Below are positions 1 to 64,000 of a stretch of 64,000 bases of DNA, in pieces. How positions within the stretch are numbered: position 1 is the stretch's first letter; every line of letters starts with the position of its first letter. The DNA comes from Luteibacter mycovicinus (GTDB lineage: Bacteria > Pseudomonadota > Gammaproteobacteria > Xanthomonadales > Rhodanobacteraceae): NCBI RefSeq assembly GCF_000745235.1, contig NZ_JQNL01000001.1:2810501-2874500 (forward strand), written 5' to 3'. The position numbers and the translations under genes were made by a program. The notes under the pieces were generated by a model that ran no database searches, was not told the origin of the DNA, and was given only the letters and a program-made list of their open reading frames with translations.

Positions 1-261
1 GTCCTGCTCCACCGTGACGGACGGATCGGCGTGAAACGCGAACCCGTGATATCCGCGACCCGTCTTTCGCTCGGTACGAGCGAGGGCGTATTCCTCTTTC
101 GTTTCTCCGTGCAGGAAAACGGGGAAGTCCTTGCCGACGGCCTTATAGCCGGCGGCGAGCATGGCTTCGGGCGTGGCACCGACGACCACCCAGTCGCGAT
201 CCACGACCGGACGGCCCAGCAGCTGATCGCGGACGGCGCCGCCGACGAGGTAGATATCCAT
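1..261 (-). CDS. cca: CCA tRNA nucleotidyltransferase, N-terminal part (3' end outside window)
   Basis: Builds or repairs the 3'-terminal CCA of tRNAs in the cytoplasm without a template. Only the first 87 residues are present. They carry the class II nucleotidyltransferase head: the GGAVRD motif at residues 7-12 and the metal-binding D21/D23 pair in DRDW, followed by the ATPEAM and [12 protein letters not shown] signatures of bacterial CCA enzymes. The frame is open to the window edge. The ATG at 261 is the natural start because the protein begins directly with the nucleotidyltransferase strand. It lies 8 bases after the stop of the upstream NAD-binding gene, so the two are probably co-transcribed. 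Whether the HD phosphatase domain of the multifunctional form is present cannot be seen. Confidence 0.93.
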
Positions 262-269
262 AAGATCGT

Positions 270-1211
270 TCAGGGCCGACGTTTGGTGCGCGCTTCATCC
301 AGGCGGCGCTGACGAACGGGCTGGCCGAGCAGACGCGGCAACCAGGCGGAAAAGGACTGAGGCGCGATGCCCAGCTGCGCGAGGCCGTCGACCTTGCCGA
401 CGGAATCCGTACGCAGCGAGAGGAAATTATCCGGCGTGAACGGCTTGCCCGGCACGAACTGCGCGAACTCCGCCTGCAGGCGGCCGAGGCTGTCAGGCAT
501 GGGGATGACGACACGGCGGCGGCCACGCGCATCACGAATGGCACGCACGATGTCGATCAGCGTCAAGGTCTCGGGCCCGTACAGTTCGAACGTGCGCAAG
601 GCGCCGATCGCCGGGTTGGCGACCGAGCGGGCGATGGCTTCCGCCACATCGCCTACGTAGACGGGCGCCATCTTCGCCTGCGGGCGCGGCAACGGCATCA
701 CGGGCGCGACGCGCAGCAGCTTGTCGAAGCGTGTGACGAGTCCGTCGCCCGGGCCGAAAATCGTGCTGGGCTGGTAGATGGTCCAGTCGAGCGTCGACCC
801 CTTGACCAGGGCCTCCGCCTCACCGCGCGAACGCAGGTATCTGGACAGCCCCTGGCCGGCCTTGAGTGAACTCATCTGATGCAGACGATGGACGCCCGTG
901 GCCTGACAGGCCTCGATGATCAGGCGGGTCAGTTCGACGTGCGCTCGCTGGAAGGTCTGACGACCGCTCTCGCTGAGGATGCCCACCAGGTTGATGACGG
1001 CATCCGCTCCCGCGATGTGCCTGCGCAGGACGGCGGGGTCGTAGACGTCGGCGCTGACCGTGGTGACCTGCCGACCCACCGCGCTATGCCGGCGGTTTTC
1101 CCGGTTGCGTGACAGCAACAGAAGCGAGTGTCCGTCGGCGGCAAGCCGGGGTACGAGCGTGCCGCCGACAAAGCCGGTGCCGCCGAGGATGACAATGCGT
1201 TGAGCGTTCAT
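270..1211 (-). CDS. NAD(P)-binding epimerase-like protein (NDUFA9-like atypical SDR)
   Basis: 313-residue atypical short-chain dehydrogenase fold. The N-terminal dinucleotide motif GGTGFVG is at residues 10-16, followed by NLVGIL, a QMSSLKA strand and the substrate-side [11 protein letters not shown] block typical of complex I NDUFA9-like proteins. The catalytic Tyr-x3-Lys of classical SDRs is not intact (YLRSR), as in other atypical members, so it may bind a nucleotide for structure or reduce an unknown substrate. It sits directly upstream of cca, 8 bases apart, the usual arrangement for a co-transcribed pair. The cellular role is not established; a quinone/complex I-linked or general redox role is inference from the family name only. 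Confidence 0.85.
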
Positions 1212-1251
1212 GAGTTCAGCCTAGGCCGCTTGGCGCCCGACGCCAAGCGAG

Positions 1252-3354
1252 TCAGCTCTGGGGTTCCTGTGGGGCCGGAGCGGAAGTCGCCTCGGCGGGC
1301 GCCGGCTGGGTGACAGCCGGCGCCGTGGGGGGTGCGGGTCTGGCGACCGAAGGCGCCGGACAGGAGACCGGTTTACGTACGGCGCCAGGGCTAGGCAGGG
1401 CATACATGCTGCCGATCCGTGTCATGCGCGACCCGATCGGCAGCGCATTACCCGTCAGCCGCCAATCGTAGATCACGGCGAAGGCCATCACGCGTGCGAC
1501 ATATTCGCGCGTCTCCTTGTAGGGGATGCTCGCGACGAAGAGGTCGGGGTCCAGCGAGCCACGGGCGCTCACCCACTGGTCGACCTTGTTCGGGCCGGCG
1601 TTGTAGGCGGCGCTCGCCAGCCAGGGCGCCCCGTTGTACCGGGCGGCCATCTGCGAGAGATAACGCGTGCCGAGAATGATGTTGGTCGTCGGTTCGTAGA
1701 GGCTGTCGCCGCCGCTCCACGCAAGCCCGTTACGCCTGGCGACGAGAGACGCGGTGCCGGGCAACAGCTGCATCAGCCCTCGCGCGTCGGCGCCGGAACG
1801 GGCGTCCGTCATCCATGCGCTCTCGGCGCGGATGATGGCGTAGGCCCAGGGTGCTTCGATGCCAGCCTGGCTGGCCTGTTCGACCACACCATCCTGGCGT
1901 GCCAGCGGGAAGCGCTGTTCGTACAAGCGCAGGGCCTCGCCCGACGACAGGCCGAAGACGCCACGGTCATACCAGCCTTTGCGGAAGGCGAGGTCGGCGG
2001 CGAGCCGTTGGGTGTCGGCGTCCCGCCCTGCCAGCGCGGCCGTCCATTCACGACGTGCGTACTTCTGCAGGCCGACCGAGTAGAGCTCGAAAGCGCGGTC
2101 GACGCCGGGCTCCGTCAACAACGCGGCCTCACGACGCTCATCGGTGGCCATCGTCGCGGGGCAGATGGCATACGAGGCATCGATCCGGTCGGCGGCCAGG
2201 AATCCGAAGTACGTCGCCTCCTGTGCGACGTTCTGGTAGATGGCCTTCGCCTCGCCCTGGCGTCCGAGCTTTGCGAGCACCAGCGCACGGAAATAACGCC
2301 ATTCGCCGTCGTCTTTCTGCGCAGGCGCGAGCGCGTCGATGGCGGCGAGTGCCGCCGGCCAGTCCTGTCGGGCCAATGCGACGCGCACGCGCCACTCGCG
2401 CGTCGCGTCGGTCTGCGCACCCGGCGGCAGCGCGACCAGGCGATCGAGCGCCGACTCGTCGAAATCGGTCGCGTGGAAGAGGGCGAGGGCGTTGAGAACG
2501 GCGCCCTTCTGCTGCTCGCTCAGTGAGAAGCGCGGCGCCAGCGAGGTCCATGCGCTGTCGGCCACGGTCGACTGCTTGCGGGCCATGCGCTGCAGGGCGA
2601 GCGTCACGGCCTGACGATGGCGCGGCGTATCCGGCCAGGTGGCCGCGTCACGCAGCGCACTGGTCGGGTCGTTGAGGGCCTGCGCGATGCGCTGGCCCGC
2701 AGCGGCATCTTCGGGCGGAAGCCAGGCGGCGAGTCCGGCCACCGTGCCGCCCTTGCCCGCATCGGCGGCGGTCTGGATCCGCGTCCACAGGCGATCGGGC
2801 GTCAGCAGGCCCTGGTCATGCGCGGCGCTCAGCACCGGATCGCATGCGTTCGGCAGGCTGGCCTTCTTCCACAGGTCGGCCAGGTCGGTCTCGAAGACGA
2901 GCGGCTGGCCGCGCGACAGCTTGGCCTGCAGGGCGAAACAACTCAGTCCGTCCCCGAGACCGGGCTGGTACATCGCGGTGAAAGTCACCCAGTCCTTACG
3001 GCGCGCCAGCTCGTTGAGGAAGTCGCGGCGCAGGTCGGCGGCAGGGATGAGGCCGGGGTTGGCGGCGAGGTAGGCATCGACGCGGGCGCGATCGAGCGTC
3101 CGCAGATCATGCTCCAGCGACGCGGCTTCCAGGTACGGGAAAAGCACGTAGTGTTCGAGTCCGGTGGCCTGGGCGCGCCATGCATCGCCGCCCTGCTGGG
3201 CCGTTGCGTAGGCCTGGCGGAAGCGCGTGCGCTCCGTGTCGGAACCTTCCGCCGAGGCCCGGAGGCTACCGGCGAGGCCGCAGGCGGCAATGGCGAGGCC
3301 GGCCAGGAGGCGAATGGAGCGGGCGGCGCGTCGCGTTGCCGGGGCGGAGACCAT
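1252..3354 (-). CDS. slt: Soluble lytic murein transglycosylase (Slt70-type)
   Basis: Periplasmic enzyme that cleaves the MurNAc-GlcNAc bond of peptidoglycan, leaving 1,6-anhydroMurNAc ends. 700 residues from the ATG at 3354, which directly precedes a signal peptide (RSIRLLAGLAIAACGLAGSLRASA); a longer frame upstream gives no signal peptide at its start. Residues about 40-480 are the Ala-rich helical superhelix of Slt70. The C-terminal goose-lysozyme-like domain has catalytic Glu511 in the IIRAESAW motif, GLMQLLPGTA, and the AAYNAGPNKV motif. The C-terminal tail of about 50 residues is Pro/Ala/Thr-rich and probably disordered. Members of this family act in wall turnover and recycling; EnvC and Ctp further along the window act in the same compartment. 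Confidence 0.93.
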   Translation of the reverse strand: MVSAPATRRAARSIRLLAGLAIAACGLAGSLRASAEGSDTERTRFRQAYATAQQGGDAWRAQATGLEHYVLFPYLEAASLEHDLRTLDRARVDAYLAANPGLIPAADLRRDFLNELARRKDWVTFTAMYQPGLGDGLSCFALQAKLSRGQPLVFETDLADLWKKASLPNACDPVLSAAHDQGLLTPDRLWTRIQTAADAGKGGTVAGLAAWLPPEDAAAGQRIAQALNDPTSALRDAATWPDTPRHRQAVTLALQRMARKQSTVADSAWTSLAPRFSLSEQQKGAVLNALALFHATDFDESALDRLVALPPGAQTDATREWRVRVALARQDWPAALAAIDALAPAQKDDGEWRYFRALVLAKLGRQGEAKAIYQNVAQEATYFGFLAADRIDASYAICPATMATDERREAALLTEPGVDRAFELYSVGLQKYARREWTAALAGRDADTQRLAADLAFRKGWYDRGVFGLSSGEALRLYEQRFPLARQDGVVEQASQAGIEAPWAYAIIRAESAWMTDARSGADARGLMQLLPGTASLVARRNGLAWSGGDSLYEPTTNIILGTRYLSQMAARYNGAPWLASAAYNAGPNKVDQWVSARGSLDPDLFVASIPYKETREYVARVMAFAVIYDWRLTGNALPIGSRMTRIGSMYALPSPGAVRKPVSCPAPSVARPAPPTAPAVTQPAPAEATSAPAPQEPQS

Positions 3355-3506
3355 CGGGATTCCTTCACGTGTACGTACCGCATCATTGTAAGGGAAGCGT
3401 GTGCGCAGGCTTGATGAACGCAGCCAATGCAGCGGCAATCGCCCTCGCGGGCCCGGCCCGTTAAGCTTGTCCGGCTTCCCCCTTTACGCTCTCGAACTGG
3501 AACGGC

Positions 3507-5141
3507 ATGCCGCCCCATCTTCCTTACGCGCGATTCGCGCGACCGCTCGCATGGCTCGTGCTCGTTGCCGCCGCCGTCTTCGGCGCTGGCTACTGGTTTG
3601 TGCTGGGCCGCCCGATCGCCCTGCCGGATTCGCCGACGGCGAAGATCGCCTGCGTGTCCTACGCGCCCTTCCGGCTCAAGGGCGAGACGCCGTTCGACCT
3701 CAACGCGTTTATCCCGCCCGAGCGGATCGATGCCGACCTTAAGGCGCTGTCCACGCGTTTCGACTGCGTGCGCACGTATTCCATGGGGCAGGGACTGGGC
3801 GCCGTGCCTGACATCGCCGGCCGATACCACATGAAGGTGTTGATGGGCATCTGGCTGGGGCGCGACCCCGTCGCCAACGAGCGCGAGATCAAGCTGGGCA
3901 TCGAGGCCGCGCGTCGGGATCACGACAGTCTGCGGGGCATCGTCGTCGGTAACGAGGTGCTTCTCCGGGGCGAGTTGTCGGAAAAGGCGCTCGCGGCCTA
4001 CATCGCCCGCGTCAACGAAGCGACCGACGTACCAGTCACCTACGCTGACGTGTGGGAGTTCTGGCAGAAGCACCCGGCACTGGCCAAGGTCACGGACTAC
4101 CTCACGATTCACATTCTCCCCTACTGGGAAGACGAGCCCGTCGCTCCGGAAGACGCCGTGCGCCATGTGGCCGACGTCTACCAGAAGATGAAGGGCGAGT
4201 TCCCGGGCAAGCAGATCATGATCGGCGAGACAGGCTGGCCCAGCCAGGGCCGTACGCGCCGGCACGCGAGTGCGAGCCTGGTCAACGAGGCGCGCTACAT
4301 GCGCGAGTTCCTCAACTACGCCGCCACGGTCGACATGCCCTACAACGTGATCGAGGCCTTCGATCAGCCGTGGAAGCGCGACCTGGAAGGCACGGTCGGC
4401 GGCTACTGGGGCATCTTCGACGTGGATGCGAAGCCGAAGTTCGCGATGCAGGGCCCGATCGTCGAAGAGCCGCGCTGGACCTGGGCACTCGGCATCGGCG
4501 GCGTGGGTGCGCTGCTGTTCCTGCTTGCGGGCGCCGTTCGCCGTCGCTGGCACGGCGCGTCGGGCTGGGTGTCGCTGGCGCTCGCCGGTTTTGCCTCGGG
4601 CACGGCGTTGGCGGCGCACGCGCGGCTCCTGTCCTTCGCCGCGCGCGACAACGTCGAATGGGCTACCGGCATCATCATCGGAGTCGTCGCACTGGCGACG
4701 GCGCTGTCGCTGGGGCGTGCGATCGCCGCGCGTCTGGCATCGCCGATCGATCTGGCGGCGGTCGCACCGCGTCCGGTCGAGCGCCGTCGCCTGGGTATCG
4801 CGTGGTCGGACGCGTTTACACCGCAGCGCTTCTTCTGGATGTTCGTACTGACCCTGTACGGGATTCTGCAGGTCTTCAACGGTCGCTATCGCGATTTCCC
4901 GATCGGCCTGTTCGCGCTGCCTTGCATCGGGTTCTTCCTGCTGGGGCTGCTGCGCACGCGCGAGGACAGCCTGATGCCGCTGGTCGAGGAGCGCTTGATG
5001 GCGGTGTGGATTCCGCTGCTGGGTATCGCGGTCGTCGTCGAGGAAACCGGTGTCAACGCGGTCTCCTGGGGTTGGCTGCTGCTCAATCTGGCGCTGGCGT
5101 GGCCGGTGCTGACGGCCTGGCGGCGGGCACGGCGGCTTTAG
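3507..5141 (+). CDS. Membrane-anchored glycoside hydrolase family 17 protein
   Basis: 544 residues: an N-terminal membrane helix (about 15-33), a TIM-barrel GH17 domain (about 45-320) and a C-terminal region with several hydrophobic segments (about 330-540). The two GH17 acids are present: acid/base Glu150 in VVGNEVLL and nucleophile Glu241 in IGETGWPSQG. GH17 enzymes hydrolyse or transglycosylate beta-1,3-glucans. In proteobacteria the domain is known fused to a GT2 synthase (NdvB-like) that makes cyclic beta-1,3-glucans; no synthase is fused or adjacent here. The catalytic domain probably faces the periplasm. The stop abuts the stop of the convergent next gene with no spacer. GH17 assignment is secure; the substrate is not. 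Confidence 0.88.
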   Translation: MPPHLPYARFARPLAWLVLVAAAVFGAGYWFVLGRPIALPDSPTAKIACVSYAPFRLKGETPFDLNAFIPPERIDADLKALSTRFDCVRTYSMGQGLGAVPDIAGRYHMKVLMGIWLGRDPVANEREIKLGIEAARRDHDSLRGIVVGNEVLLRGELSEKALAAYIARVNEATDVPVTYADVWEFWQKHPALAKVTDYLTIHILPYWEDEPVAPEDAVRHVADVYQKMKGEFPGKQIMIGETGWPSQGRTRRHASASLVNEARYMREFLNYAATVDMPYNVIEAFDQPWKRDLEGTVGGYWGIFDVDAKPKFAMQGPIVEEPRWTWALGIGGVGALLFLLAGAVRRRWHGASGWVSLALAGFASGTALAAHARLLSFAARDNVEWATGIIIGVVALATALSLGRAIAARLASPIDLAAVAPRPVERRRLGIAWSDAFTPQRFFWMFVLTLYGILQVFNGRYRDFPIGLFALPCIGFFLLGLLRTREDSLMPLVEERLMAVWIPLLGIAVVVEETGVNAVSWGWLLLNLALAWPVLTAWRRARRL

Positions 5142-5519
5142 TCAGGCCGCCGCGGGCTCCGCTCCACCGAACTGCGCACGTACCAGTCGCAGCGAGCCGA
5201 TCAGCAGCGCCACCGCGCCGCCCTCGTAGCAATACAGCTGCAGCGCGATCACGCCCAGCGACGCCGCCAGCACCGCCGACACGGTGCTACGCCAGAACAG
5301 CGCCACCAGCGCCATCAGCACCGCCGCGTATCCGTAGGCGTAGGTCAGGAAGCCCTGCACGATGAGGTTGCGCGTGCCGCACCACCACGGACCGCCCGCG
5401 CCGTCGCAGGCATGCGCCGCATCGGCCGGCTCGATAAAGCCGTAACGCAGCACGGTGGCGGCGAACGCGACGATAATGATGACGGCCCAGGGCAGGGCGG
5501 CGCGCAGGCTCGATTTCAT
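5142..5519 (-). CDS. Small integral membrane protein, unknown function
   Basis: 125 residues with about four predicted hydrophobic helices: an N-terminal one at about 8-25 and further segments at roughly 55-75, 80-100 and 100-115. Between the first two is a short polar loop with two cysteines flanking a WW pair (ACDGAGGPWWC), which could form a periplasmic disulfide. I do not recognise the family. Its stop codon is directly adjacent to that of the convergent GH17 gene. It lies 12 bases downstream of the endonuclease/exonuclease/phosphatase gene on the same strand, so it is probably the last gene of that transcript. No function can be assigned. Confidence 0.7.
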   Translation of the reverse strand: MKSSLRAALPWAVIIIVAFAATVLRYGFIEPADAAHACDGAGGPWWCGTRNLIVQGFLTYAYGYAAVLMALVALFWRSTVSAVLAASLGVIALQLYCYEGGAVALLIGSLRLVRAQFGGAEPAAA

Positions 5520-5531
5520 GGACGACTTACC

Positions 5532-6341
5532 TCAGGGGGTGGCGGCGCCAGCGGCTTCGGCTAGCGCGAGCGGCAGGCGAATTTCGGCGGCGAGCGGCAG
5601 ATGATCGGAGAACGCCCGCGGCAATGTCCACGTGCGCTCGAGCTTGATGTCGGCCGACGTGAGGATGTGGTCGAGCGCACGGCGCGGTTTCCAGCTGGGA
5701 AACGTCGGTGTGCTGATCGTCGGCATCTGCAGGGCGGTCTTCTCGAACAGGCGCTGCATCTCGGGTGAGGTGGGCTCGGTGTTGAGGTCGCCCATCAGTA
5801 CCGCATGCGGATAGGGCGCGAGCAATTCCGCGATGAAACCCAGCTGTCCCATGCGTGCCGCGGCGCCCAGAGACAGGTGGGCGATGACCACCACCAGAGC
5901 ATCGGCCCCCGTGCCGAAACGCACGAACAGCGCGCCCCGGCCCTTGATGCGGCCGGGCAGCGGATAGTCGATGACTTCGGTGGGCTCGATGCGGCTGAGC
6001 AGGCCGTTGGCGGAATGCGCGACGCGCGCCATCGGCCGGTTCGGCTGATGGCTCCAGAAGGGCATGCCGGCGGCTTCCGCGATGTAACGGGTCTGGTTGA
6101 GGAAGCCGGAGCGCAGGCTGCCAGCATCGGCTTCCTGCAAGCCGACCACATCGAATTCGTGAAGGAGCTCGGCGAGCGAGTCCAGGTTTGCCAGCTTCGA
6201 GCGGCCCGGAAGGACCGCGTTCACGCTGCGCGTGACGTAGTCCGTGTACCGCTGGACGCTCGCGCCGGCGAGGATGTTGCAGCTCAGAAGGCGCAGGGTG
6301 CGCTCCGGAGCGAGGATGGATGGCGGCGTGAAGCGGGTCAT
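5532..6341 (-). CDS. Endonuclease/exonuclease/phosphatase family hydrolase
   Basis: Metal-dependent phosphodiesterase/phosphatase of the EEP (DNase I-like) superfamily. 269 residues from the ATG at 6341; the frame stays open far upstream, but that extension overlaps the DsbA gene and has no family resemblance. All superfamily motifs are visible in order: LLSCNIL (Asn), VVGLQEAD (metal-binding Glu), VVIAHLS (catalytic His), VLMGDLNTEPTS (Asp/Asn) and FSDHLPLAAEI (Asp-His pair near the C-terminus). No signal peptide, so it is probably cytoplasmic. The family spans nucleases, sphingomyelinases and inositol phosphatases; the motifs do not choose among these. It follows two dsbA-like genes on the same strand. 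Confidence 0.88.
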   Translation of the reverse strand: MTRFTPPSILAPERTLRLLSCNILAGASVQRYTDYVTRSVNAVLPGRSKLANLDSLAELLHEFDVVGLQEADAGSLRSGFLNQTRYIAEAAGMPFWSHQPNRPMARVAHSANGLLSRIEPTEVIDYPLPGRIKGRGALFVRFGTGADALVVVIAHLSLGAAARMGQLGFIAELLAPYPHAVLMGDLNTEPTSPEMQRLFEKTALQMPTISTPTFPSWKPRRALDHILTSADIKLERTWTLPRAFSDHLPLAAEIRLPLALAEAAGAATP

Positions 6342-6427
6342 GTGAGGGGCTTTGTCGGGTCTCGTCTGGCGATAACGCCAGAGAATGCCCTCCGTCGTGT
6401 GAACGGAGGGCAGGCGATCGTCAGGGC

Positions 6428-7075
6428 TTACTTGCCGCCCTTCAGTTCCTTGTCGACCAGGTAACTGACGACGCCGTTGAGCTCGTCGAAGTCCTTGATC
6501 TGCGCGCTGCGGTACTTGCCGTCGACCACGACCGTGGGCGTGCCGTCGATGCCCCAGTTCTGAATCAGCTTGCCGTCGGCGAGGATCCGCTGACGGATGG
6601 CATCGTCCTTGGTCGCCAGCTGCAGGAACCTGGCCTTGTCGACACCGTAGTTCTTCGCGTACCAGTCGGCCAGCTCGTCGATCGTGGCGATCGGGTAGTG
6701 ATCGGTGTGGATCGCCTTGAACAGTGCGGCATGGGCCTTCTCGGCCACGCCAAGCTGTTTGGCCGCGTAGTAAGCCTGCGCGTACGGCAGCCATGCATCG
6801 TTGAATGCCGCCGGAATGACGCGGAACGTCACGCCCTTGGGCAACTTCTTCTGCAGGGTCTCCGCGTACGGCTCGTAGTGGGCGCAATGGATGCAGCCGT
6901 ACGAGAACACCTCGACCACTTCCACCTTGCCGTCCTTCGGATCGAGGCGCTGCGGGGTGGTGGTGGCCACGTACTGCTGACCTTCGGTATAGGGGGGCGC
7001 ACCTTCGGCCGGCTTGGCGCTGCACGCGGCGGTGAGCGCGAGGCCGACGAAAAGGAGCGAGAGACGCTTGAACAT
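6428..7075 (-). CDS. dsbA: Thiol:disulfide interchange protein DsbA-like lipoprotein (CIHC)
   Basis: Oxidoreductase that introduces disulfides into exported proteins. 215 residues. The N-terminus is a signal sequence ending in a lipobox (LTAAC, Cys18), so it is probably a lipoprotein tethered to a periplasmic membrane face, unlike soluble E. coli DsbA. The thioredoxin fold carries the redox motif CIHC at residues 61-64 and the cis-proline loop GTPT at about 178-181, with the helical insertion of DsbA between them. It lies 30 bases downstream of a second DsbA-like gene on the same strand, so the two are likely co-transcribed. The CIHC dipeptide differs from the CPHC of E. coli DsbA and should alter redox potential. 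Confidence 0.9.
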   Translation of the reverse strand: MFKRLSLLFVGLALTAACSAKPAEGAPPYTEGQQYVATTTPQRLDPKDGKVEVVEVFSYGCIHCAHYEPYAETLQKKLPKGVTFRVIPAAFNDAWLPYAQAYYAAKQLGVAEKAHAALFKAIHTDHYPIATIDELADWYAKNYGVDKARFLQLATKDDAIRQRILADGKLIQNWGIDGTPTVVVDGKYRSAQIKDFDELNGVVSYLVDKELKGGK

Positions 7076-7105
7076 GGATATCTCCGTGAGAGGTCGAGAA
7101 CGCGG

Positions 7106-7975
7106 TTACTTACCCGCGGCTTCCTTGCTGATGAGCCATTGTGCGAGCTCTATCGCCTGGGGATAGCCACCGGCCGTGATCGCCGTGAAGCGGTACTTGC
7201 CGTTCACTACGATGGTCGGCGTGCTATCGACCTCGTAGGCACGGATCAGTTCATCCGCCCGCTTCATCTTGGTGTTGATCGTGAAGGAGTTGGCCGTAGC
7301 CACGAACTCTTCCGGCTTGACGCCGTACTTCGCGTAAAACTTTGCGACGTCGTCGATGGTCGGCCATGCCGACTGCGGCTTCGGCTTGTTGGTCTGCTGA
7401 TCCATGATGCCCAGCTCGCCGCTCTTGAAGACGGCGTCGAACATGGCGTCGTGGCTCTGCTTGTCGACGCCGAAGGCCTGCGCGGTGAGATAGGCGCGCT
7501 GCAGCAGCGGCCAGTTCTCATCCGGGCGGAACGAGGCGGGCGTGAAGGTCATGACCGTGCCGCGCGGCAGGTCCTTGACCAGCTGGTCGACGATGCCGTG
7601 GAACTGGAAGCAGGCCGGGCAGCCGTACGAAAACACCTCGGTCACTTCGATCTTGCCCGGGGTGCTGGTGGGCTGCGACGGATCGATGCGGAAGTAGTGC
7701 TTACCTTCGACCCACTTGCCGTCGTCGACGAAGGGCTTGGCCGGCGGGCGCTTGTCGTCGGCGTCGCTGGGCGCGGCGACCGGGGCGGCCGAAGCGGTGG
7801 CATCCGTGGCGGCTGGCGCGCTGGCGGTGGACGGCGCGGCCGGCGCGGCGGCCGGAGCCGGCGCGGCGGTGGAAGCGGCGGCGGGTGGCGGCGTGGTGGC
7901 CGCATCGTTGTTGCCGGAGCTGCAGGCCGCGAGGCCGATCAGGGCGGCGCAGAGGAGGGGAAGGCGCATACGCAT
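7106..7975 (-). CDS. DsbA-like thiol:disulfide oxidoreductase lipoprotein with long Ala/Pro linker (CPAC)
   Basis: 289 residues: a lipoprotein signal (LAAC, Cys18), then about 55 residues of Ala/Pro/Thr low-complexity linker (about 25-80), then a DsbA-type thioredoxin domain with the active site CPAC at 119-122 and a STPT cis-Pro loop near residue 255. It resembles the downstream dsbA product in the catalytic domain (shared EVFSYGC block), so the two are paralogues. The linker would let the catalytic head reach away from the membrane. Upstream on the same strand are a strong hairpin and then the cytochrome c4 gene. Probably envelope thiol oxidation; which paralogue is the main oxidase cannot be told from sequence. 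Confidence 0.88.
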   Translation of the reverse strand: MRMRLPLLCAALIGLAACSSGNNDAATTPPPAAASTAAPAPAAAPAAPSTASAPAATDATASAAPVAAPSDADDKRPPAKPFVDDGKWVEGKHYFRIDPSQPTSTPGKIEVTEVFSYGCPACFQFHGIVDQLVKDLPRGTVMTFTPASFRPDENWPLLQRAYLTAQAFGVDKQSHDAMFDAVFKSGELGIMDQQTNKPKPQSAWPTIDDVAKFYAKYGVKPEEFVATANSFTINTKMKRADELIRAYEVDSTPTIVVNGKYRFTAITAGGYPQAIELAQWLISKEAAGK

Positions 7976-8005
7976 CAGGGTTCCTTTTCTTACCTTCTTA
8001 AACGA

Positions 8006-8029
8006 GAACGGGCCCGAAGGGGCCCGTTC
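8006..8029 (-). terminator. Intrinsic terminator after cytochrome c4 gene
   Basis: Perfect 10-bp stem (GAACGGGCCC / GGGCCCGTTC) with a 4-base loop, just 3' of the cytochrome c4 stop and followed on the minus strand by TCGTTTAAG. It separates that gene from the DsbA pair, which may therefore need its own promoter or read-through. The T-tract is weak. Confidence 0.7.
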
Positions 8030-8050
8030 GATCTTCCAACTTTAACGCCA

Positions 8051-8854
8051 TCAGGGCGTCGCGGGTGCGGCCTGCGTCGCCTCGTTCGTGTGCAGACCCT
8101 CGATATAGCTGGCGACGGCGGCGATATCCTTGTCGTCGAGCTTCTGCGCGATGGTCACCATGATCTTCGTGTGCGGGTCGTCGTTGGGCGTGCCGCCCTC
8201 GTGCCAGGCCTTGAGCCGCGACTCAACGTACTTCGCGTGCTGACTGGTCAGCTGCGGGTAGCGCGCGCCCGGGTTGCCGCCGCCGTCCGGCCCATGGCAG
8301 GCCATGCAGGCGGGAATGCCGCGATCGACATCGCCCTGGCGATAGAGCTTCTGGCCCTGATCGACATAGGCCTGATCGGCCACGCCCGGCAGCGACGCCT
8401 TGGTGGCGAAGTAGGCGCCGATGTCGTGCATGTCCTGTTCGCTCAGTGGCGCGGCAAAGCCAGCCATGATCGGATTGGAACGCTTGCCCGACTTGAAGTC
8501 GGCCAGTTGCGCGGCGATGTACTGCTCGCTTTGTCCGGCCAGACGCGGGTACTGCGGATCGGTGGAGTTGCCGTCGAGGCCGTGGCAGGCGCCGCAGGCA
8601 GCGGCCTTGCCCTGACCGGCGGTGGCGTCACCGGGCTTGATCGCGGCGGTGGTGCCGCCGACGGGCGCGGTGCTGGTTTCGGTCTTCGGCATCCCCGGTG
8701 TCGCCGGGTCGGTCGCCGGATTCGCGCCCGGTTTCGCGGCGGTGCCTGCCGCTGCCGGGGCGGTGCCTGCCCTGGCGGGTGCCGCGGTCTGAGCCGTGGC
8801 GAGATTCATGACGAGCATCGCGGTAATGGCAGCGGCGGCGTGCCGAAACTTCAT
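8051..8854 (-). CDS. Dihaem cytochrome c (cytochrome c4 family)
   Basis: Periplasmic electron carrier of 267 residues. A Sec signal peptide (cleavage near ATAQ, residue 22) is followed by a 50-residue Ala/Pro/Thr-rich linker and two class I cytochrome c domains. The haem-binding motifs are CGACH (87-91) and CMACH (183-187), each followed by GxDG and the YPRL/YPQL segments characteristic of cytochrome c4. Distal Met ligands are probably in NPIMAGFA and TKIMVTIA. In related bacteria c4 shuttles electrons from the bc1 complex to terminal oxidases such as the aa3 enzyme encoded at about 19-23 kb; that partnership here is inference. Divergently arranged with engB over a 168-base gap. Confidence 0.92.
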   Translation of the reverse strand: MKFRHAAAAITAMLVMNLATAQTAAPARAGTAPAAAGTAAKPGANPATDPATPGMPKTETSTAPVGGTTAAIKPGDATAGQGKAAACGACHGLDGNSTDPQYPRLAGQSEQYIAAQLADFKSGKRSNPIMAGFAAPLSEQDMHDIGAYFATKASLPGVADQAYVDQGQKLYRQGDVDRGIPACMACHGPDGGGNPGARYPQLTSQHAKYVESRLKAWHEGGTPNDDPHTKIMVTIAQKLDDKDIAAVASYIEGLHTNEATQAAPATP

Positions 8855-9022
8855 AGCTATCTCCAGGAGGGATGCTTCCGAGTCGGGCGAACTCCCCAGC
8901 GCGCCGCGATCAAAAGATTATGGGGGGCGGGAGAGAGCCCGGTCAAACCGGTGCGGCGCGCGGCTCCGCGCGGTATCGCATACACTGCCGGACTGTCGTA
9001 TACGCTCCCCGGCCCGCCGAAC

Positions 9023-9667
9023 ATGTCTTCGAACCCCCTCAACAGCGCCCGCTTCGTCCTGGCCGCGAATGAAATCACCCAGCTGCCCTATGACCAGGGC
9101 GCCGAAGTGGCGTTCGCCGGTCGCTCCAACGCCGGCAAATCGAGCGCCCTCAACGCGCTGACCGGGCACAACGGCCTGGCCCGCACGTCGAAGACGCCGG
9201 GGCGCACGCAGCTGATGGTGGTGTTCGACCTGGCGCCACTGAAGATCGAGGGCGAGTCGCCGGTGGACGCGCGCCTGGTCGACCTTCCCGGATACGGCTA
9301 CGCCAAGGTGCCCGAAGCCATGCGCAAGCACTGGCGTGGCGAGATCGACGCCTACCTGAAGATGCGCCGGAGCCTGCGCGGCATCGTGCTGATCGTGGAC
9401 ATTCGCCATGAGCTGAAGGACTTCGACCGCACCATGATCGAGTTCTGCGCGGCCACCGACCTGCCGTGCCACGTGCTGATGACCAAGGCCGACAAGCTGT
9501 CGCGCGGCCAGGCGTCAGCCGCTCTGGAAACGCTGCGCAAGGATTTCCGCAAGAACAACGTGCCGGGGACCGTGCAGATGTTCTCGTCGCTGGCCAAGAC
9601 CGGTATCGAGGAAGCGCGGGCGCGGGTGATGGAGTTGCTGGCTACGCCGCGACCGCACGAACTATAA
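9023..9667 (+). CDS. engB: Ribosome biogenesis GTPase EngB (YihA/YsxC)
   Basis: Essential-type TrmE-Era-Obg class GTPase needed for late 50S assembly. 214 residues from the ATG at 9023, the first start that places the family N-terminus (NPLNSARFVLAA) in frame; a reading frame running in from far upstream is antisense to other genes. G1 is GRSNAGKSS (33-41), G2 is the KTPGRTQ switch, G3 is DLPGYGYA, G4 is TKADKLSR, and G5 is FSSLAKTG. All GTPase motifs are intact. Transcribed alone, divergent from the cytochrome c4 gene, and followed 5 bases after its stop by a long perfect palindrome that probably serves as its transcript end. Confidence 0.96.
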   Translation: MSSNPLNSARFVLAANEITQLPYDQGAEVAFAGRSNAGKSSALNALTGHNGLARTSKTPGRTQLMVVFDLAPLKIEGESPVDARLVDLPGYGYAKVPEAMRKHWRGEIDAYLKMRRSLRGIVLIVDIRHELKDFDRTMIEFCAATDLPCHVLMTKADKLSRGQASAALETLRKDFRKNNVPGTVQMFSSLAKTGIEEARARVMELLATPRPHEL

Positions 9668-9672
9668 AAAAC

Positions 9673-9716
9673 ATCGCGCGGGCGCGCTCCTACAGGTAGG
9701 AGCGCGCCCGCGCGAT
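9673..9716. repeat. REP-like inverted pair: perfect 21-bp palindrome
   Basis: Two copies of a GTAGGAGCGCGCCC...CGAT unit face each other with only 2 bases between them, giving a perfect 21-bp inverted repeat. A preceding run of five A (9666-9670) would act as a T-tract for minus-strand transcripts. It can form a cruciform or a very stable RNA hairpin and sits exactly between the convergent engB and msrC-like genes, so it probably ends both transcripts. A single related unit occurs at 55709-55732, showing this is a dispersed family, not a unique terminator. Confidence 0.85.
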
Positions 9717-9723
9717 CAAGGTA

Positions 9724-10212
9724 TCAGGCGACGGTAACCATAAAAGCCTCGCACAGCGCCTCCATCCCGCGACGATCCTCGTCATCGAAGCGCGCCACCG
9801 ACGGGCTATCCACGTCCCACACGCCGAACAGGCTGCCGTCGGCCTTGACCAGCGGCACCACGATCTCCGAATTCGATGCGGCATCGCAGGCGATGTGGCC
9901 GTCGAAGTCGTGCACGTCACGGATGACCTGGGTTTGCCGCGTCTGCGCGGCCGTCCCGCACACGCCGCGACCCAGCGCGATGCGGATGCAGGCGGGCTTG
10001 CCCTGGAACGGGCCGACGACCAGCTCGGTGCCATCGAACAGATAGAACCCGGCCCAGTTGAGATCGGGTACGGCGTCGTAGATCAGTGCGGCGAAGTTGG
10101 CGGCATTGGCGATCGTATTCGTCTCGCCGTGCATCAGCCCCTTCGCCTGCTGCAGCAGCTCGGCGTAGAGGGTGGCCTTGTCGTCGGTGGCGAGCGCCTT
10201 GGCTTCAAACAT
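9724..10212 (-). CDS. msrC: GAF-domain free methionine-(R)-sulfoxide reductase
   Basis: Reduces free L-methionine-(R)-sulfoxide using thioredoxin; cytoplasmic antioxidant repair. 162 residues from the ATG at 10212, which matches the family N-terminus better than the in-frame start 51 bases upstream. The single GAF domain has the three family cysteines Cys75, Cys85 and Cys109, with the same spacing (10 and 24) as in E. coli fRMsr, inside ACIRIALGRGVCGTAA and HIACDAAS. The NWAGFYL and GVWDVDSP blocks complete the signature. The gene is convergent with engB and divergent from bioD, 79 bases from the BioD start. Confidence 0.92.
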   Translation of the reverse strand: MFEAKALATDDKATLYAELLQQAKGLMHGETNTIANAANFAALIYDAVPDLNWAGFYLFDGTELVVGPFQGKPACIRIALGRGVCGTAAQTRQTQVIRDVHDFDGHIACDAASNSEIVVPLVKADGSLFGVWDVDSPSVARFDDEDRRGMEALCEAFMVTVA

Positions 10213-10291
10213 GGCGATATATCCAGGGGATTCGTGATCGGAAGAAGACGTGTATGGTGCCACGACCCTGTCCCCGCAAGGCCGTCACAGC

Positions 10292-10963
10292 ATGTCGCGA
10301 CACCTCTTCGTCGCCGGTACCGACACCGGCATCGGCAAGACGCACGGAGCCCAGACTCTGGTTCATGCCTTTCGTCAGGCGGGCGAGCGCGTCGCCGGCA
10401 TGAAGCCGGTGGCCAGCGGCTCGGCGCGAAGCCGGGAGGGCCTGCGTAATCAGGACGCGCTCGATCTGATCGGCGCCAGCGCGCCCCCGCCCCCGTATGC
10501 GCTGGTCAACCCGCTCGCCTACGAGGAGGCCGTGGCCCCTCATCTGGCTGCCCTGCGCAGCGGACGACCCGTCACCTGGCCGCCGCTGGACGCGGCCTTT
10601 CAGTCCCTGGCCGCCGACTACGAGCGTGTGGTGGTCGAAGGCGTCGGCGGCTGGCTGGTGCCACTGGGGGACGGCATCTCGGCCGAGGACATTCCCCGTC
10701 GCTGGGACCTGCCGGTCGTGATGGTGGTCGGTGTCCGCCTTGGCTGCATCAGTCATGCCCGTCTCACCGCACGGGCGATCGAGGCCGACGGCTGTCGCTT
10801 CGCCGGCTGGATCGCCAACATCATCGAGCCGACGATGCCGCTGCTGGAAGAAAACATCGCAACGCTCCGGGCGAGCCTGGCCGCCCCCTGTCTGGGCGTG
10901 CTGCCTTACCGCGTGGCCCCACCCGATGCGGCCATGTTTCTCGATCTCTCCCCGCTGGGCTGA
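10292..10963 (+). CDS. bioD: Dethiobiotin synthetase
   Basis: ATP-dependent ring closure of 7,8-diaminopelargonate with CO2 to dethiobiotin, the penultimate biotin step. 223 residues from the ATG at 10292, which begins the family start MSRHLFVAGTDTGIGKT with the P-loop at 9-17; an in-frame start 42 bases upstream adds an unrelated tail. Also visible are the MKPVASG substrate loop, the EGVGGWLVPL motif (third catalytic block) and the VVGVRLGCISHA strand. No other bio genes lie nearby, so biotin genes are dispersed in this genome. Followed 36 bases later by a small unknown gene on the same strand. Confidence 0.95.
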   Translation: MSRHLFVAGTDTGIGKTHGAQTLVHAFRQAGERVAGMKPVASGSARSREGLRNQDALDLIGASAPPPPYALVNPLAYEEAVAPHLAALRSGRPVTWPPLDAAFQSLAADYERVVVEGVGGWLVPLGDGISAEDIPRRWDLPVVMVVGVRLGCISHARLTARAIEADGCRFAGWIANIIEPTMPLLEENIATLRASLAAPCLGVLPYRVAPPDAAMFLDLSPLG

Positions 10964-10999
10964 CGGCGGCTTCACGCGCGCGGCCGTAACTAGGACGTC

Positions 11000-11335
11000 A
11001 TGACCACGTACTTTCTTTCGATCAAAGACATGAGCCGGGCGAAAGGTCCGGACCCGGAGCTTTCGTTCGAGGGCATCGGCCCGGACAAGCTCGCCACGGA
11101 CATCGCCGACGCCATGCGCGGCGATGGCTTGTTCCAGCGCTGGCGCGCCAGGCAGCCCGAGCCGGATGAGGTCGATCCCAGCCTGGGCGTGACCGACGGC
11201 ACCGCTTCGGCAAAAGGTGAGCTGTCCAACGACCGCACCGACATTCAGCTGACGACATCGCTGCCCATGCGGATCGTCAAGCATCGTCTGAATCTTCTCA
11301 TCGGCTCCAGCTGGGAGCTGCGCGACACCCGGTGA
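11000..11335 (+). CDS. Conserved-looking hypothetical protein, 111 aa
   Basis: A soluble, charged 111-residue protein with no signal peptide, membrane segment or cysteine. I do not recognise the family. It follows bioD by 36 bases and may share its transcript. Codon use is like its neighbours (strong G/C at third positions), which supports it being real. Confidence 0.65.
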   Translation: MTTYFLSIKDMSRAKGPDPELSFEGIGPDKLATDIADAMRGDGLFQRWRARQPEPDEVDPSLGVTDGTASAKGELSNDRTDIQLTTSLPMRIVKHRLNLLIGSSWELRDTR

Positions 11336-11425
11336 AAACCCTTGCCCTGACTGATGGCGGTTGTCCCCGCCGGGCTTACGCCGCTAGAGTCGGCGCTTTG
11401 CTCACCGCCAGGGGACAACCTACCC

Positions 11426-13612
11426 ATGCTGAAGGTCCGTAGCCTCGTGATCGCCACTTCGATCGCTCTCACCGCCGCCTGCTCGTCGTCGAACGACGCC
11501 GATAAGGCCACCGCCCCGGCACCCGCCGGCACGGCTCCCGCCCATGCGGCTACGACCGCCGCCGCCCCGGCCGCGCACGAGAACCCGCTGCTGGTCGCCA
11601 GCACGCTGCCGTTCCAGGCGCCGCCCTTCGACAAGATCGCCGACGGCGACTTCCAGCCGGCTATTGAAGAAGGCATGAAGCAGCAGATCGCCGAGATCGA
11701 GGCGATCGCCAATTCGGCCGACGAGCCGACCTTCGACAACACCATCGTCGCAATGGAAAAGTCCGGCGTGCTGCTCAAGCGCGCGCAGAGCGTCTTCAAC
11801 GCGCTCACCGGCGCGAACACGAACGACACGCTGCAGAAGGTCGACGAAGAAGAGTCGCCCAAACTCGCCGCGCACAGCGATGCCATCTACCTCAACGACA
11901 AGCTGTTCAAGCGCGTCGAGGCGCTCTACGAGAAGCGCGATTCGCTCAAACTCGATCCGGAATCGGCACGTCTGCTCGAGGTCACTTACAAGGACTTCGT
12001 GCATGAAGGCGCGAAGCTCTCCGAAGCCGACAAAACCAGGCTGAAAGAGCTCAACAAGGAAGAGTCGACCCTCAGCACGAAATTCACCAACATGCTGCTC
12101 GCCGATACCAAGGCTGGCGCGCTGGTGGTCGATGACAAGAAAGCACTCGATGGCATGTCCGACGGCGACATCGCCGCCGCCGCCGATGCCGCCAAAGATC
12201 GCAAGCTCGACGGCAAGTACGTGGTCGCGCTGCAGAACACCACGCAGCAGCCCGCCCTGCAGGGCCTGAACGATCGCGCCACTCGTGAGAAGCTGTTCAA
12301 GGCCTCGTGGGAGCGCGCTGAGCACGGCGACGCCAACGACACGCGCGAGACCATCACGCGCATTGCGCAGTTGCGCGCCGAACGCGCCAAGCTTCTTGGG
12401 TTCCCCAATTACGCCGCATGGAAACTCGACGACCAGATGGCGAAGACGCCCGAGGCCGCCGAGAAGTTCATGGAGCGCCTGGTGCCTGCGGCGGTCGCCC
12501 GCGCGAAGAGCGAGTCGAAGGACATCCAGGATGTGATCGACAAGGAAAAGGGTGGCTTCCAGGTCCAGGCATGGGACTGGGACCATTACGCCGAGAAGGT
12601 CCGCAAGGCCAAGTACGATCTCGACGAAGCGCAGGTCAAGCCGTATTTCGAACTCGACAACGTGCTGCAGAACGGCGTGTTCTACGCCGCTAACCAGCTC
12701 TACGGGATCACGTTCAAAGAGCGCAAGGACATCCCGACCTGGCAGCCCGACATGCGCGTGTTCGAGGTGTTCGACAAGGACGGCACCTCGATGGCGCTGT
12801 TCTACGTCGATTACTTCAAGCGCGACAACAAGAACGGCGGCGCGTGGATGAGCAATCTCGTCGACCAGTCCAAGCTGTTCGGCAACAAGCCGGTGGTCTA
12901 TAACGTCGCCAACTTCAGCAAGCCCGCCCCGGGCCAGCCGGCGCTGATCTCGTTCGACGACGTCACCACCATGTTCCACGAGTTCGGTCACGCGCTGCAC
13001 GGCATGTTCGCCGACTCGCAGTACCCGTCGCTTTCGGGCGCGAATACCGCGCGCGACTTCGTCGAGTTCCCGTCGCAGTTCAACGAACAGTGGGCGTCCG
13101 ACCCGAAGGTTTTCGCCAACTACGCCAAGCACTACCAGACCGGCGCGCCCATGCCTGCCGAGCTGGTCGAAAAGATCAAGAAGGCCTCGAGCTTCAATCA
13201 GGGCTACGCGATGAGCGAGCTGATCTCGGCGGCGCTGCTCGATATGCAGTGGCACATGCTGCCGGCCAGCGACAAGAAGCAGGACGTCGACCAGTTCGAA
13301 GCCGATGCGCTGAAAAAGGCCGGCTTTACGCTGGCGCAGGTGCCGCCGCGTTACCGCTCCAGCTACTTCCAGCATATCTGGGGTAACGGTTATGCCGCCG
13401 GTTACTACGCGTACCTGTGGACGCAGATGCTCGACTCGGATGCCTTCGAGTGGTTCAAGGAGCACGGCGGCCTGACCCGCGAAAACGGCCAGATCTTCCG
13501 CGACAAGATCCTGTCGAAGGGCAACACGGAAGAACTCGGCAAGCTCTACCGTGACTTCCGCGGCAAGGAGCCGAGCATCGAGCCGATGCTGAAGGATCGC
13601 GGTCTCAAATAA
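11426..13612 (+). CDS. dcp: M3 family metallopeptidase, peptidyl-dipeptidase Dcp-like lipoprotein
   Basis: Zinc metallopeptidase of the thimet oligopeptidase family, 728 residues from the ATG at 11426. The chosen start gives a lipoprotein signal (IALTAAC followed by SSS) and an Ala/Pro/Thr linker to about residue 50; an in-frame start 72 bases upstream would bury it. The zinc site is HEFGH at 518-522 (in MFHEFGHALHGM), with the downstream ARDFVEFPSQFNEQW block carrying the third ligand Glu. The C-terminal YRSSYFQHIWGNGYAAGYYAYLWTQMLDSDAFEWF region is typical of Dcp. It probably removes C-terminal dipeptides from oligopeptides at the periplasmic side of a membrane. E. coli Dcp has no lipoprotein signal, so the anchoring is notable. 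A strong terminator follows. Confidence 0.93.
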   Translation: MLKVRSLVIATSIALTAACSSSNDADKATAPAPAGTAPAHAATTAAAPAAHENPLLVASTLPFQAPPFDKIADGDFQPAIEEGMKQQIAEIEAIANSADEPTFDNTIVAMEKSGVLLKRAQSVFNALTGANTNDTLQKVDEEESPKLAAHSDAIYLNDKLFKRVEALYEKRDSLKLDPESARLLEVTYKDFVHEGAKLSEADKTRLKELNKEESTLSTKFTNMLLADTKAGALVVDDKKALDGMSDGDIAAAADAAKDRKLDGKYVVALQNTTQQPALQGLNDRATREKLFKASWERAEHGDANDTRETITRIAQLRAERAKLLGFPNYAAWKLDDQMAKTPEAAEKFMERLVPAAVARAKSESKDIQDVIDKEKGGFQVQAWDWDHYAEKVRKAKYDLDEAQVKPYFELDNVLQNGVFYAANQLYGITFKERKDIPTWQPDMRVFEVFDKDGTSMALFYVDYFKRDNKNGGAWMSNLVDQSKLFGNKPVVYNVANFSKPAPGQPALISFDDVTTMFHEFGHALHGMFADSQYPSLSGANTARDFVEFPSQFNEQWASDPKVFANYAKHYQTGAPMPAELVEKIKKASSFNQGYAMSELISAALLDMQWHMLPASDKKQDVDQFEADALKKAGFTLAQVPPRYRSSYFQHIWGNGYAAGYYAYLWTQMLDSDAFEWFKEHGGLTRENGQIFRDKILSKGNTEELGKLYRDFRGKEPSIEPMLKDRGLK

Positions 13613-13633
13613 GCATTTTTAAAATGCCTGATC

Positions 13634-13657
13634 GACGGCCTCCGCAAGGAGGCCGTC
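13634..13657 (+). terminator. Intrinsic terminator after dcp
   Basis: Perfect 10-bp stem (GACGGCCTCC / GGAGGCCGTC) with a GCAA tetraloop, followed by TTCGTTT. It lies 21 bases after the dcp stop. On the other strand it is also just past the stop of the convergent gene at 13672, so it may work both ways. Confidence 0.85.
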
Positions 13658-13671
13658 TTCGTTTGAGTGCC

Positions 13672-14271
13672 TCACGGGATCAGTTCGATTCGCTCGATGC
13701 CCATGGCCATGCCGCGCCAGACGATGCCCTGGATCTCGTGCAGATTCTGGGCAGCCAGCTTATCCATCCGTTCGATGCACCCATTGCCGCTCTTTTCATA
13801 GTGCGCCGCGTACAGACGCGCGAACGTCGTATGACGCAGAAACGTGATGGTCGCTTCATGGGTCGACGGCGGCTGCAGGACGCTGACGCATACCTTCCGG
13901 TAACTGGCATCGAACAATACGAGGCACTCGTTCTTCGACCCGCGTCGTGCCGTCAACACGACGCGACTTTCGTCGTCGTCTTCGAGAACGCCGATCAAGG
14001 CGTCCTTTTCGACAGGAAGTATCCACGCTCCGGGGATGCGAAATGGCACATCGGCCGGCAACTGTCCTTCATCGAGATGGGCAAACGACAGCACCTGACG
14101 CTCACTGGCTTGTTCATTGCCCTGCGGCAAGCTCAGATGCATGAGTTCCTTGTGCGAGCGTATATGTTGCAGCGGCGTCAGGTGTCCCTTTGGTGAGGGC
14201 GCCCGCATGGTGATCGTGCGGGCATGGCCGCGGTCTTGCTGGATCAGGCAATCGGTACCGGGCGACGTCAT
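13672..14271 (-). CDS. Hypothetical protein, 199 aa
   Basis: A soluble 199-residue protein with no recognised domain. The ATG at 14271 is supported by a strong Shine-Dalgarno (GAGGAGGA) about 8 bases upstream. The C-terminal half (THEATITFLRHTTFARLYAAHY ending in a MAMGIERIELIP segment) looks like an alternating strand/helix domain. There is no signal peptide. It begins a run of three minus-strand genes of unknown function between dcp and putA, but a 113-base gap separates it from the other two. Function unknown. Confidence 0.65.
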   Translation of the reverse strand: MTSPGTDCLIQQDRGHARTITMRAPSPKGHLTPLQHIRSHKELMHLSLPQGNEQASERQVLSFAHLDEGQLPADVPFRIPGAWILPVEKDALIGVLEDDDESRVVLTARRGSKNECLVLFDASYRKVCVSVLQPPSTHEATITFLRHTTFARLYAAHYEKSGNGCIERMDKLAAQNLHEIQGIVWRGMAMGIERIELIP

Positions 14272-14384
14272 GTCGCTGTCCTCCTCTGGGGGATGGACGT
14301 CGGGTACCGGCCGACGCGAAGTATGGCAACTCTTGCATCACGCCGTAGCACTGCGCAATAGGCCGTGAGGCGTAGCGCGGCGGA

Positions 14385-14858
14385 TCAGGTTTTGGGTGCG
14401 GGATCGGGATCGTACACCGACGGGTTGCATTGCTCCTGCTCGGTCTTCCTGCGCCCTACATAGGGTCGCGTCGGTTCGATGTTGTAGGTCGGCTTGTCGG
14501 GATAGAGCCGGACGTGGCACTCCAGCTGGTCGAGCAAGCCCCTGGTGTTATGCCCCATATCCCAGAGAGGGTTTCCCGAAAACTTGCTGAGGACCTCGTC
14601 GTCGAAAACGTCGACATACGTCGGATCCCGGTTTCGCGCCTGGCGCCCACATGCCGTCGGCGTGATATGCAGGATCGGGCCGTATTCGTCGATGGTCCAC
14701 TCGCCCTTTTCGACAAAAGGGGGCGGGCAGTCGGAGGGCGGAGCCTTGACGGCGCGCGATGACGTTATCTCCCGTGGGTCCGGTGTGGAAGCGCAGGCGG
14801 TCACCACACCGCAGGCGAGCGTGATGAAGGCGGTGAGATGGCACGTTCTCGTCTTCAT
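14385..14858 (-). CDS. Secreted lipoprotein, DUF2599-like (paralogue of next gene)
   Basis: 157 residues. The N-terminus is a lipoprotein signal with lipobox VTAC (Cys22). The mature domain has four cysteines in the contexts DCPPPF, TACGR, LECHV and EQCNP, matching one-for-one those of the neighbouring product, so two disulfides are likely. Shared blocks include YGPIL, KFSGNPLW, GLLDQ and the IEP-x2-PYVG motif. The pattern (TPT..GR, DQ..CH, IEP.RP, CNP) resembles DUF2599, a family of small exported proteins of unknown role; that resemblance is from memory of the family pattern. It is 6 bases downstream of the paralogue, so both are one transcript. Confidence 0.72.
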   Translation of the reverse strand: MKTRTCHLTAFITLACGVVTACASTPDPREITSSRAVKAPPSDCPPPFVEKGEWTIDEYGPILHITPTACGRQARNRDPTYVDVFDDEVLSKFSGNPLWDMGHNTRGLLDQLECHVRLYPDKPTYNIEPTRPYVGRRKTEQEQCNPSVYDPDPAPKT

Positions 14859-14864
14859 GTCGGT

Positions 14865-15287
14865 TCAGCTCTTTGCCGGCGGATCGGGGTCGGCGACTTT
14901 CGGTTTACACCGCGACGTTATGGTCCGGGCTTCGCCGACGTAAGGCAGGCTGGGCTCGATCTCGAACGTGACATCCTGACGAAAGAGCGCGAAGTGGCAG
15001 CGAACCTGGTCGCGCAGTCCTTGCGGGTTGTACCAGAGCGGATTGCCGCTGAAGCGCTTGACCACCTCGACATACACGGAGGCCAGATCGTAGCCATCCG
15101 CCAGACGTCCGCAGAGTGTCGTGTGCAGTGTCAGGATGGGTCCATAAGGCCCCACGCTCCACTGCCCGTCCGAAATGAAAGGCGCCGGACAAAGCTCGCT
15201 CTTTGCGCGCCCGGGTGCCGCGTGGCTTGCAACGGAGCACACCAGCATCAGCACAGCGACGATACGCGCCCACATCCTGTGGTTCAT
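14865..15287 (-). CDS. Secreted protein, DUF2599-like (tandem paralogue)
   Basis: 140 residues with a Sec signal peptide (IVAVLMLVCSVASHA, cleavage near residue 23) and no lipobox, so the product is probably released into the periplasm or medium. The mature part shares four cysteine positions (ELCPAPF, TLCGR, VRCHF, SRCKP) and the YGPIL, RFSGNPLW, GLRDQ and IEP-x2-PYVGEA blocks with the downstream lipoprotein gene. The pair looks like a tandem duplication in which one copy became membrane-anchored. No enzyme motif is visible. An effector, inhibitor or surface role is speculation; DUF2599 resemblance is tentative. Confidence 0.72.
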   Translation of the reverse strand: MNHRMWARIVAVLMLVCSVASHAAPGRAKSELCPAPFISDGQWSVGPYGPILTLHTTLCGRLADGYDLASVYVEVVKRFSGNPLWYNPQGLRDQVRCHFALFRQDVTFEIEPSLPYVGEARTITSRCKPKVADPDPPAKS

Positions 15288-15438
15288 CGGTGGTTCCCTC
15301 GCGGCACGATGGGTCAGCGACGTCGTGTCCTGACATGCTTCAGCCTAGGACTGGCGTGTCCGGGCTGCAACGGGCCGGGCATTTGATCTTCCACCGTCGC
15401 GTAAAAGAGTTGCCGGCGAGTTGCCGGAATTGCGCGCA

Positions 15439-15471
15439 GAAAAAAGCCGCGCCCTCGCAGGGGCGCGGCTT
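15439..15471 (-). terminator. Intrinsic terminator of putA
   Basis: Perfect 10-bp stem (AGCCGCGCCC / GGGCGCGGCT) with a 6-base loop, followed on the minus strand by six T. Placed 31 bases past the putA stop. A textbook rho-independent terminator. Confidence 0.92.
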
Positions 15472-15501
15472 CGAATGGCCAGCGCTGACGCAGGCCGGCG
15501 A

Positions 15502-18500
15502 TTACTCGCCGATCGTCAGCAACGACGCATTGCCACCGGCGGCGGTGGTGTTGACCGTGAGCGTCCGTTCGCCGGCAAAGCGCAGCAGGTAGTGCGGGCC
15601 ACCCGCCTTGGGGCCGGTGCCGGACAGGCCTTCGCCGCCGAACGGCTGCACGCCGACCACCGCACCGATCTGGTTACGGTTGACGTAGCAGTTGCCGACG
15701 CGCGCGTGGCTGGAGATGTAATCGATGGTGTCGTCGATGCGGCTGTGGATACCCAGCGTCAGGCCGAAGCCCGTCGCGTTGATCTGGTCGACGACCTTCT
15801 CCAGGTCGGCGCCCTTCCAGCGGATGACGTGCAGCACCGGGCCGAACACTTCGCGCGTGAGCACGTCCAGCGACGGGATCTCGTAGGCGCGCGGCGCGAA
15901 GAACGTGCCGTGCGTCGTGGCTTCCGGCAGGGCGACTTCGCCGATCTTCTTCGCTTCGCGATCCATGCGCGCGGCGTGGTCGACGAGGATCTGGCGCGCG
16001 TCTTCGTCGATGACCGGGCCGACGTCGGTCGAGAGCAGTCCGGGGTTGCCGACTTTCAGCTCGGCCATGGCACCGGCGAGCATGTCGATCACCTTGTCGG
16101 CGATGTCTTCCTGCACGAACAGTACGCGCGCGGCGGAGCAACGCTGGCCGGCCGACTGGAACGCCGAGTTGATCACGTCCTTGACGATCTGCTCGGGCAG
16201 CGCGGACGAGTCGGCGATCATCGCGTTCTGGCCGCCGGTCTCGGCGATCAGCGCGGCGATCGGCGCATTCCGCGCGGCCAGCGCACGGTTGATCGCCCAG
16301 GCGGTGTCGGTCGAGCCGGTGAAGGCGACGCCGGCGACGCGCGGGTCGCGGGTGAGGGCGGCACCGACCGTGGCACCGTCGCCCGGCAGGTACTGCAGCA
16401 CGTCGGCCGGCACACCCGCGGCGTGCAGCAGCTTCACGGCGGCGTAGCCGATCAGCGAGGTCTGCTCGGCGGGCTTGGCGACGACCGCGTTACCGGCGGC
16501 GAGCGCGGCGGCCACCTGACCGAGGAAGATCGCCAGCGGGAAGTTCCACGGGCTGATGCAGACGAAGACGCCGCGGCCATTGAGGAACAGCTGGTTGCTC
16601 TCACCGGTGGGGCCCGGCAGCTGCTCGGGCTGGCCGAACAGGCGACGCGCCATCGTGGCGTAGTAGCGCAGGAAGTCGGCGGCTTCGCGGATTTCGGCGA
16701 TGGCGTCGGGCAGGCTCTTGCCGGCTTCGCGCACGCACAGCGCGATGAACTCCGCGCGGTTGTGCTCGAGCTGCTCGGCGGCGTGCTCGAGGATCGCGGC
16801 GCGGCTCGCGGCCGGCAGGCGGTCCCAGCCCGGCTGCGCCTTCACACCGGCGGCGAGCGCCTTGTCGACCAGCGCCGGATCGGCGTTCTCGACCGTGCCG
16901 ACGATGCGGCGACGATCGGACGGATCCGTCACTTCGGTCTTCACACCAGCGGTGCTGCCACCGGCGACCAGCGGCGCGGCCGTCCACGGACCGCTGTGGC
17001 GGTTGACGGCGTCGGCGAGCTCGTTGAGCTCGTTGTCGTTAGCGAAGTTCATGCCCATGGAGTTCTTCCGAAGTTCGCCGTAGAGATTGACCGGCAGGGG
17101 AATGCGGGGGTGGGGAATGGAGGTGAAGGCGCGCACCGTTTCGCACGGGTCGGCGACCAGGTCGCGCACCGGCACGCTTTCGTCGACCACGCGGTTGACG
17201 AAGCTGGTGTTGGCGCCGTTCTCGAGCAGGCGGCGGACCAGGTAAGGCAGCAGGTCTTCGTGGCTGCCCACCGGCGCGTACACGCGGCAGGGCACGTTGA
17301 GCTTGTCCTTGCCGATCACTTCCGCGTAGAGGTCCGCGCCCATGCCGTGCAGGCGCTGGTTTTCGTACGGACGGCCCCTGGCGATGTGATGGATCGCGGC
17401 GATGGTGTGCGCGTTGTGCGTGGCGAACTGCGGATACACCGCGTCGCTGCCGGCGGCGAACAGACGATGCGCGCAGGCCAGGTACGAGACGTCGGTGTTG
17501 GGCTTGCGCGTGTACACCGGATAGCCCGACAGGCCGTTTTCCTGCGAACGCTTGATCTCGGCGTCCCAGTAGGCGCCCTTGACCAGTCGTACGAACCAGC
17601 GGCGACCGGTGGTACGAGCCTTCTCGGTCACCCAGTCGATCACGAACGGCGCGCGCTTCTGGTACGCCTGGATGACGATGCCCAGGCCGTTCCAGCCCTG
17701 CAGTGACGGATGCTCGAAGACGTCGCCGATGATGTCGAGCGAGAGCTCGAGGCGATCGGTTTCTTCGGCGTCGACGGACAGCGCGATGCCGTTCCTGAAG
17801 GCCAGCTGCGAGAGTTCGAGCAGCTTGGCGCCGAGTTCGGCACGGGCGCGGGCGCGGTTGGCCACTTCGTAGCGCGGATGCAGCGCCGACAGCTTGACCG
17901 AGATCGACGGCGCTTCGAGGTTGCTGGTGAACGGACCACGGCCACCGAGCGCGTTGATCGCGTCGCGGTAATCCTGCTGGTAACGCTCAGCCGTGGCCTG
18001 GGTCAGCGCCGACTCGCCGAGCATGTCGTACGAATAGCGGTAGACCGCGTGCTCTTTTTCGGCGGAACGGTCCAGCGCTTCCTTGATGGTGCGACCCATC
18101 ACGAACTGGTGGCCCATGATCCGCATGGCCTGACGCACGGCGAGGCGCACTACCGGTTCACCGGCGCGGCCGACCAGGCGGCGCAGCGCGGAGGTGAAGT
18201 CGTGGCGGGTTTCTTCCGCCAGGTTGACCAGGTGGCCGGTGAGCATCAGGCCCCAGGTCGAGGCGTTGACGAACACCGACTCGCTCTGGCCCAGGTGTTT
18301 CTTCCAGTCCGCATCGCCCAGCTTGTCGCGGATGAGCTTGTCCGCCGTGGCCTTGTCGGGGATGCGCAGCAGCGCTTCGGCCACGCACATCAGCAGGACC
18401 CCCTCTTCCGAGGACAGGTCGTACTGGCGCATGAAGGATTCGACGGCGCTCTGGTCCTTGGCGCGGGCGCGAACCCGGGTCACCAGGCCGGCGGCCACGT

Positions 18501-18687
18501 CGATGACGTGCTCACGCTCGGTCGGGGGCAATGTGGCCTGGGCAAGCAGGTCGTTCACGGCCTCGGTTTCGTCGCGCAACCAGGCGGACGTGATACGCGC
18601 GCGTGCCGGCTCGGCGCCGGTCGGGAGTTCGGGACGGAGGATCTGTGGGTTCACTTGGGGTGGGTCGGGACGGGGGAGACCGCGCAT
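15502..18687 (-). CDS. putA: Bifunctional proline dehydrogenase / L-glutamate-gamma-semialdehyde dehydrogenase
   Basis: Two-step oxidation of proline to glutamate: an FAD proline dehydrogenase feeding the quinone pool, then an NAD-dependent aldehyde dehydrogenase. About 1061 residues. An N-terminal arm is followed by the PRODH barrel (RYSYDMLGESALT, RRWFVRLVKGAYWD) and an ALDH domain with general base Glu in AETGGQNAMI and catalytic Cys in SAGQRCSAA. There is no ribbon-helix-helix DNA-binding domain at the N-terminus and no large C-terminal extension, so this is a minimal (type A) PutA rather than the 1320-residue autoregulatory E. coli form. The start is uncertain: ATG 18687 is used, and GTG 18654 is possible. 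Neither has a strong Shine-Dalgarno. Confidence 0.95.
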   Translation of the reverse strand: MRGLPRPDPPQVNPQILRPELPTGAEPARARITSAWLRDETEAVNDLLAQATLPPTEREHVIDVAAGLVTRVRARAKDQSAVESFMRQYDLSSEEGVLLMCVAEALLRIPDKATADKLIRDKLGDADWKKHLGQSESVFVNASTWGLMLTGHLVNLAEETRHDFTSALRRLVGRAGEPVVRLAVRQAMRIMGHQFVMGRTIKEALDRSAEKEHAVYRYSYDMLGESALTQATAERYQQDYRDAINALGGRGPFTSNLEAPSISVKLSALHPRYEVANRARARAELGAKLLELSQLAFRNGIALSVDAEETDRLELSLDIIGDVFEHPSLQGWNGLGIVIQAYQKRAPFVIDWVTEKARTTGRRWFVRLVKGAYWDAEIKRSQENGLSGYPVYTRKPNTDVSYLACAHRLFAAGSDAVYPQFATHNAHTIAAIHHIARGRPYENQRLHGMGADLYAEVIGKDKLNVPCRVYAPVGSHEDLLPYLVRRLLENGANTSFVNRVVDESVPVRDLVADPCETVRAFTSIPHPRIPLPVNLYGELRKNSMGMNFANDNELNELADAVNRHSGPWTAAPLVAGGSTAGVKTEVTDPSDRRRIVGTVENADPALVDKALAAGVKAQPGWDRLPAASRAAILEHAAEQLEHNRAEFIALCVREAGKSLPDAIAEIREAADFLRYYATMARRLFGQPEQLPGPTGESNQLFLNGRGVFVCISPWNFPLAIFLGQVAAALAAGNAVVAKPAEQTSLIGYAAVKLLHAAGVPADVLQYLPGDGATVGAALTRDPRVAGVAFTGSTDTAWAINRALAARNAPIAALIAETGGQNAMIADSSALPEQIVKDVINSAFQSAGQRCSAARVLFVQEDIADKVIDMLAGAMAELKVGNPGLLSTDVGPVIDEDARQILVDHAARMDREAKKIGEVALPEATTHGTFFAPRAYEIPSLDVLTREVFGPVLHVIRWKGADLEKVVDQINATGFGLTLGIHSRIDDTIDYISSHARVGNCYVNRNQIGAVVGVQPFGGEGLSGTGPKAGGPHYLLRFAGERTLTVNTTAAGGNASLLTIGE

Positions 18688-18820
18688 TGTATGGGACGCA
18701 GGGCCTGCATGTGTGTTGCTTTGCGGGATGGGGCGCCCTGCGGCATCACGCCGCTTCCCAACCTTGCCGCATTCTGACCGCCGCCCTATCATCGGTCCGT
18801 TCAAGGCACGCGGGATTCGC

Positions 18821-19303
18821 ATGATCGTGCTTCGACCGACCGCCGCGGGTCAGCCGCGCGTGTTGTGGCTCCGGCCCAACCGTGCGCTGGACAGGCGCGG
18901 TCTGCGTCGACTGATCGTGGGTCTCGCGGCGATGGCCCTGGCGACGGCGTCGCTCGGTGCGTGGCAGGGGAATGTTTTCGCTCCCGTGTTCGCCCTGGCG
19001 GAGGCTTTCGTCGTGGGGTTCGCCCTTGGCGCGGCCTGGCGGGCCGGCGGCCGGGGCGAGCGGATCGTGGTGGGGCCCGACACGCTGGAGGTGCGTGCCG
19101 TGCCGGGTCGTCGGATCGTCCGTTTCCAGACGTACTGGGTACGGGTAGGGTTGGCATCGGGGGACGGGCGTCAGCGTCTGTTGCTCAGGTCACACGGCAA
19201 TCAGCTTGAAATCGGCGCGTTCCTTGGGGAAGAGGAAAGGGCCGAGGCGTCCAGGAAACTCATGGTGCTGCTGTCCGAAGTCTCAGGCCAGACGCGCAGG
19301 TAG
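18821..19303 (+). CDS. DUF2244 family membrane protein
   Basis: 160 residues. After a short Pro/Arg-rich N-terminus (LRPNRALDRRGLRR, the usual DUF2244 opening) come two adjacent membrane helices (about 31-47 and 50-68), then a C-terminal soluble domain with the RIVRFQTYWVRV segment typical of the family. The function is not known, but DUF2244 genes are repeatedly found immediately upstream of cytochrome c oxidase subunit II, as here (20-base gap to coxB), suggesting a link to oxidase biogenesis. The ATG at 18821 begins the family-like sequence; the frame upstream is antisense to putA. Divergent from putA over 133 bases. Confidence 0.83.
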   Translation: MIVLRPTAAGQPRVLWLRPNRALDRRGLRRLIVGLAAMALATASLGAWQGNVFAPVFALAEAFVVGFALGAAWRAGGRGERIVVGPDTLEVRAVPGRRIVRFQTYWVRVGLASGDGRQRLLLRSHGNQLEIGAFLGEEERAEASRKLMVLLSEVSGQTRR

Positions 19304-19323
19304 GTTCACTAAAGGTGCAAGAC

Positions 19324-20223
19324 ATGACATCTGGCGGCATCGGACGATGGAAAGCGGCGTGGGCGGCGGTTGCCCTCGCCCTGTTCGGCGGGGCGGCATG
19401 GGCCAACCCGGAACCCAACCAGCTGAACATGACCCGGGGTGTCAGCGAGTGGTCGCCCTATGCGATGCACATGGTGGCCCTGTGGGTCTGCGTGGTCATC
19501 GGCGTCATCGTCTTCGGTGCCATGTTCGTGGCGATGTTCCGCTTCCGTAAGTCGCGGGGTGCGGTCGCCGAGAAGTGGTCGCACAGCACCAGACTCGAGA
19601 TCGTCTGGACGGTCATCCCCGTCATCATCCTGATCTTCCTGGCCCATCTGGCCACCGGCGGTCTGACCTCGTTCGCCGACACCACGAATGCCGAGATGAC
19701 CATCAAGATCACCGGCTACCAGTGGAAGTGGCGCTACGACTACGTCGACTACAAGGGCAAGGGGGTCGACAAGGTCGGCTTCATCTCCAAGCTCGAAGAG
19801 TCCTCCGACCGTACCCGCCAGCTTCATTCCAACCTCGACCCGGGCAAGATCCAGGTCGACGGCTACCAGACCTATCTGCTCGACGTGGACAAACCCCTGG
19901 TCGTCCCTGTCGGTACCAAGATCCGTTTCATCATCGTCGGCGGCGACGTCATCCACTCCTGGTGGGTGCCGGCGCTCGGCTGGAAGATGGACGCCATCCC
20001 GGGCATCGCCAACGCGGCCTGGACCAAGATCAAGGAGCCGGGCGTCTACCGCGGCCAGTGCGCCGAGCTCTGCGGCCAGGATCACGGCTTCATGCCGATC
20101 GTGGTCAAGGCGGTGCCCAAGGCCGAATTCGAACAGTGGCTGGCGACGCAGGAAGACGGTTCCAGGCTGCAGAAGGCCGCCGCGACCGCCCAGAACGCCC
20201 CCGCCCCGGTCCCCCAGGGTTAA
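19324..20223 (+). CDS. coxB: Cytochrome c oxidase subunit II
   Basis: Accepts electrons from cytochrome c through the binuclear CuA centre. 299 residues: a signal peptide (to about AWA, residue 28), two membrane helices (about 45-68 and 90-110) and a periplasmic cupredoxin domain. CuA ligands are all present: His211 (DVIHSWW), Cys246, Cys250, His254 and Met257 in GQCAELCGQDHGFM. No fused cytochrome c domain, so this is an aa3 rather than a caa3 enzyme. The ATG at 19324 is preferred over an in-frame GTG at 19315 because AAAGGTG gives a ribosome site 6-7 bases before it. First structural gene of coxBAC. Confidence 0.97.
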   Translation: MTSGGIGRWKAAWAAVALALFGGAAWANPEPNQLNMTRGVSEWSPYAMHMVALWVCVVIGVIVFGAMFVAMFRFRKSRGAVAEKWSHSTRLEIVWTVIPVIILIFLAHLATGGLTSFADTTNAEMTIKITGYQWKWRYDYVDYKGKGVDKVGFISKLEESSDRTRQLHSNLDPGKIQVDGYQTYLLDVDKPLVVPVGTKIRFIIVGGDVIHSWWVPALGWKMDAIPGIANAAWTKIKEPGVYRGQCAELCGQDHGFMPIVVKAVPKAEFEQWLATQEDGSRLQKAAATAQNAPAPVPQG

Positions 20224-20255
20224 CCCGCTCAAGTATCCGGCAGAGGTTCAAGGTT

Positions 20256-21869
20256 ATGGCCCACGCAGCCACCCACGACCACCACGATCACCACGGGGCC
20301 CCGAAGGGGTTCTTCCAGCGCTGGGTGATGTCCACGAACCACAAGGACATCGGCACGCTGTACCTGATCTTCTCGCTGACGATGTTCTTCATCGGCGGCG
20401 CCTTCGCGATGGTCATCCGCGCGGAGTTGTTCAAGCCGGGCATGCAGCTGGTGCAGCCGTATTTCTTCAATGAAATGACGACGATGCACGCGCTGGTGAT
20501 GATCTTCGGCGCCATCATGCCGTCGTTCGTCGGCCTGGCCAACTGGATGATTCCGCTCATGGTCGGCGCGCCGGACATGGCCTTGCCGCGCATGAACAAC
20601 CTGTCGTTCTGGATCATGCCGTTCGCCTTCATCCTGCTGCTGTCGACGCTGTTCATGCCGGGCGGTGGCCCGGCCGGCGGCTGGACCATGTACCCGCCGC
20701 TGTCGCTGCAGGGCGAGTCCATCGCGTATACCATCTTCGCGGTCCACCTGATGGGCATCAGTTCGATCATGGGCGCGATCAACATCATCGCCACCATCCT
20801 CAACATGCGCGCGCCCGGCATGGACCTGCTGAAAATGCCGGTGTTCGTGTGGAGCTGGCTGATCACGGCGTTCCTGCTGATCGCGGTGATGCCGGTACTG
20901 GCCGGCGCGGTCACCATGCTGCTGACCGACAAGTACTTCCATACCAACTTCTTCAATGCCGCCGGCGGCGGCGACCCGGTGCTCTTCCAGCACATCTTCT
21001 GGTTCTTTGGGCATCCCGAGGTCTACATCATGATCCTGCCGGCGTTCGGGATCATCTCGGAGATCATCCCCACCTTCGCCCGCAAGCCGATCTTCGGCTA
21101 CCGCGCGATGGTGTTCGCCATCGCGTCCATCGCCTTCCTCTCGTTCATCGTCTGGGCGCACCACATGTTCGCCGTGGGCCTGCCGATGGGCGCGGAGATC
21201 TTCTTCATGTACGCGACCATGCTGATCGCGGTGCCCACGGGCGTGAAGGTCTTCAACTGGGTCTCGACGATGTGGGGCGGTTCGATGACCTTCGAGACGC
21301 CGATGCTGTTCTCGATCGCCTTCGTCATCCTGTTCACCATCGGCGGCTTTTCGGGCCTGATGCTCGCGCTGGCCCCGGCCGACTTCCAGTACCACGACAC
21401 GTACTTCGTGGTCGCCCATTTCCACTACGTGCTGGTGACCGGCGCGGCGTTCTCGATCATGGCCGCCGCTTATTACTGGATGCCGAAGTGGTCGGGCAAC
21501 ATGTACAGCGAGACCTGGGGCAAGATCCATTTCTGGTCCAGCGTCATCTCGGTCAACGTGCTGTTCTTCCCGCAGCACTTCCTCGGGCTGGCCGGCATGC
21601 CGCGCCGTATCCCCGACTACAACGTGGCCTTCGCGAACTTCAACATGATCAGCTCGATCGGCGGCTTCTGGTTCGGCGCCTCGCAGCTGATCTTCCTCGG
21701 TGTGGTCGTGCATTGCGTGTTCTTCTCGAAGAAGAAAGCCGCCGATCGTTCCTGGGAAGGCGCCAAGGGTCTGGAGTGGACGGTGCCTTCACCCGCGCCG
21801 TTCCATACGTTCGACGTGCCGCCGGTCATCCATGACGACGAGCTCGCCCACGGCAACACGGATCACTGA
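20256..21869 (+). CDS. coxA: Cytochrome c oxidase subunit I
   Basis: Catalytic subunit of the aa3-type proton-pumping oxidase; binds haem a and the haem a3-CuB centre. 537 residues with the expected 12 membrane helices. Key sites: haem a His in TTMHALVM, the CuB His and cross-linked Tyr in GHPEVYIMILPAFG, the CuB HH pair in VWAHHMF, and the haem a3/a ligands in VAHFHYVL. The N-terminus is His-rich (HAATHDHHDHH), a possible metal-binding stretch. The ATG at 20256 begins the standard sequence leading to STNHKDIGTLYL. It follows coxB by 32 bases and is followed 3 bases later by a tiny membrane gene. Confidence 0.98.
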   Translation: MAHAATHDHHDHHGAPKGFFQRWVMSTNHKDIGTLYLIFSLTMFFIGGAFAMVIRAELFKPGMQLVQPYFFNEMTTMHALVMIFGAIMPSFVGLANWMIPLMVGAPDMALPRMNNLSFWIMPFAFILLLSTLFMPGGGPAGGWTMYPPLSLQGESIAYTIFAVHLMGISSIMGAINIIATILNMRAPGMDLLKMPVFVWSWLITAFLLIAVMPVLAGAVTMLLTDKYFHTNFFNAAGGGDPVLFQHIFWFFGHPEVYIMILPAFGIISEIIPTFARKPIFGYRAMVFAIASIAFLSFIVWAHHMFAVGLPMGAEIFFMYATMLIAVPTGVKVFNWVSTMWGGSMTFETPMLFSIAFVILFTIGGFSGLMLALAPADFQYHDTYFVVAHFHYVLVTGAAFSIMAAAYYWMPKWSGNMYSETWGKIHFWSSVISVNVLFFPQHFLGLAGMPRRIPDYNVAFANFNMISSIGGFWFGASQLIFLGVVVHCVFFSKKKAADRSWEGAKGLEWTVPSPAPFHTFDVPPVIHDDELAHGNTDH

Positions 21870-21872
21870 TCG

Positions 21873-21998
21873 ATGCAGGGCATGACGGACACCGGGACGG
21901 AGGCGCGTCGCAAGCGCGCCCGCAGGACGGCCATGATCGCGGGCGGTTTCGCGGTCGCGGTGTTCCTGCTCTCGATCGTTCAGATGCTCCGGGTCTGA
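21873..21998 (+). CDS. Cytochrome oxidase small assembly protein (41 aa)
   Basis: A very short gene fitting exactly between coxA (3 bases) and coxC (34 bases). It encodes 41 residues: an Arg/Lys-rich N-terminal half (RRKRARRTA at about 12-20) and one hydrophobic helix (about 21-37) ending in QMLRV, i.e. a single-pass protein with the basic end in the cytoplasm. Position, size and shape match the small oxidase assembly proteins found between coxA and ctaG in other proteobacteria. Here, however, no ctaG (Cox11) follows. An internal ATG three codons in is an alternative start. The role is inferred from position, not motif. Confidence 0.75.
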   Translation: MQGMTDTGTEARRKRARRTAMIAGGFAVAVFLLSIVQMLRV

Positions 21999-22032
21999 CC
22001 GGCCAAACACGCGATATCCACGGGAAACCACC

Positions 22033-22926
22033 ATGGGTCACCAGCAACACGACGTCTACTATGTACCGAGCAAGAGCTACTGGCCGATCGTGGCCGCGGT
22101 CTCGATGTTCGTCACGGTGTTCGGTGCCGCGCACTGGCTGAACTCGCAACCGGGCGAGGGCAGCACGTTTGGCAAGCCGCTGTTCTGGATCGGGATCGTG
22201 ATGATCCTGGGCATGTTCTTCGGCTGGTTCCGCTCGGTCATCCGCGAGTCCATGGCAGGCAGCTACAACGGCCAGGTGGATCGCTCGTTCCGCATGGGGA
22301 TGATGTGGTTCATCTTCTCCGAGGTGATGTTCTTCGGCGCCTTCTTCGGTGCGCTGTTCTACGCCCGTATCTTCTCGGTGCCGTGGCTGGGCGGCGAAGG
22401 CCACGGTGTGCTCACCCACCAGTTCGTCTGGCAGGGTTATGAAGCCTCCTGGGGCGCCAACGGCGGCGGCGGTCCGCAGAAGATCGGCGGCTCGTTCCAG
22501 ACCATCGCCGCATGGGGCCTGCCGCTGCTCAATACGCTGATCCTGCTGTCATCCGGCGTGACCATCACCATTGCGCACCACGCGCTCAAGGCGGGTCATC
22601 GCACGGCGTTGCTGATCGGCCTCGGCGCCACCGTGCTGCTGGGTTGCCTGTTCCTGTGGTTCCAGGCGCACGAGTACGCCGAGGCGTACGAGCACTTCAA
22701 CCTGACGCTGGGCAGCGGCGTGTACGGCGCGACGTTCTTCATGCTCACCGGATTCCACGGCATGCACGTGACGCTGGGCACGATCATGCTGGCCATCATC
22801 TGGCTGCGCTGCGCGAAGGGACACTTCACGAAGGACGATCACTTCGGGTTTGAAGCGGTGGCCTGGTACTGGCATTTCGTCGACGTGGTGTGGCTGGCGC
22901 TGTTCTTGTTTGTTTACGTGCTTTGA
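22033..22926 (+). CDS. coxC: Cytochrome c oxidase subunit III
   Basis: Third core subunit of the aa3 oxidase, which stabilises subunit I and supports proton uptake. 297 residues with seven predicted membrane helices. The DRSFRMGMMWFIFSEVMFFGAFFGALFYAR block carries the conserved Glu of the lipid/proton region, and the C-terminal GFEAVAWYWHFVDVVWLALFLFVYVL is the family end signature. In most relatives ctaG precedes and SURF1 genes follow closely. Here there is neither, and the next cox-related gene is about 4.6 kb downstream. Confidence 0.97.
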   Translation: MGHQQHDVYYVPSKSYWPIVAAVSMFVTVFGAAHWLNSQPGEGSTFGKPLFWIGIVMILGMFFGWFRSVIRESMAGSYNGQVDRSFRMGMMWFIFSEVMFFGAFFGALFYARIFSVPWLGGEGHGVLTHQFVWQGYEASWGANGGGGPQKIGGSFQTIAAWGLPLLNTLILLSSGVTITIAHHALKAGHRTALLIGLGATVLLGCLFLWFQAHEYAEAYEHFNLTLGSGVYGATFFMLTGFHGMHVTLGTIMLAIIWLRCAKGHFTKDDHFGFEAVAWYWHFVDVVWLALFLFVYVL

Positions 22927-22964
22927 GTTTTTTCTGTTTGAAATTCAGATTTTTCCTACGGACG

Positions 22965-22970
22965 TATGAT
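22965..22970 (+). promoter_or_regulatory. Possible -10 element upstream of the 8-codon leader
   Basis: TATGAT lies in an unusually AT-rich stretch (about 22924-22975) directly after coxC, 44 bases before the short leader ORF. No good -35 is correctly spaced: TTGAAA at 22938 is 21 bases away. A separate transcription start for the DUF4760-like gene is plausible but weakly supported. Confidence 0.35.
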
Positions 22971-23013
22971 CTGAGCACAAGCTAGACTGGTCTTGCCATC
23001 AAAGGAGACAGTC

Positions 23014-23040
23014 ATGAATGACACCGCTGGCGGCCTGTGA
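23014..23040 (+). CDS. Putative 8-residue leader peptide
   Basis: ATG followed by seven codons and TGA, encoding MNDTAGGL, with a strong ribosome site (AAAGGAG, 6-7 bases upstream). The stop codon is 7 bases before a 13-bp terminator hairpin. Such a short, well-initiated ORF immediately before a terminator is the layout of a translated leader controlling read-through into the gene that follows. It could instead be chance; no codon bias toward one amino acid is evident, so the sensed signal is unknown. Confidence 0.5.
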   Translation: MNDTAGGL

Positions 23041-23047
23041 GCCACAC

Positions 23048-23081
23048 CAAGCTACCCGCCCCTTGGCGGGTAGCTTGTTTT
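23048..23081 (+). terminator. Strong intrinsic terminator / possible attenuator before DUF4760-like gene
   Basis: Perfect 13-bp stem (CAAGCTACCCGCC / GGCGGGTAGCTTG) with a CCTT loop, followed by TTTT. It lies after the leader ORF and 30 bases before the GTG start of the next gene. It may end the coxC transcript, act as an attenuator for the downstream gene, or both. Confidence 0.85.
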
Positions 23082-23110
23082 CAGGGACAAGAAATGCGAA
23101 GGAAAGCTCA

Positions 23111-23605
23111 GTGTTTCAGTGGATTTTCGATACCGTCGATTCTGGCCTCTTCAGGAATCTTCTGGTTGCCAGCGGCGTCGGTGTTGCCGTTGCGTCGGTT
23201 CTCACCGCGCGCAGCATCGCGCGGAAAAAGCAAAGCGCGGATCTTCTATTTGCGAGTCGGAACGATGTCATCCTCCAGAATGGCGCCAGGAAGCTGGAGT
23301 ATTTCGTCGACGCGAACGACAGAAATGTGGCTTGCCTCGCCTCGCCGGAAAATATCGAGTCGGAAGAAGCTGTATGCATTCGGTACTTCCTCAATCATTT
23401 CGAGGCGGTGAGTATCGGCATTCAGGCCGGAATTTACGACGAAGAGATGCTGAAGAAGACTTGGTACTCGGCTGTTGTTACGTCCTGGGAGCGGGCTAAA
23501 CCGCTCGTCAATAAACTCCGCGAGCGGTTTTCCCCGACGGTGCTGCAAGAGTACGAGTGGCTCCACGGACGCTGGAAGAAGTCGCCTTTGTCAAAGCGTG
23601 ACTGA
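23111..23605 (+). CDS. DUF4760-like single-pass membrane protein
   Basis: 164 residues from a GTG at 23111 that has a Shine-Dalgarno-like AAGGAAA about 8 bases upstream. A longer ATG frame (from 23018) would have to translate through the terminator hairpin and is rejected. One N-terminal membrane helix (about 13-33, LLVASGVGVAVASVLTA) is followed by a helical cytoplasmic domain with the ESEEAVCIRYFLNHFEAVSIGIQAGIYDEEMLKK pattern and a C-terminal YEWLHGRWKK. This resembles DUF4760, small membrane proteins of unknown function often found in accessory regions. Lower GC in the flanks suggests later acquisition between the two cox blocks. Assignment is from pattern memory. Confidence 0.72.
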   Translation: MFQWIFDTVDSGLFRNLLVASGVGVAVASVLTARSIARKKQSADLLFASRNDVILQNGARKLEYFVDANDRNVACLASPENIESEEAVCIRYFLNHFEAVSIGIQAGIYDEEMLKKTWYSAVVTSWERAKPLVNKLRERFSPTVLQEYEWLHGRWKKSPLSKRD

Positions 23606-23730
23606 CTTCGGCTTACGCCTACAGATCTACCGGGCTTTCTGACATGTTTCCTCTCCAACCGCGTTGCTAAAGTCGGCATCGGCCTTCGCAGTGAAGGTCT
23701 TCGAAAAACGCGAACACATGGAGAGTGCTT

Positions 23731-25215
23731 ATGAATCGGAGAGTATCCGCTCGTTTGTCGCGTGCATCGCTCTTGCTCCTGTCGATGGGCTACGCCGTCG
23801 GTGCATTAGCAAGCGACGCAAACCTGCTTCCTTCGTCCAGCGACCCGCGCTTCCGCGCTGTCGGTCAGCTCGATCTGCTCGACGGAAGAACCTGTACCGG
23901 CTCGATCGTCGCGGGTTCCGCCAGTCCGGACGGTCGTCGGCCCGCGTTGTTGCTTACGTCCGGGCACTGCGTTCTCGGCCAGGAACTCATCCCCAATCAG
24001 GTCATGATCGACGAGGTGGCGCCATCGGGTTACCGCTTTACGCCCGCTTATTTTCAGGATGCCCAGCCGGTCCATCGACCCATTGGAGTCGAGCGAATTC
24101 TGTACGCGACCACCAAGAACATGGACATCGCCGTGCTCCGGCTGGACGTCTCATACGCCGATCTTGCGGCACTCGGTGTCGCTCCGCTTGTCCCGAGTGC
24201 GCCGGCGATTGTCGGGTCGCTCCCTGTCGACCTAGTGCAGGTTCCCGCGGTGGGCGTGTCGGAAGAAGACCGCTTCCTTCGCCTGGCAACCTGTCAGGCC
24301 AGTGAGCCCGTTCGGCTGTTCGAGGGCGAACGCTTCTTCCTGCGTGAATCGGCGACCGATTGCGCCGGTGTATCGGGTGGTTCGTCGGGCTCCCCGGTGC
24401 TGCGCCACGGCACGTCGGATATTGTCGGCGTGCTCGGTACGAAGGTCGATCCGCGCTTTGACGGATGCGGTTTCGACCGCCCGTGCGAACTCACCGGGCG
24501 GCAGCCGGTGTCGCGCGTCGGCGCGAGCTACCAGAGTATTGCGGCGCCGCTGCTCTCGGCACTTCGTGCCGATGGCGGCTGGGACGCCAGTGCCCTCGAC
24601 GCGGGTAACGGCGTGAAGCTCGATCGCACCGTCGGTGAGTACACACGCAGCCAGATCGACGAAGAGGGGGATCTCGTACCCGCGCGGTGGGGCGTGCTGG
24701 TGAATGACGATACCCGTTGGGTCCGCTACAAGCACGGTGATGCCGCGACGGTCGATTGCGCCAGCCCCGAGGGTTACAGCGCTCCGATGTATGCCCGCGA
24801 GCAGCCGCTGGACCGTCTGCCGGTCGGACCGTCCGAAGGCGTGTACGCCATGTGCGTCATCGGACAGCTGGGCATCGATAACGACTGGCAGGCGCCTGAG
24901 CATGCGAGCGTCATGCTTCGGGTGATTGACGATACGGCGCCTACCGCAGTGCCGGTACCGGCCGTTCGCGATGAGACGGATGCTGCATGGATTATGGAGA
25001 TCCGTAGCCCTTACGTCGCGCCGCCGATCGTGAAGGTGGGGCGCCTCGACTCCACCGATTGCGCCGACGACGCGAAGTACCGCACGCTGCCTTCGTCGTT
25101 CATCAGTCTGCCCAAGGCCAAAGGCCCGTTACGCGTGTGTGCGAAAGGCTCGGACGAAGCGGGGAACCTCTCGCCGGTGGGATCGATCGACCTGGTCGTG
25201 TCAAAGGCTCATTGA
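23731..25215 (+). CDS. Secreted trypsin-like serine protease with C-terminal repeat domains
   Basis: 494 residues. The ATG at 23731 is chosen over an in-frame GTG two codons earlier because GGAG sits 7 bases upstream. A Sec signal peptide ends near ALAS (27-28). The chymotrypsin-fold domain has the full triad: His79 (LLTSGHC), Asp132 (KNMDIAVL) and Ser219 (GVSGGSSGSP, a variant of GDSGGP). The C-terminal part (about 310-494) appears to hold two tandem beta-rich modules, each with a Cys pair (VDC...YAMC and TDC...LRVC) and similar endings (GQLGIDNDW / GSDEAGNLS). Probably an extracellular protease with binding modules; the substrate is unknown. Confidence 0.88.
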   Translation: MNRRVSARLSRASLLLLSMGYAVGALASDANLLPSSSDPRFRAVGQLDLLDGRTCTGSIVAGSASPDGRRPALLLTSGHCVLGQELIPNQVMIDEVAPSGYRFTPAYFQDAQPVHRPIGVERILYATTKNMDIAVLRLDVSYADLAALGVAPLVPSAPAIVGSLPVDLVQVPAVGVSEEDRFLRLATCQASEPVRLFEGERFFLRESATDCAGVSGGSSGSPVLRHGTSDIVGVLGTKVDPRFDGCGFDRPCELTGRQPVSRVGASYQSIAAPLLSALRADGGWDASALDAGNGVKLDRTVGEYTRSQIDEEGDLVPARWGVLVNDDTRWVRYKHGDAATVDCASPEGYSAPMYAREQPLDRLPVGPSEGVYAMCVIGQLGIDNDWQAPEHASVMLRVIDDTAPTAVPVPAVRDETDAAWIMEIRSPYVAPPIVKVGRLDSTDCADDAKYRTLPSSFISLPKAKGPLRVCAKGSDEAGNLSPVGSIDLVVSKAH

Positions 25216-25236
25216 TCCGCACGGGCCGTTGTTTCA

Positions 25237-25258
25237 CAGGAGCGCTCGCGCGCTCCTG
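25237..25258. terminator. Bidirectional terminator between protease and ilvA
   Basis: Perfect 9-bp stem (CAGGAGCGC / GCGCTCCTG) with a TCGC loop, between two convergent genes. The stem resembles the GGAGCGC core of the REP-like units elsewhere in the window, so it could be a shortened relative. No T-tract on either side. Confidence 0.6.
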
Positions 25259-25268
25259 CTTCCCTCGT

Positions 25269-26852
25269 TCATCTCAGAAACAGTCGGTAGGCGGGATTGC
25301 TGGTCTCTTCGCGGTACGGATAGCCCAGCCGGTTGAGGAACCGCGTGAGCGCGTCTTCGTCCGCCGCTTCCGCCTGGATGCCGACCAGCGTCGAGCTGTA
25401 ATCGGCGCCCTGGTTGCGGTAATGGAACAGGCTGATATTCCAGCTTGGCGACATCGAACGAAGGAAGCGCATCAACGCACCCGGTCGTTCGGGGAACTCG
25501 AAGCGAAACAATCGCTCGCCCTGTGCGGCTGTCGAGCGTCCGCCCACCATATGCCTGATGTGCTGCGTCGATAGCTCATCGTTGCCAAGATTGACGACGG
25601 CGAATCCCGCTGCCTCGAAGACGGTTGCAAGCGACGCTTCGTCTACCGGGTCGTCCACCTGAAGGCCGACGAAGATCCGTGCGTTTTCATCGGTGCCGAG
25701 ACGGTAGTTGAATTCCGTCACGTTGCGCTCGCCTACGAGCTCGCAGAAGTGCAGGAAGCTGCCGCGCTCCTCGGGGATGCTCACCGCGAACAAGGCTTCG
25801 CGCGATTCGCCCACCGCGGCGCGCTCGGCGATGAAGCGGATGCGGTCGATATTGAGATTGGCGCCGGAGACGATGGCACAAAGGGTGAGCGGGTGGTCGA
25901 CCGCTCCCGAGGCGGTGGCCTGGGTCGCGTAGCGACGCGCAGCCGCGACGGCGAGCGCTCCCGCCGGCTCAACGAAACGCCGCGTGTCCTGATAGATATC
26001 CTTGATCGCAAGGCATACCTCGTCGGTGTCGACCAGCATCACTTCGTCGAGGTACTGGCTGCACAGTCGAAACGTTTCCTGCCCCACCAGCTTCACCGCC
26101 GTGCCGTCGGAAAAAAGCCCGACCTCCGTGAGTTCGACCCGTCGCCCGGCCCGGATCGATTGCGCCATGGCGCACGAGTCACGCGTCTGTACGCCGATCA
26201 CGCGGATATCCGGGCGGAGCGCTTTCACGTAGGTCGCGACTCCCGCGGCGAGACTGCCCCCTCCGATGGGCACGAAGATGGCGTCGATATGCCCGTGGTG
26301 CTGGCTCAGTATCTCCATCGCTACGGTGCCTTGTCCTGCGATAACGTCGGGATCGTCGAAGGCTGGGATGAACGTCATGCCGCGTTCTCGCTGCAGCGCC
26401 ATCGCGTGGGCGAACGCATCGTTATACGAATCGCCCGCCTTGATGACTTCCACCGTGGGCCCACCGAATCGCCGCGTCGCATTGACCTTAACGAGGGGTG
26501 CCGTTTCAGGCACGACGATGACCGCCGGGATGCCGAGCTTCGCGGCGGACCAGGCGACGCCTTGCGCGTGGTTTCCCGCTGACGCCGTGATGATGCCGCG
26601 TGCCAGTACGTCGGCGGACAGGTTGCGGATCCGGTTGTAGGCGCCGCGGAGCTTGAACGACGATACGGGTTGAGTGTCTTCCCGCTTCAGCAGGACGTGG
26701 TGCCCCAGTTGCTCGAACAGCACCGTCGCATGCTGCAGTTCCGTCCGCTGGGCCACGTCGTACACGCGGGCGTTGAGGATGCGCCTCAGGTAGTCGGCGG
26801 CATCGCGTACGGGTTCGTCCCGAGTGGCGTGACGTGAAGCGGGGAGGGACAT
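25269..26852 (-). CDS. ilvA: Threonine ammonia-lyase, biosynthetic (threonine deaminase)
   Basis: PLP enzyme converting threonine to 2-oxobutanoate, the committed step of isoleucine synthesis. 527 residues, the length of the biosynthetic form with two C-terminal ACT-like regulatory domains. PLP Lys67 is in SSFKLRGAYN, the phosphate loop is GGGSLAAG, and SAGNHAQGVAWSA is the family Ser/Asn loop. The C-terminal domains (about 335-527, EERGSFLHFCELVGERNVTEFNYR and FPERPGALMRFLRSMSPSWNISLFHYRNQG) give feedback by isoleucine and valine in the family. Transcription is probably controlled by the leader/attenuator just upstream. It stands alone, away from other ilv genes. Confidence 0.96.
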   Translation of the reverse strand: MSLPASRHATRDEPVRDAADYLRRILNARVYDVAQRTELQHATVLFEQLGHHVLLKREDTQPVSSFKLRGAYNRIRNLSADVLARGIITASAGNHAQGVAWSAAKLGIPAVIVVPETAPLVKVNATRRFGGPTVEVIKAGDSYNDAFAHAMALQRERGMTFIPAFDDPDVIAGQGTVAMEILSQHHGHIDAIFVPIGGGSLAAGVATYVKALRPDIRVIGVQTRDSCAMAQSIRAGRRVELTEVGLFSDGTAVKLVGQETFRLCSQYLDEVMLVDTDEVCLAIKDIYQDTRRFVEPAGALAVAAARRYATQATASGAVDHPLTLCAIVSGANLNIDRIRFIAERAAVGESREALFAVSIPEERGSFLHFCELVGERNVTEFNYRLGTDENARIFVGLQVDDPVDEASLATVFEAAGFAVVNLGNDELSTQHIRHMVGGRSTAAQGERLFRFEFPERPGALMRFLRSMSPSWNISLFHYRNQGADYSSTLVGIQAEAADEDALTRFLNRLGYPYREETSNPAYRLFLR

Positions 26853-26895
26853 GGCGTGCGTCTCCGGTGCGTTCGTTTTCCCGGAGGCGGATACG

Positions 26896-26920
26896 AAAAA
26901 CCCGCCTCGGAGGGCGGGTT
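26896..26920 (-). terminator. Attenuator terminator in the ilvA leader
   Basis: On the minus strand an 8-bp stem (AACCCGCC / GGCGGGTT) with a 6-base loop is followed by five T. It lies between the leader peptide and ilvA, 44 bases before the ilvA ATG, so it would end transcription before the gene unless the alternative pairing forms. Confidence 0.9.
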
Positions 26921-26952
26921 GTCGGTCACCTGTCGCGCGTGATTCAACCCAC
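26914..26952 (-). promoter_or_regulatory. Predicted antiterminator pairing in the ilvA leader
   Basis: The segment GTGGGTTG at 26945-26952, spanning the end and stop of the leader ORF, can pair over 8 positions (one G-U) with CAACCCGC at 26914-26921, which is the 5' arm of the terminator. The two structures are mutually exclusive. A ribosome stalled at the Ile codons upstream leaves this segment free (read-through); one that reaches the stop codon covers it (termination). Confidence 0.72.
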
Positions 26953-27006
26953 CATCGATGAGATGGCGATGCTAATCAGCGTAATGAGGGCGGCGAGGCG
27001 GTTCAT
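26944..27006 (-). CDS. ilvA leader peptide (20 aa)
   Basis: A 20-codon ORF ending 91 bases before ilvA. The peptide contains four Ile, three Leu, one Thr and one Val, with the Ile codons concentrated in LITLISIAI (residues 7-15). A purine-rich GAGAGGA lies 7 bases before the ATG. Composition, size, and position before a terminator are those of branched-chain amino-acid attenuation leaders such as ilvL. When isoleucyl-tRNA is scarce, stalling on these codons should allow the antiterminator to form. This ORF is too short for usual gene calling. Confidence 0.85.
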   Translation of the reverse strand: MNRLAALITLISIAISSMVG

Positions 27007-27012
27007 GGTCCG

Positions 27013-27041
27013 ATCCTCTCCCGCCGCCCGGACGCTGTCAA
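27013..27041 (-). promoter_or_regulatory. Candidate sigma70 promoter of the ilvA leader
   Basis: Consensus -35 TTGACA (27036-27041) and, 17 bases later, a weak -10 GAGGAT (27013-27018). If used, transcription would begin at about the A of the leader ATG (27006), giving a nearly leaderless transcript. The -10 overlaps the possible Shine-Dalgarno, so only one of the two readings can be right. Confidence 0.5.
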
Positions 27042-27083
27042 CCGCAGGTATTCAGGGTGCGTCATTGCCTGAGGTGGCTCTGG

Positions 27084-27476
27084 TCAGTGCTTTGCGACTC
27101 GCGCAAGCTGGAGCGCACCCATGGCGGTCAGCGCCAGGGCTCCACAGGCGACCCAGAAGCCCAGCGGCCGCGCCTGGTAGAGCCTCGGCGCGAGGAATGC
27201 GTACGCTACGAGGAACAGCGCCGCGAGAGCGGCGCACGCACGGGGATGTCGTCCGCGCGCCCAGAGTGCGCCGGCCGCCGGGATGAGAGTGCAGGCCCAG
27301 ACCGCGAGGAGCGCCGGAGGCGCCTGGGCAAAAAGGGTGCGCACGGCTGCGGCCTGCGGAGGCGCCCACACCACGGCGATCAACGACGTGCAGAGTACGG
27401 TGACAGCCAGCCAGATGACGGCGATCAGCGCCAGATAGAGCCCCGCCGGTAACGGCGTCCGATTCTCTTGTTCCAC
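27084..27476 (-). CDS. Small integral membrane protein, 130 aa, unknown
   Basis: Four predicted membrane helices (about 13-35, 48-68, 80-95 and 106-125) with short loops, and a polar N-terminus (MEQENRTPLPAG). No recognised domain or conserved polar motif in the helices. The gene follows the DUF2909 gene on the same strand by 72 bases and ends 77 bases before the ilvA leader, so read-through from here could feed the attenuator. Function unknown. Confidence 0.7.
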   Translation of the reverse strand: MEQENRTPLPAGLYLALIAVIWLAVTVLCTSLIAVVWAPPQAAAVRTLFAQAPPALLAVWACTLIPAAGALWARGRHPRACAALAALFLVAYAFLAPRLYQARPLGFWVACGALALTAMGALQLARVAKH

Positions 27477-27548
27477 GTCCTTTCCGCCCCAGTCAGTCCT
27501 TCACGGCACCGATTGCCGCACCGCGCCTTGGCCCCCCGGCCCCAAGCG

Positions 27549-27767
27549 TTAGAATTGACCGACCCCGTGGGGGTGCAGCCAGCCCATGAAGATGCCCAGC
27601 GCCACCATGGCGATGAGCAGCAGTGAGAGTCCGATACGGCGGGTGAGTGCCCAGACGGTGCGCTTGCTCTGGCCCTTGTCGGTCATCATGAAGAACAGCG
27701 CCTGCCCGAGGTTGAACAACACCACGAGCAGCAAAATCACCAGCGCATATTTGTAGATGGTTTCCAC
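27549..27767 (-). CDS. DUF2909 family twin-transmembrane protein
   Basis: 72 residues from a GTG at 27767 with a GGAG 7 bases upstream; an ATG at 27785 gives 78 residues and is the alternative. Two membrane helices (about 6-24 and 42-60) flank a short loop with the diagnostic DKGQSKRTVWALTRRIG segment, the signature of DUF2909. Genes of this family sit next to SURF1 in many proteobacterial oxidase clusters, usually in the same direction; here it is divergent from SURF1, with 59 bases between starts. A role in oxidase assembly is suggested only by this neighbourhood. Confidence 0.82.
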   Translation of the reverse strand: METIYKYALVILLLVVLFNLGQALFFMMTDKGQSKRTVWALTRRIGLSLLLIAMVALGIFMGWLHPHGVGQF

Positions 27768-27826
27768 GTGACGGCTCCGCGCCATATCGACAATCCGAGT
27801 ATAGCGTTGGGCATGGGGCGTCTTGC

Positions 27827-28558
27827 ATGACTTTCCTGCGCCGTCCGACGTGGTTCGCTGTCGCACTCACGCTGGTGGGCGTGCTGGCGTTCGTACGCCT
27901 GGGCATATGGCAGCTGGATCGCGCGGACGAGAAGGATGAATTGCTGCGGCGGTACGCCGCATCGGCCGCAGCAAGCGTCGAGGAGTTCGGTTCGATCGCC
28001 GATAATCCTCCCCTCGATCGATACCCGAGGCTTTCGGTACGTGGCGTTTACCTGCCCGACCATTACTACCTGCTCGACGACCAGACCCACTCCGGTCAGG
28101 TCGGCGTGCACGTCTATGCGCCGTTTTCGCCGCACGGGCGCGATCCGTACCTCCTCGTCGACCTCGGTTTCTTGCCGAAGGAAGCGGGCGCCAACCCCCG
28201 GCTGCCGCCGCTTCCCGTGGGCGTCACCACCGTGCGGGGGCTCTACGTACCGGCGCCGGGTGTCGGTGTGCGCCTGGGTGGCGACCGTCTCCCGGAGCAG
28301 CACGGCGCGGAGAAGACCATGGTCTACGTCGATCTCAGGGAGATCGGTAACGACATCGGGCGCTCCCTGTATCCTCGCGTACTCCTTCTGGATCCCGACC
28401 CGGCCAGCATCTACATCCGTGAATGGACGCCCGGCTTCATGCCGCCGGCGCGCCATCGCGCCTACGCCTTCCAATGGTTCACCTTCGCCCTGGCGGCTGT
28501 GGTGATCTTCGTCCTCCTGCATCGCAAGCGACGCCCGAAACGGCCCGAGCATTCATGA
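27827..28558 (+). CDS. SURF1 family cytochrome oxidase biogenesis protein
   Basis: Helps deliver haem a to subunit I of aa3 oxidases. 243 residues with the SURF1 topology: an N-terminal helix (about 10-26) ending in GIWQLDRADEKDELL, a large periplasmic domain (with YPRLSVRGVYLPDHYYLLDDQ and LLVDLGFLP), and a C-terminal helix (about 216-234) preceded by HRAYAFQWFTFA. These bracket motifs are the SURF1 signature. The stop overlaps the next start (ATGA). It opens the maturation block SURF1 / CxxxC protein / COX15 / COX10, in which all four genes overlap. Confidence 0.93.
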   Translation: MTFLRRPTWFAVALTLVGVLAFVRLGIWQLDRADEKDELLRRYAASAAASVEEFGSIADNPPLDRYPRLSVRGVYLPDHYYLLDDQTHSGQVGVHVYAPFSPHGRDPYLLVDLGFLPKEAGANPRLPPLPVGVTTVRGLYVPAPGVGVRLGGDRLPEQHGAEKTMVYVDLREIGNDIGRSLYPRVLLLDPDPASIYIREWTPGFMPPARHRAYAFQWFTFALAAVVIFVLLHRKRRPKRPEHS

Positions 28559-29121
28559 CCGATCCGAACGTCCCCCCACGCAAACCCGGCAGTGGCCGGC
28601 TCAAGCTCGTCTTGATCATGCTGGTGTTCCTGGCGCCCATTATCGCGGCGGGCCTGCTGACGCTGAGTGGCTGGCAGCCGGAAGGCAAAGGCAACGGTCG
28701 TCCCATCGTGCCGCAGCGCAGCATGGCCGAGGTCCGCGTGGACGTCGCCGGCACGGCCTGGGCATGGCGTGACAGCGAGCCGCGACTGACCCTGGTCGCG
28801 TTGCCGGGGCCGGATTGCGCCGCACACTGCCTCGAGACGCTGGCGCTCATGCGTAACGCGCGCATCGTGCTCAACCGCAACGCCGATCGCCTGCGCCTTC
28901 TTTATATCGGCACGCCGCCGACCGCGCAGGGCGCGGACGCCGTCATGCCCGACTGGAAGACCGGTACCGACGCGGCGAAGGCCTTCGAAGAATTCCGTCC
29001 CACGCAGCCCGACACGGTCGCCGCCGTGCTGGTTGAATCCAATGCCACCGCGTTGTCCTGGTATCCCGCCGGTTTCGATCCGAGCGGCCTGCGTAAGGAC
29101 CTGCAGAAGGTGATCCGCTGA
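28555..29121 (+). CDS. Membrane-anchored CxxxC thioredoxin-like protein (SCO-like, divergent)
   Basis: 188 residues: a cytoplasmic N-terminal tail, one membrane helix (about 17-38), then a periplasmic domain of about 140 residues with an alternating strand/helix pattern. Cys88 and Cys92 sit in GPDCAAHCLETL, at the place and with the CxxxC spacing of the copper-binding motif in SCO proteins. The downstream His that completes the SCO copper site is not evident, so it may be a thiol reductase for CuA rather than a copper donor. Overlaps SURF1 by 4 bases and COX15 by 1 base. An oxidase-assembly role is inferred from this coupling. Confidence 0.78.
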   Translation: MTDPNVPPRKPGSGRLKLVLIMLVFLAPIIAAGLLTLSGWQPEGKGNGRPIVPQRSMAEVRVDVAGTAWAWRDSEPRLTLVALPGPDCAAHCLETLALMRNARIVLNRNADRLRLLYIGTPPTAQGADAVMPDWKTGTDAAKAFEEFRPTQPDTVAAVLVESNATALSWYPAGFDPSGLRKDLQKVIR

Positions 29122-30272
29122 TGTCGCCCCGAGCTCTTAAAACCCTGCGCACGCTGGCCTTGCTGGCTGCGCTGTTCGCCTTTTGCATCGTGATGTTCGG
29201 CGCCTTCGTGCGTCTGTCCAACGCGGGGCTGTCGTGTCCCGACTGGCCGACCTGCTACGGCAAGGCCACGTGGCCGGGCCACGCTCAGGACATCGCCCGC
29301 GCGAACGAAGCCTTCCCCGATCGTCCGTACGAAACGCACAAGGCGTGGCGTGAGCAGGTACACCGCTTCCTCGCCGGCAGCCTCGGTGTGATGGTCCTCG
29401 TCATCGCCCTGATGTCGGCCTGGCGCCGACGCATGGCGATGGCCGCGGTGCTCGTGGCGGCGGTGTTCGCGACGGTGGGTGTCGTGATGTACATGCGCGG
29501 CGAATACGTGGTGTCGTCGTTCCTGTCCGCACTGGCCATCGCGCTGCCGCTGATCGCCGCGGCGATGCTCGACCGACCCGGCGCCTGGCGCGTCGGCGTG
29601 GCCGCGCTTGCCGTGATCATCTTCCAGGCCATGCTCGGCATGTGGACGGTGACATTGCTGCTCAAGCCCATCGTCGTGATGGGGCATCTGCTCGGCGGAC
29701 TGGCGACCTTCGCCCTTCTCGCATGGGCAGCCCTGCGCTGGTGGCGTGTCGGCACACCGGACGACCGGTTCGCGGCACTTCGCGCGCCGGTCGCCATCGG
29801 CATCGTCGTGCTCGTCTGCCAGATCGCGCTCGGCGGCTGGACCAGTTCCAATTACGCGGCGCTCGCTTGTGGCACGGATTTTCCGCAGTGCCTCGGGCAG
29901 TGGTGGCCGCAGACGGACTTCCCGCAGGCCTTCGTGCTCTGGCGCGGCATCGGCGTCAACTACGAGGGCGGCGTGCTGGACATGGCCGCACGTAGCGCGA
30001 TCCAGATCGCCCACCGCATCGGTGCGCTGGTGACCTTCGTCTACCTGGGCTGGTTGTCGCACAAGCTGGCGCGCGCCGGCCTGCGCAGGATCGGTATCGC
30101 CGTGGCGGTGGTGCTGATCGCGCAGGTGCTGCTCGGCATCGGCAATGTGCACCTCGGCCTGCCTTTGCCCGTCGCCACGGCGCACAATGGCGTCGCCGCG
30201 CTGCTCCTGTTCACGCTGCTTGCCGCCCTGGCGAGCACGCAGCGGCTGCCCGCCACGACGGAGTCCCCGTGA
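29121..30272 (+). CDS. ctaA: Haem A synthase (COX15/CtaA family)
   Basis: Oxidises the C8 methyl of haem O to a formyl group to make haem A for the aa3 oxidase. 383 residues with eight predicted membrane helices. The first half has [19 protein letters not shown] and the haem-binding EQVHRFLAG; the second half repeats the pattern ([27 protein letters not shown] and [11 protein letters not shown]). Conserved His residues of both halves are present. The ATG overlaps the previous stop (TGATG) and the gene overlaps ctaB by 4 bases, indicating translational coupling with haem O synthase, the preceding enzyme in the pathway. Confidence 0.96.
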
Positions 30273-31186
30273 GCATCATCGGTCAATATTTCGAGCTGAC
30301 CAAGCCACGTGTCGTTGCGATGCTGGTGTTCTGCGCGGTCATCGGCATGTTCCTCGCCGTCGACGCCGACGGTCAGCGTGTACTGCCGACGTGGCATGCG
30401 GCGATCTTCGGCACGCTCGGCATCTGGCTGGCGTCGGCTTCCGCCGCGGCGTTCAATCACCTGATCGACCAGCGCATCGACAAGATCATGGCGCGTACCT
30501 CGCATCGTCCGCTGGCGACCGGCCAGCTGACGCCGATGCAGGTGTTCGTCTTCGCGATGACGCTGGGCATCGTTTCGATGCTGGTGCTGGTCTTCCTGGT
30601 CAACAGGCTGACCGCGGTGCTGACGTTCTTCTCGCTGATCGGTTATGCGGTGATCTATACCGCCTACCTGAAGCGTGCGACGCCGCAGAATATCGTCATC
30701 GGCGGCCTTGCCGGCGCCGCGCCGCCGATGCTCGGCTGGACCGCGGTGACCGGCGAGCTGCATCCGTTCGCGCTGCAGCTGTTGCTGATCATCTTCGTGT
30801 GGACACCGCCGCATTTCTGGGCGCTGGCGATCTTCCGCGTCGACGATTACTCGCGGGCCCAGGTACCCATGTTGCCGGTGACGCACGGCGTGGTGTTCAC
30901 GCGCTGGCACATCCTGTTCTACACGATCCTGCTGTTCGTCGTGACCATGCTGCCGTTCTTCACGGGGATGAGCGGACTGATCTACCTGTTCGGCGCGGTG
31001 ATCCTCGGCCTCGGTTTCCTCTGGTACGCCGCACGCATGTTCAATCCGCCGGACGAGATGTTCGCGATGAAGATGTTCAACTACTCCATCGTGTACCTGA
31101 TGGTGTTGTTCGCCTTCCTGCTCGCGGATCACTGGCTGGTCGACCCGGTCGTGCAGCCGGGCTTCCGGATGGAACCGGTGGTTTAA
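30269..31186 (+). CDS. ctaB: Protohaem IX farnesyltransferase (haem O synthase)
   Basis: Adds a farnesyl group to haem B, producing haem O. 305 residues with about nine helices. The two Asp-rich prenyltransferase motifs are present: [19 protein letters not shown] in the first loop and [15 protein letters not shown] in the second, along with [24 protein letters not shown]. The start is a GTG at 30269 whose bases overlap the ctaA stop, so translation is coupled. Its TAA stop shares 4 bases with the stop of the convergent transporter gene. Substrate haem may come through HemH, encoded 1.8 kb downstream. Confidence 0.97.
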
Positions 31187-32136
31187 ACCGGCCCGCGTGG
31201 GGCCGCCGGGCCGTCATGCGTTGCTTCGCCGGTCGGCTTGCCCGACCAGTAGCCGGCCAGCATCGAGCCCGACAGGTTGTGCCAGACCGAGAACAGCGCC
31301 CCGGGTAGCGCGGCCAGCGGTGAGAAATAGAGCTTGCCCAGCGTCGCCGCGAGCCCCGAATTCTGCATGCCCACCTCGATCGCCAGGGTGCGGCAGGTGG
31401 ATTCGTCGAAGCGGAACAGCCTGCCGCCCCAGTAGCCGCTGATCAGCCCGATGCCGTTGTGCAGGATGACCGCGACGATGGTGATCGCGCCCACGGCGGC
31501 GATCGACGGCTGACTGGCCGCGACCACGGCACCGATCAGGATCAGTACGCAGACCATCGAGAACAAGGGTAAGCCGGGCTCGATGCGTTTGACCACGCCG
31601 CGAGCCGTGTGATGGATCAACAGGCCCAGGCCGATCGGCAGCGCGACGATCTGCACGATACTCAGCAGCATCGCCCATGTGTCCGGCGCCACGCGGGTGT
31701 CGACGTAGAGGCGCGTGAGCAGCGGTGTCGCCACCACGCCGACCAGGGCGGATACCGATGACAGCGTGACCGACAGCGCCACGTCACCTTTCGCCAGATA
31801 GATGATGACGTTGGACGCCGTACCGCTGGCGACACTGCCGACCAGGATCATGCCGGCGGCGAGATCGGGCGGCATCGTGAATATCTTTGTCAGCCCCCAC
31901 GCCGCAAGTGGCATCACCAGATAGTGCAGGAACGTGCCGGCGAAGACGGGCATGGGGCGTACGAGGACGCGTCTGAAGTCGTCCAGGCTGAGGGTCACGC
32001 CCATGCCGAACATCACGAGCATGAGCAGCCAGGCGATCCAGGGGCCGACGGGGAGGAAGAGGGCGGGCTGGAAGTACGCAGCGACCGAAACGGCGAGAGC
32101 CCAGAGAGGAAACAGGCGTGTGACTCTGGCGAGCAT
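31183..32136 (-). CDS. Bile acid:sodium symporter (BASS) family transporter
   Basis: 317 residues with nine or ten predicted helices, the BASS fold. Characteristic blocks: [17 protein letters not shown] near helix 2, [19 protein letters not shown] (crossover motif with the SGTASN sodium-site sequence) and [14 protein letters not shown] in the second half, the matching crossover. Bacterial BASS proteins carry organic anions such as pantoate (PanS) or 2-oxo acids with sodium, rarely bile acids, so the substrate here is unknown. It overlaps the ctaB stop by 4 bases (convergent). It lies 18 bases downstream of the alpha/beta hydrolase gene on the same strand and may share its transcript. Confidence 0.9.
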
Positions 32137-32154
32137 GTGTCTTTCTCTGTCTGC

Positions 32155-32991
32155 TTACAGCGCGCCATGCACCCAGTCAGCCACGGCCTCCGGGTGCTCG
32201 AGGTGCAGATGATGCCCTCCATCCATGTGCTTCACCCGGATGTCGTCGACGCAATCGATCCGTACCTGCAATGCCTCGGGCTCGAGATAAGGCGGCGAGG
32301 GGTTGGCGAGCAACAACGACGTCGGCGCAGCGAGCCCCAGCAGCAACGACATGATCTGCGTTTCCGCGAGACGGAGGGCCGTGGGCCGCGACAGGCGCGC
32401 ATCGCTGCGCCAGCTGTATCCACCGTCGACTTCGCGCAGGCCGCGTTCCACGATGTGTCGTGCCAGCGTCGCATCGAGGCCGCTGGCCAGTGCGCGGGCA
32501 CGGGCCGCATCGTCGATCGACGGAAAGACGCGCAGGGGCCGGGAGCCGCCAGCCGTCGACACCATCGCTTCGCGAAACCGGTCCAGCGTTCGCGATCCGT
32601 CGTCTCCGAGCGGCCCCAAGCCTTCGATCAGAGACAGTGCGCGAATGCGCTCCGGCGCCGCGATGGCCACCATCGTCGCCACACCGGCACCCAGAGAATG
32701 ACCCAGCAGATGAAAGCGCGGCAGCGCGAGCGAGTCGACGGCGGCGAGCACGGCCCGCGTGTAATCCTGATGCGTGTAGATCGTGCTCTCGGGCAGATGG
32801 TCCGAGTGACCGTGGCCAGGAAGGTCCAGCGCGATCACGTGGAACCGGTCGGCAAGCCGGGGTGCGAGCAGAGCGAAGCTCGCGGCGTTGTCGAGCCAGC
32901 CATGGATCAGCACCAGCGGCGCGGCGTCGGGTTCGCCCCAGCTCAGTCCGGCGAGCTCCATGCCTGGTATGGCGATGCGCAACTCACGCAT
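32155..32991 (-). CDS. Alpha/beta hydrolase
   Basis: 278 residues, no signal peptide. The alpha/beta hydrolase core shows the HGWLDN oxyanion loop, the nucleophile elbow LLGHSLGAG (Ser), ALDLPGHGHSD, and a late MDGGHHLHLEHP segment with the catalytic His. The ATG at 32991 overlaps the end of hemH by 8 bases; a longer frame upstream is out of register with any hydrolase sequence. The pattern is close to esterases/epoxide-hydrolase-like proteins but no substrate can be named. Coupled behind hemH in one transcript. Confidence 0.88.
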   Translation of the reverse strand: MRELRIAIPGMELAGLSWGEPDAAPLVLIHGWLDNAASFALLAPRLADRFHVIALDLPGHGHSDHLPESTIYTHQDYTRAVLAAVDSLALPRFHLLGHSLGAGVATMVAIAAPERIRALSLIEGLGPLGDDGSRTLDRFREAMVSTAGGSRPLRVFPSIDDAARARALASGLDATLARHIVERGLREVDGGYSWRSDARLSRPTALRLAETQIMSLLLGLAAPTSLLLANPSPPYLEPEALQVRIDCVDDIRVKHMDGGHHLHLEHPEAVADWVHGAL

Positions 32992-34105
32992 CGGCGCGTG
33001 CCTTACGCGCACGTTCGCGCGCGGCGGCGAGGCGCATGGCCGCCGCGGCCGGGTCGTAATCTGCCGCGAACTCGGGCCATCCCTGCGTGTGGCGCAGCAC
33101 CAGGTCCGCGATGGCGCCCACGTGGTCCGGACGGGCGTTGAGACAGGGGATGTAGCTGAGCGTCTCGCCGCCGGCCTCGCGGAAGAATTCCGCGTTCTGC
33201 ATGGCGATCTCTTCGAGGGTTTCCAGGCAGTCGACGGCAAAGCCCGGACTGATCGTGTCGATGCGCTTGACGCCCTGTGCGCCGAACTGCCTGACCATCT
33301 CGTCAGTGTACGGGTGCAACCAGCGTTCGCGGCCCACCCGTGACTGGAAGCTCATCGGCGCCTCCTCCGCGGTGACGCCCAGCGCGTCGCGGAGCAGGCG
33401 AGCGGTGGCGTGGCACTGGCAGAAGTACGGATCGCCGTTGCGCACGTAGCGCTCGGGAATGCCGTGAAAACTCATCAGCAGCTTCTCGCCCCGGCCGTTG
33501 CGCTCCCAGTGGTCGCGCACGCTGACGGCGAGCGCCGCGATATAGGCGGGATCGTCGTGGTAGTCGTTGATCTGGCGCAGTTCCGGTGGCCAGCGCAGAC
33601 CCTTCACCGTGTCGGCCACCGCGTCGAACACGCTGCCGGTCGAGGTGGCCGAGTATTGGGGGTAGAGCGGCAGAACGAGCAACCGCCGCACCCCTTCACG
33701 CTGCAACTGGGCAACCGTCGCCGCCACGCTGGGCCGCCCGTAGCGCATGGCCAGGGCGACGCGGATCGGTCCGTTGCGACGGCGCCCGAGCTCGGCCTGC
33801 AGGGACGCGGCCAGCGCCTCGCTGCCTGTTCGCAGGGGCGAGCCTTCCGCGGTCCAGATACGGGCATACGCGTGGGCGGAGCGCTTGGGACGGACGCGGA
33901 GAATGACGCCGTGGAGAATGGCTTTCCACAGCAGGCGCGGGTACTCGATGACGCGCGGGTCACCCAGAAACTCGGCGAGGTACGGCCGTACGGCCGCCGC
34001 GGTGGGCGCCTCAGGTGTACCGAGATTAACCAGCAGCACACCCGCCTGGGGCAGGGTGTCGTGGGAATGACCGGCAAGGCCGGTATAGTTTGGCGTACCT
34101 GGCAT
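32984..34105 (-). CDS. hemH: Ferrochelatase
   Basis: Inserts Fe(II) into protoporphyrin IX to make protohaem. 373 residues from the ATG at 34105; an in-frame ATG 39 bases upstream is possible, and neither has a clear ribosome site. Family blocks: GVLLVNLGTPEAP at the start, LPLYPQYSATSTGSVFDA, the metal-binding His in LLMSFHGIPERYV, FQSRVGRERWLHPYTDE, and the catalytic Glu in GGETLSYIPCLN. It is the first gene of a likely three-gene transcript with the hydrolase and the BASS transporter, and it is divergent from the SYLF gene over 110 bases. Supplies haem for the oxidase genes upstream. Confidence 0.96.
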   Translation of the reverse strand: MPGTPNYTGLAGHSHDTLPQAGVLLVNLGTPEAPTAAAVRPYLAEFLGDPRVIEYPRLLWKAILHGVILRVRPKRSAHAYARIWTAEGSPLRTGSEALAASLQAELGRRRNGPIRVALAMRYGRPSVAATVAQLQREGVRRLLVLPLYPQYSATSTGSVFDAVADTVKGLRWPPELRQINDYHDDPAYIAALAVSVRDHWERNGRGEKLLMSFHGIPERYVRNGDPYFCQCHATARLLRDALGVTAEEAPMSFQSRVGRERWLHPYTDEMVRQFGAQGVKRIDTISPGFAVDCLETLEEIAMQNAEFFREAGGETLSYIPCLNARPDHVGAIADLVLRHTQGWPEFAADYDPAAAAMRLAAARERARKARADA

Positions 34106-34215
34106 CGGAGTCCGGCGCTCGCGGGAATCGTTGCAGTCTGCCATAGGGCGGCGCGACGAGGCTCGCTCTCAATGCCGCAGCCGCTGCCACCCCGCGTATC
34201 GATAGGAGCCACCCG

Positions 34216-34905
34216 ATGTCCCCACGCCCGCTTCGCCTGCTCGCCCTCGGCCTTCTCGCCCTGCTGCCCTCGCTGGCCGTCCAGGCCGCCGACCCGCCGA
34301 GAGAACAGGCCCGGAACGCGGTCCGTGTGCTGTCCGAGATGATCGACGACGCGCCCGACAAATCGCTGCCTGCCGATCTGCTCAAGAACGCCAAGGCCAT
34401 CGCGGTGCTGCCGGCCATGGTCAAGGGTGGCTTCGTGTTCTCTGGCTCCAAGGGCGAAGGCCTGATCTCGATCAAGACGCGTGACGGCACGTGGTCGAAC
34501 CCCAACTTCATCTCGATGGCCGGTGCGGGCGTCGGCTTCCAGGTCGGCATCCAGTCCGCCGACGTGATCCTCGTGTTCCGCACCGACCGCGGCGTGCAGA
34601 GCATCATCGACGGCAAGTTCACCATGGGCGCCAACGCCTCCGCGGCGGCCGGCCCGGTCGGCCGCTCCGCCACGGCCGCCACCGATGGCCAGATGAAAGC
34701 CGAGATCTACACCTACTCGCGCGCCAAGGGCCTGTTTGCCGGCATCGCGCTCGATGGCACCCATTTCAGCATCGACGACGACTCCAACGAGCAGATTTAC
34801 GGCCCCGGAATCACGGCCCGCCGCATTTTTGAAGGCGGTGTGACGAATGTTCCAAGCGAGGTAGTGGAATTCAGGGATAAACTTGAGGAGTACACTAACC
34901 GCTGA
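34216..34905 (+). CDS. SYLF (YSC84/DUF500) domain lipid-binding protein
   Basis: 229 residues: a signal peptide ([18 protein letters not shown], cleavage near residue 24) and one SYLF domain. The domain shows the [24 protein letters not shown] opening, the [24 protein letters not shown] core and the C-terminal [17 protein letters not shown] segment typical of the family. Eukaryotic SYLF domains bind phosphoinositides; in bacteria these are small periplasmic proteins of unclear role. It precedes tatABC by 76 bases on the same strand, and may share promoter or read-through with it. Confidence 0.88.
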
Positions 34906-34981
34906 GTGTCGTCCCACCCGGTGCCCCAAGGGGCGCCGGACCGTCCCACGGCCCGGAGCGAACGGGCCCGCGAGGTTTTTC

Positions 34982-35227
34982 ATGAGCATTACCCATATCG
35001 TCCTCCTGCTGCTCGTCGTCGTGCTGATCTTCGGCACGAAGAAGCTGCGCAACATCGGCTCGGACCTGGGTGGCGCCATGCGCGACTTCAAGAAGGGTCT
35101 GGACGGCGACGAAGAGGCCCGTGCAGCGCGCGAACGGGAGGAGAAGCTGCGTGCCGATCCGCCCGTGAGCACCCAGGTCCCGCCGGTCCACAGCGAAACC
35201 ACCGAGCCGCGCGACCGCGCTCCGTGA
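34982..35227 (+). CDS. tatA: Sec-independent translocase subunit TatA
   Basis: Forms the size-variable conduit of the twin-arginine translocase. 81 residues: a short N-terminal membrane helix (about 4-19, [18 protein letters not shown]) with the [23 protein letters not shown] hinge and amphipathic helix, then an acidic, disordered tail. The TatA hinge Phe-Gly is present. GAGG in the upstream region gives a ribosome site for the ATG at 34982; the frame upstream is not TatA-like. First gene of tatABC. Confidence 0.95.
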
Positions 35228-35240
35228 TCCCGGCGGCGCC

Positions 35241-35687
35241 ATGATCGAGATCAGCTTCGGTAAATTGCTGCTGCTCGCGGTGGTGGCGCTCATCGTGCTC
35301 GGCCCCGAGCGCCTTCCGCACGCCGCGCGTACGGCAGGTGCCCTGTTGCGGCGCATGCGCAACGGCTGGGACAGCGTCAAATCCGAGGTGGAGCGCGAGA
35401 TCCAGGCCGAAGAGATCAAGCGCACGCTGCGCGAGACCGCCGAAAACGCGCGTGCCACGCATGACAGCGTGCGTGACGACATCCGCGCTGCTGGCAGCAG
35501 CGTCCGTGAAGACTTCCGTGCCGCCGCCGACGATGCCCGCCAGACCGGTGACCGTGTGCGCGACACCTTTTCCGATACCCCGGTAGCTCGCGTCGAGGGT
35601 CGTGAGCCCGACCCGGCGCGCGACATGCTGCCGCTGGCCCACGGCGACACCCCGCCGCCCAGGAACGAACCGCATGAGCGCAGCTGA
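35241..35687 (+). CDS. tatB: Sec-independent translocase subunit TatB
   Basis: Receptor-complex partner of TatC. 148 residues: an N-terminal helix (about 5-21, FGKLLLLAVVALIVLGPERLP) with the conserved Glu and the LGPERLP hinge that separates TatB from TatA, then a long charged amphipathic region (about 25-115) and a Pro-rich tail. Positioned 13 bases after tatA and overlapping tatC by 14 bases, the classical order. Confidence 0.94.
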   Translation: MIEISFGKLLLLAVVALIVLGPERLPHAARTAGALLRRMRNGWDSVKSEVEREIQAEEIKRTLRETAENARATHDSVRDDIRAAGSSVREDFRAAADDARQTGDRVRDTFSDTPVARVEGREPDPARDMLPLAHGDTPPPRNEPHERS

Positions 35688-36435
35688 CTCCGATCCGTCC
35701 GGCGACGACGTGGTCGAAGAGGGTCTGTTTTCCCACCTGATCGAACTCCGTTCCCGCCTGCTCCGCGCCATCGTGGTGTTGCTCGTGGTGTTGCTGGCGC
35801 TGATGCCCGTCGCCAACCACCTGTATGCGGAACTGGCCAAACCGCTGGTCGAGCGCATGCCGCAGGGCGCGCATCTGATCGCCACGGAAGTCGCCAGCCC
35901 GTTCGTCACTCCGTTGAAGCTGGCCTTCTTCTGCGCGCTGTTCATCAGCATGCCGATGATCCTGTACCAGCTCTGGGCCTTCGTCAGCCCGGGCCTCTAC
36001 AAGCACGAGAAGCGCCTGGCGCGCCCGTTGCTGGTGGCATCGCTGGTGCTGTTCTATTCGGGCTGCGCCTTCGCCTATTTCATCGTGCTGCCGGCGGCGT
36101 TCAAGTTTCTCAATGCCGTGACGCCCGACGGCGTGGCGATGATGACGGACATCACGCATTACCTCGACTTCGTCATGCTGATGTTCTTCGCCTTCGGCCT
36201 GTGCTTCGAAGTCCCGGTCGCGGTCGTGATCCTCGCCGCCATCGGCATCGTCGACGCCGAAAAGCTCAGTAAGGGGCGCGGTTACGCCGTCGTGGGCGCG
36301 TTCGCCATCGCCGCCTTCATCACGCCGCCGGATCTGCTCTCGATGGTGATGCTGGCCGTGCCGATGTGCATCCTGTACGAGCTCGGTTTGCTGGCCGTGA
36401 AGTTTCTTCTGAAACCACCGCCCGAGCAGGCGTGA
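35674..36435 (+). CDS. tatC: Sec-independent translocase subunit TatC
   Basis: Recognises twin-arginine signal peptides and nucleates the translocase. 253 residues with six membrane helices. The HLIELRSRLLRA N-terminal segment carries the signal-peptide-binding Glu/Arg site, FVTPLKLAFFCALFISMP is the periplasmic loop/helix 2 block, and LYKHEKRLARP and FGLCFEVPVAVVIL are the remaining family motifs. The ATG at 35674 lies inside the end of tatB, giving coupled translation. It is followed after only 4 bases by an unknown gene. Confidence 0.96.
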   Translation: MSAADSDPSGDDVVEEGLFSHLIELRSRLLRAIVVLLVVLLALMPVANHLYAELAKPLVERMPQGAHLIATEVASPFVTPLKLAFFCALFISMPMILYQLWAFVSPGLYKHEKRLARPLLVASLVLFYSGCAFAYFIVLPAAFKFLNAVTPDGVAMMTDITHYLDFVMLMFFAFGLCFEVPVAVVILAAIGIVDAEKLSKGRGYAVVGAFAIAAFITPPDLLSMVMLAVPMCILYELGLLAVKFLLKPPPEQA

Positions 36436-36439
36436 GCCG

Positions 36440-37072
36440 ATGGGCGTTTCGGTCGGTTGGCTGGCGGTCAAAGGCAAGGATGGCGATGCCGTCCTCGCCG
36501 CTCTCGACCTGGTCCGCAATGAGCAGACCACGACCGATCCGCGTCGAGGCTACGCCATCGAACTGCCGTCCGGCTGGTTTGTCGTCGTCACACGGTTCGC
36601 CTCGCCCCTGATCGCGGAGGAATCGCTGCGCCCGCTCTCGCGTGGCTGCACGGTGATCACCTGCGAACAGGAGGAGCACGTGATGGTCAGCGCCGCCACG
36701 TGCTACGTCGATGGCCTGCGCACCTGGCATGTCGAGCACGACGGGGAGGGCGACGACGTCCGTCACATCGTCTCGCATGGCGAACCACCGCCGGCGTTCG
36801 ATGCCATCCATGCCCGTATCGAAGCATTGCAGGATGCCTCCGATGCCGAAGGCGACGATGTCGACCATTTTTATTCGCTGCCGCCCGAGCTGGCGCAGAG
36901 CGTGACCACCTTCGACGTGGACCTTCCCGCCAGCGCTTACGGCAAGCTGGTGTTCACCGGCTGGACGGCGAAAGAAACCCTGGCGCCGGGCGCCACCCCG
37001 CAGCTCCCACGGAAGCTGCGGCGTGAGATGGTCAAGGCCCGCGCCGCGCGTCCTTGGTGGAAGTTCTGGTAA
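36440..37072 (+). CDS. Hypothetical protein co-encoded with tatABC
   Basis: 210 residues, soluble, no signal peptide or membrane helix. The sequence starts MGVSVGWLAVKGKDGDAVLAALDL, shows a two-part layout with a repeated beta-rich style (TVITCEQEEHVMVSAATCYVDG in the first half, a YGKLVFTGWTAKE segment in the second), and ends in a basic/aromatic tail (ARPWWKFW). I do not recognise the family. The ATG is 4 bases after the tatC stop, so it is transcribed with tatABC. Its stop lies in a short palindrome shared with the convergent ctp gene. Confidence 0.72.
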   Translation: MGVSVGWLAVKGKDGDAVLAALDLVRNEQTTTDPRRGYAIELPSGWFVVVTRFASPLIAEESLRPLSRGCTVITCEQEEHVMVSAATCYVDGLRTWHVEHDGEGDDVRHIVSHGEPPPAFDAIHARIEALQDASDAEGDDVDHFYSLPPELAQSVTTFDVDLPASAYGKLVFTGWTAKETLAPGATPQLPRKLRREMVKARAARPWWKFW

Positions 37073-37088
37073 GCGCCGGGGCGCTTAC
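37069..37088. terminator. Palindrome containing two convergent stop codons
   Basis: A 9-bp inverted repeat (GTAAGCGCC / GGCGCTTAC) with a 2-base loop. Its outer bases form the TAA stops of both the hypothetical gene (plus) and ctp (minus). Probably a bidirectional transcript end; there is no T-tract. Confidence 0.55.
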
Positions 37089-38443
37089 TTCGATACGTTA
37101 CGGCCCAGCGACAAACCCTTCAGCACGTTGAGCGCCTGCGACAGCGGATAGTCTTCGATCGCTAGCTTGCCGTCGTCGTCGTTGGCGTTCTTGTCGTCCG
37201 ACGACGCTTTCTCGTTCACCAGATGATTGGGCAGGTCCGCTTCCGAGCCGATCAGCGCGGGCGGCGTGTCGCTCTTGTTCACGGAGAGGTCGGCCAGCGC
37301 GATGTCCGGCTTGATGCCTTCGGCCTGGATCGAGGTGCCGTTGGGGGTGTAGTAGCGTGCGGTGGTGATCTTCACCGCGTGGTCCTGATCCAGCGGCAAC
37401 ACGGTCTGCACCACGCCCTTGCCGAAGGTGCGACGACCCATGATGAGTGCGCGGTGGTTGTCCTTCAGTGCACCGGACACGATCTCGGCGGCGGAAGCCG
37501 TGCCGTTGTCCGTGAGGATGACCATCGGTGCGCCCTTGAGCAGATCGCCCGGGTGGGCATCGAAGTGCAGGTTGGCGTCCGGCAACCGGCCCTTGGTCGT
37601 GACGATGGTGCCCGAGTCCAGGAAGGTGTCGGCGACGCCGACGGCCGTGGTCAGCAGACCGCCCGGATTGGAGCGCAGGTCGAGCACGGCGCCACGGGGC
37701 GCGCCGTTCTTCGCGATCCAGTCCGAGAGCTTCTTGTCGAGGTCGGTCGACGTATCTTCCTGGAACTGGCTGAGACGGATGTAGACGTAGCCGGGATCGA
37801 GCTGACGCAGCTTGACGCTGGTGACCGCGATGCGCTCGCGCACCAGCGGCATGTCGATCGGCTTGTCGGATTTCTCGTGCAGAATGGTGAGCGTGACCTT
37901 GCTGCCGGGATCGCCGCGGAGTTTCTTGAACGCGTCGTCGATGTTCTGGCTGTCGACGACCATGCCGTCGACCTTGAGGATGGTGTCGCCCGGCTTGATG
38001 CCCGCGCGCGACGCAGGGGTGTCGTCGATGGGCGAGACGATCTTCAGCGCGCCTTCGACCTGCAGGACTTCGATGCCCAGACCGCCGTACTGGCCCGTGG
38101 TGTCCTCATCGAGTTCGTCGAGGCCTTCCTTGTCGAGGTATTCGCTGTGCGGATCGAGGTTCTGGAGCATGCCGCTGATGGCGGCTTTCATGATCGTCTT
38201 GTTGTCGAGCTTCTCGACGTAGGCCTGTCGAACGATCTGGTACACCCGCGTGAAATTGCGAATGTCGTCCAGATCGACGGCGTCGTCGGCCTGCGTGGCG
38301 ACCTTCGCCGCCGTGGTCGACGACGCGGCGGGGGCGTCGGGCTGCTTCAGCGCGGGCTTCGCCTGTTGCGCCTGGACGGTGGGAACCGCGATCGCACCGG
38401 CGAGAGCCAGTGCGAGGGCGAGGCGAAGGGGGTGCTGACGCAT
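37085..38443 (-). CDS. ctp: Carboxy-terminal processing protease, S41 family
   Basis: Periplasmic Ser-Lys protease that trims C-termini of envelope proteins, including wall hydrolases. 452 residues. The ATG at 38443 is preceded by GGAG at 7 bases; the in-frame codon 18 bases earlier is TTG. A signal peptide ends near VQA. After an N-terminal helical domain comes a PDZ domain (about 118-190, with GLGIEVLQVEGALKIVSPIDDTPA) and the S41 catalytic domain with nucleophile Ser317 (NGTASAAE) and general base Lys342 (TFGKGVVQ). The spacing of 25 is the family norm. 14 bases downstream of the EnvC-like gene, so the two are co-transcribed. Confidence 0.94.
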   Translation of the reverse strand: MRQHPLRLALALALAGAIAVPTVQAQQAKPALKQPDAPAASSTTAAKVATQADDAVDLDDIRNFTRVYQIVRQAYVEKLDNKTIMKAAISGMLQNLDPHSEYLDKEGLDELDEDTTGQYGGLGIEVLQVEGALKIVSPIDDTPASRAGIKPGDTILKVDGMVVDSQNIDDAFKKLRGDPGSKVTLTILHEKSDKPIDMPLVRERIAVTSVKLRQLDPGYVYIRLSQFQEDTSTDLDKKLSDWIAKNGAPRGAVLDLRSNPGGLLTTAVGVADTFLDSGTIVTTKGRLPDANLHFDAHPGDLLKGAPMVILTDNGTASAAEIVSGALKDNHRALIMGRRTFGKGVVQTVLPLDQDHAVKITTARYYTPNGTSIQAEGIKPDIALADLSVNKSDTPPALIGSEADLPNHLVNEKASSDDKNANDDDGKLAIEDYPLSQALNVLKGLSLGRNVSK

Positions 38444-38457
38444 GCCTGTCTCCGGGG

Positions 38458-39648
38458 TCAATGCTTCTTGCTCAACCAGCCACGCGCGTCGATGGGTTTG
38501 CCACCCTGGCGCAGCTCGAAGTACGCGCCGTTGTCGCCGGCGGGTGCGGCGGCGGTGCCGACCGCCTGGCCGGCCTCCACCGTGTCGCCCACGCCGTGCA
38601 GCAGCGTCTCATTATTGCCGTACATGCTCATGAATCCGTTGCCGTGGTTCACGATGATCATCATGCCGTAGCCACGCAGGAAGTTGGCGAAGACCACGCG
38701 GCCGCGCGCGACCGCTTTCACCTCGCTGCCGCGCGGCGCGACGATGATGACGCCGCTGCCGAACGCGTGCACCGGACCGTTGGCCGGCCAGGGCAGGTTG
38801 CCGCGCATGTTGCCCACCGGTGCCGCTGCGGGCGTGCCCTTGGGCGCAGGAGCCGCCTCGACGGCCGCCCGGGCCGCCTCGGCCTTCGCCGCGTCGTCGA
38901 TCACCTTCTGCAGGCGGCCGACCAGTGAGTTCATGTCCTGCTCGTTCTGTTTCAGCGCGGCCATACGCTGGGCCTGGTCCTTGTATTTCGAGTCCGCCTC
39001 GGCCACCAGTTTCGCCTGGCTGGCGCGCTGCTTTTCCAGTTCCGCGGCGCGCGACTCGCGCTCCGCCCGCGTCGCCTCGAGCTTCTGCTGTTCGGCGGTG
39101 ATGGCGGCTTCGACCTCCTGCAGGCGGGAAAGATCCGCAAGCAGGCCGCGGATCTTCTCGACCCGGTTGTCCTGAAAATATTTCGAGTAGGCCAGGGCGC
39201 GCGAGATCCGGTTGACGTCTTCGTCGCCGAGCAGGAGCTGCAGATCCGAGCCGCGTCCGAGCGTATAGGTCGCGCGGAGCAAGTCGCCGAGGGCGTCCTT
39301 CTGCTTCGAGAGGCCCGCTTCCATCTGTGCCCGCTGCGCGTTCAGCTGCTCCAGGTCGTGCTGGCGCTGCTGGAGGTCGCCATCCGTCTCGCGCACCGCC
39401 CTGGCGGCGGCGGATACCTGCTCGGCCTGTTTCGCCAGCGCGGCGTTGGCGCTGTCACGGGCGTTGGCGGTCTCGCGCTGCTCTTTCGTCAGGTTGTCGA
39501 TGTCCTTGCGGACACCTTCGAGCTTTTGCCGTGCCTCGTCCTGCTGGGACCGCGTCTTGCCATCCTGCGCCGCGTGGGCGGGCAGGAGGGGCGTAAGCGT
39601 GGCGATGGCGAGGGTCAGGGCGAGTGGCAGACGGAAAGTTGGGCGCAT
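38458..39648 (-). CDS. envC: EnvC-like murein hydrolase activator (degenerate M23/LytM)
   Basis: Activates cell-division amidases during septum splitting. 396 residues: a signal peptide (to about AHA, residue 26), a long coiled coil (about 30-250, rich in Gln/Glu/Lys/Ala), an Ala/Pro linker, and a C-terminal LytM domain (about 285-396). The LytM zinc ligands of active M23 peptidases (HxxxD and HxH) are not intact: the first becomes GPVHAFGSG and the last is FELRQGG, as in EnvC, which is catalytically dead and acts as an activator. Pairs with ctp in one transcript. Possible partner amidases are not in this window. Confidence 0.92.
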   Translation of the reverse strand: MRPTFRLPLALTLAIATLTPLLPAHAAQDGKTRSQQDEARQKLEGVRKDIDNLTKEQRETANARDSANAALAKQAEQVSAAARAVRETDGDLQQRQHDLEQLNAQRAQMEAGLSKQKDALGDLLRATYTLGRGSDLQLLLGDEDVNRISRALAYSKYFQDNRVEKIRGLLADLSRLQEVEAAITAEQQKLEATRAERESRAAELEKQRASQAKLVAEADSKYKDQAQRMAALKQNEQDMNSLVGRLQKVIDDAAKAEAARAAVEAAPAPKGTPAAAPVGNMRGNLPWPANGPVHAFGSGVIIVAPRGSEVKAVARGRVVFANFLRGYGMMIIVNHGNGFMSMYGNNETLLHGVGDTVEAGQAVGTAAAPAGDNGAYFELRQGGKPIDARGWLSKKH

Positions 39649-39676
39649 AGGGTCGATTATTACCTATCCGGGCCCG

Positions 39677-39700
39677 GTAGGAGTCAGCCCTGCTGGCGAT
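39677..39700 (+). repeat. REP-like unit (single)
   Basis: GTAGGAG followed by a CAGCCCTGCTG-type imperfect stem and GGCGAT. Differs at one position from the unit at 46890-46913. Its position in the envC/gltB divergent region fits an intergenic dispersed repeat. Confidence 0.75.
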
Positions 39701-39826
39701 TCGGGGTCGCCTCGCCGTATGGCCTGGTATGCCCCGCAACCCGCCCCATGCCTCATTTTCCCCGACTGGTCTTTCGTTCCCTTCCGTAAGATTTCCGTTG
39801 GCTTTCCGTTTGGACGTCCGAACGCT

Positions 39827-39856
39827 TTGACGCGCCGCGACAAATGTGACTAAAGT
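39827..39856 (+). promoter_or_regulatory. Candidate sigma70 promoter of gltB
   Basis: -35 TTGACG at 39827-39832, 18-base spacer, -10 TAAAGT at 39851-39856, giving a 5' leader of roughly 95 bases to gltB. The AT content here is higher than the surroundings. Confidence 0.55.
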
Positions 39857-39956
39857 GGGCCGCTAGTTTCCTGCGTATACGTGAAGAGTCGGCCGTTCCA
39901 GGTCGCGGGGCCACGTCTGCGTCACCCCAGCAAAACCAACGGCCACCAGGAGGCGG

Positions 39957-45841
<5,885 letters not shown>

Positions 45842-45848
45842 GCGTGCC

Positions 45849-45874
45849 GGTGGCACCGGTGAACCGGTGCCACC
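45849..45874 (+). terminator. Probable terminator of gltBD
   Basis: Perfect 11-bp stem (GGTGGCACCGG / CCGGTGCCACC) with a TGAA loop, 7 bases after the gltD stop and followed by GTGTTC. Weak T-tract, but the stem is strong. Confidence 0.7.
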
Positions 45875-45879
45875 GTGTT

Positions 45880-45929
45880 CTGGCGGGAGCCAGCCCGGTT
45901 GCGCCCAGCGGGGCGTCGGCTCCCGCCAG
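45880..45929. repeat. REP-like inverted pair
   Basis: Outer 12-bp inverted repeat (CTGGCGGGAGCC / GGCTCCCGCCAG) enclosing 26 bases with an AGCCC / GGGC core. Each arm contains the GGGAGCCAGCC-type sequence of the window's REP-like family. Between gltD and the NRDE gene. Confidence 0.7.
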
Positions 45930-45997
45930 GCCGGTGTCCACAGGACGGCTCGAGGGCGCACAATAGCCGCAATGCTTCCCCAGGCTCCGACCCCCTC

Positions 45998-46849
45998 ATG
46001 TGCCTGATCGCCTTCGCCTGGCGCGCCCATCCGCGCTGGCGCCTCGTGCTCGTCGCTAACCGCGATGAATTCCACGCCCGTCCGACCGCGCCACTCGCCC
46101 CCTGGGACGAGGCACCGCAGATCCTCGCCGGCCGTGATCTCGAAGCCGGGGGAACCTGGGCCGGCGTCGCTCCCGATGGCAGGGTCAGCGTCATCACCAA
46201 CGTCCGGGACATGACCGCCGACCACAGCGGCCTCTCCCGTGGCCTGCTGGTCGCGGACTACCTCGGCTCCACGTTGCCGGCGCGGACGCACGCGATCGAA
46301 CTCATGGCGAGCGCGCGGGACTACCGGCCCTTCAATCTGCTGACCTTCGATCGCGACGACGCGTATTACCTCGGCAATCATCCCGTTGCCCGCGCGCAGC
46401 CGGTCGAAGGCGGCGTGCACGGCCTGAGTAACGCGGACTTCAATGCGCCCTGGCCGAAGACACGTGCACTTGTAGGTCGCCTATCCGATTGGCTGAAGCA
46501 TGGCGCTGGCTACGGCCTCGCGCCCAACGCAAGCGCTGAAGTCAACACCAGCCGCGCAGCCAGCGCCGTTGGCGCCACTGCGACTGCGGAAGGCACACTG
46601 GAGTCGCTCTTCGCCATGCTCTCCGATCAGGGCCGCTGGCCCGATGACGTGCTCCCCGACACCGGCATCGGTATCGAGCGGGAGCGCTTTCTCTCCAGCG
46701 CATTCATCGTAGGTGAGGCCTACGGCACCCGCGCCAGCACGGTCATCCTCGTCGACCACGAGGGCCGCACCACCATCGCCGAACGTCGCTTCGGTCCCAA
46801 CGGCGTCCCCCAGGGCGAAACCCGCCTCACCGCCGATCCGGCCGTTTAA
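45998..46849 (+). CDS. NRDE family protein (TANGO2-like)
   Basis: 283 residues; the ATG at 45998 gives the family start MCLIAFAW. The eponymous Asn-Arg-Asp-Glu motif is at about residues 20-23 (LVANRDEFHARPTAPL), and TWAGVAPDGRVSVITNVR plus LVADYL follow. Cys2 would be the N-terminal nucleophile of an Ntn-hydrolase fold if Met is removed. Eukaryotic TANGO2 has been linked to Golgi organisation and haem handling; the bacterial role is not established. Cytoplasmic by sequence. Lies between two REP-like elements and is probably transcribed alone. Confidence 0.88.
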   Translation: MCLIAFAWRAHPRWRLVLVANRDEFHARPTAPLAPWDEAPQILAGRDLEAGGTWAGVAPDGRVSVITNVRDMTADHSGLSRGLLVADYLGSTLPARTHAIELMASARDYRPFNLLTFDRDDAYYLGNHPVARAQPVEGGVHGLSNADFNAPWPKTRALVGRLSDWLKHGAGYGLAPNASAEVNTSRAASAVGATATAEGTLESLFAMLSDQGRWPDDVLPDTGIGIERERFLSSAFIVGEAYGTRASTVILVDHEGRTTIAERRFGPNGVPQGETRLTADPAV

Positions 46850-46889
46850 CCCGGACGCCGGTCCAAACGCCGAGTCTTGCGATGCCCCT

Positions 46890-46913
46890 GTAGGAGCCAG
46901 CCCTGCTGGCGAT
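46890..46913 (+). repeat. REP-like unit (single)
   Basis: GTAGGAGC with a CAGCCCTGCTG imperfect stem and GGCGAT end, nearly identical to 39677-39700 (one difference). 40 bases past the NRDE stop. Confidence 0.75.
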
Positions 46914-47051
46914 TCCCGCGCCAGGGGGCACCCCATCACACCCGTTTCTTGGCCCCAGCGCGAAAGTCTTTCCTCCGGTCAGCGATTGATCCCGTCCCAC
47001 ACCGCCCCGACGATGATGGAGGTCTACCCCTCATCCATCCGGAGCCACTCC

Positions 47052-47846
47052 ATGAACATCGACCTCAGCAAGCGCAGCGCCATCGTCACCGGTTCCACCG
47101 CGGGCATCGGCCTGGCCATCGCGACCGGCCTCGCCGTCGCCGGCGCCAGCGTTGTCATCACCGGCCGCACCCAGGGTCGCGTCGACGAAGCGATCGCCGC
47201 CGTAAAGAAGGCCGCGCCGAATGCGACCGTCACGGGCGTCGCCGCCGATCTCGGCACGGCCGAGGGTGCCGCGGCCCTGATCAAGGCCGTCCCCGATACC
47301 GACATCCTTGTAAACAACCTCGGCATCTTCGAGCCGAAGGATTTCTTCGCCATCGACGACGCCGAGTGGAGCCGCTTCTTCGAAGTGAACGTGAACTCCG
47401 GCGTGCGTCTGTCGCGTCACTACGCCAGGGGGATGGCCGAGCGTGGCTGGGGTCGCGTGCAGTTCATCTCCAGTGAGTCGGGCGTGCAGGTACCGGCTGA
47501 GATGGTCCATTACGGCGTGACCAAGACGGCGCAGCTCGGCGTGTCGCGTGGTCTCGCTGAGGTGCTCTCGGGCACCGGTGTCACGGTCAACGCCATCCTC
47601 CCGGGTCCGACCTTGTCCGAAGGTGTGAGCGAGTTCTTCGGCAAGATCGCGAAGGATCAGGGGACGACGATGGAGGCGGTCGAGAAGGACTTCATCCAGA
47701 CGCATCGTCCGACGTCGCTGATCAAGCGCCTGCTGAGCGTTGAGGAAGTCGCCAACGCGTCGGTTTACCTCGCGTCCGAGCAGGCGTCGGGCACGACAGG
47801 TGCGGCCATTCGTGTCGATGGTGGCGTGACGCGGTCCATCATCTGA
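47052..47846 (+). CDS. Short-chain dehydrogenase/reductase family oxidoreductase
   Basis: 264-residue classical SDR. The ATG at 47052 follows GGAG at 8 bases. The nucleotide motif TGSTAGIG is at about residues 14-21, NNLGIF (NNAG equivalent) follows, the catalytic Ser is in FISSESG, and the active-site Tyr-x3-Lys is in HYGVTKTAQ, followed by the NAILPGPT strand and a C-terminal GAAIRVDGGVTRSII. All catalytic residues are intact. Substrate cannot be deduced. It stands alone between REP-like elements. Confidence 0.92.
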   Translation: MNIDLSKRSAIVTGSTAGIGLAIATGLAVAGASVVITGRTQGRVDEAIAAVKKAAPNATVTGVAADLGTAEGAAALIKAVPDTDILVNNLGIFEPKDFFAIDDAEWSRFFEVNVNSGVRLSRHYARGMAERGWGRVQFISSESGVQVPAEMVHYGVTKTAQLGVSRGLAEVLSGTGVTVNAILPGPTLSEGVSEFFGKIAKDQGTTMEAVEKDFIQTHRPTSLIKRLLSVEEVANASVYLASEQASGTTGAAIRVDGGVTRSII

Positions 47847-47870
47847 TCGGATGGGCTGCTGCCGCGGCCC

Positions 47871-47932
47871 ATCGCCAACAGGGTTGGCTCCCACCGAAAC
47901 CGGCACCTGGTCGGAGCCAGCCCACTGGTGAG
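47871..47932. repeat. REP-like inverted pair
   Basis: An inverted unit at 47871-47895 (reads GGGAGCCAACCCTGTTGGCGAT on the minus strand in part) and a degenerate direct unit at about 47909-47932 (CGGAGCCAGCCCACTGG). Located between convergent genes SDR and the WYL-like gene. Confidence 0.72.
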
Positions 47933-47943
47933 AACACGCCGCC

Positions 47944-48255
47944 TCAGTCGGTCAGCTGACAGACGATCCTCAGAAACGCCCCATCATCGCGCTGAAAATC
48001 CGACCGCGCACCGTGAAACCGCTCGTCGGATAAAGCGATCGATTCCACCCGGTCCATCCGGAGCGTCTTCCACCCCTGCGATGCACCGGAAGCGCTGCCG
48101 CCGCTGACCTGATAAGCGCTGAGCAACCGGTCACCGGAATGGTCGTCGCCATACACATGGGGCTGCACGACACGCTGCGCACCGCCGTATCCGACCACGA
48201 GCAAGCGCCGCTCACGAATGGCACGACAAACGATCGCGCCGGAATCGGGCGTCAT
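47944..48255 (-). CDS. Stand-alone WYL-like domain protein
   Basis: 103 residues resembling a WYL domain without its usual helix-turn-helix partner. The ICRAIRERRLLVVGYGG start, RVVQPHVYGDD, LLSAYQVSGGSASG, GWKTLRMDRVESI sequence follows the family order. WYL domains bind single-stranded nucleic acids or second messengers in regulators and Cas-associated proteins; alone it may be a sensor or binding subunit. The ATG overlaps the YchJ stop (ATGA), so it is translated as part of lipocalin-YchJ-WYL. Long upstream frames are antisense to other genes. Confidence 0.7.
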   Translation of the reverse strand: MTPDSGAIVCRAIRERRLLVVGYGGAQRVVQPHVYGDDHSGDRLLSAYQVSGGSASGASQGWKTLRMDRVESIALSDERFHGARSDFQRDDGAFLRIVCQLTD

Positions 48256-48650
48256 GCGCCCAGATCGCCGTCCACGTAAAACCAGCGCCCGTCGTCGCGT
48301 ACGAAACGGCTCGTCTCGTGCATCCGTTCCGCTCTGCCACCGCCCATGCGCAGGCGTGCGACGAAGGCGACGATCGCCGTATCGGGCGAGGGACTCTCGT
48401 GCCGCTTCACAGTCAGACCCAGCCACGTGGGCCTGGGAGACTGACTCGCGAGTCCAAGTGCCGCAGGACGCGTCGATACATGCCAGGTGGCAAGCAGGTA
48501 GTCCTCGAGTCCGAGGACGTAAGCGGTGTAGCGCGAGCGCATCAGCGCTTCGGCCGTAGGCGCGGGCACACCGCCATGCCATCGGCCGCAGCATGCGACG
48601 TAGGGCGTATCGAGCCCGCAGGGGCAGGTAGCGGGGCTTGCGCTGCTCAT
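48252..48650 (-). CDS. ychJ: YchJ family protein
   Basis: 132 residues with the zinc-like Cys-rich head of YchJ/UPF0225: Cys9, Cys11, Cys20 and Cys21 in CPCGLDTPYVACCGRWH, then APTAEALMRSRYTAYVLGLEDYLLATWH, the diagnostic family segment, and a C-terminal NTF2-like beta sheet ending in WFYVDGD. Function unknown. Five bases downstream of the lipocalin gene and overlapping the WYL-like gene. Confidence 0.9.
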   Translation of the reverse strand: MSSASPATCPCGLDTPYVACCGRWHGGVPAPTAEALMRSRYTAYVLGLEDYLLATWHVSTRPAALGLASQSPRPTWLGLTVKRHESPSPDTAIVAFVARLRMGGGRAERMHETSRFVRDDGRWFYVDGDLGA

Positions 48651-48655
48651 TCGGG

Positions 48656-49192
48656 TTACTCGACTTTTCCGGACATGATCAGAGGCGCGAGATCGTAGCC
48701 CATCGCCACCGCCTGCGCCTTCAGGGCCTCGAACGTTTTCCGGTCCAGCGTAGGCTCCCGGGACAGAATCCACAGGTACTTGCGCCCCGGCTGCCCCACC
48801 ATCGCCCAGCGATAGTCGTCGTCCAGCGCGATGACCCAGTAATCCGCCCAGACCAGGGGCACCCACGACAGCCAGGCTGGCGCGAAGCGCACCTGCAGCT
48901 TGCCTCGTGAATACGGCTCAGGCCGACGAGCCACGCCGTCGCTGGCGATGGTCTTCCCCTCCGCCGTGACGCATGCGTTGCGCACGGCCACCGTGCCGTC
49001 GGGATTCGGGGTGTAATGCGCGGTAACGTCCTTCTCGCACTTCCGCTGGAACCACATGGGCAGGCGGGCGATCTCGTGCCACGTTCCGGCATAGCGCTGC
49101 AGGTCGAGATCGGAGACGGCCGTGACCGGCGTGCTCGCAAGGGCACCGGTCGAGGCCATGGACAGGAGAAGGGCCGTGAGGGCAGAGCGCAT
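48656..49192 (-). CDS. Lipocalin family protein (Blc-like)
   Basis: 178 residues from the ATG at 49192, which begins a signal peptide (ALTALLLSMASTGALA) without a lipobox, so this is a soluble exported lipocalin, not an anchored one like E. coli Blc. The lipocalin start motif is RYAGTWHEIARLP, followed by YTPNPDGTVAVRNAC, WVPLVWADYWVIALDDDYRWAMVGQPGRKYLWILSRE, the full bacterial Blc block. Lipocalins bind hydrophobic molecules such as lysophospholipids in the periplasm. First gene of a three-gene transcript. Confidence 0.92.
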   Translation of the reverse strand: MRSALTALLLSMASTGALASTPVTAVSDLDLQRYAGTWHEIARLPMWFQRKCEKDVTAHYTPNPDGTVAVRNACVTAEGKTIASDGVARRPEPYSRGKLQVRFAPAWLSWVPLVWADYWVIALDDDYRWAMVGQPGRKYLWILSREPTLDRKTFEALKAQAVAMGYDLAPLIMSGKVE

Positions 49193-49282
49193 GGCGGAGA
49201 TTCCGTTGGGGCGACCCCCTACGATGCGTATCGGGGGTGAACCCCGTTTGAATTTGCGATCGACGCTGGGTAACGTCGCGCC

Positions 49283-49705
49283 ATGGATCACCGATCACCC
49301 CCTGCCCGAAGGCCCCTGCTCCGGCGCTTGCGCGACCGGTTCGGCGCGCGCGGCACGGTGCACCTGGACCGCGAGGCGCAGGTCATCGTGCATTGCCCGG
49401 CGCGTTTCCACGCCACGGAACTGGCACTGGAGCAGGTGACGCGCGTCGAGGCGGGCAATCGCGACGACGGCTCGTTCGAAACGGTTTTCCTGTATTTCCA
49501 CGCGGAAGGCATTCCGCCCCTGGCCGTGTCCGAGAAGGACCGGGGATTCACCGAACTGGTCCGCGACCTCGGAAAGGCGTTCCCCGGCATCGGGGACTGG
49601 CAGGCCGCCGTGCCTCCGGTGGCCTTTCAGCTCACGTCCGTGGACCTGTGGAAGCGGGAAGAGCCCCAGGCGCCGGAAGATCCGGCGGTCGACCACGTCG
49701 CCTGA
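49283..49705 (+). CDS. Hypothetical protein, 140 aa
   Basis: A soluble 140-residue protein with a basic N-terminal segment (RRPLLRRLRDRF), no signal peptide and no recognised family. The core has alternating strand patterns (VIVHCPARFHATEL, SFETVFLYFHAEGIPPLAV, FTELVRDLGKAFPGI). Divergent from the lipocalin gene; its start is 90 bases away. Codon use is normal for the window. Confidence 0.65.
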   Translation: MDHRSPPARRPLLRRLRDRFGARGTVHLDREAQVIVHCPARFHATELALEQVTRVEAGNRDDGSFETVFLYFHAEGIPPLAVSEKDRGFTELVRDLGKAFPGIGDWQAAVPPVAFQLTSVDLWKREEPQAPEDPAVDHVA

Positions 49706-49719
49706 TCGAACCGGTCGGG

Positions 49720-50256
49720 TCAGGCGATCCGGATCAGAAGGGCGGTCGCGTTATCGCGCAGCGTCACCGACCGCGGAGCGATAGCGGTGTCGCCCTGAGC
49801 GCAGGCCTCGCCATCGATGGTTGCCTCGCCGCGCGCGACATGCAGCAACGCGATGTTCGAGCCGTCCATCGTAACGGGCCCGCGCACGACATCGATCCGT
49901 CCCGAGGCATGGCCGCGCCGCACCATGAGATTGAAATCACGCGTCGCGCCACCGGCAAGCCGCACGTCCACCCGTGACTCGCCCGCAAACGCAAACGGCT
50001 CGCAAGCCATCGTCAACGCATGCTGACGCTCACCGTCGAGGGTCATCGTGAATCCATCGCCTTCGATGAGAACGATCGTGCGATCGATGCCTGCGAACAC
50101 CGAGAACGGCGAGGCCGTATCCACGTCGGCGATGCTCACACGCCACAGAAAATCATCCATCGTCGCGCCCGGCGGCTCGACCACGATCTCACGCGTGATG
50201 CCGAGGCCGTTCTTCCACGGCACGGCTTTCAATGCGTCGAAGCGGACGATGCTCAT
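49720..50256 (-). CDS. hutD: HutD family protein
   Basis: 178 residues of the HutD cupin fold: WKNGLGITREIVVEPPG at the start, DDFLWRVSIADVDTASPFSVFAGIDRTIVLIEGDGFTMTLDG, then a strand-rich C-terminal half. HutD genes occur in histidine-utilisation clusters, and the family is thought to bind formylated intermediates or act as a governor of hut expression; no other hut genes are present here. The ATG overlaps the dinG stop (ATGA), so translation follows the helicase. Confidence 0.88.
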   Translation of the reverse strand: MSIVRFDALKAVPWKNGLGITREIVVEPPGATMDDFLWRVSIADVDTASPFSVFAGIDRTIVLIEGDGFTMTLDGERQHALTMACEPFAFAGESRVDVRLAGGATRDFNLMVRRGHASGRIDVVRGPVTMDGSNIALLHVARGEATIDGEACAQGDTAIAPRSVTLRDNATALLIRIA

Positions 50257-52349
50257 GCCACGCGCTCGATATCGCGCGCGAACGGCGGCAGCGCGCGCAA
50301 CATGCCGGTGCCGTAGCGCTTGGTGATCACGCGACGGTCGAGCAGCACGATGCGCCCCGTATCCGTCTCGGTACGAATCAGCCGGCCGCAGTACTGCGTG
50401 AGAATACGCGTCGCGTCCGGCACGCTCACCTCGATAAACGGATTGCGTCCGCGCGACTCCAGCCACTCCGCATAGGTCGCGCCTACCGGATCGGTCGGCA
50501 CGGCAAACGGAAGCTGCGTCACGACCACGGTCTCGCACAGCTTGCCGGGCAGATCGAGGCCCTCGCCGAACGAGGCCAGACCGAACAGCGTGCTGCCCTT
50601 GCCGGCTTCGATGTCTTCGCGATGCTCGGTAATGAGCTGCTGCTTGGACAACGAACCCTGCGCGCGCACCTTGCGCACGAACTCGATCGGCAATGTCTGC
50701 AGCACACGGTCGAGCTTGGCGCGCGAGGTGAACAGCACGAGGTTGCCCGCGTTCCAGTCCAGATTCTTCGCCAGCCACTCGGAGATTTCCCGAGCGTGGC
50801 CTTCCCGATCGTCCGGCAACGTGCGCATGCTCGGCACGCTCAATGTCGCCTGATTCTCGAGATCGAATGGCGATGGAAGGCTCAGCGTGACGGCCTCGTT
50901 GGGCAGTCCGACGGAGTCCGCAAACCCCCGGAAATTTCCGCCCGCGCTCAACGTGGCCGAGGTCATGACCACCGCCGATGCGTTGTCCCACAGTACGTTA
51001 CGCAACAGGCCACCCGCGGATACCGCGGATGCATGACAGACCAGCTGCTGCTCCGGCGTCATGGTGACCCAGCGCGCCAGCGGCGGACCGTTCTCGCGAT
51101 CCTCGGTCGACCAGGCATACCAGGTCTTCACCTGGCGCTCGAGGCGTTCGAGCGCGATGCCCAGCTCGCGCGACAGCGCTTCCTGCGTGGGGCCGCCCGC
51201 TTCCATCTCGACGACGGTGCGGCGCACGGTGCGCAGCCAGCGCTGGATGTCCCGCGTGATCAGGTGCAGATGCTCGGCGTGCATCTTCCAGTTTTCCGGA
51301 AGCTGGCCCAGCGACGCGCGGAAGACGGGCTCGGTTTCGTTGGACGACGGCGTCCACGTCATGCGGATCTCGCGCTCGATTTCTTCGAGCGCGTTGGACA
51401 TGGCCACCATCTTCTCGTCGCCGGCTTCCAGCGTGAGGTTGCCGATGCTCTCCTTGTCGGTGAGCGAATAGGCGCCGTGAATCTGGTTCTGCAGACGACC
51501 GATGCGACGCACGGCCGTGGCGAGGTGCACGTCGGCCGCGCCACGGTCGATGGCCTTGGCAGGCACGTGGTGCGCCTCGTCGAAGATGTAGAGGGTGTCT
51601 TCCGGCTTCGGCAGGATGACGCCGCCGAAGGTGTCTTCGTCGCGCGGCATGGTCAGGTCGGCCAGCACCAGATCCTGGTTGGCGACCACGATGTCGGCCT
51701 CGCCGATGGCGCGGCGGGCGACGAAGAACGGGCACACCGCGAAGGCGCCGCATTTGCGTCCCGTGCAACCGCCGGCGCTGGTCGTGATCATGCCGCGGAC
51801 CAGATCGGACAGAGGCTCCGGGCTGGTGTCGATGTCGCCGCTCCACTCACGCGATTCGAAGGCCTTGCCGAGTTTCTCGACCGCCTTGGTGTCGCGCTCC
51901 GCCGGTGGGCGTGACCACAAGGCGAGATCGGCGTCGAAATCGAAACCGGTCTGGGCGGCGGGTTCGGCACCGGCCATGCGCAGATTGCGCGGGCACAGGT
52001 AACGGCCACGGCCCTTGGCCAGCGCAATCTTGGCCTCGACGCCGCACAAGCTGAGGTATTGGGGAATGTCGCGCTGGACCAGCTGCTCCTGCAGCGCCAC
52101 CGTGGCCGTCGCGATGACCAGCTTCTTCTTCTGGGCCCGGGCGACTTCCAGGCCAGCGATGAGGTAAGCCATCGACTTACCCGTGCCGGTCGGCGCCTCG
52201 ATCACCGCGGCGCCCGCCGGTTCGGCCAGCGCCTTGGCGACCTCCGCGATCATCTTCAGCTGCGCCGAACGGCCGCGGAAACCCGCAAGCCCGTCCTTCA
52301 GCCGCGTGTAGGCAGCGCGGATGGCGGCTTTGGTGTCGTCGGTGAGCAT
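50253..52349 (-). CDS. dinG: ATP-dependent DNA helicase DinG
   Basis: 5'-3' DNA helicase of the XPD group with an iron-sulfur domain, resolving R-loops and G-quadruplex/forked DNA. 698 residues; the ATG at 52349 is used since the in-frame upstream candidate is TTG. Walker A is EAPTGTGKSMAY, the DEAH box is LYIFDEAHHVP, and the four iron-sulfur cysteines are RYLCPRN and three in GGCTGRKCGAFAVC. C-terminal motifs include LVLFTSRAKL, FGLASFGEGLDLPG and QYCGRLIRTETD, the XPD-type motifs IV-VI. DinG is an SOS gene in E. coli; no clear LexA box was recognised upstream. Followed by hutD with overlap. Confidence 0.95.
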   Translation of the reverse strand: MLTDDTKAAIRAAYTRLKDGLAGFRGRSAQLKMIAEVAKALAEPAGAAVIEAPTGTGKSMAYLIAGLEVARAQKKKLVIATATVALQEQLVQRDIPQYLSLCGVEAKIALAKGRGRYLCPRNLRMAGAEPAAQTGFDFDADLALWSRPPAERDTKAVEKLGKAFESREWSGDIDTSPEPLSDLVRGMITTSAGGCTGRKCGAFAVCPFFVARRAIGEADIVVANQDLVLADLTMPRDEDTFGGVILPKPEDTLYIFDEAHHVPAKAIDRGAADVHLATAVRRIGRLQNQIHGAYSLTDKESIGNLTLEAGDEKMVAMSNALEEIEREIRMTWTPSSNETEPVFRASLGQLPENWKMHAEHLHLITRDIQRWLRTVRRTVVEMEAGGPTQEALSRELGIALERLERQVKTWYAWSTEDRENGPPLARWVTMTPEQQLVCHASAVSAGGLLRNVLWDNASAVVMTSATLSAGGNFRGFADSVGLPNEAVTLSLPSPFDLENQATLSVPSMRTLPDDREGHAREISEWLAKNLDWNAGNLVLFTSRAKLDRVLQTLPIEFVRKVRAQGSLSKQQLITEHREDIEAGKGSTLFGLASFGEGLDLPGKLCETVVVTQLPFAVPTDPVGATYAEWLESRGRNPFIEVSVPDATRILTQYCGRLIRTETDTGRIVLLDRRVITKRYGTGMLRALPPFARDIERVA

Positions 52350-52416
52350 CGATGGGCGCAAAAGAGGAAGAGGCAACCGGTCAAGGTTACCTCATCGACG
52401 TCTCACCCCATGACGC

Positions 52417-52698
52417 TCAGGCGTGACGGTTGATCCCGGCGGGCGACGCAGGGAGGCCGGCCACCAGCCCGGCGACTACGTAGGTGTGTTCTTCCCACGT
52501 GCCATCGGCTTGCTGAACGTGGATCTCCACGGGGAGGCCGAGGCTGTCGGAGAGGCCCGGCGCGAGCGCCTCCGCGGCGGCGATGGCCATGGCCTGACTG
52601 GCGTAGCGGCCAAGCGGTGACGAGGCACGGCGGACGATCCACGGTCCCTGTGTCGATTCGCAGTGCGGAATGAACAGCTGGGCGGAACTCGAAGCCAT
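52417..52698 (-). CDS. Small protein, DUF2188-like
   Basis: 93 residues, soluble. The ATG at 52698 has GAGGG at 5 bases upstream. The WIVRRASSP...[17 protein letters not shown]...VEIHVQQADGTWEEHTYV pattern fits DUF2188-like small proteins (W-x-V at the start, an Ala-rich helix, then a final strand with DG). Function unknown. A tag terminator precedes it on the same strand, so it is probably transcribed from its own promoter. Confidence 0.6.
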   Translation of the reverse strand: MASSSAQLFIPHCESTQGPWIVRRASSPLGRYASQAMAIAAAEALAPGLSDSLGLPVEIHVQQADGTWEEHTYVVAGLVAGLPASPAGINRHA

Positions 52699-52732
52699 GG
52701 GACCCTCACAGATGGTTGGGTGGACCAGACGG

Positions 52733-52753
52733 AAAACGCCGCGTGGCGGCGTT
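52733..52753 (-). terminator. Terminator after tag
   Basis: 8-bp stem (AACGCCGC / GCGGCGTT) with a 3-base loop, followed on the minus strand by TT. Located 36 bases downstream of the tag stop. Confidence 0.65.
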
Positions 52754-52788
52754 GAGTCGAACCTACGCCTTCCCGGCTAAAAAAGGCG

Positions 52789-53373
52789 TTAACCCTTGTC
52801 CGGTAAAGGCTTACGCGATAGCTCGGTGCGCCTGAAGCAGTCCGGGGCGTGGCTGTTGATCATCCCGGTGGCTTCCATCCAGGCGAACACGATGGTCGGT
52901 CCGACGAAGGTGAAACCGCGTTTCTTCAGGGCTCTGGATGCCTGCTCCGACAGTGGACTGTTCGGTGGCACCGGCCCTTCCCAAAGCATGGGGTCACCCC
53001 CCACGAAGTTCCAGCAGAAACCGGCGAAATCCTCGCCAGCTTCCCGCATGGCCACGTACGCCTTCGCGTTGCCGACGGCGGCGCCTATCTTGGACCGCGA
53101 GCGGATGATTCCCGGATCGGCCAACAGCCGCTCGATCTCGCGTGGACCGTAGGCCGCGACGACGTCCGGATCGAATCCTTCGAACGCCTGCCGGAAGCCG
53201 TCGCGACGCGCCAGGATGGTTCGCCACGACAGCCCCGCCTGGAAACCGTCCAGAACCAGCTTCTCCCATAGCCGCCGGCCGTCGCGCTCGGGCACGCCCC
53301 ATTCGCGGTCGTGGTACCCGCGCAGCAGGTCGTCGGTCTCACCCCAGGCGCAACGGCATCGGCCGTCACTCAT
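52789..53373 (-). CDS. tag: DNA-3-methyladenine glycosylase I
   Basis: Base-excision repair enzyme that removes 3-methyladenine. 194 residues, a helix-hairpin-helix protein. The zinc-binding set of the family is visible: N-terminal Cys/His (RCRCAWGETDDLLRGYHDREWGVP) and C-terminal INSHAPDC, plus LSWRTILARRDGFRQAF and FVGGDPMLW. The ATG overlaps the previous DUF1993 stop by 4 bases, so both are one transcript. Cytoplasmic. Confidence 0.95.
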   Translation of the reverse strand: MSDGRCRCAWGETDDLLRGYHDREWGVPERDGRRLWEKLVLDGFQAGLSWRTILARRDGFRQAFEGFDPDVVAAYGPREIERLLADPGIIRSRSKIGAAVGNAKAYVAMREAGEDFAGFCWNFVGGDPMLWEGPVPPNSPLSEQASRALKKRGFTFVGPTIVFAWMEATGMINSHAPDCFRRTELSRKPLPDKG

Positions 53374-53864
53374 CCGGCAAAGCCGAGGTAATCCAGCTTG
53401 CCGATGGCGACGCCGTTATGGCGCAGGATGTCGTACGCGGTGGTCACGTGGAAGAAGAAGTTGGGGATGCCGAAGGTCAGCAGGTACTCCTGCGCCGAGA
53501 AGTTGTATTCCTTATCCTTGAACTTGCGCGTGATCGTGCGCGATTCGCCCGCGTCGATGGCGGCGCGGTCCACGGATTCGATCCAGGCTACGGTCGCATC
53601 GATGCGCTTGCGCAGGTCGGCGAAGGTGGTTTCGTTGTCCTCGAACGACGGCGGCTGCACTTCACCCACGCGGGCCACGGCGAACTTGGCGGTATCGCTG
53701 GCGCGCTGGATCTGGCCCGCGAGGCTGAGCATGTCCGGCGCGAGACGGGCATCGATCAGGACGGAAGCGTCGGCCTGGGCCTCCGCCTTGGTGAGCAGGT
53801 CGGACAGGACGCGGAAGCCGCGGACGAAGACGGGAACCGTGGCGTCGTAGAGCGAGATGGACAT
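53370..53864 (-). CDS. DUF1993 family protein
   Basis: 164 residues. The sequence [49 protein letters not shown], and [26 protein letters not shown] matches DUF1993, helical proteins related to DinB-like four-helix folds. Function unknown. It overlaps tag by 4 bases and precedes it. No other neighbours on this strand. Confidence 0.88.
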
Positions 53865-53988
53865 GGCAGGGCCTTTGGGTGGGCAATCGCGTTCGATCTG
53901 GGGCCGCCGCGCCGATCCACAAGGTCTCGCCCCATGCTCCGCATGGGTCTACCATCGGCCGTCTTACCCATCGACATCGCGGGTTACC

Positions 53989-54936
53989 ATGGATGCCACC
54001 ACCGCCGCGCCCGACGCCATCGTCGCGATCCGCGGATTGACCAAAGAATACAAAAGCGGGCTGCGCGCACTGAACGGCGTGGACCTCGACATCAAGCGGG
54101 GCGAGATCTTCGCGTTGCTCGGCCCGAACGGCGCCGGCAAGACCACCCTGATCAGCATCGTCTGCGGCATCGTCAACGGCACCGGCGGCAGCGTGACCGT
54201 CGACGGTCATGACATCCGCAAGGACTTCCGCGCCGCGCGCGGCCTGATCGGGCTGGTGCCGCAGGAGCTGTCCACGGATGCCTTCGAAACCGTCTGGGCC
54301 ACGGTGAAATTCAGCCGCGGCCTGTTCGGCAAGGCGCCCAACCCCGTGCACCTGGAACGCGTCCTGCGCGATCTGTCGTTATGGGAGAAACGCGACTCGA
54401 AAATCATGTCGCTGTCCGGCGGCATGAAGCGCCGCGTGCTGATCGCGAAGGCGCTGGCGCACGAGCCTCGCGTGTTGTTTCTCGACGAGCCCACGGCCGG
54501 TGTCGACGTCGAACTGCGCCACGACATGTGGCAGATGGTCCGTCGCCTGCGCGAGTCGGGTGTCACCATCATCCTCACCACGCATTACATCGAAGAAGCG
54601 CAGGAGATGGCCGACCGCATCGGCGTCATCAATCGCGGCGAAATCGTCATCGTGGAAGAGAAGCACACTCTCATGCGCAAGCTGGGCAAGAAGCAGCTGA
54701 CGCTGTCCCTGCAGAGCCCGCTGACCGCCGTGCCCGAAGGCCTGAACGAGTGGCCGCTGGAGCTGAGCGCGGATGGCCAGTCCCTGACGTACACGTTCGA
54801 TACGCAGGGCGACGATACCGGTATCGCGGTGCTGCTGCGCAAGCTCAACGAGCTGGGCATCGATTTCAAGGATCTCCATTCGAGCGAGAGTTCGCTCGAA
54901 GACATTTTCGTAAGCCTGGTGAGGGGTGGCGTATGA
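53989..54936 (+). CDS. ABC transporter ATP-binding protein
   Basis: 315-residue nucleotide-binding subunit of an ABC-2 type exporter. Walker A is GPNGAGKTT (about 43-51), the Q loop is VPQELS, the ABC signature is LSGGMKRR, Walker B is [12 protein letters not shown], and the H-loop His is TTHYIEEA. The C-terminal tail of about 90 residues is beyond the NBD, as in drug/lipid exporter ATPases of the DrrA-like class. The ATG at 53989 gives the family start; overlaps the permease by 4 bases. Confidence 0.94.
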
Positions 54937-55694
54937 ATATCCACGCGATCCGTGCCATCTACCGCTTCGAAATGGCCCGCACGTTCCGCACGCTGACCCA
55001 GAGCATCGCCTCGCCCGTGCTTTCCACGTCGTTGTACTTCGTCGTCTTCGGCGCGGCCATCGGCTCACGCATGGGCGCCATCGGAGGCATCAGCTACGGC
55101 GCTTTCATCATCCCCGGCCTGATCATGCTGTCGTTGCTCAACGAGAGCGTCTCCAATGCATCGTTCGGTATCTATATGCCGAAATGGGCTGGCACGATTT
55201 ACGAGCTGCTTTCGGCACCGGTGTCCTATGTCGAAGTCGTCATCGGCTACGTCGGTGCGGCGGCCACCAAGTCGGTGATTCTCGGGCTGCTGATCCTCGT
55301 GACCGCACGCTTGTTCGTGCCTTACGAGATCCAGCACCCCGTGTGGATGATCGGCTTCCTGCTGCTGACCGCGGTGACCTTCAGCCTGTTCGGTTTCATC
55401 ATCGGTCTGTGGGCGGATGATTTCCAGAAACTGCAGGTGGTGCCGTTGATGGTGATCACGCCGCTGACCTTCCTCGGCGGCAGCTTCTATTCCATCTCGA
55501 TGTTGCCGCCGATGTGGCAGAAGATCACCTTGTTCAATCCGGTGGTCTATCTGGTCAACGGTTTTCGCTGGAGCTTCTACGGCCAGGCCGACGTCAACGT
55601 GCTGGTGAGCGTGGGAGCGACGGTGGGGTTCCTGGTCGTCTGCCTCGCCGTGGTCTGGTGGATCTTCCGTACCGGCTGGAAACTGAAGTCCTGA
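54933..55694 (+). CDS. ABC-2 type transporter permease
   Basis: 253 residues with six predicted helices. The ABC-2 pattern [41 protein letters not shown], and [35 protein letters not shown] (a permease signature region) are visible. Translationally coupled to the ATPase (ATGA). The pair forms a half-transporter that would dimerise. The substrate is unknown: drug, polysaccharide and lipid exporters all look like this. Confidence 0.92.
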
Positions 55695-55708
55695 AGTCCC
55701 CTGCTCGT

Positions 55709-55732
55709 GTAGGAGCGCGCCCCGCGCGCGAT
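55709..55732 (+). repeat. REP-like unit (single)
   Basis: GTAGGAGCGCGCC with a CCGCGCGCGAT end; closest to the paired units at 9673-9716 (an extra base and a few changes in the stem). 15 bases after the permease stop, between the ABC operon and the FUSC gene. Confidence 0.75.
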
Positions 55733-55764
55733 TTCTCCACACACCCTGCGGTTACGATGGTGGC

Positions 55765-56379
55765 ATGAGCGAGACCGACTCCCGAACCGAGACCGAGCGC
55801 CGGACGACCCGCCTGCATCGCGCGCAGTCGATGCTGGACCGCATGCTCCGCACCATGCCGCTGGGCGGCCGGGTGCGCACCGGCGTGTTCATGGCGCTGA
55901 AGACGGTTCTCGCCGCCAGTGTGGCTTACGGCATCGGCCATGCGCTGCACACGGGTCAGGCCTTCTGGGCCGCGATCAGCGCCATCGCGGTCATTCAGCC
56001 CCATTTCGGCGATACGCGTGGCGCCGGTCGCGATCGTATCCTCGGGACCGCCTTCGGTGGCGTGGCCGGGCTGCTCGGCCTCTGGGTCGGCGGCGGTGGC
56101 GACCTGCTTTCCTTCGCCGTCGGGCTGGGCGTCGTCACTATTGCCTGCTGGACCGCCAATGCGGGTGCCGCGGCACGCGTGGGTGGCATCACGGCCGCCA
56201 TCCTGCTCCTCGTGCCCAGCGATGGCCCCGTTTGGGAAACCGCGCTCTATCGACTGGGTGAAGTCTTGCTGGGTACGGCCTGCGCCCTGGGCATCGGCTG
56301 GCTCGTGGCGTTCGCGGAAGAGCGCGCTGACGAGAACAAGAAGAAGGAAGAAGACGATGCATCGCATACGACACCATGA
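55765..56379 (+). CDS. FUSC family membrane protein (half-size)
   Basis: 204 residues with about six helices (roughly 42-62, 70-85, 92-110, 115-133, 138-155, 170-190). The sequence ALKTVLAASVAYGIGHALHTGQAFWAAISAIAVIQPHFGDTRGAGRDRILGT is the FUSC signature. Aromatic-acid exporters of this family are about 350-700 residues and carry a cytoplasmic domain; here only one membrane half is present, so it may act as a homodimer or be reduced. Its end overlaps the next gene by 23 bases. Confidence 0.85.
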   Translation: MSETDSRTETERRTTRLHRAQSMLDRMLRTMPLGGRVRTGVFMALKTVLAASVAYGIGHALHTGQAFWAAISAIAVIQPHFGDTRGAGRDRILGTAFGGVAGLLGLWVGGGGDLLSFAVGLGVVTIACWTANAGAAARVGGITAAILLLVPSDGPVWETALYRLGEVLLGTACALGIGWLVAFAEERADENKKKEEDDASHTTP

Positions 56380-57055
56380 GCATCATCGCCTGGACCGTAT
56401 CGGCTGGCTCCGCGCCGCCGTGCTCGGGGCCAACGACGGGATCCTTTCCACGGCGAGCCTGCTGGTCGGCGTGGCATCCGCCAAGGCCGGTGGCAGCCAG
56501 GTCCTGCTGGCCGGTGTCGCTGGGCTGGTCGCCGGCGCGATGTCGATGGCGGCGGGTGAGTATGTCTCCGTGCGTTCGCAGGCCGACAGTGAGCACGCCG
56601 AGCGTCAGCTCGAATCGATCGAACTGGCCGAAGATCCGGTGGGCGAGCATCGCGAGCTGACCGAGATCTATGTGCATCGCGGTCTGGACCGCAAGCTTGC
56701 CAGTGAGGTCGCCGATCAGCTGATGGCGCACGACGCGTTGGGTGCGCATCTGCGCGACGAGCTCGGCATGTCGGATGCGACGGCTGCGCGGCCATTGCAG
56801 GCTGCCGCGGCGTCGGCGGCCAGCTTTGCCGTCGGCGCGATTCTGCCCATCGCGGCTGCCGCGCTGGTGCCTCGCGTGGCAATGACACCCGCGATCATCG
56901 TCGTCTCGTTGATCGCTCTCGCGGCGCTCGGGGCGATGTCGGCACGGCTGGCAGGCGCCGGCATGCTTCGCGGCATGGTGCGCATCGTGTTCTGGGGCAC
57001 CGCCGCGATGGTGCTGTCCTCGACGGTCGGGCGTATCTTCGGCGTGGCGACGTAG
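56357..57055 (+). CDS. VIT1/CCC1 family protein
   Basis: 232 residues with five helices of the vacuolar iron transporter family. The VIT signature WLRAAVLGANDGILSTASLLVGVA (helix 1) and SMAAGEYVSVRSQADSEHAE (helix 2 and metal-binding region) are present, followed by a short cytoplasmic domain and three C-terminal helices. Bacterial members move Fe2+ or Mn2+ out of the cytosol. The ATG at 56357, with AAGGAAG upstream, lies inside the FUSC gene, so the two are translated in a coupled fashion in different frames. Confidence 0.9.
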   Translation: MHRIRHHEHHRLDRIGWLRAAVLGANDGILSTASLLVGVASAKAGGSQVLLAGVAGLVAGAMSMAAGEYVSVRSQADSEHAERQLESIELAEDPVGEHRELTEIYVHRGLDRKLASEVADQLMAHDALGAHLRDELGMSDATAARPLQAAAASAASFAVGAILPIAAAALVPRVAMTPAIIVVSLIALAALGAMSARLAGAGMLRGMVRIVFWGTAAMVLSSTVGRIFGVAT

Positions 57056-57059
57056 CGGG

Positions 57060-58424
57060 CTAGCCGATGACGCAGCGGTTCCGTCCGCCGTTCTTGGCGG
57101 TATAGAGCGCAAGGTCGGCGCGATCGAACACCGTCTGGGGTGTATCGCCCGACTGGAACTGCGTCAGACCGATGGAGGCGGTGACCCGCACCGGCTGCCG
57201 GCTGGCGTGGAAGGCCAGATGCTGGATCTTCCCGCGCAGGCGCTCGCAGACCTGCAGCGCTTCATGCTCGTCGGCGCCATCGAACACCACGATGAACTCT
57301 TCGCCGCCGTAGCGGGCGACGAAGTCGCACGGGCGCACATGCTTCACCAGGGCCTGGCCGATGATGCGCAGGACGGCGTCGCCGGCGGTGTGGCCGTAGG
57401 TGTCGTTGATGCTCTTGAAGTGGTCGATGTCGATCGCCGCGACGCACAGCGGGCGGGACGCCGTCTTCCATGCCTCGAACGCCACCTCGATCCGCTTTTC
57501 GTAAGCAAGGCGGTTGGGCATGCCGATCATCGTGTCGGTCTGGGCCAGCTCGTGCTCGCGTTCGAGCGAACGCTGCAGAGCGTTGCGTTCGGTTTCGAGC
57601 TGTTCGATGCGCAGGCGCATCTTTTCGGCACGGTCACGGTACGCCGTAAGACGGCTGCCTTCGCGATCGCGAAACTCGCGGAAACAGGCGGCAATCTTTT
57701 CGATGCTTTCGCCGACGCGCTCGCGCAGGTCGTGAATGTCGTCCAGTTCCAGGGCGGCTTCGTCCAGCAGGCGCATCTCGTGACTTACCGAGGCGTCCAG
57801 CGCCTGGCCATTGGCCTCTCCGGTGGACTGGTCGGCGAGCTCGCGCGACATGTACTGGCTCATCTCGTCGAGACGGCTGGTGACATGGCGAAGCACCGCC
57901 TGAAGCGCGTCGATTTCCCGCTGAAGGCCGATCCGCTGCTCGTTGACCAGATCCGCGAGGCGATCACCGCACGCCGCCAGGGCGACCAGGTCGCCGGCGT
58001 CCGCCACATCGTGACGGAGGTCGTTGGCGCGGTCAGCCAGCTTCGGCAGGACGACGATACGATCGACCAGCCGGCTCAGCGCCGACTGCACGGAGGATCC
58101 GTGCTCGGTGCGCTGGGGGCGGGTGATCGGGATGGAGCGTTCTTCGACGGCGTTCTGCGGGCGCTCGCCCAGCCTGTCCAGCGCCTGGCTCAGGTCGTTG
58201 ACCAGTGGCTCGAGCACCATGGCGTCGACGGGGCCGTGCAAGGCCGAGGACAGTTGCTCGATATGCGGATCGAGCTGGTCGTTCGAGCCGTGCGCCGCGC
58301 GGCCAAGGCAGCCGACCAGCTGGCGCAGCAGGGACTCGGCGGTCTTCCACTGGGTTTCCTCACGGGTCAGCCGGTCGACCGCCTCGTGATATTTGCTTTC
58401 CCACAACTGGTTGTCCAAACGCAC
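57060..58424 (-). CDS. Diguanylate cyclase (GGDEF)
   Basis: Makes cyclic di-GMP from two GTP. 454 residues from a GTG at 58424. No signal peptide or membrane helix, so it is cytoplasmic. An N-terminal helical region (about 1-280, with coiled-coil stretches such as LETERNALQRSLEREHELAQ) precedes the GGDEF domain. The active site is GGEEF at 373-377, and the inhibitory site RPCD (364-367) is exactly five residues upstream, so product feedback is expected. The input domain is not recognised. Convergent with the VIT gene (4-base gap). Confidence 0.93.
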   Translation of the reverse strand: MRLDNQLWESKYHEAVDRLTREETQWKTAESLLRQLVGCLGRAAHGSNDQLDPHIEQLSSALHGPVDAMVLEPLVNDLSQALDRLGERPQNAVEERSIPITRPQRTEHGSSVQSALSRLVDRIVVLPKLADRANDLRHDVADAGDLVALAACGDRLADLVNEQRIGLQREIDALQAVLRHVTSRLDEMSQYMSRELADQSTGEANGQALDASVSHEMRLLDEAALELDDIHDLRERVGESIEKIAACFREFRDREGSRLTAYRDRAEKMRLRIEQLETERNALQRSLEREHELAQTDTMIGMPNRLAYEKRIEVAFEAWKTASRPLCVAAIDIDHFKSINDTYGHTAGDAVLRIIGQALVKHVRPCDFVARYGGEEFIVVFDGADEHEALQVCERLRGKIQHLAFHASRQPVRVTASIGLTQFQSGDTPQTVFDRADLALYTAKNGGRNRCVIG

Positions 58425-58581
58425 GCCCCAGCCGTCGCGTGATAGGTCGAAATTCTGCCCATGATACGACGGCGATTGCGAATTAGCTCACGTTTTCGCG
58501 GGTAGCGCCGGAGGGGCGGCTCGTCCATCACCTGACCCTGGCGAAGGGCACGCCCAGGCGGTCATGGACCGCCCGAACGTG

Positions 58582-59844
58582 TCAGGGGCTCGTTATGCTG
58601 GGGCTCTCCTGCCGGGTAGCCCGCGCGGCGATAACCGCTCCGGCCCCGACCAGCGCAGCGGCCAGGATGAACGGGACGCCCGGTACATGCACGCTCCGCT
58701 CCGGCGCGATCGCGAAGGCGAAGATCTGCGCAAACAGATAAGGCCCGAAGATCCCGGCGAAGCTGCCCAGGCTGGTCACGGCGCCTTGCAGACGACCCTG
58801 CTCATCGGGCGCCACATGGCGCGTCATGATCGACTGGATCGGCGGTCCGGACAGCCCCCACAGTGACAGCAGCGGAATACCGATCAGGAATACCCATCCG
58901 GTCGTGGCGAAACCCATGACGGCGAATGCCGCCACACCGAACGACAGCCCCGCGACCATGACCCGTCGCTCCCCGAAGCGCGCAGTCAGTCGACCGGTGA
59001 GGAATGCCTGCACCGATCCATCGCAGGCGCCGACGAGCGCGAGCACGTACCCCACCGCCTGGGGACCCCAGTGATAACGGTAGTCGGCATAGAGGACGAA
59101 CACCGTCTGTAAAACGTAGTGCCCGAGGTAGAAAAGGAACATCACGACCGACAGACCGAAAATCTCGCGATGCCGGCGAAGCATCTTCAGCGAGCCCAGT
59201 GGACTTGCGCTGTGCGGTTCGAAGCGTGCGCTGCGCTTCTCCACCGGTAGCGACTCCGGCAGGATGAAATACCCGTAAAGGAAGTTCGTCAGCGCCAGAC
59301 CCGCGGCGACCCAGAACGGCAGGCGCAGGTCGAATCCGCCAAGGAATCCGCCGAGCGCCGGTCCGATGATGAAGCCGATACCGAACGCGCCGCCGAGCAT
59401 GCCGAAGGCCGCCGCGCGTTTTTCCGGCGGCGTGACGTCGGCGATGTAGGCATTGGCCGTGGTGAAGCTGGCGGCGGTCATGCCGGAGATGACGCGCCCG
59501 ACGAACAGCAGCCACAACGAAGGCGCCACGGCCATCAATACGAAGTCGAGCCCAAGCCCGAGATTCGAAAGCAACACGACAGGGCGACGCCCGAAGCGGT
59601 CCGACAACGCCCCCTGGATCGGCGACGAAATGAACTGCACCGCGGCGAAGACCGTACCGAACACACCGACCCACCACGCCGCGTTCGATACGGTATTGCC
59701 GGTCATCTGTTCGATGAGGTGCGGCAACACCGGAATGATGATGCCGAACGCCAGAATGTCGATCAGCACCGTGACGAAGATGAAGATCACGGCGGCGCGG
59801 CGCACCGGTGTGTGCGTCGTGCTCTTCGGTTCCGTCGTACTCAT
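58582..59844 (-). CDS. Tet-family MFS transporter
   Basis: 420 residues with 12 helices. MFS motif A is in [13 protein letters not shown], motif C-like sequence is [16 protein letters not shown] (antiporter signature), and the start [22 protein letters not shown] is typical of TetA-like DHA1 pumps. Overlaps the upstream antiporter gene by 4 bases. Substrate unknown; tetracycline-class names refer to the subfamily and do not prove resistance. Confidence 0.9.
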
Positions 59845-61025
59845 GGGGTGAAGTGCTTCAGCCGCGGTTTGACGATCGGGGTGGTCAGCATGGTGCTGGC
59901 CACCGCCATCAGCAGCAGCGCGGTGAATGTCTCGCTGGTGATGATGTGACGGTCGAGCAGCACGTTGACGAAGATGATCATGATCAGCGCCTTGGTCTGC
60001 AGCAGCCAGCCGATGGTCCAGGCATCGCCACGTGCCCAGCCGAGCAGCTTACCGGCGATGCCGACGCCGGCCAGCTTGCCCACGACGGAGGCGACCAGCA
60101 GCAGAGCCGCGGCGGCGAACACCGCCGTGCCTCCGACCTGCCAGTTCGTTCGCAGACCGGTGGACAGGAAGAACACCGGCATGATGACGAGCAGGACGTT
60201 GTGACGCAGACCGTCGAGCTTCTCGAGCGTGAACCAGTCACGTTCCATCACGGCGCCCGCAAGGAAGGCTCCGACCATGAAATGCAGACCGCACCAGTCG
60301 GCACCGTAACCACACGCGGCCAGCCAGATCAGACCGATGAAATAGCGGTCCGGCTCCGGCACACGTGCCATCAGCCGCCGGAATGCGGCGGAGGCGACAG
60401 CGAACACGGCCAGGAAGGCCACCTGATGGCCGACACGTTTCCAGTCGAGCAGGATGATCGCCAGCACCGCCCAGATCGCGAGATCGTCCAGGCTCGCATA
60501 ACGCAGCACACGCTGTCCCAGCGGTGCCCGCAGAATACCCATCTTCTCCATCAGCAGGATGAGGATCGGTAGCGCGGTCACGGCGCAGGCCATGCCGATG
60601 CCCAGCACGAATTGCCACGTCGTCGCCGCTTCACCCATCCATCCCCCGCGCCAGGCCAGCATGGCCAGCGCGGCAAGGCAGCCGGTCGCAAGAGGCACGC
60701 CGAGGGCGAGGGCGGCCGTGGTCCCGCATTCACGGCGTTGCTTCCAGGCGTCGCGCAGGTCGAGCTCGATGCCGGCGATCCAGACGAAGACCATCACGGC
60801 CCACCAGGCGATGCCGTTGAGGGCACCGATGACGGGCGGCGCGAACACCGTCGTGTAGTAGTCGGGGAAGACCTTCCCCAGCACGCCCGGCCCCAGCAGG
60901 ATCCCGGTAAGGATCTGCACCACCACCAGCGGTGCCCAGTAGTCGGTCCGAAAGACGCGCCAGATCAGATAAGGCACGCCAAGAATGATCGTCATCGCGA
61001 TCAGGAACAGTTCCGTCGTATTCAT
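59841..61025 (-). CDS. Cation:proton antiporter (CPA2-like)
   Basis: 394 residues with about 12 helices. Conserved blocks: GPGVLGKVFPDYYTTVFAPPV in the first half, and YASLDDLAIWAVLAIILL (with the Asp-Asp pair of CPA ion sites) and FMVGAFLAGAVMERD in the second. No C-terminal TrkA-N domain is attached. Probably a Na+/H+ or K+/H+ exchanger. Translationally coupled to the following MFS gene (ATGA). Confidence 0.88.
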   Translation of the reverse strand: MNTTELFLIAMTIILGVPYLIWRVFRTDYWAPLVVVQILTGILLGPGVLGKVFPDYYTTVFAPPVIGALNGIAWWAVMVFVWIAGIELDLRDAWKQRRECGTTAALALGVPLATGCLAALAMLAWRGGWMGEAATTWQFVLGIGMACAVTALPILILLMEKMGILRAPLGQRVLRYASLDDLAIWAVLAIILLDWKRVGHQVAFLAVFAVASAAFRRLMARVPEPDRYFIGLIWLAACGYGADWCGLHFMVGAFLAGAVMERDWFTLEKLDGLRHNVLLVIMPVFFLSTGLRTNWQVGGTAVFAAAALLLVASVVGKLAGVGIAGKLLGWARGDAWTIGWLLQTKALIMIIFVNVLLDRHIITSETFTALLLMAVASTMLTTPIVKPRLKHFTP

Positions 61026-61083
61026 CCGTCCTCTCCAAAGTGGGGCAGAGGGTAACGCACCGCAGGCTCTTGCGGGCGCGATG

Positions 61084-61428
61084 TCACATCGGCGGCTGGG
61101 ACAGTTCCTTCGCGTTGAGGAAACCGTCCCTGTTCCTGTCCAGCTTGTGGAACTGGAGGATCAGGTTGCGCTGGAACTCTTCCAGCCTCACGGGCCTGGC
61201 GCCGGGCCGCATCGGGCCATCGTTGGCATCGAGCACGCCGTCGCCGTTGACGTCCATGCGCAGGAAGCCCTGGCTCATGTAGCGGACGTACTCGGCCTCG
61301 TCGACCTTGCCGTCGCCATTGGCGTCCATGCGTCGGAGGTATTCGGCCGGCGTCCGCGGAAAGTCCTGTGCCTGGGCGGCGGCGGTCAGCAGCAGGGTGG
61401 CGGCGAAGGCGTATGGACGTCGATTCAT
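61084..61428 (-). CDS. Exported EF-hand calcium-binding protein
   Basis: 114 residues: a signal peptide (AFAATLLLTAAAQA, cleavage near residue 21) and three EF-hand loops, DANGDGKVDEAE (35-46), DVNGDGVLDAND (59-70) and DRNRDGFLNAKE (97-108). All have the acidic 1, 3, 5 and 12 positions for Ca2+, except the third, where position 5 is Asp but position 3 is Asn. Periplasmic calcium buffering or sensing is likely. Divergent from cysK over 93 bases. Confidence 0.88.
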   Translation of the reverse strand: MNRRPYAFAATLLLTAAAQAQDFPRTPAEYLRRMDANGDGKVDEAEYVRYMSQGFLRMDVNGDGVLDANDGPMRPGARPVRLEEFQRNLILQFHKLDRNRDGFLNAKELSQPPM

Positions 61429-61521
61429 GGACCGGGAGTCTGCGTGATCCGGTGGGGTTTGTCGCCCCGTGGTCCGGGGAGTACCTTCTGGGTTCTCGTA
61501 CTTCCCGTCAAGGATTACCCC

Positions 61522-62511
61522 ATGATTCACGAGAGCATTCTCGACACGATCGGCCGCACGCCCATCGTTCGCCTGCATCGCGTCGCCCCGGCTGGCATTT
61601 CCCTGTACGCGAAGGTCGAATTCTTCAACCCCGGCGGCTCGGTCAAGGACCGCCTGGCCATCGCGGTCATTCTCGATGCCGAAGCCAAGGGTCTGCTGAA
61701 ACCCGGCGACACCGTGGTCGAGGCCACCTCGGGCAATACGGGCGTCGCGCTGGCCATGGTCTGCGCGGCCAAGGGTTACAAGTTCGTGGCGACCATGGCG
61801 GACAGCTTCTCCGTCGAGCGCCGCAAGCTGATGCGCGCCTACGGTGCCCGCGTGATCCTGACCCCCGCCGCCGAGCGCGGCAGCGGCATGGTCCGACGTG
61901 CCGAGGAGCTTGCGGCGAAGCACGGCTGGTTCCTGCCCAGGCAATTCCAGAATCCGGCTAACCCGGCCTATCACCGGAGCACCACCGCCGCCGAGATCCT
62001 CCAGGACTTCGCCGGCCGCCGCCTCGATGCCTTCGTGACCGGCTGGGGCACCGGCGGCACACTGACCGGTGTGGGCGAGGTGCTCAAGATCGCGCGCCCC
62101 GAGGTGAAGATTGTTACCACCGAGCCGGCCGCGGCCCAGTTGCTCGCCGACCAGCCCTGGGCACCGCACAAGATCCAGGGCTGGACGCCGGACTTCGTGC
62201 CCGAGGTACTCAACCGCAAGATCTTCGACGTCGATATCCCGGTGGACGAGGTGCTCGCCCGCGATACGGCCCGCCGACTCGCCAGCGAGGAAGGTCTCTT
62301 TGTCGGTATCTCCGCCGGTGCGACGCTTGCCGCCGCCCTGAAATACGCCGAAAGCGCCGAGGAGGGCAGCGTCATCCTCGCCATGCTCCCGGACACCGGC
62401 GAGCGCTATCTTTCCACCTTCCTGTTCGAGGGCGTGGAAGAAGGCTCCGACGAAGCCTGGCTGGAAACCCTAGGATCGCGCCCCGCGCACGACCAGGGCG
62501 TGGAGGCGTAG
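61522..62511 (+). CDS. cysK: Cysteine synthase (O-acetylserine sulfhydrylase)
   Basis: PLP enzyme making cysteine from O-acetylserine and sulfide. 329 residues; the ATG at 61522 gives the family start MIHESILDTIGRTPIVRL. PLP Lys42 is in GGSVKDRL, the substrate loop is TSGNTGVAL, the phosphate loop is GWGTGGTLTG, and the C-terminal SAGATLAAALK is normal. Length and the VEFFNP segment favour CysK over the shorter CysM, but the two are hard to separate without comparison. Transcribed alone. Confidence 0.9.
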   Translation: MIHESILDTIGRTPIVRLHRVAPAGISLYAKVEFFNPGGSVKDRLAIAVILDAEAKGLLKPGDTVVEATSGNTGVALAMVCAAKGYKFVATMADSFSVERRKLMRAYGARVILTPAAERGSGMVRRAEELAAKHGWFLPRQFQNPANPAYHRSTTAAEILQDFAGRRLDAFVTGWGTGGTLTGVGEVLKIARPEVKIVTTEPAAAQLLADQPWAPHKIQGWTPDFVPEVLNRKIFDVDIPVDEVLARDTARRLASEEGLFVGISAGATLAAALKYAESAEEGSVILAMLPDTGERYLSTFLFEGVEEGSDEAWLETLGSRPAHDQGVEA

Positions 62512-62524
62512 CAGCCTCCACGCC
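62497..62524 (+). terminator. Terminator overlapping the cysK stop
   Basis: 11-bp perfect stem (GGCGTGGAGGC / GCCTCCACGCC) with a 6-base loop that contains the TAG stop. Strong stem, no T-tract. Confidence 0.65.
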
Positions 62525-62586
62525 GCCACCGCAAAATCATCACGCCATGGCGGTCATCGTGTCGGTCTCGAAACAAGGAGACAGCC

Positions 62587-62970
62587 ATGACATTCCTGCG
62601 CAGCAAGAGCCTCCGTGCGGAACTTTTCGGCCGCGCCGAGCGCCTCGTCGGTTCGATGACCGGCAACCGCGAACATCAGGCCATCGGCACGGCGCGTGAG
62701 TATGCCGGCCGCGCGGGCTCACTGACCTCGCAGGCGCTGGCGGAAGCGGGACGTCACGCGCGTCGTCGCCCGCTGGGTCTCGCCATTGGCGTGGGTCTGG
62801 GTGTCGGCGCCATCGCGGCGGCATGGCTCATCGCGCGTCACCATGCACGCGTGCGGCCCGAGGAAGACGAACATAATCCGACGCGTCAGCGCCCGACCGA
62901 TGCCAGCGGCAACGCGCTGGATGGATCGGGTGAAGACAATCCCATGTCGGGCGAGACCGCGCGCCACTGA
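62587..62970 (+). CDS. Small single-pass membrane protein, 127 aa
   Basis: An N-terminal charged region (about 1-55), then one Gly-rich membrane helix (about 62-84, LGLAIGVGLGVGAIAAAWLIA) and an acidic, polar C-terminal tail (about 90-127). Layout resembles ElaB/YqjD or DUF883-like proteins that anchor ribosomes or act in stress, but motifs are too weak to claim. A strong ribosome site (AAGGAG) precedes the ATG. Function unknown. Confidence 0.72.
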   Translation: MTFLRSKSLRAELFGRAERLVGSMTGNREHQAIGTAREYAGRAGSLTSQALAEAGRHARRRPLGLAIGVGLGVGAIAAAWLIARHHARVRPEEDEHNPTRQRPTDASGNALDGSGEDNPMSGETARH

Positions 62971-62977
62971 GCGATCG

Positions 62978-63000
62978 AACGGCCCCTTGTCGGGGCCGTT
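62978..63000. terminator. Bidirectional terminator between the membrane protein and the SMC-like gene
   Basis: 9-bp perfect stem (AACGGCCCC / GGGGCCGTT) with a 5-base loop, between convergent genes. No T-tract. Confidence 0.6.
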
Positions 63001-63003
63001 ACG

Positions 63004-64000
63004 TCAGGCGGCGTGTGAGCGCCGCCGCAATACCGCCAACGGTTGTGCCCAGGTTGCGCCCGGCCGGCGCTTGCTGGTGACGAGCGTCAGTTCCGACGGC
63101 TGGAACACGTTGACGTTATGCGTGGCCGGCGTCGTCAGAATGTACTGCGCGCGCGTGGACTTCAGGAATGCACCGACCTTGTCGATGTTGAAGATGTCCA
63201 GATGCGCGAAAGGCTCGTCGATGAACACGAATCCGCCGGGCCGGTCTTCATCGCGCATCAGCGCCACGAGCAGCAGCAGCGACTTCATCACCTGCTGGCC
63301 GCCCGAGGCTTCGCCATCGTCCATCCCGATCCAGCCCTTCTTGTCGAACTCGAAGCGCACATACAGCGCGGCCGACGCGAGTGCCAGATCGTCGTTGCTG
63401 AGCTCCGGGAGATCGACGTCGACGCCGATGCCCGCGAGTTCGGCAAGCACTTTCAGGTTCCGGGCGTAACGACGCACCGTGTTGCGCAAGACCTGGATAT
63501 AGGCGCCGCGCGCCTCGTGCGTGATGCGCGAGGCGCGCTCGAGGTGGATGCGGCGTTTCTCGAGATCGTGTCTGAGGCCTTCGTGATCGGCGAGCAGTTT
63601 CTCGCGCAGCGCGACGACGCTCGGATCCTCCTCCCAGTGGCCCTCCTCGAGGCGACGCTCGATGCGGTCGATCTCGCGACGCACGGATGCGGGCGACTCG
63701 TAACGCTCGCGTAGTGCCGCGACGGCGGCGCGGCTGCGCAAAGCCAGGGGCATATGCGCACGCTTCGCGCGGAATGCCTTCAGCCGGTCGATCTGCTCAC
63801 CACGCAGCTGGTGGTACTGGCGAACGGTCTCGGCGAGTTGCTTCTGCGTCGAAAGCTGTTCGCGCGCGGCGTTGTCGCGTGCGTTCGACGTCCTGAGGCG
63901 TTTTTCGCGCACCGCTTCGTAATGCGCCTCCGCAGCGACATGGCTGTCAGCCGTCCGCTGCACGTCTTCGCGCAAGCCGGCCTGTTGCGCGTGCGCTTCG
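63004..64000 (-). CDS. SMC/Rad50-like ATPase, C-terminal part (5' end outside window)
   Basis: The frame runs open to the window edge; about 331 residues are visible. Residues before about 200 are Arg/Glu/Ala-rich coiled coil. The last part is an ABC-type ATPase head: signature SGGQQVMKSLLLL, Walker B GGFVFIDEPFAHLD and a D-loop, then KSTRAQYILTTPATHN as the switch His. The Walker A must lie in the missing N-terminal half. The family is not MukB, SMC or SbcC on the visible motifs; it could be a chromosome-segregation or defence ATPase. The gene upstream of it, outside this window, decides this. Confidence 0.78.
   Translation of the reverse strand, partial: EAHAQQAGLREDVQRTADSHVAAEAHYEAVREKRLRTSNARDNAAREQLSTQKQLAETVRQYHQLRGEQIDRLKAFRAKRAHMPLALRSRAAVAALRERYESPASVRREIDRIERRLEEGHWEEDPSVVALREKLLADHEGLRHDLEKRRIHLERASRITHEARGAYIQVLRNTVRRYARNLKVLAELAGIGVDVDLPELSNDDLALASAALYVRFEFDKKGWIGMDDGEASGGQQVMKSLLLLVALMRDEDRPGGFVFIDEPFAHLDIFNIDKVGAFLKSTRAQYILTTPATHNVNVFQPSELTLVTSKRRPGATWAQPLAVLRRRSHAA

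Follow-up and report, generated by a model that had tools for sequence, protein, structure and literature searches.

The window, the whole 64 kb stretch of Luteibacter mycovicinus DNA analysed here, carries on its minus strand ilvA, which encodes a biosynthetic threonine ammonia-lyase of 527 aa, the enzyme that opens the isoleucine pathway, with two C-terminal regulatory stretches (26852-25269). The protein scores 740.6 bits against TIGR01124, for which the cut-off is 411.3. The gene had been described as a lone ilvA in the initial annotation, and this description holds because the genome showed no further recognisable IlvA; the five remaining members of the enzyme superfamily have their best matches in other families, four of them having been scanned as the matched stretch only. 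The gene lies among the cytochrome oxidase genes COX3, DUF2909, SURF1, and CtaA. Specifically, within 22033-30272, COX3 (22033-22926) is separated from DUF2909/SURF1/CtaA by ilvA together with genes for a trypsin-like protease and a DUF4760 protein. COX3 and the DUF2909/SURF1/CtaA genes are usually found near one another, and the ilvA block looks like an insertion into the cytochrome oxidase cluster. In a relative (L027), ilvA is likewise close to COX3.

Ahead of ilvA on the same strand is a leader ORF of 20 codons that starts with ATG (27006-26944, minus strand; MNRLAALITLISIAISSMVG). It is enriched in isoleucine (4 of 20 residues, at codons 8, 11, 13, and 15) and contains three leucines. An intrinsic terminator follows between the leader and the gene (26920-26899, minus strand), with eight pairs including six GC pairs, a loop of 6, and a T-run after the stem. 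Segment 1 (TCGCCATC; 26962-26969, minus strand) is the 5' arm of a pause hairpin (1:2) that overlaps the isoleucine codons, as judged from the predicted fold and a comparison of 29 sequences. Segment 2 (GGTGGGTT; 26953-26946, minus strand) lies over the leader end and stop codon and can take either segment 1 or segment 3 as its partner, while segment 3 (AACCCGCC; 26920-26913, minus strand) is both the 5' arm of the terminator and the antiterminator partner of segment 2. Segment 4 (GAGGCGGG), together with the T-run, makes up the 3' arm of the terminator (26896-26908, minus strand). The antiterminator formed by GGTGGGTT and AACCCGCC has eight pairs, one of them G-U, and would exclude the terminator. 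The four isoleucine codons are situated 32, 23, 17, and 11 nt before segment 2, and ilvA starts 43 nt past the T-run of the terminator.

A scan for the whole arrangement, defined as a terminator, an ORF of 12-30 codons with at least four Ile, and an eight-pair antiterminator, returned this single place when both strands of the 64 kb were covered. When the 208-nt upstream region was dinucleotide-shuffled 2000 times, the arrangement never occurred, nor was it seen in any of 10 shuffles of one window strand. The initial annotation had proposed a 20-codon leader with four Ile and three Leu, an intrinsic terminator behind it, and a leader stop region able to pair with the terminator 5' arm at eight positions, all in the right order and strand before ilvA. 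Each of these elements was recovered, and the observation was correct because the arrangement was found at one place and in 0/2000 shuffles. Terminator-like sites alone numbered two in the 801 bases scanned (26700-27500), where shuffles gave 0.2 on average. As a whole, the region has an unremarkable fold energy (z -1.56), which was dropped as evidence, since it is not significant by itself.

No Rfam family was found in the window at its own cut-off. At relaxed thresholds, RF00624 ('Pseudomonas sRNA P9') matches 26979-26897 with 38.7 bits, below its gathering cut-off of 43, and genome-wide (4.6 Mb) the window site is the top match of this model (E 1.8e-6; the next is 0.028, with 150 of 526 candidates scored). 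The cut-off was reached by 11 of the 20 loci tested; among the same-genus ilvA loci, L029 (49.3) and L030 (47.5) reach it, and L027 and L028 fall below. The window can thus be regarded as a P9 relative by way of intermediates, but not as a filed member, because L029 and L030 pass the cut-off that the window fails. With E up to 1e-3, the P9 model was matched in 7 of 61 relatives and, within the class, in 13 of 185 genomes. Search models built from 12 leaders, and then from 29, were run over whole genomes. Leader-model matches in the class amounted to 48/369 at 1e-3, with only seven places above 45 bits, and matches were obtained in 16/398 genomes in the order at 1e-6 and in 34/398 in the phylum at 1e-5.

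The stronger matches of several searches gave 64 loci, of which seven were found through protein and not RNA (L093, L199, L200, L220, L221, L222, and L225). Five were set aside, three with threonine-leader-like peptides (L253, L262, and L263) and two with no credible leader (L259 and L261), leaving 59 loci with the window included. Weak matches were left out (e.g., L009, L016-L024, L174-L197, and L217), and those inspected were mostly ordinary terminators. One model match in a 2 Mb genome (L175:1470-1642) reads like the Thr/Ile leader of thrA, ahead of an ORF identified by eye as aspartokinase-like; this match suggests a common design or ancestry with thr leaders.

The promoter lies outside the search models, which start inside the leader; because of this, sequence upstream of the start codon played no part in the selection of loci. 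In the window, a -35 box TTGACA (27036-27041, minus strand) lies 35 nt before the leader ATG, and a -10 box GAGGAT (27013-27018, minus strand) ends 6 nt before it, which puts the predicted transcript start on the AUG. The match of GAGGAT to TATAAT is weak (3/6), and for this reason a simple promoter scan of 26700-27500 listed no sigma-70-like site at its threshold. Taken alone, GAGGAT could pass for a Shine-Dalgarno sequence, but this reading is disfavoured because the promoter spacing recurs across loci. In 24 of 29 loci, TTG is found at a distance of 35 or 36 nt upstream of the leader start, any other distance from 20 to 60 nt being seen at most twice, and in 26 of 29 the best-scoring -10 ends 6-7 nt upstream of the start codon. 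A -10-like hexamer, nAnnnT, occupies that place in 50 of the larger set of 64. A Shine-Dalgarno run of even three bases is absent before the leader in 20 of 29 loci. Although the window's own -10 is weak, the spacing places +1 on the start codon across loci, and the transcript should therefore begin at or beside the leader AUG. Judging from these sequences, the leader mRNA is probably leaderless and devoid of a Shine-Dalgarno sequence.

The stems are also maintained across loci. For the pause hairpin and terminator together, 88.9% of cells in 29 sequences are paired, compared with 82.1% in shuffled and at most 56.1% in slid controls, and two-sided changes affect 32 cells, versus an average of 9.8 after shuffling. 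The pause hairpin by itself shows two-sided changes at three of its seven pairs, with 78.8% of cells paired. In the antiterminator (2:3), 93.9% of cells pair, most sequences having been gathered with a model that includes this pairing; there is no covariation, which gives support neither way because the columns are nearly invariant. The antiterminator has G-U where the terminator has G-C in 18 of 29 sequences, and therefore the terminator would be the stronger of the two. The terminator stem is followed by T-rich sequence in 22 of 29 loci, including the window. The other seven (L010, L200, L208, L209, L213, L215, and L225) have a stem without a T-run, and transcription termination is doubtful there for that reason. 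These seven loci have kept the leader, and most have kept the Shine-Dalgarno hairpin described below; control at these loci may be translational.

This hairpin involves two further segments downstream of the terminator. Segment 5 (CCGCCTCCGG; 26881-26890, minus strand) contains CCGCCTC, exactly complementary to GAGGCGG of segment 4, and CTCCGG, complementary to CCGGAG of the Shine-Dalgarno region. Segment 6 (CCGGAG; 26862-26867, minus strand) contains the ilvA Shine-Dalgarno GGAG and is paired with segment 5 in the predicted fold. The unpaired probability of the Shine-Dalgarno core in the window is 0.006 (0.18 for a 6-base span in a longer fold). Terminator and gene start are separated by a nearly constant distance, which is 45-50 nt in 20 of 29 loci and ranges from 31 to 86 nt overall, with the downstream start codons chosen by hand from listed candidates and the intervening stretch lying outside the search models. 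This stretch folds better than its shuffle mean in 28 of 29 loci (mean z -1.64). The downstream Shine-Dalgarno is unpaired with a mean probability of 0.19 in 27 loci, compared with 0.41 in 115 control ORF starts (p 1.8e-5, or 0.007 after collapse to 13 groups; the controls are mechanical ORFs, some of whose starts are likely wrong). On the basis of these predicted folds, the regulatory unit probably extends to the hairpin over the ilvA Shine-Dalgarno.

Segment 5 could also serve as an alternative partner for segment 4. When the states were forced in folding of the window, 4:5 pairing reached 0.97 and the unpaired probability of the Shine-Dalgarno rose modestly from 0.18 to 0.33. The same step gave a gain in accessibility above 0.1 in only 7 of 29 loci, a loss in one, and values within 0.1 in 21; as such, a 4:5 switch was rejected as a general rule and kept as a hypothesis for the window locus. 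The hidden Shine-Dalgarno in the window and across loci, the folding of 28 of 29 regions, and the seven loci that lack a T-run would together be consistent with control exerted mainly on translation through this hairpin, with the terminator secondary. We consider this unlikely, as the window is among the loci with a stem and T-rich sequence, and the Shine-Dalgarno is equally hidden (within 0.1) in the antiterminator and terminator states in 21 of 29 loci. Attenuation of transcription is retained as the principal reading.

The genes located downstream of the element are diverse. In the 59 loci, these are an AAA_33-type kinase (21), ilvA (12), a FlaR-like 'topology modulation' kinase (10), an SgcJ/NTF2-like gene (8), SgcJ with AAA_33 (4), SgcJ with ilvA (1), and an acetyltransferase (1), with none recognised in 2. 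A gene of one of five families lies at most 180 nt downstream on the same strand in 57 of 59 loci; the reference proteins were drawn from the window and five of the loci, and those loci match by construction because the naming proteins came from them. Among 14 plasmid loci fetched for their IlvA, SgcJ-like, or AAA_33 homologues, the element was present in six at E up to 1e-6 (L199, L200, L220, L221, L222, and L225) and was not found in eight (L201, L202, L203, L223, L224, L226, L227, and L228). Comparison of the leader DNA with plasmid records gave no similarity. SgcJ/EcaC-like genes are paired with ilvA in P. aeruginosa or with AAA_33 kinases in an Azotobacter plasmid and three more genomes (L199, L200, L236, L238, and L240). 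On a Yoonia plasmid (L224), an SgcJ/EcaC-like gene and an AAA_33 kinase gene lie one gene apart without a leader. There is a hint in these gene orders that SgcJ/EcaC-like proteins are functionally linked with ilvA or AAA_33 kinases.

Isoleucine is the most frequent residue of the 59 leaders (201 of 1075, 18.7%), and 55 of them contain at least two. Segment 2 was located in 58 leaders, and in these the Ile codons lie most often 23 nt (38) and 20 nt (36) upstream of it. Given its footprint, a ribosome halted at such codons would mask segment 1 while segment 2 stays available for pairing. Some leader positions carry ATT in certain loci and ATC in others, and selection on the amino acid is therefore favoured. 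Four leaders with a single Ile (L242, L251, L252, and L254) fit poorly. As the elements at 44 of 59 loci stand before kinase-like, NTF2-like, or acetyltransferase genes that are not followed by a recognised ilvA, it could be supposed that the leader senses general ribosome stalling, such as that caused by translation inhibitors, and not isoleucine specifically. This is improbable when set against the enrichment of Ile at fixed places and the inclusion of ilvA and the SgcJ-ilvA pair among the targets. The single acetyltransferase (L198:1659-2240) provides a second hint at Ile-tRNA: its best match by domain is the NCBIfam isoleucyl-tRNA synthetase with acetyltransferase domain (E 1.1e-17, 63 bits, far below the cut-off).

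The reading of the leader as an isoleucine sensor extends to P9 itself. The P9 consensus reads as the codons Ile-Ile-Ile-Thr-Ala-Ile, and P9 has been described as located before a threonine dehydratase. In a P. aeruginosa record filed as a plasmid, P9 (89.8 bits) with the leader MTFATLLTRRSIITAIPAMAG is followed by an SgcJ/EcaC-family gene and, overlapping it, ilvA; the P9 of P. aeruginosa is an Ile leader in its own right, ahead of an SgcJ-ilvA gene pair. We infer that these two genes are PA1325 and PA1326 (ilvA2), which have similar values (1.93 and 1.80) in the part of an expression table available to us (PMC5150637). Another report, in its accessible portion, gives PA0331 and PA1326 as the pair of IlvA paralogs in P. 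aeruginosa (PMC9239102), and ilvA2 is listed as a putative target of the small RNA SrbA in an excerpt of a third (PMC5542712), so that SrbA is a possible further control layer on ilvA2. Neither ilvA nor PA1325 is mentioned in the accessible portions of two papers on P. aeruginosa RNAs (PMC3460626, PMC3349714), and 'ilv' does not occur in the corresponding part of a premature-terminator survey (PMC2965389). In searches of an open-access library, we found no paper on an ilvA attenuator in these bacteria or on P9 as an attenuator, and none on a leaderless leader, a downstream Shine-Dalgarno hairpin, or reuse on other genes in the P9 family.

Rfam files P9 as a gene and not as a leader, and terminated attenuator RNAs can act in trans, as described in the available part of a report on Sinorhizobium rnTrpL (PMC7298713). 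The RNA might accordingly be taken for a trans-acting small RNA whose place before ilvA is incidental or only its origin. The retention of in-frame Ile codons and stems, and the gene of the five families behind all but two of the 59 elements (the seven protein-found loci not being independent in this respect), make such a role highly improbable. Sensing of leucine or of all branched-chain amino acids, for which the three Leu codons of the window leader might speak, is rejected on conservation and barely credible, since at least two Leu are present in only 21 of 59 leaders, compared with 55 of 59 for Ile, and the same-genus leader L029 has no Leu; the Leu richness noted earlier is not a conserved part of the leader.

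Within the genus, this IlvA is present in 5 of 23 genomes, and all five loci carry the leader and terminator. Conservation of the peptide and stems in related species, on which the initial annotation had made its reading depend, was thus found. The remaining 18 genomes have no IlvA match at the thresholds used. A citramalate route was considered as a possible reason for this absence; citramalate synthase was found above the cut-off in none of the 23 genomes, the family tested having matched only below it, and one citramalate-candidate locus that was examined is a 2-isopropylmalate synthase. At 51 IlvA loci of the same family and order (L031-L081, two with short upstream stretches), no Ile-rich leader with terminator was found; these loci are a subset, as IlvA matches were obtained in 66 of 117 and 55 of 121 genomes and not all were made into loci. 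Among the best 80 of 583 named relatives, one attenuated ilvA was recorded, that of P. fungorum (L093). On these counts attenuators before other IlvA genes were rejected, and the element belongs to particular ilvA lineages and not to ilvA in general. It also precedes ilvA in six genomes of other families (L229, L237, L239, L241, L245, and L250).

In a tree of 44 IlvA rows, from which L245 was dropped as too short, the five proteins of the genus fall inside a Burkholderiaceae-like group, adjacent to another attenuated IlvA (L229; support 95/96). The attenuator label has to change at least three times on the tree. The simplest explanation is a joint transfer of ilvA and its switch, and the attenuator was probably gained along with ilvA from a Burkholderiales-like source. 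More broadly, the switch has become attached to several genes and ilvA lineages, either by transfer or by repeated recruitment.

Taken together, we propose that a ribosome-mediated transcription attenuator makes the only recognisable ilvA of this genome respond to charged tRNA-Ile, a reading to which we assign a probability of roughly 0.85. The anatomy of the locus, the conservation of leader and terminator, and the gene context are observed and support the attenuator proposed at the outset; we infer the response to isoleucine shortage, and each switching step, from the sequence. The promoter spacing, the hairpin over the Shine-Dalgarno, the kinship with P9, and the reuse on unrelated genes are additions to the initial annotation. 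RNA polymerase would start at or beside the leader AUG, and a ribosome would load on this 5'-terminal AUG without a Shine-Dalgarno sequence, as the promoter spacing implies. When isoleucine is sufficient, the ribosome would reach the stop codon and cover segment 2, segments 3 and 4 would pair, and the transcript would end at a length of about 110 nt. Under a shortage of Ile-tRNA, the ribosome would halt at the Ile codons, which lie 11 to 32 nt upstream of segment 2, and cover segment 1; segments 2 and 3 could then pair, the terminator would be blocked, and ilvA would be transcribed. Hairpin 5:6 is predicted to hide the ilvA Shine-Dalgarno; antitermination would free segment 4, which could then pair with segment 5 and open this hairpin in part at the window locus.

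A wider proposal is more tentative, and we would put it at somewhat less than an even chance. The element may be a Pseudomonadota-wide, movable isoleucyl-tRNA sensor cassette, consisting of a leaderless Ile leader, an attenuator, and a hairpin that hides the Shine-Dalgarno at near-constant spacing, which has been attached independently to ilvA, SgcJ/NTF2-like, AAA_33, and FlaR-like kinase genes and a GNAT gene. It would respond to Ile-tRNA shortage, including that arising from attack on isoleucyl-tRNA synthetase; P9 would be its terminated product instead of a free small RNA, and at loci such as the window the hidden ribosome site would be opened by antitermination as well. The attenuator reading offers a testable function for an RNA that is filed as a small-RNA gene, and the shared control ties genes of unknown function (SgcJ/EcaC-like genes and AAA_33 kinases) to isoleucine or Ile-tRNA stress.

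The element shares with P9 a pause hairpin, a terminator stem, and a stretch of Ile codons. However, P9 is entered in Rfam under type Gene and not as a leader, and its model runs from inside the leader to the terminator, without the promoter, leader start, or Shine-Dalgarno hairpin. Amino-acid attenuators are established in enteric bacteria for ilvGMEDA, ivbL-ilvBN, and thrABC. The window resembles these in having a leader peptide rich in the regulatory amino acid, a pause hairpin, an antiterminator, and a terminator, but differs in that a single amino acid and one ilvA gene are involved and the leader probably lacks a Shine-Dalgarno sequence. To our knowledge, textbook attenuators lack both a leaderless leader and a hairpin over the downstream ribosome site. 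In S. meliloti, according to the part of the report available to us, the rnTrpL/trpL transcript starts with the ATG of the leader ORF, leading to leaderless translation (PMC7298713). The window is similar in that its transcript start is predicted at the leader ATG from promoter spacing, and differs in that the amino acid is Trp there and Ile here. Attenuator control of branched-chain genes is also described, in accessible portions of the reports, for Corynebacterium ilvBNC and Staphylococcus ilv (PMC11857589, PMC5794164), although these are other operons in other phyla, likened by description only. The present element goes beyond a routine member of this class in the rereading of P9 as an attenuator, the probable leaderless leader, the predicted hairpin over the downstream Shine-Dalgarno, and the reuse of the same design on unrelated genes.
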